This document shows positions 1 to 33,929 of a stretch of DNA of 33,929 bases, in pieces (the first letter of the stretch is position 1; each line of letters starts with the position of its first letter). A model generated the notes under the pieces. That model had not been told where the DNA came from and did not search any database. It saw nothing but the letters and a program-made list of their open reading frames with translations. The translations under genes were made by a program, and so were the position numbers. The DNA comes from an uncultured Burkholderiales bacterium (lineage in GTDB: Bacteria; Pseudomonadota; Gammaproteobacteria; Burkholderiales; Burkholderiaceae_C), in the NCBI GenBank assembly GCA_903961095.1, contig CAJCDH010000028.1, positions 1-33,929 of the forward strand, read 5' to 3'.

Positions 1-958
1 GACCATCTAACAAAGCCACCACACCCTGTGCAATTGGCATCTCAATACCCAAGGCCTGTGCGCGCTTGACCACGGTGCGAGCGCTGTAAACGCCCTCGGC
101 CACATGGCCCAAAGATTGAACGGCTTGCTGCAAGTCCATGCCCTGCGCCAACAACAGACCCACCTTGCGATTGCGGCTGAGATCGCCGGTGGCAGTGAGA
201 ACCAAATCGCCTAAGCCAGACAAGCCCATGAAGGTTTCTGCTTTGGCGCCCAGGGCCAAGCCTAAGCGTGTCATTTCTGACAAACCCCGGGTGATCAATG
301 CGGCGCGCGCATTCAAGCCTAAATTGAGGCCGTCGCACAATCCGGTGGCAATGGCCAGCACATTTTTCACAGCGCCGCCAACCTCCACCCCCACGATGTC
401 GTCGTTGGCATAAACACGCAAACTGGGGCTGTGAAAAGCATTCACCAAAATTTGCCGAACACTGGCATGCGCACTGGCCGCTACCAAGGCAGTGGGCTGA
501 GCACGTGCGACCTCCAGTGAAAAACTGGGACCACTTAAAGCACCTGACATCAAATGAGGCGCAACTTGCTGGCAGACCTCATGCGGCATTGCGCCTGACT
601 CAATGTGTTGCGAGCCCGCTTCAAACCCCTTGCAAAGCCACGCAACAGGCACTTGAACCTCATGCAAGGTTTGCAACATGCTGCGCAGCGCCGACATGGG
701 TGTACCAATGACAATCAAGTCTTGCTTGGCCGCCCATGAGGCTAACTCGGTACTTGGCAAACTTGTGCAGTGCAATGCTTGAGGGAGCTCAATCTCAGGC
801 AAATAACGCAGGTTGCGGCCTTGCAATTGCATCTCTTTGGCAGCCACAGGATCACGCGTCCAAAGTTGGACTTGGTGACCTGCCGCATGCCGACTGGCAC
901 TGATGGCCAACGCTGTGCCCCAAGCACCTGCCCCGATGACCGCGATCTTCAGGCTCAA
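1..958 (-). CDS. gpsA: NAD(P)H-dependent glycerol-3-phosphate dehydrogenase, 3' end beyond window
   Basis: Manual reverse-strand translation gives [37 protein letters not shown]...[34 protein letters not shown]...[19 protein letters not shown], with the GpsA Rossmann motif [10 protein letters not shown]. Not in the ORF track because its stop lies outside the window. Likely TTG start at 958. Confidence 0.93.
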
Positions 959-978
959 GCTGGGGGTCTCGACGTTAA

Positions 979-1437
979 TTACTGAACTTGCGGGGCATCA
1001 GCTTTTTCTAAGGCTTCAGCTTGTTGCTGCTCGTACATGGCTTGGAAATTAATTTCTGCCAAGTGCACAGGGGGGAAGCCTGCACGAGTGACCATGTCTG
1101 CCACATTACCGCGCAAATAAGGGTACACAATTTGCGGGCAAGCGATGCCCATGATGGGTCCCATTTGGTCTTCTGGCAAATTGCGGATTTCAAAAATGCC
1201 GGCTTGTTTGCACTCAACCAAGAAAACAGTTTTGTCTTCAATTTTGGTATGAACTGTGGCAGTGACACAAATTTCGTAGACGCCTTCGGCAGCCTGGTTG
1301 GCTTCAACACCCAACTGAATATCGACAGCAGGTTGCTGCTGTTCAAGCAATATGGCAGGGGAGTTGGGTTGCTCCAAAGACGCTTCTTTCATGTAAACGC
1401 GCTGGATTTGGAACACAGGGGTGCTTGCTTCTGACAT
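979..1437 (-). CDS. secB: Protein-export chaperone SecB
   Basis: ORF 979..1506; internal start [29 protein letters not shown] is typical SecB; also [32 protein letters not shown]. Confidence 0.96.
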
Positions 1438-1565
1438 AAATAACTCTTGGTTAAAAGTAATATTCCCTTCGGCCGCTTGAAAAGCCCCTGCCGAGAGATT
1501 GGGCACATTATCACCTATACGCGTTGCGGTACGGGGTGAGGCAAAGAGTGCTGCCGTTGAAGCAA

Positions 1566-1826
1566 TTAGGGGGCTTGCAAGAGCGGCAGCAAGCCGCCTT
1601 TGGCGTCCAGCGCCATTAAATCGTCGCAGCCACCGACATGCGTCTCGCCAATGAAAATTTGCGGTACCGTCCTGCGACCTGTAATGCTCATCATGTGTTG
1701 CCGAATTTCAGGTTGGGTGTCCACCCGAATTTCCTCGATCTCGGTCACTCCCTTGGCCTTCAAAATTTGCTTTGCGCGAACGCAGTAAGGGCAAACAGCA
1801 GTGGTGTACATCTTCACGTGGGGCAT
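1566..1826 (-). CDS. grxC: Glutaredoxin 3
   Basis: 86 aa with CPYC active site ([15 protein letters not shown]), [11 protein letters not shown] and HVGGCDDL. Confidence 0.95.
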
Positions 1827-1876
1827 GACAACTCCAATTCAATACTCACAAACAGACTTCATTTTTCCAAGGGAGA

Positions 1877-2284
1877 TTAGGCTTTCTCGACCGGCAAGCT
1901 GGCTTCACGCCAAGCTTTCAAGCCACCAGACAATGCCTGAGCACGCTCGTAGCCCAATTTTTTTGCTTGTGCAGCGCCACGACTGGCGCGGCCACCCACT
2001 TGGCATACCAGGATCACAGGCAAGCTCTTGTTTTTGACCATCAGAGGCAGTTGGGCCTCAAGCTGACCCAAAGGGATATTTTTGGAGCCCAGGGCATGTC
2101 CCTGTGCAAATTCGGCAGGCTCACAGACATCGATCAACACAGCTTTTTCACGGTTAATGAGCAAAACTGCCTCGGTGGGCTCAACACCACCAGCAGCGCC
2201 CTTCGTAATTGCCGGCCAAAATAAAGCCAAGGCAGAGGAAGCTGCAACAGCGACCAACATCCAGTTTTCAATCAAAAAATTCAC
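1877..2284 (-). CDS. Membrane-anchored rhodanese-like domain protein
   Basis: N-terminal TM segment, then a rhodanese domain with [35 protein letters not shown] (Cys in the active-site loop). Confidence 0.9.
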
Positions 2285-2395
2285 AAAAAACCCTTAAAAA
2301 GTTCATTTGCAGTCTATTTCAAGACCACACGCCAGATTCGAATTCTAAAATGCCAGACGGCATCCCGCATTTCTTTCTTGATAAATCCTTTGACC

Positions 2396-3139
2396 ATGTA
2401 CAAATTCGTTCTCATTCGCCACGGCGAGTCCACTTGGAATTTAGAAAATCGCTTCACAGGTTGGACCGATGTCGACCTCACCCCAACGGGCATTGAGCAA
2501 GCTCAAGCTGCCGGCCAATTGCTCAAAGCTGCAGGTTTTGAGTTTGACTTAGCTTACACCAGCGTCCTCAAACGCGCCATTCACACTTTGTGGCACACGC
2601 TCGATGCCATGGATCGTCAGTGGCTACCTGTCCACCACAGCTGGCGCTTAAACGAGCGTCACTACGGCGCACTTCAAGGACTGAACAAAGCCGAAACCGC
2701 TAAAAAATTTGGCGACGAGCAAGTTTTGGTTTGGCGCCGCAGCTACGACACACCGCCACCCGCCCTTGAAGCCTCCGACCCCCGTTGTGAGCGATCTGAT
2801 CTGCGCTATGCCAAGCTCAAGGCTCAAGACATCCCTCTGACAGAGTGCTTGAAAGACACTGTGGCGCGTGTCATGCCTTTTTGGAACGAGTCCATGGCGC
2901 CCGCCATCAAGGCCGGCAAACAAATCGTTGTTGCAGCGCATGGCAACTCCATCAGGGCCTTGATCAAGTATCTGGACAACATTTCCGATGAAGACATTGT
3001 GAATTTGAATATTCCCAATGGCATTCCATTGGTCTACGAGCTAGATGCCAACTTAAAGCCCATCAAGCACTACTTCCTGGGAGACGCCCAAGCTGCGGCA
3101 AAGGCTGCCGCTGCAGTGGCCAGCCAAGGCAAAGCTTAA
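2396..3139 (+). CDS. gpmA: 2,3-bisphosphoglycerate-dependent phosphoglycerate mutase
   Basis: [32 protein letters not shown] and [24 protein letters not shown]; start taken at the internal ATG 2396. Confidence 0.96.
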
Positions 3140-3220
3140 TTTACCCAAGGGACATCACCTGACTTGCACAAAGTGAGCTGTCAGGGTGTATATTGTTTGA
3201 AAAGGAGACCCTCGGGGTCA

Positions 3221-4675
3221 ATGCACATGGGACAGAAATTAAAAATTGTTGGTTGGCTTAGCGTTGGCGCGTTGGCAGGTGCCCTTACTACCATTTCGCT
3301 TCAAACCACGGCGCGAGGTGCCTTTGCACCTTTACCCCTTGAAGAACTTCAACAACTGGCCGCTGTATTTGGCATGGTCAAAAGTGACTATGTCGAAAAC
3401 GTAGATGAGAAAAAGCTCATTACGGAGGCTATCTCTGGCATGGTCTCCAGCCTCGACCCACACTCACAATACTTCGACAAAAAAAGCTTCAAAGAATTCA
3501 GCGAAGGCACCTCGGGACGCTTTGTAGGTGTTGGCATCGAGATCACGCAAGAAGAGGGCGTGGTCAAAGTTGTCTCGCCCATTGAAGGCTCGCCAGCCGA
3601 CCGCGCCGGACTAAAAACAAACGACCTCATTACCAAAATTGACGAGACCATCGTCAAAGGTTTGTCCATGAACGATGCGGTCAAACGCATGCGCGGCGAA
3701 CCCAACACCAAAGTGGTGCTCACCATTTTCCGTAAAGATGAAAGCCGCACTTTCACTGTCACCATTGTTCGAGAAGAAATTAAAACTCAATCGGTCAAAG
3801 CCAAAATGGTTCAGCCAGGCTACGGCTGGATTCGAGTTTCACAATTTCAAGAAAGAACTGTCGAAGATTTTTCCAAGAAGTTAGAGGACTTGTACAAGCA
3901 AGACCCCAAGCTTCAGGGCTTGGTTCTTGATTTGCGCAACGACCCCGGTGGTCTCTTGGATGCTGCGGTGGCCTTGTCCGCCGCTTTCTTGCCTGAAAAT
4001 GTCACCGTGGTTTCCACCAACGGTCAGTTGGAAGAAAGTAAATTTATTTACAAAGCAGCGCCACAGTTTTGGCGTCGCAGCTCTGAAAACGATCCTATAC
4101 AGCGCCTCACCCAAAACACGCAGGGTCAATTGAAAAAAATTCCGCTGGTGGTCTTGGTCAATGAAGGCTCCGCTTCCGCCAGCGAAATTGTGGCGGGCGC
4201 ACTGCAAGATCACAAGCGTGCAACCATCATGGGCAGTCAAACTTTTGGCAAAGGTTCCGTTCAAACAGTTCGCCAACTTGGCCCCGACACCGCTTTGAAG
4301 CTCACCACTGCTCGTTACTACACCCCTAATGGCAAATCGATACAAGCCAAGGGCATCTTGCCAGATGTCATGCTCGATGAAACAGAAAACGGCAATGTGT
4401 TTGCAGCTTTGCGCACACGCGAAGCCGATTTAGAAAAACATCTTGGCAACGGCCAAGAAGCTGAAAAGAAAAATGAAGAGCGCCAAAAAGCCAGAGAAGA
4501 AGCTCTCAAAAAATTAGAGGAAGAAGCCAAGAAGCCAGAGTCTGAAAGACGTCCACCCGAATTTGGATCTGACAAAGATTTCCAACTTAACCAGGCCCTC
4601 AATCAACTGAAAGGCTTGCCAGTCAAAGTCAGTGCCACTTTGGCTGAGCGCAAAGTAGAGAAAAAAGACAAGTAA
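3221..4675 (+). CDS. S41 family C-terminal processing peptidase with PDZ domain
   Basis: LDPHSQYFDKKSFKEF, PDZ region GVVKVVSPIEGSPADRAGLKTNDLI, catalytic NEGSASASEIVAGALQDHKRA...GSQTFGKGSVQT; charged C-terminal tail. Start taken at ATG 3221 rather than the track's TTG at 3164. Confidence 0.93.
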   Translation: MHMGQKLKIVGWLSVGALAGALTTISLQTTARGAFAPLPLEELQQLAAVFGMVKSDYVENVDEKKLITEAISGMVSSLDPHSQYFDKKSFKEFSEGTSGRFVGVGIEITQEEGVVKVVSPIEGSPADRAGLKTNDLITKIDETIVKGLSMNDAVKRMRGEPNTKVVLTIFRKDESRTFTVTIVREEIKTQSVKAKMVQPGYGWIRVSQFQERTVEDFSKKLEDLYKQDPKLQGLVLDLRNDPGGLLDAAVALSAAFLPENVTVVSTNGQLEESKFIYKAAPQFWRRSSENDPIQRLTQNTQGQLKKIPLVVLVNEGSASASEIVAGALQDHKRATIMGSQTFGKGSVQTVRQLGPDTALKLTTARYYTPNGKSIQAKGILPDVMLDETENGNVFAALRTREADLEKHLGNGQEAEKKNEERQKAREEALKKLEEEAKKPESERRPPEFGSDKDFQLNQALNQLKGLPVKVSATLAERKVEKKDK

Positions 4676-4681
4676 TCGCCC

Positions 4682-5449
4682 ATGAGGGACGAACAGCTCC
4701 TGCGTTACTCCCGTCACATTCTTTTAGATGAATGGGGTGTTGAAGGGCAGGAACGGGTTTTGCAATCTCATGCGCTCATCATTGGCGCAGGCGGGTTAGG
4801 ATCTCCAGCTGCACTTTATTTGGCCAGCGCAGGTGTTGGCCACATCAGCTTGGTCGATCACGACCATGTCGACGTCACCAACCTACAACGTCAAATTGCC
4901 CACTCACAAGACCGCGTGGGACAACTTAAAGTGGCCTCCCTTCAAGCTGCCATCTTTGCCATCAATCCAGAGGTGCAAGTCAGTTGCTATGCACAAAAAG
5001 CAGACCTTGCATTGCTAGACCAATGTTTGCCCACAGTCGACGTGGTGTTGGACTGCACCGACAATTTTGAAACACGACAACTCATTAATCAGGCGTGCGT
5101 CCAATATGCCAAGCCCTTGGTCTCGGGTTCGGCTTTGCGCTTTGATGGCCAGGTTGCGGTCTACGACACACGCCAAGCCGACTCACCCTGCTACGCTTGC
5201 GTTTTTCCGCCCACCCAAAGCTTTGAGGAAGTGCGCTGCGCCACCATGGGCGTTTTGGCACCCTTGGTGGGCGTGATTGGCAGCCTGCAAGCCGCCGAAG
5301 CGCTGAAGTTATTGAGCGGCATGGGAAGTAAGCTTCAAGGCAAGCTCATGATGTTCAATGCGCAGCACATGGAATGGCAAACCATGCGCACTGACAGAAA
5401 TTTAGATTGCCAGGTGTGCAGCCCTTTTCGCAACCAGGCCATCAGCTAA
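4682..5449 (+). CDS. HesA/MoeB/ThiF family adenylyltransferase
   Basis: RDEQLLRYSRHILLDEWGVEGQERV, GAGGLGSPAALYLASAGVGHISLVDHD, LDCTDNFETRQLINQAC. Confidence 0.93.
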   Translation: MRDEQLLRYSRHILLDEWGVEGQERVLQSHALIIGAGGLGSPAALYLASAGVGHISLVDHDHVDVTNLQRQIAHSQDRVGQLKVASLQAAIFAINPEVQVSCYAQKADLALLDQCLPTVDVVLDCTDNFETRQLINQACVQYAKPLVSGSALRFDGQVAVYDTRQADSPCYACVFPPTQSFEEVRCATMGVLAPLVGVIGSLQAAEALKLLSGMGSKLQGKLMMFNAQHMEWQTMRTDRNLDCQVCSPFRNQAIS

Positions 5450-5485
5450 AGTCAATCCGTCGTTCACTGAACACCCTATTGCGAT

Positions 5486-7147
5486 ATGAACTCTCTCCTT
5501 GCTTGGTTTCCGTTTCTCAAGTGGCCGCGCTTAACGCCTGAGCTTTTTCGCCAAGAGTGGACTGCAGGGTTTTCAGTCGCCCTGCTCATGGTGCCGCAGT
5601 CGGTTGCTTATGCGGCTTTGGCGGGCATGCCACTGGTCACTGGTCTTTATGCAGCGCTCCTTCCTGCTTTGGTGGGAGTGATGTGGGGCGGTTCTACGCG
5701 TCTGTCGATTGGCCCTTCTGCGCTAACTTGCGTTCTCATCTTCGCTTCCCTCACAGGCATGGCAGAGCCCAGCAGTGCACATTGGGTCAACCTGGCCATC
5801 TGGCTGGCCTTGATGGCTGGTGCCTTGCAATTGATGATGGGGGCTCTTCGTTATGGCTGGCTTTTGAACCTCATCAGCTCCCCGGTCATGATGGGCTTCA
5901 CACAAGCTGCAGGTCTCTTGATCATGGCTTCACAGTTGCCAGCTCTCACAGGTTGGCAATCGGGCGGCTCTGTCCAATGGGCCGATATCGGATTTGGTGC
6001 TGCCAGCTTGGCGGCTTTGTTTTTGGCTAAAAAATGGGCACCGAAATCACCTAGCATCATGTTGGTTGTTGCGGTCAGCGCAGCTGTCAGTTATGCCATT
6101 GGCTATGCAAACAATGGGGGCGCCGTGATTGGCGCATTGCCAGCATCACTGCCAAGCCTTGGCTTACCGCATCTACTGACTTGGGAAGAGCTAGGGTTTC
6201 TGGCGGGGCCTGCCGTTTTGATTGCACTGGTCAGTTTTTTAGAGGCCGCCTCGTGTGCCAAAACAGAGAACCAAAAAGAAGGCACCGTCTGGCAAGAAAA
6301 CCGCGACTTGATGGGACAAGGCTTGGCCAAAATTGTGTCTGGTTTAAGCGGCAGTTTTGCCACCAGCACATCGTTCTCTCGTTCAGCCATCAATTTGGCT
6401 TCTGGTGCTAAAACTGGTTGGGCTGTTGTGGGCACCACGTCCTTCGTGCTGTTGGCCGTCTTCGCTTCGCCTGCACTTTTTCATGTGCCTCGCGCGGTGT
6501 TAGCGGCCATTGTGATCTTGGCCGTCTCAAGCCTCGTCCAGCCCTCAGCATTTGTCAAACTTTGGCGAATTGCACGCATTGAGGCCATGACGGCAGGATT
6601 GACTTTTGGCATCACTTTGCTCAGCGCACCGCGAATTTATTGGGGCGTTTTGGCAGGTGTTCTCTTTGGCTTGAGTCACTTTTTGCACACCCGATTGCAT
6701 CCTCGCATCATCGAAGTAGGCTTGCATGACGATGGCAGTTTGCGCGATCGCCACTTGTGGCAATTGCCGCCTCTGGCACCTGATGTTTTCGCCATTCGGA
6801 TGGATGCGGAACTGGACTTTGCCGCTGCCAGCAGCTTTGAAAAATACATCACCGAAAAACTCCGTGATCAAGCTCACATTCAACACGTCTGCCTGTTTGC
6901 TCAACCTATCAACCGGATTGATGCCACCGGCGTTGAAACGCTTCAGCAACTGCGCCACTACTTGAACCGAAGCGGAATTCAATTGCACATCAGTGGTATG
7001 AAACTGCCCGTTGAAAACGCCCTTAAACTGGCAGGTGAGTTGGGTGATGAAAGCCCTGTCAAGTTGTACCGCACTGACCTTGAGGCCATTCAAGCTTTGC
7101 GAACACTGCAAGCCTTGCCTAACGACATTTCGGGCATGGCCATTTAG
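5486..7147 (+). CDS. SulP family anion transporter with C-terminal STAS domain
   Basis: VPQSVAYAALAGMPLVTGLYAALLPALVG, GSFATSTSFSRSAINLASGAKT; C-terminal STAS-like MDAELDFAAASSFEKYI...NRIDATGVETLQQL. Confidence 0.93.
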   Translation: MNSLLAWFPFLKWPRLTPELFRQEWTAGFSVALLMVPQSVAYAALAGMPLVTGLYAALLPALVGVMWGGSTRLSIGPSALTCVLIFASLTGMAEPSSAHWVNLAIWLALMAGALQLMMGALRYGWLLNLISSPVMMGFTQAAGLLIMASQLPALTGWQSGGSVQWADIGFGAASLAALFLAKKWAPKSPSIMLVVAVSAAVSYAIGYANNGGAVIGALPASLPSLGLPHLLTWEELGFLAGPAVLIALVSFLEAASCAKTENQKEGTVWQENRDLMGQGLAKIVSGLSGSFATSTSFSRSAINLASGAKTGWAVVGTTSFVLLAVFASPALFHVPRAVLAAIVILAVSSLVQPSAFVKLWRIARIEAMTAGLTFGITLLSAPRIYWGVLAGVLFGLSHFLHTRLHPRIIEVGLHDDGSLRDRHLWQLPPLAPDVFAIRMDAELDFAAASSFEKYITEKLRDQAHIQHVCLFAQPINRIDATGVETLQQLRHYLNRSGIQLHISGMKLPVENALKLAGELGDESPVKLYRTDLEAIQALRTLQALPNDISGMAI

Positions 7148-7184
7148 CGTTTGAGCACCTTGAAAGGGTGCCAGTCAAGCACCT

Positions 7185-8033
7185 TTATGCGCTCACAATC
7201 CAACCTTCAAGGGCATCAAACTCGGGCAAGCCATATGGCCCCCTAGAAGACCCATCTTCCTGCTGCTGCTGCGCCCACGCCGCTTGCACCATGCACAGCA
7301 CTGCGTCCAATGAATCACCCGATCCGTCTAGCAACAAATTGTCGTGCTGTGCAGAACTGAGTTTGAGCCTCAGATTCAAACGGGTTTGGCCCAAATCGAG
7401 CGCATGGAGAATGTCTTTGCGTGCCAACCACCTGTCTGGGGTTTGTTTCGATCGGTCATCACTTTTGTAGCTGCGCTGCTTCACGATCTCTCTGGCCAGC
7501 AAGCCAGGGTAAGCCTCTAAGGCCACACGATCGGGATGGCCCTCGCACATGCCGGGTAAAGTCCAATGGGCCGCCCGCAACAATGGCACGCCAGCGTGCA
7601 TCATCCACGCAACGGGAGGATTAACCCATTTCATCGAAGGGCTAGAACCTGCGGGCAAGTCAGTTGCGCGATGTGCAAACTTAGACCCAACTGGACGAGC
7701 GTCGCAGAACTCTTTGAAAAATTGACGCAAGTTTTCGCGTGAATAAGAGGCATACAGATCCATGCACTCTGGCCATGTGAGGGGCCATTGCATGTGCTCA
7801 ACCCATTGGCGGGGTAGGCCAAAAGGCAAGTCAAAACCGCCTACACAAGGCACACCCATTGGCGCAGGCGCATTTAAAAATAAATGAAAGGCTTCGAGAG
7901 TTTCAAATTTTGCCAAGCGCTCCAGCTTGACGACACCGCGCTGCTTGGCGCCTATCGCAAGCACAATGGGTTTGCGCTTATTCGGGCTGCTGGAAAAATC
8001 GCAGCCGATCAAACAAGTATCAAGCACGTCCAA
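7185..8033 (-). CDS. DUF429 domain-containing protein
   Basis: CLIGCDFSSSPNKRKPIVLAIG, GGFDLPFGLPRQW and VALEAYPGLLAR match DUF429-type motifs with conserved acidic residues. Overlaps the BLUF ORF by 14 nt. Confidence 0.75.
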   Translation of the reverse strand: MDVLDTCLIGCDFSSSPNKRKPIVLAIGAKQRGVVKLERLAKFETLEAFHLFLNAPAPMGVPCVGGFDLPFGLPRQWVEHMQWPLTWPECMDLYASYSRENLRQFFKEFCDARPVGSKFAHRATDLPAGSSPSMKWVNPPVAWMMHAGVPLLRAAHWTLPGMCEGHPDRVALEAYPGLLAREIVKQRSYKSDDRSKQTPDRWLARKDILHALDLGQTRLNLRLKLSSAQHDNLLLDGSGDSLDAVLCMVQAAWAQQQQEDGSSRGPYGLPEFDALEGWIVSA

Positions 8034-8442
8034 TGATGGAGGCAGTGGCCATGAGTTCTTCGAGCAAGGCCAAAGACACTACACCCGATACGCTGTAGGG
8101 GTCAAGCTCAGCACGTTCGGAATATTTCAGCAAGATGCTGGTATTGACACGTGACACATCGACTTGGCCCATGGTCCAACCACTGAAGCGACGTTGCAAT
8201 ATTTCTTCGTAGTGCAACAGCATCACTTGCTTGTGCCGGGCATCTTTTTGGATGTGCCCATACAGCTCGCTGACAGCTTCACGTCCACCTTCGATGGCCT
8301 GTAAAAAGATGTCGCCGCTATAAACCAAAATACCAGTAATACCAGTGCTGGGATTGAATTGTCTGGATTGAGCCAAAATAGATTCAATGACAGTGGGCTG
8401 AGGATCGACTGCGCGGCTGGCATAAAGTAAACGAACCAACAT
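8020..8442 (-). CDS. BLUF-domain blue-light photoreceptor, short (140 aa)
   Basis: MLVRLLYASRAV...QSRQFNPSTGITGILVYSGDIFLQAIEGGREAVSELYGHIQKDARHKQVMLLHYEEILQRRFSGWTMGQVD. Tyr7, Asn30, Gln48, Trp89 and Met91 line up with the BLUF flavin-site residues; the Gln-Trp-Met spacing equals AppA Q63/W104/M106. Confidence 0.92.
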   Translation of the reverse strand: MLVRLLYASRAVDPQPTVIESILAQSRQFNPSTGITGILVYSGDIFLQAIEGGREAVSELYGHIQKDARHKQVMLLHYEEILQRRFSGWTMGQVDVSRVNTSILLKYSERAELDPYSVSGVVSLALLEELMATASIIGRA

Positions 8443-8444
8443 GA

Positions 8445-9158
8445 TCAGGCCTTTCTAGGAATCAACGACAAGAATTCACGGCGCAAGTTGGCATCTTTTA
8501 AGAATACTCCGCGCATGACAGAGTTGATCATTTTGCTGTCCATGTCTTTGACACCGCGCCAGCCCATGCAGAAGTGGCTGGCCTCCATGACGATTGCCAA
8601 ACCATCGGGTTGTGTTTTTCGCTGAATCAAATCAGCCAACTGCACCACAGCTTCCTCTTGAATTTGGGGGCGACCCATAATCCATTCGGCCAGCCTAGCG
8701 TATTTGGAAAGACCAATGACATTGGTGTGCTCGTTGGGTAAGACGCCAATCCAAATTTGACCAATGACAGGGCACAGGTGGTGGCTACAAGCACTGCGCA
8801 CCGTGATAGGGCCCACAATCATGAGTTCATTCAGGTGCTCGGCGTTGGGGAATTCTGTGACTTCAGGGCTTTCGGTATAGCGGCCTTTGAAAACTTCTTT
8901 CAAATACATTTTGGCCACTCGACGAGCGGTGTCTTGGGTGTTGTGATCGTTTTCAGTATCAATCACCATGCTGTCTAAAACGGTCTGCATTTTTTCAGCC
9001 ACTTCGTCCAACATTTGATCCAACTCGCCAGGCTGGATAAATTGAGAAATGTTGTCGTTGGCGTTGAATCGTTTGCGAGCAGCCAAAATACGCTCGCGGA
9101 TCTTCACGGAAACTGGTGTTCCGATATCTTCAACCGGCAAGTGAGTGGGAGCCTTCAT
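8445..9158 (-). CDS. folE: GTP cyclohydrolase I (divergent subtype)
   Basis: Zinc-site motif RSACSHHLCPVIGQ, IGLSKYARLAEWIMGRPQIQEE, and ASHFCMGWRGVKD. Confidence 0.92.
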   Translation of the reverse strand: MKAPTHLPVEDIGTPVSVKIRERILAARKRFNANDNISQFIQPGELDQMLDEVAEKMQTVLDSMVIDTENDHNTQDTARRVAKMYLKEVFKGRYTESPEVTEFPNAEHLNELMIVGPITVRSACSHHLCPVIGQIWIGVLPNEHTNVIGLSKYARLAEWIMGRPQIQEEAVVQLADLIQRKTQPDGLAIVMEASHFCMGWRGVKDMDSKMINSVMRGVFLKDANLRREFLSLIPRKA

Positions 9159-9251
9159 AAGCTTTTAATCAGTATTGTCAAACCTTGATCGTACCAGTGA
9201 ATGAAGCCACTTCACTCAATACGGACATGTGCAAAATAGGTACAAATTAAT

Positions 9252-10481
9252 TCAATAACGGTTGCCTGTCAGCCAAATTGCAAAACGCATTAAACCAAAT
9301 GCAATCCAGTCCATGGCCCTCTGAAATTGCGAACGATCTAGAAGTGATTGCGGCATCACGCGCTTACTTTTAGTCGACATGGCGTGTTCAAGCCCCTCCT
9401 TTAGGCGTTTGGCAAAGAAGGCGTCAGCCACCACCACATTGGCTTCCCTGGCCAAAAGCAAGCTAAAAGGGTCTAAATTGGAAGATCCCACGGTTGCCCA
9501 AGGTCGATCTTGATGCGCATCGATGACAGCTACTTTGGCATGTAAAAAGCTTTCGCCATATTCGAATATTTCTACCCCAGCTTCCAACAATTGCCGATAG
9601 ACTGGCCGCGCCGCGTGGTATTGCATGAAGTACTCATACCGCCCCTGTAGCAACAAGCGGACACGAACACCTCGTTGAGCCGCATGCACCAAGGCTTGCC
9701 GCAATTTTCTGCCAGGTAAAAAATAAGCATTGGCAATCACAATCTCGTGCCTGGCTAATCCAATGGCTCGCCGATATGCTTTTTCAATTTGTCCTCGATG
9801 CAGCAGGTTGTCCCTTAGCAACAAACCCGCTTTGGCAACCCACGTGTCGCCATGCGTTTGCCGAATGTCATGAATCCATGGCATGTGAAGTCCCGCGGCT
9901 CGAAAGGAGCTGAATGCTTCTGGAAAATTTTGCTGGCGCACATGGCGCACAGCTTGCATGCGCCACCACAACTGCGTTGTAGCCTCTTGAACTTGTTGTA
10001 CCAAGGCCCCCGTCGCGCAAACTGCAAAGTCCAAGCGAGGCGATTTCAAGGCCCCGTGCTGCGGATCATGCAAATCATCGAGGATGTTGATGCCACCACA
10101 AAAAGCCACATGACCATCAACCACACACAGCTTGCGATGCAACCTGCGCCATCGACTGGGAATGAGCAAACCCAGCGTGCCTAAAGGCGAGTAAACGCGC
10201 CACTCCACGCCCGCTGAGTCAAATCGAGTTCGCCACTCTTCTTTGAGTCTAGGCGTTCCAACGCCATCGACCACGACCCAAACACGCACGCCTCGGCGGC
10301 CGGCCCTCTCTAGCGCAGCAGCCACATACGCGCCATCGCCATGGAAATCAAAAATGTAAGTTTCGAGTTGGATGTGCGAACGCGCAGCATCCAAGGCACG
10401 AATCAATTCAGGAAAAAACTCTGCCCCACCTTGAAGCAGCTTGATTTGATGACCATCTCGAAGAACTGGGTGGCTTTTCAT
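9252..10481 (-). CDS. clsB: Phospholipase D family protein, cardiolipin synthase B-like
   Basis: Two HKD-type motifs: LHRKLCVVDGHVAFCGGINI and LHAKVAVIDAHQDRPWATVGSSNLDPFSL. Confidence 0.88.
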   Translation of the reverse strand: MKSHPVLRDGHQIKLLQGGAEFFPELIRALDAARSHIQLETYIFDFHGDGAYVAAALERAGRRGVRVWVVVDGVGTPRLKEEWRTRFDSAGVEWRVYSPLGTLGLLIPSRWRRLHRKLCVVDGHVAFCGGINILDDLHDPQHGALKSPRLDFAVCATGALVQQVQEATTQLWWRMQAVRHVRQQNFPEAFSSFRAAGLHMPWIHDIRQTHGDTWVAKAGLLLRDNLLHRGQIEKAYRRAIGLARHEIVIANAYFLPGRKLRQALVHAAQRGVRVRLLLQGRYEYFMQYHAARPVYRQLLEAGVEIFEYGESFLHAKVAVIDAHQDRPWATVGSSNLDPFSLLLAREANVVVADAFFAKRLKEGLEHAMSTKSKRVMPQSLLDRSQFQRAMDWIAFGLMRFAIWLTGNRY

Positions 10482-11281
10482 AGGTCAAATTGCGCCACCA
10501 AAGGCAAATGATCAGACATCCGACTCCAAATTTTGCCGTGAGGCACCATCTGACTCACGGGGCTCAAGCCCTTGGCATACACATGATCAAGCTGAACAAT
10601 GGGCAATCGCGAGGGGTATGTGAGGTGTTTGGGGCCTTCACATTCCATCAGGTTCTTGGTTCGCATCATCTTGGTGACGCGCGTGCCCCAGTCATTGAAA
10701 TCACCAGCAACCAACAGGGGCGAACCTGTGGGCACTTCTCGTTCAATGTAATGATGCAACTGCTCTATTTGACGAACCCGGCTAGCAGGAATGAGGCCCA
10801 AGTGCACGACAATGACATGAACATTCAAGGGCAATGATGGCCTTGAAAAGGCGAGTGTTGCTGATGCTCTGTGTGTTGCCGCTTGCGCCTCTCCAACTTG
10901 AATTTCTACATGCAACAGACCTCGCTGCTCAAATCGATGGTCTGACATGTCCTCATGACGATGCGAAACCACAGGCCAGCGTGAAAGTAACGCATTGCCA
11001 TGTTCACCATGGCGCGTCACGGCATTGGTCTTGTAAATGGCCTCATAGCCTGGGGGGGCTAAAAACTCTGCCTGAGGCATTTCTGGCCAATGCTTGAAAT
11101 ATTTTTCTTCGCGTCGATGGACTTTTCTAACCTCTTGCAGGCACACAATGTCGGCGTCTAGTTGTTCAATGGCCAAGCCTAAATTGTGAATTTCAAGGCG
11201 CCGTGCTGGCCCTAAACCTTGAACACCCTTGTGAATGTTGTAGGTGGCCACTTTCAAAAAAGCAGAATTCTCTTTTTTCAT
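10478..11281 (-). CDS. Endonuclease/exonuclease/phosphatase family protein
   Basis: LKVATYNIHKGVQGLG, DIVCLQEVRK, PLLVAGDFNDWG, RMSDHLPLVAQF. Start moved from track 11374 to ATG 11281, which gives an ATGA overlap with nudB. Confidence 0.9.
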   Translation of the reverse strand: MKKENSAFLKVATYNIHKGVQGLGPARRLEIHNLGLAIEQLDADIVCLQEVRKVHRREEKYFKHWPEMPQAEFLAPPGYEAIYKTNAVTRHGEHGNALLSRWPVVSHRHEDMSDHRFEQRGLLHVEIQVGEAQAATHRASATLAFSRPSLPLNVHVIVVHLGLIPASRVRQIEQLHHYIEREVPTGSPLLVAGDFNDWGTRVTKMMRTKNLMECEGPKHLTYPSRLPIVQLDHVYAKGLSPVSQMVPHGKIWSRMSDHLPLVAQFDL

Positions 11282-11772
11282 CGCAGACCTTGCAAGCAAC
11301 GCGGCAACATCAATATAGCCTCGGCATTGGAAGGCGAAAAACAGGTGTCGGCTGCTGCTTGCCAGGACAGCCATTGGTATTCGGTGTGTTCATTGGGACT
11401 TAATTGAACAGGCATTTTTTGGGGCAATTTCAAGCCAAAGACACGCTCCTTGTTGTGACTGACATGGGGTGCATATCGAAAACGCCAGGCCGGATAGATT
11501 TCATAAATATTTTCCAGGGCCCAATCTGACAACTCGAACTCCGGATGTGTGGCGTCTATGCCGGTCTCTTCCATCACCTCACGGCATGCTGTTTGCTGCC
11601 ATGTCTCTGTTTCAAAATCTTTGCTGCCTGTGACAGATTGCCACGTGCCTGCATCAGCCCTGCGAATCAGCAGCACTTGCGCTTCGATTGTGTAGATCAC
11701 AACCAAAACAGATTCTGGAATTTTGTAAGGAGGTCTTTGCATATCCCGATCATTCTGCATGAAGTTAGTCAT
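11278..11772 (-). CDS. nudB: Dihydroneopterin triphosphate diphosphatase (Nudix)
   Basis: Nudix box GSKDFETETWQQTACREVMEETGI; overall NudB-like sequence including IPESVLVVIYTIEAQVLLIRRAD. Confidence 0.88.
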   Translation of the reverse strand: MTNFMQNDRDMQRPPYKIPESVLVVIYTIEAQVLLIRRADAGTWQSVTGSKDFETETWQQTACREVMEETGIDATHPEFELSDWALENIYEIYPAWRFRYAPHVSHNKERVFGLKLPQKMPVQLSPNEHTEYQWLSWQAAADTCFSPSNAEAILMLPRCLQGLR

Positions 11773-11821
11773 TGTCTAGAAGGGTTTCAGCAATTGACGC
11801 AGAAGCACCTATGATCAAGCC

Positions 11822-13027
11822 ATGAACAGCCAAGACGCCCCCAAACTCCCCGCAACCTCCCTCAAAGTTGTTGCCCCCGCCATCACTTGGCAAGAAAACG
11901 GCCATGATTGCGAGGATGCTTGGCGCAGCGAACGAGGCGCGCCGGTTCCTAAACGCGTGGTTTTAGCAGACGATACCCTGAGCGCTGACAGTGCCTATCG
12001 CTTGGCATGCGCAGGAACAGGCATGCTTTGGCGTGGTGACTTTCAAAATGCCCGGCTCTTGCTGCAAGCTCTGGCCAGACGGTGCGATGCCCCTAAAAAA
12101 GTTCGCAGAGCTTCCAAGACACACCCTGAGGCAACTCACACCCCACCAGAAATTTTTCACTTACACCGACAAGCTCAGTCCCAGCGCGCCCGCACCCTGA
12201 GCATGATCTTGATTCAAATCAATCCAGATCGCCAAATTAGTTTGCGCCGTGCCCCCGATTGGCGAGCGGCCATGAAAGAAGCTTGGGGTCCGGCTGTCAG
12301 CACCGGGTGTGTGACATCATTGCGCGAGTTGTTGGGCTTGGTGGGCGCGCATGAGTGGCATGAAAAGGGCATGGAAATTTCTGCGCTCGGCACTGCACCC
12401 CTCAACCGCATTCACCCAAGCTACGGCGTTTTTTCCCCCGTGCGCGGCGAATACATTCAGCTGGTGGCCGATGCACCCTTGCCTAGCACCGAATTGGCCT
12501 TTGACATCGGTATAGGCACTGGCGTGCTGTCTGCTGTGTTGGCCAGGCGCGGCGTCAAACATGTCGTGGGTACCGATCTCGATCCACGTGCCTTGGCTTG
12601 CGCCAAAGAAAATATTCAGCGCTTGGGCTTAAAAGAAAAAGTTGAGTTAATTCAAACCGACCTCTTCCCTGAAGGCAAAGCACCCTTGGTGGTGTGCAAT
12701 CCACCGTGGTTGCCTGCGCGCGCAAGTGCGCCCATTGAGAGGGCCATCTATGACGAAAACAGTGCCATGCTGAAGGGGTTTTTAGCAGGCTTGTCGGCAC
12801 ACCTTACCGCCAAAGGCGAAGGCTGGTTGATCTTGTCAGACTTGGCTGAGCATTTGGGTTTGCGTACCCGCGCAGAACTAGAAGGGTGGATTGAAGCTGG
12901 TGGCTTGAAAGTGCTCGACAAAATAGATACCAAGGCCGAGCACAAGAAGGTTCAAGATGAAAGCGATCCACTGCATGCAGCCCGCGCTGCGGAGATGACT
13001 TCCTTGTGGCGCTTGGCCCTGATCTAA
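11822..13027 (+). CDS. Class I SAM-dependent methyltransferase (PrmB/PrmC-like small-domain methyltransferase)
   Basis: FDIGIGTGVLSAVLARRG, VVGTDLDPRALACAKENIQRLGL, VVCNPPWLPA (NPPW motif). Confidence 0.85.
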   Translation: MNSQDAPKLPATSLKVVAPAITWQENGHDCEDAWRSERGAPVPKRVVLADDTLSADSAYRLACAGTGMLWRGDFQNARLLLQALARRCDAPKKVRRASKTHPEATHTPPEIFHLHRQAQSQRARTLSMILIQINPDRQISLRRAPDWRAAMKEAWGPAVSTGCVTSLRELLGLVGAHEWHEKGMEISALGTAPLNRIHPSYGVFSPVRGEYIQLVADAPLPSTELAFDIGIGTGVLSAVLARRGVKHVVGTDLDPRALACAKENIQRLGLKEKVELIQTDLFPEGKAPLVVCNPPWLPARASAPIERAIYDENSAMLKGFLAGLSAHLTAKGEGWLILSDLAEHLGLRTRAELEGWIEAGGLKVLDKIDTKAEHKKVQDESDPLHAARAAEMTSLWRLALI

Positions 13028-13048
13028 ACCGCTGAAGTGGTTCGCAAA

Positions 13049-13065
13049 GACGGCTTAACGCCGTC
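13049..13065. other. Small hairpin GACGGC-TTAAC-GCCGTC
   Basis: 6-bp perfect stem, 5-nt loop, just upstream of the larger terminator hairpin. Confidence 0.5.
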
Positions 13066-13071
13066 CAGTAG

Positions 13072-13098
13072 AAAGGCCGCTGATTGAGCGGCCTTTTT
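13072..13098 (+). terminator. Rho-independent terminator between the convergent methyltransferase and aspS genes
   Basis: Perfect 10-bp stem AAAGGCCGCT/AGCGGCCTTT, loop GATTG, T run on the + strand. Confidence 0.88.
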
Positions 13099-13101
13099 AC
13101 T

Positions 13102-14901
13102 TTAAGCCTTGACGGCTTCGGGATTGCGCACTCGAATGTGCAACTCACGCAGTTGCTTCTCGTCCACTGGACTTGGCGCTTGTGTGAGCAAACATTGTGC
13201 ACGTTGAGTTTTGGGAAAGGCAATCACGTCGCGAATAGACTCTGCACCGGTCATCAAGGTGATGATGCGATCTAAGCCAAAGGCTAAACCACCGTGGGGT
13301 GGCGCGCCGTATTGGAGGGCATCAAGCAAGAAGCCAAATTTGAGCTGAGCTTCATCAGGGGTGATCTTGAGAGCATCAAACACTTTTTGCTGTACATCTG
13401 CGCGGTGAATACGCACAGAACCACCACCGATTTCCCAACCATTCAAGACCATGTCATAGCCTTTGGCAATGCACTTCTCGGGGGCTGTCACCATCCAGTC
13501 TTCGTGGCCATCTTTGGGCGCTGTGAAGGGATGGTGTACGGCTGTGTAACGTTGTGACTCTTCGTCGTATTCGAACATGGGGAAGTCAACCACCCACATG
13601 GGTGCCCAGCGGTTTTCGAACAAACCAGATTTTTTGGCAAATTCGGTGTGGCCAATTTTGAGGCGCAAAGCACCGATGGCGTCATTGACCACTTTGGCTT
13701 TGTCGGCACCGAAGAACAGGATGTCGCCATCTTGAGCATTGGTGCGTTTGAGGATTTCGGCAATTGCTGCATCGTGCAAGTTTTTCACGATGGGGCTTTG
13801 CAGACCGTCACGGCCTTTGGCAACTTCGTTGACCTTGATCCAGGCCAAACCTTTAGCGCCGTAGATTTTGACGAACTCGGTGTAGCCATCGATCTCACCG
13901 CGGCTAATTTCGGAGCCATCAGGTACGCGCAATGCCACCACACGGCCACCGGGGGTGGTTGCTGGTGTGCTAAACACTTTGAAGTCGACGTCGCCCATGA
14001 TGTCGGTGAGTTCGGTGAACTCCAACTTCACGCGCAAGTCTGGCTTGTCAGAACCAAAGCGGTGCATGGCTTCTGAGTAAGCCATCACTGGGAAGGCGCC
14101 CAGGTCAATGTTCAAGACTTTCTTGAACACGCTGCTGATCATGCCTTGGAACATGTCGCGAATTTCTTGCTCGCCCAAAAAGGACGTTTCAATATCAATC
14201 TGCGTAAATTCAGGTTGGCGATCGGCACGCAGGTCTTCGTCGCGGAAACACTTGGTGATTTGGTAGTAACGGTCGTAGCCAGCCACCATAAGCAACTGCT
14301 TGAACAACTGCGGCGACTGTGGCAATGCAAAGAAATGACCATCGTGAACGCGACTGGGCACCAAGTAATCGCGTGCGCCTTCGGGCGTGCTCTTGGTGAG
14401 CATGGGGGTTTCAATATCGATGAAGCCGTTTTCGTCCAAGAACTTGCGAACTTCCATGGCCACTTTGTAGCGCAGCATGAGGTTGTTTTGCATGTAGGGA
14501 CGACGCAGATCAAGCACGCGGTGCGTGAGGCGTGTGGTTTCAGACAGGTTGTCGTCGTCGAGCAAGAAAGGGGGCGTGACCGAAGGATTCAGCACTGTCA
14601 ATTCATGACACAAGATTTCAATTTTGCCGCTTTTCAGGTTGTCGTTGGTGGTGCCATCAGGACGTGCTCGCACCAAGCCTTTGATCTGAATGCAGAACTC
14701 GTTGCGCAAGCCTTCGGCCGTTTTGAACATGTCGGCGCGGTCTGGATCACAAACCACTTGCACATAGCCTTCGCGATCGCGCACGTCGACAAAGATCACG
14801 CCACCATGGTCACGGCGGCGATTGACCCAACCGCACAAGGTGACGGTTTGGCCCATCAGGGCCTCGGTAACTAGACCGCAGTAGTGTGAACGCATAGACA
14901 T
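13102..14901 (-). CDS. aspS: Aspartyl-tRNA synthetase, bacterial type
   Basis: [118 protein letters not shown]. Start taken at the internal ATG. Confidence 0.97.
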
Positions 14902-14947
14902 GGGAGAAGTTCTTTCAAATGGAAATAGGTCTTGGCTTGAGGCCAAT

Positions 14948-15613
14948 TCAAACTGATTCAGAAGCTTGTTGCTTGACTGGCAAAGCGTCGGGGCCGCCGG
15001 GCACCACAACGCCCATCGAGATGATGTACTTGAGGGCATCGTCCACACTCATGTCCAACTCCACCACATTGGCTTTGGGCATCATGAGGAAAAAACCCGA
15101 AGTGGGGTTTGGCGTGGTGGGTACATAGACGCTGACACAGTCTTCGGGCAAATGCTGAGCCACTTGACCACCAGGAGCACCTGTTAAAAATGCAATGGTC
15201 CAAGAACCCTGATGAGGGTATTGCACCAACAGCGCTTTTGAAAATGCATTGCCACTGCCAGAAAACAAGGTGTCAGCCACTTGTTTCACACTGGAGTAGA
15301 TGCTGTTAACAACAGGAATGCGAGTGATGACTTTTGACCACTGACGCAGCCACCATTGACCAAAAATATTGGTCACAAAGACACCCGTAAAGTAGATGAC
15401 AACTGCAACCAAAATCACGCCTAGACCAGGCATGTGGCGCAATGATTCAGCCACGCTGTGCATGCCGGGAATGACGGCATCAAGGGCGCCAAGAACGGCC
15501 AAGAAAATACCGTCCATGGTGCCGACCAACCAGGTTAGCAACCACACCGTAACGCCCATCGGCAGCCAGACGAGCATGCCAGTCAATAAATAATGGCGAA
15601 TTTTCAAGTTCAT
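14948..15613 (-). CDS. DUF502 family membrane protein
   Basis: [85 protein letters not shown]. Confidence 0.93.
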
Positions 15614-15623
15614 TTAAAAAGCC

Positions 15624-15947
15624 TCAATGACAAGCACATGAAGCAGCGCAAGCGGAAGGGGCAGCTGAGGCACTGGGTTCGGCTGCTGGGCTTGCGCCAC
15701 CAGCGTCGGTGGCAGCAGGTGCACCTGCTGCAGCGGCACCTGCCACTGCAGGCGTAGCGGCAGCGCCACCTTTGAAATCAGTGGCATACCAACCGGAACC
15801 TTTAAGCTGAAAACCAGCGGCTGTGAGTTGTTTGTTGAAAGTGGGCGCACCACAGGAAGGACATTGAGTCAGCAGGTCGTCTGACATCTTTTGCAAAACA
15901 TCCTTGGCATGGCCACAGGAATCACACTTGTAGGCGTAGATGGGCAT
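15624..15947 (-). CDS. FmdB-family zinc ribbon protein with Ala-rich C-terminal tail
   Basis: MPIYAYKCDSCGHAKDVLQKMSDDLLTQCPSCGAPTFNKQLTAAGFQLKGSGWYATDF. Confidence 0.93.
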   Translation of the reverse strand: MPIYAYKCDSCGHAKDVLQKMSDDLLTQCPSCGAPTFNKQLTAAGFQLKGSGWYATDFKGGAAATPAVAGAAAAGAPAATDAGGASPAAEPSASAAPSACAASCACH

Positions 15948-15983
15948 GTAGAAGGTTCTCGCGTTGAATCACAAAACCCTCAA

Positions 15984-17432
15984 TTATAGGCGGCTACCTT
16001 GCAAGACATGGTGCGAACCGTGCTTGTTTCCAATGGCTTGAGGACCCAAAGAGCCAAGCAACATGCCTGCCAAACTGGCCAAAACACCCGCCAACTGGGC
16101 TGGAAACTCTTCGCCAGCAGGGGACATTAGGAAAAGCAACCACGTCAAAAGGCCCAAGACTATGGAGAAAATAGCGCCTTGGGTGGTGGCTTTTTGCCAA
16201 TACAGACCAAAAAGCAAGGGAATGAACGCACCCACCAAAGTCACCTGGTAGGCGCCAGACACCATCTCGTAAATGGAGCTGCCTTGCATGGAGATGGCGT
16301 AAACCAACACCAAGCCACTGAAAACCAAGACCGTGATCCGCATGGCCAACAAGGCTTGCTTGTCACTTTGGTGTGGGCGGAACTGTCGCCAAATGTTTTC
16401 TGTGAATGTGACGCTGGGAGCGAGCAATGTGGCAGAAGCGCAAGATTTGATGGCAGACAGCAAAGCGCCAAAAAAGAGCACTTGCATGATGAAAGGCATG
16501 TGCTCCATGACCAGCGTTGGCAAGACTTTCTGTGGATCGTCTTCGATCAATTGAGCCGCCTTCTCGGGCATGATGATCAGGGCACTGACCACCAAAAACA
16601 TGGGCACAAATGCGAACAAGATATAGCAAATACCGCCAATGATGGGGCCTTTGGTGGCGGCGCTCATGCTGTTGGCTGACATCACTCGCTGAAACACATC
16701 TTGCTGAGGGATAGAGCCAAACATAATGGTGATGGCGGCCGCTACAAAAAACAAAATTTCTTTCAGGTTGGGTTCTGGAAAAAATTTGAACATGTCTTGA
16801 CTGACTGCCAAGGCGATCACCTTGTCGGCACCGCCAGCCTGTTCACCCGCAAAGACAGCCAATGTGGCAAGGCCCACCACCAAAATAATCATTTGAATGA
16901 AGTCGGTAATGGCAACCGACCACATGCCACCAAACAAGGTGTAGGCCAAGATCGACACGACGCCGATGACCATCCCCACAGGCATGCTGATCACGCCGCC
17001 AGACAACAAATTGAACACCAAACCAAGCGCCGTCACTTGAGCGGAAACCCAACCCAAATAGCTGATCATGATGATGATGGAACACATGATTTCGACTGAA
17101 CGTCCGTAGCGCTCTCGGTAGTAATCGCTGATGGTCAGCAAGTTCATGCGGTACAACTTGGCAGCAAAAAACAAGCCCACCAAAATTAAACAACTGCCTG
17201 CACCGAAGGGGTCTTCCACCACCCCGCCCAAGCCACTGTTGACAAACTTGGCAGGAATACCCAGAACTGTTTCCGAGCCAAACCAAGTGGCAAAGGTGGT
17301 GGTCACAATCATTGCCAAAGGCAAATGCCTACCTGCAATGGCAAAATCAGCCGAAGTTTTTACACGTTTGGCCGCCACCAAACCAATGGCAATGGTGACG
17401 AGTAAATAAGCGATGACCAATGTCAGTAACAC
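15984..17432 (-). CDS. Sodium:solute symporter family protein
   Basis: Multi-TM protein; DFAIAGRHLPLAMIVTTTFATWFGSETVLG and SDYYRERYGRSVEIM are SSS-family-like. Confidence 0.9.
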   Translation of the reverse strand: MLLTLVIAYLLVTIAIGLVAAKRVKTSADFAIAGRHLPLAMIVTTTFATWFGSETVLGIPAKFVNSGLGGVVEDPFGAGSCLILVGLFFAAKLYRMNLLTISDYYRERYGRSVEIMCSIIIMISYLGWVSAQVTALGLVFNLLSGGVISMPVGMVIGVVSILAYTLFGGMWSVAITDFIQMIILVVGLATLAVFAGEQAGGADKVIALAVSQDMFKFFPEPNLKEILFFVAAAITIMFGSIPQQDVFQRVMSANSMSAATKGPIIGGICYILFAFVPMFLVVSALIIMPEKAAQLIEDDPQKVLPTLVMEHMPFIMQVLFFGALLSAIKSCASATLLAPSVTFTENIWRQFRPHQSDKQALLAMRITVLVFSGLVLVYAISMQGSSIYEMVSGAYQVTLVGAFIPLLFGLYWQKATTQGAIFSIVLGLLTWLLFLMSPAGEEFPAQLAGVLASLAGMLLGSLGPQAIGNKHGSHHVLQGSRL

Positions 17433-17443
17433 GAGAACTCTCC

Positions 17444-19015
17444 TTAGATTTGATGGAATCTTTCGAATGCATTCAGCACGATAAGGGTTGATACAAAACC
17501 AATCACCACATAAACCACCGCTTGCAAAAGGCGATTGGTACGCTGTTGTTCTGCCAGCAATGCAGCCAACTGGTTTCTGTCATGTGCACTGGCTGTGGTT
17601 TGCTTCAAGTAATCATGCATCAGGCGCGGCAACTGAGGAAGTATTTTGGCGTATTGAGGCGCTTGCTCTCGTAGTTGCTGGAAGAATCTTTTGGGGCCAA
17701 CTTGATCAATCATCCACTGTTCAAGGAACGGCTTGGCCGTGTTCCACAAATCTAACTCAGGGTCTAGTTGACGTCCCAAGCCTTCAATGTTGAGCAATGT
17801 TTTTTGCAGTAACACCAACTGAGGCTGAATTTCGACATTGAATCGGCGTGAAGTTTGAAACAGTCGCATCAGCACCATGCCTAAAGAAATTTCCTTCAGG
17901 GGCCTGTCAAAATAAGGCTCGCAAACAGTGCGAATGGCCGACTCCAATTCGTCTACTCGGGTGTTGGCTGGCACCCAACCCGATTCAATGTGCAACTCGG
18001 CCACGCGCTTGTAATCTCGCCTGAAAAAAGCGCTGAAGTTTTGCGCCAAATACTCTTTGTCGTATTCTGTGAGGGTTCCCACGATGCCAAAATCAAGAGA
18101 GATATACCGACCCAAAGTTTCGGGCTCAATGCTGACCTGAATATTGCCAGGGTGCATATCGGCATGAAAAAATCCGTCGCGAAATACCTGGGTGAAAAAT
18201 AAGGTGACGCCATCTTTGGCCAGCTGCGGGATATCTACCCCAGCAGTACGAAGGGCATCTATTTGGCTGATGGGCAAGCCCTTCATGCGCTCCATCACAA
18301 TGACTTCGGGATGGCAGAAATCCCAATACATTTCTGGAATCAAAACCAAATTTAAACTTTGCATATTGCGCCGCAGTTGCGCCGCATTGGCAGCTTCGCG
18401 AACCAGATCCAATTCGTCGTGCAAATGCTTGTCAAATTCGGCGACCACTTCGCGTGGTTTCAGGCGCTTGCCATCGGCGCTGAGTTTTTCCAACCAGCCA
18501 GCCATCATGCGCATCAAATTCAGGTCTTTTTCGATGGCAGGCAGCATGTTGGGTCGAAGCACCTTGACCGCTACCTCTTGAACCACGCCTTCTTTGTTTT
18601 TCAGCAACGCAAAGTGAACCTGCGCAATTGAGGCACTGGCTACAGGCACATGATCAAAGGATTCGAAAATTTCTTCAACAGATCGGCCAAACGCGCGCTC
18701 TATGTTGGCCACAGCAATGTCTGAGCTAAATGGGGGTACTCGGTCTTGGAGTTTGGCCAATTCAACCGCAATGTCGTCTGGCAACAAGTCGCGCCGCGTC
18801 GACATCACTTGGCCAAATTTCACAAAGATGGGGCCCAATTGCTCCAAAGCCAAACGCAAACGCTCGCCACGCGAGGCCTTGTATGTGCGTCCCAATGTGA
18901 GAATTTGAGAGAGTAGTTTCAGCAATGGTTGGCTGAAATTGGAAAGAATCAATTCATGCAGGCCAAAACGCCAGACAGTCCAGACAATGAAGATGCCCCG
19001 AAAAAATCGGTTCAT
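17444..19015 (-). CDS. ubiB: Ubiquinone biosynthesis regulatory protein kinase UbiB
   Basis: [37 protein letters not shown] (KxGQ), [48 protein letters not shown]. Confidence 0.96.
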
Positions 19016-19569
19016 ACGGCAGCCTTGTCATTTGCATTGCCTGAGCTTGTTTTTCGAACGAAGCTTTGCATGGCTTTCACAGCCTGTTTGCCAAAATTCA
19101 CCACAGTGTTGGCTGCGGCATCGCCAACCCAAGCAGCCAAATCTTCTTCAATGTCCCAGCGCACATGGTCAATGAGCCAATTGACTTCTGCAGCCAATTG
19201 AACATCACCCTCAATGTGCACGCCAGGTTTTTGACCTTTGATTAAAGCCGTCGCCATGTCCAAGGGTGAGTTGTCAGTGAGGGTCAATTTGAGATCGAAT
19301 TGATTTTTAGAAATACGCTCTAGCAAGCCAGCGGCCGAGGGCGATAACTGAACTTGTTTGTCTTGCCATTGCAATTGAATGCATCGACCCTTTTGGCGAG
19401 CAAGCCTAGCTTGTGCCTCGGGCTCTCTGCTAATCACGTGATTTAAAAATAAAACCACGCGATTGAGCGTCTCATCAACAACCCAAGAGGGCGGTTGCGT
19501 GTGTGAGGCGAATTTCTCAAAAGCTTCGCCAACCAAAGAAAAAGGGGACTGTGTTGCCATAGCCCCCAA
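19012..19569 (-). CDS. ubiJ: SCP2-domain ubiquinone biosynthesis accessory factor, UbiJ-like
   Basis: LGGC-like organisation with [40 protein letters not shown]; 4-nt ATGA overlap with ubiB. Start could be Met4. Confidence 0.82.
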
Positions 19570-19578
19570 TTATTCCCG

Positions 19579-19602
19579 AAAGGCTGGCTTGTGCCAGCCT
19601 TT
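19579..19602. other. Intergenic hairpin between the Tim44-like gene and ubiJ
   Basis: Perfect 10-bp stem AAAGGCTGGC/GCCAGCCTTT with loop TTGT; poor T run on the transcribed minus strand. Confidence 0.7.
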
Positions 19603-19621
19603 GCTTGAGATAGCCTTGAAT

Positions 19622-20641
19622 TTATTGCAGGGCTTGTACACCAGCAACCAACCAGCCACTGTTGCCATTTCTAGGCTTGGTCATGTTCCAAACCTCACGG
19701 AAGGGGCTTGGCTCTGAGGTGGGATCTTCACGGATCACACCGTTGAATTCAACGCTGGCCATGTAAACCTCTGGCAGCTCTTCGATACCCAACAATTGGG
19801 CTTCAAGCATAAGCACTTCTGTTTTATTGGGCTGACCAGGGAAGTTGGCTTCACGCTCAGTCAATTGGCTCTTGATTTCAGAAAGCATGCTGTCTGTCAT
19901 CATGGCCTTGAGTGAGCCCATGTCGGCACGGTCCCAAGCATCTTGCAAAGTGATGAAGTTGCGCTTTGCAGCTTCTACAAAGTTTTGACTGTCAAAGCCT
20001 TCAGGCACACCCCAGCTTTGAGCACCCTGGAGCGCTGCAGAATGTGAGGCAGCACCGCCAATGGCAGATCCAATCATAGAGCCACCGGTTTGAGGATTGG
20101 CCTCAGGTGAGGCGTCAAAACGAGTTTGCTGCGATTCCCAAGGGCGGGCTGAAGCATCGTTGCCTACTTTTTCTGGGTTGTACTGGCGCAGTGTGGCTGG
20201 CGCTTCTGCGGTTTGACCAGCACCTTGGTAAGCTAAATCACCTTGTTTGGCGGCCGCGCCTTTGCGTGAGCGAAAGAAGTATCCAATGACACCCACTGCG
20301 ACCATGGCCAACAATGCAAACATCAGCATGTTGCCGAACGCTTCGCCCATGCCCAAACTGTGTGCAAGCCAAGCAAGGCCCAAACCAGCTGCCAGGCCGC
20401 CGAGCATGGCACCCCAAGGGCGCTTAGCAGGTGCAGGGGCAGCTGTAGGTGTGTTGGGTTTAGCGGGAGCAGCGGCTTGGCTAGGTGCTCCAGGCGATGC
20501 CGGTTTGACGGCGTCTCGCTGAGTCACGTTGCTGGATTGTTGTCCAACAGATTTACCGCCACCCATACGACGAGCAGCCTCAGCATCCATCGTGCTGACT
20601 ACCATAAGCATGGTCAAGATTAAGCCGAAAAATTTGTTCAC
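19622..20641 (-). CDS. Tim44-like domain protein
   Basis: Signal/TM N-terminus, Ala/Pro-rich linker, two TM segments (GLAAGLGLAWLAHSLGMGE; MLMFALLAMVAVGVIGYFF), C-terminal FVEAAKRNFITLQDAWDRADMGSLKAMMTDSMLSEI typical of bacterial Tim44-like proteins. Confidence 0.88.
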   Translation of the reverse strand: MNKFFGLILTMLMVVSTMDAEAARRMGGGKSVGQQSSNVTQRDAVKPASPGAPSQAAAPAKPNTPTAAPAPAKRPWGAMLGGLAAGLGLAWLAHSLGMGEAFGNMLMFALLAMVAVGVIGYFFRSRKGAAAKQGDLAYQGAGQTAEAPATLRQYNPEKVGNDASARPWESQQTRFDASPEANPQTGGSMIGSAIGGAASHSAALQGAQSWGVPEGFDSQNFVEAAKRNFITLQDAWDRADMGSLKAMMTDSMLSEIKSQLTEREANFPGQPNKTEVLMLEAQLLGIEELPEVYMASVEFNGVIREDPTSEPSPFREVWNMTKPRNGNSGWLVAGVQALQ

Positions 20642-20671
20642 ATTAACTCCGAAAAAATCAGAAAAAACCGA

Positions 20672-21403
20672 TCAACATTTGATGCCGACATGTAAGGCTA
20701 CCACCCCTGCACTCAAGTTGTGAAATTCAGCATGCCCAAATCCGGCATTTTTCATAAGGGCTTTCAGCTCTTCTTGACCAGGATGCATGCGAATAGATTC
20801 AGCCAAATACCGGTAACTGGCATCGTCTGCGGCCACCCATTTGCCCAATTTGGGCAAGATGTTGAAAGAGTACCAGTCATAGGCTTTTTCCAAGGGCTTG
20901 GCCACTTTGGAGAACTCCAAAACCAAGAGCTTGCCGCCAGGCTTTAGCACACGACACATTTCTTGAAGTGCCACATCTTTTTGTGTCATGTTGCGCAGAC
21001 CGAAAGCCACGCTGACCACATTGAAATAATTGTTGGGAAAAGGCAACTTTTCAGCGTCACACACCAGGGTTGGCAGCAAAACACCTTCATTCACCAATCG
21101 ATCGCGTCCGGTTGTGAGCATGGCTTCGTTGATGTCGGTGTGAAAGACTTGGCCCGTGCTACCCACTTTTTTGGAAAATGCCAATGACAAATCGCCCGTA
21201 CCACCAGCAATGTCAAGCGCACGATCACCATCTTTGAGGTTAGCAACTTGCACCGTATAAGCTTTCCAAATACGGTGAAGCCCTGCCGACATCAGGTCGT
21301 TCATGATGTCGTACTTGGAGGCTACCGAATCAAATACGCCCCTCACATGTTTGGCCTTTTCTTTTGCGTCGACAGTTTTGAAGCCAAAATGGGTTGAACT
21401 CAT
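20672..21403 (-). CDS. ubiE: Bifunctional demethylmenaquinone/2-methoxy-6-polyprenyl-benzoquinol methylase
   Basis: [62 protein letters not shown]. Internal ATG start used. Confidence 0.96.
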
Positions 21404-21416
21404 TTGGTAATTCCGA

Positions 21417-21833
21417 TCAATGTGAATGGCCACAAGAAGCACCGCCAGCAACCGGCATTGGGTCGTCTCGTTGCACCCCAGCAGCTTGCAGGCGTTCCTT
21501 GTATTGGGCCAAAAGCTGGTCTTGTTCTGCACCTAAATGGTACAAGTAATCCCACGAAAAAATACCGCTGTTGTGGCCATCTGAGAATGTCGGTTGAACC
21601 GCGTAGTTGCCAACTTGGACCAATTCGACAATGTCCACCTCGCGCTTGCCAGATTGCAATACCTCTTGCCCAGGGCCGTGGCCTTGCACTTCAGCAGAAG
21701 GCGAGTAAACGCGCATGAGTTCAAAAGGAATTCGAAAAGTTTGGCCATCGGAAAATGAAATTTCCAAAGCCCGGCTTTGTCCATGAAGGGTCAAAGCTTC
21801 TGGCGTGGGTGCGCCTGTTGTCAAACCGGCCAT
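21417..21833 (-). CDS. DUF971 domain-containing protein
   Basis: [60 protein letters not shown]. Confidence 0.9.
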
Positions 21834-21859
21834 ATGGCTTTCTTTCGTGATGCTGTACG

Positions 21860-24800
21860 TTAAACCAAAACACGTTCAATGCCGCCGGCATTGGCCGCTG
21901 CCACATAGTCAGGCATCCATTGCTCGCCCAAGATGTGCTTGGCCATTTCGACGACGATGTAATCGGCTTCTAGGAGCCCGTTTTTCAAGTCGTCGCCAAA
22001 GCGAGACAAGCCCTGCAAGCAACTAGGACAACTGGTCAAGATCTTGACGTTTTCTTTTTCGCCCAACATGCCCGTTGTGCGCATTTGCGTTTCACTCTTG
22101 AGAAGTTCTTCCTCCTTGCGAAAACGCACTTGCGTGGCAATGTCAGGTCGCGTGACGCCCAAGGTGCCAGACTCGCCGCAACAGCGATCAGACTTTAAAA
22201 CCTGCGGTCCCAACAAAGACTTGACGGTCTTCATAGGGTCTTGTAGCTTCATGGGACTGTGGCAAGGGTCGTGGTACAGGTAAGCACCATTGTTGTTGAG
22301 CGTCATGCCCTTCTCAAGCAAGTATTCGTGGATGTCCACAATACGGCAACCCGGAAAGATCTTGTCGAACTCATAGCCCTGCAATTGGTCGTAGCAAGTG
22401 CCGCAACTCACCACCACGGTTTTGATGTCCAAGTAGTTCAATGTATTGGCCACCCGATGAAACAGCACTCGGTTGTCAGTGATAATTTTCTCGGCCTTGT
22501 CAAATTGACCACTGCCCTTTTGCGGATACCCGCAACACAGGTAACCAGGTGGCAATACCGTTTGCACACCGGTGTGCCATAGCATGGCCTGGGTGGCCAA
22601 GCCCACCTGGCTGAACAAGCGCTCGGAGCCGCAACCCGGAAAATAAAACACGGCCTCAGTCTCGGCTGTGGTGGTCTTCGGATTGCGAATGATCGGCACG
22701 TAGTCTTGATCTTCAATGTCCAACAAAGCACGGGCGGTTTTCTTGGGTAAGCCGCCTGGCATTTTTTTGTTGATAAAGTGAATCACCTGCTCTTTGATGG
22801 GCGCTGCACCAATGCTGGCGGGTGGTGCTTTGGTTTGCTTGCGCGCAAAATTTTTGAACACGTTGTGAGCCAAACGCTGCACTTTCATGCCCACACCCAC
22901 CATGCCTGCACGAGCCAATTTAATGGTTTCTGGATTGGTGGCATTCAACATGAACATGGCCGCAGCGTTGCCTGGACGGAATGTTTTTTGGCCCATTTTG
23001 CGCAGTAAGTTGCGCATGTTCATAGACACATCGCCAAAGTCAATTTTGACCGGGCAAGGAGAGAGACACTTGTGACAAACGGTGCAATGGTCGGCCACAT
23101 CTTCAAACTCTTGCCAGTGCTTGATAGACACACCTCGACGTGTTTGTTCTTCGTACAAGAAGGCCTCTACCAGCAAGGACGTGGCCAAGATTTTGTTGCG
23201 CGGGCTGTACAGCAAATTGGCGCGCGGCACATGCGTGGCGCACACGGGTTTGCACTTGCCGCAGCGCAAACAATCCTTCACGCTATCGGCAATGGCGCCA
23301 ATGTCAGACTGCTGCATGATGAGGGATTCATGGCTCATCAAACCAAAGCTGGGGGTGTAAGCGTTGGTCAGATCGGCTTGAATGTCCATGCCGTCAGAGC
23401 CACCGACACGGCGCATTAATTTGCCCTTGTTGAAACGTCCTTCAGGGTCGATGCGTTGCTTGTAATCGGCAAAGGGTTTTAGTTCGGCATCGGTTAAGTA
23501 TTCAAGCTTGGTGATGCCAATGCCGTGCTCTCCAGAAATGACCCCATCGAGGCTGCGTGCCAAAACCATGATTCGCGAAACAGCTTGATGCGCTGTTTGC
23601 AGCATCTCGTAGTCGTCTGAATTGACAGGCAGGTTGGTGTGAACATTGCCGTCACCGGCGTGCATGTGAAGCGCCACCCAGACACGCCCCTTGAGCACGC
23701 GCTTGTGAATGGCCACACATTCGTCAAAAATAGGTTGGAACGCTGAACCTGAAAAAATACTTTGAAACGGCGCCTTGAGTTGAGTTTTCCAACTGGCACG
23801 CAAGGTGTGATCTTGCAATTGTGGAAACAAGGCATCCACTGCTTGCAACCAGCCCTGCCACACATCTCGCACATCGCGCACCACAGTCAAAGCTTGCCCG
23901 ATCCTGTCTTCCAACAACTCGGCGGGTGCAATTTGGCTGGCGTCGTCTTCCTTGCCCAAGGGCAAATTGCCTTTTCTTAAAAAGTGCTCCAATTCATTGC
24001 ACAACTTAATTTTATTTTGCAGTGACAGTTCGACATTGATGCGTTCAATGCCATCGGTGTATTCCGCCATTCGTGGCAACGGAATCACAACGTCTTCGTT
24101 GATCTTGAAGGCATTGGTGTGCTTGCTGATGGCCGCTGTTTTTTTGCGATCCAACCAAAACTTTTTGCGCGCTTCAGGGCTGATGGCAATAAAGCCTTCC
24201 CCGCTTCTTGAGTTGGCGATGCGTACCACTTCGGAAGTGACTTTTGCAACGTCATCGGCGTTGTCACCGGCAATGTCACCCACCAAAACCATTTTGGGCA
24301 AACCACCGCGTTTGGACTTGGTGGTGTAGCCAACTGCACGCAAGTAACGATCGTCCAAATGCTCCAAACCCGCCAGCAAAACACCCGAGCGTTTTTGTTC
24401 TGCGAACATGAAATCTTTGATTTCAACGATGCTGGGTACCGCGTCTTTGGCATTGCCAAAAAACTCTAGGCACACGGTGCGCGTGTGTTCGGGCATGCGA
24501 TGCAAAATCCAGCGTGCGCTGGTAATTAAGCCGTCGCAACCTTCTTTTTGCACGCCTGGCAATCCAGACAAGAATTTGTCGGTCACATCCTTGCCCAAGC
24601 CTTCTTTGCGGAACTTTGAACCGGGAACGTCAAGCCGTTCTTCGCGGACCAGCGTGGTGCCATCTGCCTCGAAATATTTCAATTCAAAACTGGCGACGTC
24701 AACATCGTGAATCTTGCCCAGGTTGTGGCTTAAGCGTGTCACTTCGAGCCACTGTGCATCGGGGGTAACCATGCGCCAGCTGGCCAAATTGTCGAGTGCC

Positions 24801-25732
24801 GTGCCCCACAAAACAGCTTTCTTGCCACCAGCATTCATGGCGATGTTGCCGCCAATGCAACTGGCCTCGGCAGACGTGGGATCAACGGCAAAAACCCATC
24901 CGGCGCGCTCTGCGGCATCGGCCACGCGTTGCGTGACCACGCCCACTTCTGTCCACATGGTGGGCACTTCTTTGTCTAGACCGGGCAACCGAAGCATCTC
25001 GATGCCAGACATGGCTTCAAGTTTTTCAGTGTTGATGACGGCACTGTTCCAAGTCAGGGGCACTGCGCCCCCGGTGTAGCCCGTGCCGCCGCCACGTGGG
25101 ATGATGGTCATGCCCAAGGTGAAACATGCTTTGACCAAGTTGGCCATTTCGGCTTCTGTGTCTGGCGTTAGAACCACAAAAGGGTATTCAACTCGCCAGT
25201 CGGTGGCATCTGTGACATGGCTCACACGAGACAAAGCATCAAATTTGATGTTGTCTTTGGCAGTGTGCTTGCCAAGCACTTTTTGTGTTTTCCGGCGCAA
25301 TTGGGCCATGGCCGAAAAAGTTTCATCGAACACTTTGACAGAATTGCCAGCCAATACCAACAGTTCACCCACTGCACCGTCTCGCAAAGCATCTGCTTGT
25401 GGTGTACGGCGCTTTTGAACTTCGCCCAAGCGGTGATGCAAAGCTTCGACCAACAGCTTTCGGCGGGCTGGGTTGTCTAACAAGTCGTCTTGCAGGTAGG
25501 GGTTGCGCTGCACCACCCAAATATCACCCAAGACTTCGTAGAGCATGCGAGCCGACCGGCCAGTTTGGCGCTCGTCTCGAAGTTGATTGAGCAGGTCCCA
25601 TGCACGATTTCCCAACAAACGGATCACAATTTCTCGATCGGAGAAGCTTGTGTAGTTGTAAGGAATTTCGCGCAAGCGAGGTGACGAATCGTCAGCCTGC
25701 AAGAGGTGTTGGAGCGTGGTTGGAGCGTTCAT
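21860..25732 (-). CDS. Large FAD-binding oxidoreductase fused to Fe-S and CCG-domain modules (GlcD/D-lactate dehydrogenase-type, DUF3683-like N-terminus)
   Basis: 1290 aa; FAD motif [20 protein letters not shown]-oxidase C-terminal [15 protein letters not shown] and [13 protein letters not shown], Fe-S motifs [11 protein letters not shown] and [14 protein letters not shown] motifs [17 protein letters not shown] and [19 protein letters not shown]. Confidence 0.92.
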
Positions 25733-25854
25733 GAGATTTAGCTGTCAATTTTACTTCAGGGGTGCAATCACGCGCCCGCGGTGGGGACACCATGCCTGCC
25801 AAGTCAATCCATCACTTTTTGACGAAGGTCATGCAAAGTCATGGAAACCCCGGG

Positions 25855-25897
25855 TTGTCATTTTTTCTTCATCAGTCTGTAATACCATTTGCATACT
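25855..25897 (+). promoter_or_regulatory. Putative Pho box and -10 upstream of ugpB
   Basis: TTGTCAT (25855-61), TCTTCAT (25866-72) and CTGTAAT (25877-83) at exact 11-bp periodicity, then CATACT (25892-97) as a possible -10. Consensus PHO unit is CTGTCAT. Confidence 0.65.
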
Positions 25898-25941
25898 ATG
25901 GCTATATGCTGATGGCTGAAACAATCTTCAAGAGAGTACTT

Positions 25942-27246
25942 ATGAACTACAAAAAATCACTCGCTGCTTTGGCAATTGCTGCATTCAGCGCTGGCGCACA
26001 AGCCCAAACTGAAATTCAATGGAGGCACTCGATGGGTGGCGCTTTGGGCGAATGGGTCAATGACCAGGCCAAAGATTTCAATGCCAGCCAAAAAGATTAC
26101 AAAATTGTGCCCACCTTCAAAGGCGGCTACGACGAATCCATGACTGCTGCCATTGCGGCCTTCCGCTCTGGCAATGCGCCTCACATCCTTCAAGTCTTTG
26201 AAGTGGGTACCGCCACCATGATGGCCAGCAAGGGGGCCATTGTGCCTGTTGGCAAAGTCATGCAAGACGCTGGCCTGAAATTTGACCCAGAAGCTTATGT
26301 GCCTGCTGTGGCCGGCTATTACACAGCGCCCAACGGTCAAATGTTGAGCTTTCCCTTCAACAGCTCAACCCCAGTCTTCCACTACAACAAAGACGCCTTC
26401 AAGGCAGCGGGCATGGACCCAGAGAAGCCCCCAACAACCTGGCCTGAAGTGGCTTTGGCAGCTGCCAAATTGAAAGCCAGTGGCCACAAGTGCCCATTCA
26501 CCACCAGCTGGATCAGCTGGACGCAGCTCGAGAGCTTCTCGGCCTGGCACAACACAGAATTTGCCACCAAGGGCAACGGCATGCGCGGCATGGATGCACG
26601 TCTGTCTTTCAACACCCCTTTGCATGTCCGCCACATTGAGAACTTGGCCAACATGGCCAAGAGCGGCTTGTTCATTTACAAGGGTCGCGGCAATGCGGCT
26701 GACGCCACCTTCGTATCTGGCGAATGTGCCATGGCTACCGGCTCGTCTGCCCTTTACGGCAACGTGACACGCAATGGCAAATTTGCCTACGGTATCGGTA
26801 CATTGCCTTTCTACCCTGATGTCAATGGCGCACCGCAAAACACCGTCATTGGCGGTGCTAGCTTGTGGGTGATGAGCGGCAAGAAAGCGGAAGAATACAA
26901 AGGCGTTGGCCAATTTTTTGCTTTCCTTTCTCAGCCCGACATAGCAGCAAAGAGCCACCAACGCACAGGCTACTTGCCCGTCACCAAGGCATCTTTTGAG
27001 TTAACAGACAAATCTGGTTTCTACAAAAAGAACCCCGGTACAGATGTCTCTGTGACGCAAATGATCCGAAAAACCACCGACAAATCACGTGGCGTGCGTT
27101 TGGGCAACTTTGTTCAAATCCGCACCATCATTGATGAGGAACTCGAAGGCGTCTGGAGTGGCAAAAAGCAGCCCAAAGAAGCTTTGGACTTGGCCATCAA
27201 GCGTGGCAATGAACAACTTGAGCGCTTTGAAAAAGCCAATAAGTAA
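25942..27246 (+). CDS. ugpB: sn-glycerol-3-phosphate ABC transporter substrate-binding protein
   Basis: Signal peptide MNYKKSLAALAIAAFSAGAQA; TEIQWRHSMGGALGEWVNDQAKDFNASQKDYKIVPTFKGGYDE; genomic context with ugpAEC-ugpQ. Confidence 0.95.
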   Translation: MNYKKSLAALAIAAFSAGAQAQTEIQWRHSMGGALGEWVNDQAKDFNASQKDYKIVPTFKGGYDESMTAAIAAFRSGNAPHILQVFEVGTATMMASKGAIVPVGKVMQDAGLKFDPEAYVPAVAGYYTAPNGQMLSFPFNSSTPVFHYNKDAFKAAGMDPEKPPTTWPEVALAAAKLKASGHKCPFTTSWISWTQLESFSAWHNTEFATKGNGMRGMDARLSFNTPLHVRHIENLANMAKSGLFIYKGRGNAADATFVSGECAMATGSSALYGNVTRNGKFAYGIGTLPFYPDVNGAPQNTVIGGASLWVMSGKKAEEYKGVGQFFAFLSQPDIAAKSHQRTGYLPVTKASFELTDKSGFYKKNPGTDVSVTQMIRKTTDKSRGVRLGNFVQIRTIIDEELEGVWSGKKQPKEALDLAIKRGNEQLERFEKANK

Positions 27247-27301
27247 GCTGACACGGTGCAAACTACAGCATGAATCTCAATTGATGCATGCCCGCTAGCC
27301 G

Positions 27302-27329
27302 AAAAGCAGAGAATTCGTTCTCTGCTTTT
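27302..27329 (+). other. Strong intercistronic hairpin between ugpB and ugpA
   Basis: Perfect 12-bp stem AAAAGCAGAGAA/TTCTCTGCTTTT with TTCG loop. Confidence 0.85.
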
Positions 27330-27365
27330 GTCCTTTTACTTGGCTACAAATTCTTTTAAAAACTC

Positions 27366-28247
27366 ATGGAAAAGCGCGTACGCTTCAAATCAGCTTGGTT
27401 ACCTTGGGTGCTCATCGCACCGCAAATGGTCGTTGTGTTGGTTTTTTTCTTTTGGCCTGCCGGTCAAGCCCTCTACCAAAGTGTGCTCACCCAAGACGCA
27501 TTTGGGGGCTCTGTACAGTATGTCGGCATGGAAAACTTCGACAGACTGTTCAGCGACGACAGCTACCTCAACTCGTTTAAAACCACCGCCTTCTTTTCCA
27601 TTTTGGTTGCTGGCACAGGTCTCTCAGTGTCATTGCTGCTGGCTGTGATGGCCAACCGATTGGTGCGCGGCGCAGGCATCTACAAAACCTTGCTCATTTG
27701 GCCCTACGCAGTTGCCCCTGTCGTGGCCGGCGTCTTGTGGATCTTCATGTTTGCTTCCCCCATGGGCGTCGTAGCCTTTTTCATTCGCAGCATGGGTTTT
27801 GAATGGAATCACTTGCTCAATGGCAATCACGCCATGGCTTTGATTGTGATGGCCTCCGTCTGGAAGCAGATTTCCTACAACTTTTTGTTTTTTTTAGCAG
27901 GACTTCAATCCATCCCCAAATCTTTGATTGAAGCAGCTGCAATTGATGGCGCATCGCCTTGGCATCGCTTTTGGACCATTGTTTTTCCTTTACTTTCGCC
28001 CACCACATTTTTTCTTTTGGTCATCAATGTGGTTTACGCCTTCTTTGACACCTTTGCCATCATCGATGCCACCACGCACGGCGGGCCTGGCAAAGAAACA
28101 GCTATTTTGGTTTACAAGGTTTACTACGATGGTTTCAAAGCCCTCGACATGGGCGGTTCTGCAGCTCAGTCCGTGATTTTGATGGTCATTGTGGTTGCGC
28201 TCACAGTCATTCAATTCCGCTTCGTCGAAAAGAAAGTGCAGTACTGA
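27366..28247 (+). CDS. ugpA: sn-glycerol-3-phosphate ABC transporter permease
   Basis: [64 protein letters not shown]. Confidence 0.95.
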
Positions 28248-28248
28248 C

Positions 28249-29103
28249 ATGATTGAGCGACGTCCAGGCCTTGACTTGTTGTCCCACCTTATTTTGCTTC
28301 TCGGTGTGAGCATCGTGGCTTTCCCCCTTTACCTCACCTTTGTAGCCTCAACCCAAACCGCCGAGCAAATTTCCAGAAGCATCCCCATGTCCATGGTGCC
28401 TGGCAACAATTTTTGGGAGACTTATCGTCTGGCCTTGTTTGGCGGCGAAACATCTCTAGGCAGCAAGGTGCCTGCAGTTTGGCCCATGATGCAGACCAGT
28501 TTAATCAGCGCATTGGTCATTTCCATAGGCAAGATTGCCATCTCCTTGTTGTCTGCTTTTGCGTTGGTGTATTTCCGTTTCCCGTTCAAGAATTTTTTCT
28601 TCTGGATGATTTTTATCACCCTCATGCTGCCTGTAGAGGTGCGTATCAGTCCTACTTATGAAGTGGTGTCCAACTTGGGCATGCTCAACACCTATGCTGG
28701 TCTTACGGTTCCACTCATTGCTTCGGCCACAGCCACATTTTTATTGCGTCAATTTTTCCTAACTGTGCCCGATGAGTTGGTGGAGGCGGCACGCATGGAT
28801 GGCGCTGGCCCGATGCGATTCTTCAAGGACATTTTGCTGCCTTTGTCGGCCACCAACATTGCAGCCCTGTTTGTGATTCAATTCATTTACGGTTGGAATC
28901 AATATTTGTGGCCACTTCTGGTCACCACCAACGAAGACATGTACCCCATCGTGATGGGTATCAAACGCATGTTGGCTGGCGAGGCTTACACCGAATGGAA
29001 CGTTGTCATGGCCACCGCCATTTTGGCAATGCTCCCCCCCGCCCTCGTGGTGATTTTGATGCAAAAATGGTTCGTCAAGGGACTGGTTGATACTGAAAAA
29101 TAA
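28249..29103 (+). CDS. ugpE: sn-glycerol-3-phosphate ABC transporter permease
   Basis: [57 protein letters not shown]; starts 2 nt after ugpA. Confidence 0.95.
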
Positions 29104-30107
29104 TGGCTTCCATCACACTTCAAAACATTGTCAAAGAGTATGGCACGGCAGCCAAAGCGGTCCCTGTGATCCACAATTTGAACGCGCAAATCAACGATGG
29201 TGAATTCGTTGTGATCGTTGGCCCGTCGGGATGCGGCAAGTCCACCCTGCTTCGCATGGTGGCGGGTCTTGAGGAAATTACGGGCGGTCACATTTCAATT
29301 GGCAACCGAATCGTGAACGATCTCGAACCAGCCGAACGTGATATTGCAATGGTGTTTCAAAACTATGCTCTTTACCCTCACATGAGCGTTTTCGACAACA
29401 TGGCATACGGCTTGAAAATTGCCAAAGTCTCTCTGGCAGACATTCAAACTCGGGTTGACAAAGCTGCAGGTATTTTGGAATTACGCAACTTGCTCCAACG
29501 CAAACCGCGCGAGTTGTCGGGCGGACAGCGTCAGCGTGTTGCCATGGGCCGCGCCATTGTTCGCGAACCGCAAGTGTTTTTGTTTGACGAGCCCTTGTCC
29601 AATTTGGATGCCAAACTGCGCGCACAAACCCGTTTGGAAATTCAAAAGTTGCACCGCGAATTGGGTATCACCTCTTTGTTTGTGACACACGATCAAGTGG
29701 AGGCCATGACTTTGGCTCAGCGCATGATTGTGATGAATGCAGGAGTGATGGAACAATTTGGCACACCCGAAGAAGTCTACAACCGCCCTGCCAGCACCTT
29801 TGTGGCCAGTTTCATTGGATCACCGCCCATGAACTTGCTCAAGCAAGCCCCCGATCTTCCTGCTGGCCAAATTCTGGGCATTCGGCCTGAACACCTCGAG
29901 CTTTCCAATGATGGTTGGGAGTTGCGCGTTGACACGGTTGAACTTTTAGGCGCAGAGCGTTTGGTGCATGCTCACTTAGGCCATGAAACACTCACACTCC
30001 GACTTGACGCAAGCACCGCAGCACCTAAGGCTGGCGAGCTCTTCCATGCCCTACCCAAGGCGGGCTGCATTCATCATTTCAATGCTGAAACAGGAAAGCG
30101 TCTGTGA
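29103..30107 (+). CDS. ugpC: sn-glycerol-3-phosphate ABC transporter ATP-binding protein
   Basis: Walker [13 protein letters not shown], signature [14 protein letters not shown], Walker [18 protein letters not shown] overlap with ugpE. Confidence 0.95.
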
Positions 30108-30865
30108 CCCTGAACACTGCCATCCCGCTCAAGCCTTGGCCCTATCCAAGATGGATTGCCCATCGAGGGGCTGGTACTTTGGCCCCAGAAAATACGCTTG
30201 CCGCATTTCGCAAAGGCGCTGAATACGGCTATCGCATGTTTGAATGCGATGCCAAACTCAGTGCAGACGATGTGGTATTTTTGATGCATGACGCCACATT
30301 GCAGCGAACCACCAACAGCCATGGCATTGGCGGCGAACAAAGCTGGCAACATCTGTCGCAATTAGACGCAGGCAGCTGGCACTCTAGACACTTCAGTGGT
30401 GAACCCTTGCCCACATTGGCCAATCTGTCTCAATACTGCATACGCAACAGATTTTTTCTGAACATTGAAATCAAACCAACGCCGGGCCTTGAATTGAAGA
30501 CAGGCCAGATCGTGGCCCAACAAGCGGCCCTTCTTTGGCAGCATGAAGAAGTACCTCCCTTACTCACTTCTTTTCAAGTTGATTCTTTAAAAGGGGCTCA
30601 ACAAGCTGCGCCTCATTTGCCCAGAGGCTTGTTGCTCCACAGCCTGCCTGAAGGGTGGCTCAACACTGCTAAGTCCTTGGATTGCAGCGCAGTCGTCTGC
30701 CAATATGCCTTGTGGACACCTGAAACGGTGGCTGCGGTTCACAACGCAGGCATGCGTTGTCTTAGCTATACAGTGAATGACGAATGGGCCACCCAACATC
30801 TGATGGAACTTAAAACAGACGGTATCATCACTGACCGGGTAGACGCTTTCAGCCCCGCAACTTAA
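30104..30865 (+). CDS. ugpQ: Glycerophosphodiester phosphodiesterase
   Basis: [56 protein letters not shown] start overlapping the ugpC stop (GTGA). Confidence 0.93.
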
Positions 30866-31130
30866 ATCGCATTTGCAAAGCCCACTCTACGGTGGCACAA
30901 ACCAAAACCAGCGCTCCATAAGTGGCCATTTTGCCGTCAAGCCCTGTGATGACCACACCGCCTACCAAAACGGCTAACCCGCCAAAGGCACTGAGCAACC
31001 AACGCCAAAGCCACCTGATTTGAGACTGACGCCTGAATTGGAAAGAGCCCCAAAGCGTGATACCAAGGGAAATCATCAAGGCGGGTAGCGAGAAATTCAC
31101 CAAATGCCAAAAAACGTCATCCCAAGTCAT
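30849..31130 (-). CDS. Small membrane protein of unknown function
   Basis: 93 aa with two or three hydrophobic segments ([52 protein letters not shown]); fills the gap between ugpQ and hemA. Confidence 0.65.
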
Positions 31131-31158
31131 TCATTTCCTTCTTTGTTGGTACAGGTTT

Positions 31159-31164
31159 TATAAT
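31159..31164 (+). promoter_or_regulatory. Candidate -10 (TATAAT) for hemA
   Basis: Exact TATAAT hexamer 7 bp before the hemA ATG at 31172; -35 is weak. Confidence 0.5.
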
Positions 31165-31171
31165 CCGAAAC

Positions 31172-32443
31172 ATGGCAGTTTGGGCATTGGGGTTAAACCA
31201 CACAACAGCTCCGCTCGATTTGCGCGGGCGGTTTGCGTTCGCCGCTGACCAATTGCCCCCCACTTTGCACCAACTCAGGGGCAAGCTTGCTTCAAACAAC
31301 TCGCGCAAACCCGAGGCCGCCATTCTCTCAACCTGCAACCGCACAGAAATTTATTGTGCCGCAGATCAGCCCATCATAGAAGGCACTTTAAATTGGCTGG
31401 CACATACTGGCGGGGTTTCAGCTCACGAACTGCGCTCGCATACGTATTTGCTTGAAGAGGGTCATGTGGCTCGCCATGCCTTCAGAGTCGCCAGCGGCCT
31501 CGACTCCATGGTCTTGGGTGAAGCCCAAATTTTGGGTCAATTGAAAGAGGCAGTCAGAGCAGCCGAGGATGCCGGCGCGTTAGGCAGCACCTTGAATCAA
31601 CTTTTCCAAAGAAGTTTTGCGGTCGCCAAAGAAGTCCGCTCGACCACCGAAATTGGCGCGCATTCAATTAGCATGTCTGCTGCGGCTGTGCGCTTGGCTG
31701 GTCAACTTTTTGAAGATCTCACCAAAATCAAAGTCTTGTTTGTGGGGGCAGGTGAAATGGTTGAACTGGTGGTCACGCACTTTGCCGCCAAAAATCCGCG
31801 CAGCATGGCCATCGCCAATCGCAGCATGGATCGCGGCGAAAAACTAGCCGCTCAGTTTGGCGCTGAGGTGATGCGATTGTCCGAATTGCCCGATCGCTTG
31901 CATGAATTTGATGCTGTCATCAGTTGCACCGCCAGCACCCTGCCCCTCATTGGCTTGGGTGCCGTCGAACGCGCACTCAAGAAAAGACGCAACCGCCCTA
32001 TGTTCATGGTGGATTTGGCCGTGCCGCGCGACATTGAACCTGAAGTGAAATCTTTGGAAGATGTGTATCTCTACACCGTCGACGATTTGGCCAGCGTCAT
32101 TCAAACCGGCCAAGCGCATCGGCAAGCGGCCGTTGCAGAAGCCGAAGTCATCATTGACGCAGGGGTGCAAAGTTTCATGCACTGGATGGTTCAGCGTGGT
32201 AGTGTGCCCCTCATTCAACAATTGAACGCCCAGGCCGATGAGTGGCGTGAAGCTGAAATAGCGCGTGCCCGAAAGATGCTGGCAAAAGGTGATGATCCAG
32301 AAAAAGTCATGGAGGCCCTAGCACGCGGCTTAACCCAGAAGATGCTACACGGCGCCATGGCAGAGTTGCGAGAAGCTGACCCCGAACACGTGGCACAAGC
32401 CACACATGCCGTTCAACGGATCTTTTTGCGCAAAGAGCGCTAG
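31172..32443 (+). CDS. hemA: Glutamyl-tRNA reductase
   Basis: [61 protein letters not shown]. Confidence 0.97.
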
Positions 32444-32466
32444 CGACCTTCGCCCTAGCCTGCGCT

Positions 32467-32487
32467 GCATTGAAATAGATTCAATGC
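32467..32487. other. Intergenic hairpin between hemA and prfA
   Basis: Perfect 8-bp stem GCATTGAA/TTCAATGC with ATAGA loop; a T-rich tract (TTTTTT) follows about 8 nt later. Confidence 0.6.
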
Positions 32488-32512
32488 CTATTCAATTTTT
32501 TCCCCACAATTC

Positions 32513-33613
32513 ATGAAACCTTTTTTACGTCATCAGCTTGAGCGTTATGCACAACGTTTAGACGAACTTGACTTTTTGCTGTCGCGCGAAGACATCATGG
32601 CTGACATGAGTCAGTTCTTGAAACTGTCTCGGGAACATGCAGAAGTCAGTGCATTGGCCAAACGATATGCACGCTACCAAGAACGCAGCAGCGATTTAAC
32701 GGCTGCCAATGCCATGCTTGAAACAAGTGCGGATGATCCTGAGATGAAAGCCATGGCCGCTGAAGAAATTCAAAGTGCCTCACAAGAGATGAGCGAATTG
32801 GAAGTTGAGTTGCAGCGCATGTTGTTGCCCAAGGATCCTGAAGACGCACGCCCTGCTTTTTTAGAAATTCGTGCAGGCACTGGAGGCGATGAGTCGGCAC
32901 TTTTTGCAGCCGACTTGCTTCGCATGTACACCAAGTTTTGTGAGCGCAAAGGCTGGCGGGCTGAAATCATGTCAGAGTCTGCCAGTGAGTTGGGGGGCTA
33001 CAAAGAAGTGGTCATTCGCATCGACGGCGACAACGTGTTTGGCACCATGCGCTTTGAATCTGGTGGCCACCGAGTACAACGCGTGCCCGCCACTGAGACA
33101 CAAGGCCGAATTCACACCAGTGCGTGCACGGTGGCTGTATTGGCTGAGCCCGATGAAGCCCAAGCCGTGACGATAAATCCGGCCGACTTGCGCATTGATA
33201 CCTACCGCGCCAGCGGTGCTGGTGGTCAACACATTAACAAAACAGATTCTGCAGTGCGCATCACTCACATTCCCACCGGCATTGTGGCGGAGTGTCAAGA
33301 CGATCGCAGCCAGCACCGCAACAAGGCCAAAGCGATGCAGGTTTTATCGGCCCGAATTCAGGAAAAAGAGCGCAGTGAACGAGCAGCCAAAGACGCGGCT
33401 TTGCGCAAAGGCTTGATTGGCAGTGGCGACCGGTCTGACCGCATTCGAACCTACAACTTTCCGCAAGGACGGCTGACCGACCATCGCATCAACCTTACCT
33501 TGTACAAGCTGAGTTTCATCATGGAAGGCGACTTGGAAGAAGTGACGCAAGCCCTGCAACATGCAAGGCAAGCTGAGCAATTGGCTGAACTCGAGTCGAG
33601 CTTACTCGCATGA
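32513..33613 (+). CDS. prfA: Peptide chain release factor 1
   Basis: [22 protein letters not shown] and the GGQ motif [25 protein letters not shown]. Confidence 0.97.
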
Positions 33614-33929
33614 ACATTGCGCAGTGCTGCATGCGCGGCCATGTTTTAGGGCTACCTAGACTGGAATCGCAAATTTTATTGTTGCATGCCATAGGCCGGC
33701 CACTGCATGATCGCGCTTGGTTATTGGCTCACGATTCAGATCAAGTGCTGCCTGAACAGTTCTCAGCGTTTGAAGCCTTGGTGCAACGCAGGCTGCAGCT
33801 CGAGCCCGTTGCCTACATCGTGGGTCAAAAAGAATTCTTTGGGCTTACGCTGCAAATTGACAAGCGCGCTCTAGACCCCCGAGACGATACCGAGGTCTTG
33901 GTTGAATGGGCTTTAGATTGCAGTGCAGC
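33610..33929 (+). CDS. prmC: Release factor glutamine N5-methyltransferase, N-terminal part (truncated by window end)
   Basis: ATG at 33610 overlaps the prfA stop (ATGA). [44 protein letters not shown]...[37 protein letters not shown]. Confidence 0.93.

Follow-up and report, generated by a model that had tools for sequence, protein, structure and literature searches.

A conserved folE–BLUF gene pair in Burkholderiales and a candidate metabolic partner for a PixD-type blue-light sensor

A gene for a short BLUF-type blue-light sensor directly follows folE, the gene for GTP cyclohydrolase I, in genomes across the order Burkholderiales, and the two genes are almost certainly functionally linked. 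The best explanation for the gene order and sequence comparisons is that folE and BLUF make up a two-gene unit which is transcribed and inherited together, and that the gene following them is a bystander. The pair was analysed in a 33,929-nucleotide stretch of DNA (the window; contig CAJCDH010000028.1 of assembly GCA_903961095.1) from an uncultured Burkholderiales bacterium. The relevant features are as follows.

9188-9196, minus strand: extended -10 promoter element TGGTACGAT, 38 nt before the folE ATG
8445-9158, minus strand: folE, 237 amino acids, Pfam GTP_cyclohydroI (PF01227, E=1.8e-44), upstream gene of the pair
8443-8444, minus strand: gap of 2 nt between folE and BLUF, junction TGA-TC-ATG
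8020-8442, minus strand: BLUF gene, 140 amino acids, PF04940 (E=4.9e-29), PixD-type short blue-light sensor
7185-8033, minus strand: DUF429-like gene, remote DUF429 member, a lineage neighbour outside the conserved unit

The original prediction described a tightly packed folE-BLUF-DUF429 operon. The sequence confirmed the packing of the first two genes, with the folE stop at 8447-8445 and the BLUF ATG at 8442-8440. The 14-nt overlap claimed between BLUF and the DUF429-like gene holds if translation of the latter starts at the TTG at 8033, and is uncertain because it requires that start; a start at the GTG at 8027 would leave an overlap of 8 nt, a start at the TTG at 8012 would leave none, and most relatives lack an overlap.

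To survey the family, 201 genomes were searched with each window protein and the positions of the matches were compared; counts from this survey refer to the matches listed, about the 150 best for each protein. BLUF lay directly downstream of folE and on the same strand for 133 of the 150 best FolE matches listed (132 genomes), at a median distance of 12 nt from the end of the FolE alignment. In the other direction, folE adjoined 122 of the 123 best BLUF matches listed whose genome's folE was also listed. The order was surveyed in 150 genomes, where FolE separated cleanly into a subfamily scoring 312-529 bits (28 genes) and canonical enzymes scoring at most 111 bits (47 genes). BLUF was found behind 17 of the 28 subfamily genes and behind none of the 47 canonical ones, and one further subfamily pair, the eighteenth, was split by contig ends. 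The folE-linked BLUFs scored at least 112 bits and the remaining BLUFs, the split pair excepted, at most 90 bits. In 10 of the 28 order-level genomes the subfamily FolE stood without BLUF, indicating that FolE does not need BLUF.

In a class-level sample a single family from outside the order, represented by two genomes (G496 and G607), carried the FolE subfamily, in both cases with BLUF directly behind it. The sequences of these two genomes (rows L095 and L096) nest among Burkholderiales in both the FolE and the BLUF trees, with moderate branch support, a placement that fits joint transfer of folE and BLUF. When named GTDB loci were located with a BLUF profile, folE was directly upstream in 79 of 80; at the eightieth, folE is partly masked and also reads as adjacent to BLUF. 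Genera carrying the pair include Caldimonas, Sphaerotilus, Leptothrix, Aquabacterium, Rhodoferax, Polaromonas, Curvibacter, Vogesella, Chitinimonas and Uliginosibacterium, and the pairing was found in the majority of Comamonadaceae as well as in many further beta-proteobacteria. The adjacency of folE and BLUF is far beyond chance and, rather than being limited to a few close relatives of the window, it is order-wide. Candidatus Dactylopiibacterium carminicum (L239), an insect-associated bacterium, also keeps the pair, an unexpected setting for a light sensor.

Near relatives partly share a wider block of genes, comprising NUDIX, EEP, PLD, folE, BLUF, DUF429, SULP, ThiF and CTP. The deeper branches were represented by a deep clade of the window's own family, eight further Burkholderiales families and the family outside the order. 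Here folE-BLUF was intact in 23 of 23 BLUF-bearing loci, whereas a search of these loci for eight other window genes found none of them. Some deep clades have a local synteny of their own; across clades only folE-BLUF recurs, and no regulator gene recurred beside the pair among the neighbours analysed. In one clade (L171-L175) a queC-like gene lies a few genes downstream of the pair; queC belongs to the queuosine pathway, a consumer of the FolE product.

DUF429 had been proposed as part of the BLUF unit and as a possible light output, and here the original prediction did not hold. Among the best matches listed in the family survey, only 43 of 150 genomes had DUF429 within 150 nt of BLUF; in 41 it lay farther downstream (mostly by about 1 kb, and often behind an EamA-like gene), and in 66 it was away from BLUF. 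Many genomes carry DUF429 or BLUF without the other, and the folE-BLUF loci of other families lack DUF429. In BLUF-less loci the gene behind folE is DUF429, one encoding an EamA-like transporter or some other gene, with DUF429 directly behind folE in three genomes; no BLUF remnants were detected behind folE in the BLUF-less genomes. DUF429 is a bystander with lineage-limited synteny, outside the conserved folE-BLUF unit.

The window DUF429-like protein itself scored 16.8 bits against PF04250, below the Pfam gathering cut-off of 23. Of 23 aligned orthologues, 16 matched DUF429 at E<=0.01, the best of them at E=4e-7, and the protein can therefore reasonably be called a remote member of the family. 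A predicted single-chain model was confident (pLDDT 89.6) and gave no match in the PDB below E=0.001; terminase nucleases and RuvC were weak matches, a hint of an RNase-H-like fold. Invariant acidic residues in the protein include D12, D68, E173, D236 and D240.

Among 87 distinct pairs, 0-72 nt separated the FolE stop codon from the BLUF start codon in 86, and 193 nt in the other. The BLUF start codon was ATG in 86 of the 87, and no FolE-BLUF fusion was present among them. Of 171 loci, 90 carry an extended -10 sequence (TGnTAnnAT) upstream of folE, where 3.5 would be expected; upstream of BLUF the count was only 2 of 155. The simplest reading of these sequences is a single transcript from a promoter before folE, and the conserved element looks like an ordinary extended -10. 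In some relatives only 6-8 nt separate its end from the start codon of folE, and the folE mRNA may therefore be leaderless or near-leaderless, and translated as such, in those bacteria.

The window BLUF protein scored 100.7 bits against PF04940 (cut-off 25). Tyr7, Asn30, Gln48, Trp89 and Met91 are all at the positions originally claimed for them, and these photochemical residues are kept in 87 of 87 folE-linked BLUFs. All 87 proteins are 138-143 amino acids long and consist of a stand-alone domain with the PixD C-terminal cap. The best PDB sequence matches to the window BLUF were Tll0078 and Slr1694, in an alignment running through the cap and including the C-terminal LKYS motif. A template-free AlphaFold2 model gave TM scores of 0.89-0.90 to PixD chains in the best matches and fitted them to 1.3-1.5 A over 138 residues; its fit to BlsA was poorer (2.5-3.0 A). 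By sequence and predicted structure, the window BLUF is of the PixD type over its full length. In the linked BLUFs residues 93-140 were conserved at 3.15 bits and the sensor domain at 3.19 bits, compared with 1.20 and 2.15 bits in 46 other BLUFs; since the 46 others are more diverse, the fairer measure is the ratio within each set. The window BLUF has Val40 and Gln83 at positions that are Cys and Glu in 83 of the 87 linked proteins. A second BLUF in the same genome (L002:1480-3275, G000:C96) is PixD-like and not linked to folE; a gene for a MerR-type HTH protein comes next, an arrangement resembling that of E. coli BluF-BluR.

FolE from the window scored 151.7 bits against PF01227 (cut-off 27) and fell under every NCBIfam FolE cut-off (TIGR00063, 153.1 against 181.6; NF006824, 145.9 against 202). 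Since these scores lie below the equivalog cut-offs, we describe the window protein and its Burkholderiales relatives, on sequence comparison, as a divergent GTP cyclohydrolase I subfamily clearly apart from canonical FolE. The window protein aligns with solved GTP cyclohydrolases, and C124, H126, H127, S151, K152, Q167, E168, H195 and C197 are conserved across the 102 FolE sequences compared; we take these Cys/His/His, Ser-Lys, Gln-Glu, His and Cys residues to have zinc-binding and catalytic roles. The window folE was the sole FolE-type match in this metagenome-assembled genome (90% complete), in which FolE2 was not found and FolK is present. FolE is therefore probably the housekeeping enzyme. 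A signature of BLUF loss in the FolE sequences of BLUF-less genomes was also considered; it was weak and confounded by deep lineages, and none was clear. The FolE and BLUF trees correlate (r=0.81), as shared descent alone would predict.

The order-wide conservation, short spacing, single promoter element, intact photochemical core and constrained C-terminal cap strongly support the link between BLUF and folE and suggest that BLUF has a fixed partner. No gene but folE accompanies BLUF throughout, and a light-dependent contact with FolE is therefore favoured. The BLUF protein would bind flavin, change shape in blue light and relay the light signal to FolE through this contact, and light would thereby tune the production of dihydroneopterin triphosphate, which is used for folate and other pterins. 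We put direct action of BLUF on FolE at about an even chance; the evidence predicts neither more nor less pterin in the light. In crystals, PixD forms two stacked pentamers (PMC5899715). GTP cyclohydrolase I is a decamer of D5 symmetry, with GFRP pentamers as caps along its five-fold axes (PMC7750480). The matching five-fold symmetry of PixD and GTP cyclohydrolase I suggests, as speculation, a similar cap, in which a five-fold BLUF ring would stack on the faces of the FolE decamer and light would alter the contact. That a PixD-type ring caps FolE in this way, as a light-sensing counterpart of GFRP setting folate and pterin synthesis across Burkholderiales, is a tentative analogy that we consider doubtful.

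Other explanations for the pairing assign BLUF a different output or input. BLUF could use the folE promoter, with folE giving steady expression only, and signal to a PixE-like, MerR-like or other partner encoded elsewhere. The BLUF gene lacks a promoter element of its own, and the short BLUFs PixD, BlsA and BluF act on separate proteins that are not always neighbours (PMC5899715, and partly general knowledge). However, many promoters could supply mere expression, whereas the pairing with folE outlasts all other change in the neighbourhood and also occurs as a pair outside the order; we regard a partner encoded elsewhere as possible, though somewhat unlikely. BLUF might also control the expression of folE through a transcription or translation factor, for which the light induction of folE by PmSB-LOV and PmlR2, a LitR-type regulator, in Pseudomonas is a precedent (PMC9758184). 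With no regulator gene recurring beside the pair, and a promoter element that resembles an ordinary extended -10, such control seems unlikely here.

A further reading is that the input to BLUF is not light but the state of flavin or redox, and that BLUF balances the use of GTP by the pterin and riboflavin pathways. It is general knowledge that BLUF binds flavin and that FolE and riboflavin synthesis compete for GTP, but flavin binding alone would not demand the residues of the hydrogen-bond switch, which are invariant in all 87 linked proteins, and we think this reading very unlikely. As to the DUF429 protein, it is encoded immediately downstream of BLUF in the window and close by in the 43 genomes noted above, but the PLD, EEP and NUDIX genes have equal lineage-limited synteny. 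On the neighbourhood survey we reject DUF429 as output partner, and would give that role hardly any chance.

PixD (Slr1694, Tll0078) is, like the proteins studied here, a short BLUF ending in this type of C-terminal cap with its LKYS motif; it signals to a separate protein, PixE, as is proposed here for the linked BLUFs. PixE is a response-regulator-like phototaxis protein, however, whereas the constant neighbour in Burkholderiales is a metabolic enzyme. In the proposed analogy with animal GTP cyclohydrolase I, a separate five-fold-symmetric protein regulates the decameric enzyme (PMC7750480); GFRP differs in sensing phenylalanine and BH4, and its likeness to BLUF is one of analogy, with no claim of homology. 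In Pseudomonas, PmSB-LOV and PmlR2 together with the folM-folE-folX operon likewise tie a short flavin-based blue-light receptor to folE (PMC9758184), but the receptor is a LOV rather than a BLUF protein, acts through a DNA-binding LitR regulator and is not in a two-gene unit with folE. No LOV receptor or LitR/CarH regulator was found beside folE in a Pfam scan of ten window proteins, and none recurs beside the pair. BlsA of Acinetobacter and BluF-BluR of E. coli are also examples of BLUF signalling through separate proteins in non-phototrophs, their partners, unlike FolE, being transcription regulators.

No earlier description of the folE-BLUF pair was found in the open-access literature searched. 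PixD-type BLUF proteins and GTP cyclohydrolase I are already known kinds; what is new is their pairing, its depth and an enzyme as candidate output. To our knowledge, the output partners of short BLUF proteins have been established in only a few cases. Here conservation in more than 130 genomes singles out one candidate, a core-pathway enzyme and not a transcription factor. So long-conserved a pairing suggests that light controls a core vitamin pathway. If FolE is indeed the partner, it would be the first metabolic enzyme we know of under the control of a separate BLUF protein, and this would explain the use of a blue-light sensor by many non-phototrophic freshwater and soil bacteria. As only two small proteins are involved, the question is directly testable. 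Light-linked chemistry includes folates, pterins and the folate antenna of photolyases, and a photolyase-family protein is present in this genome.
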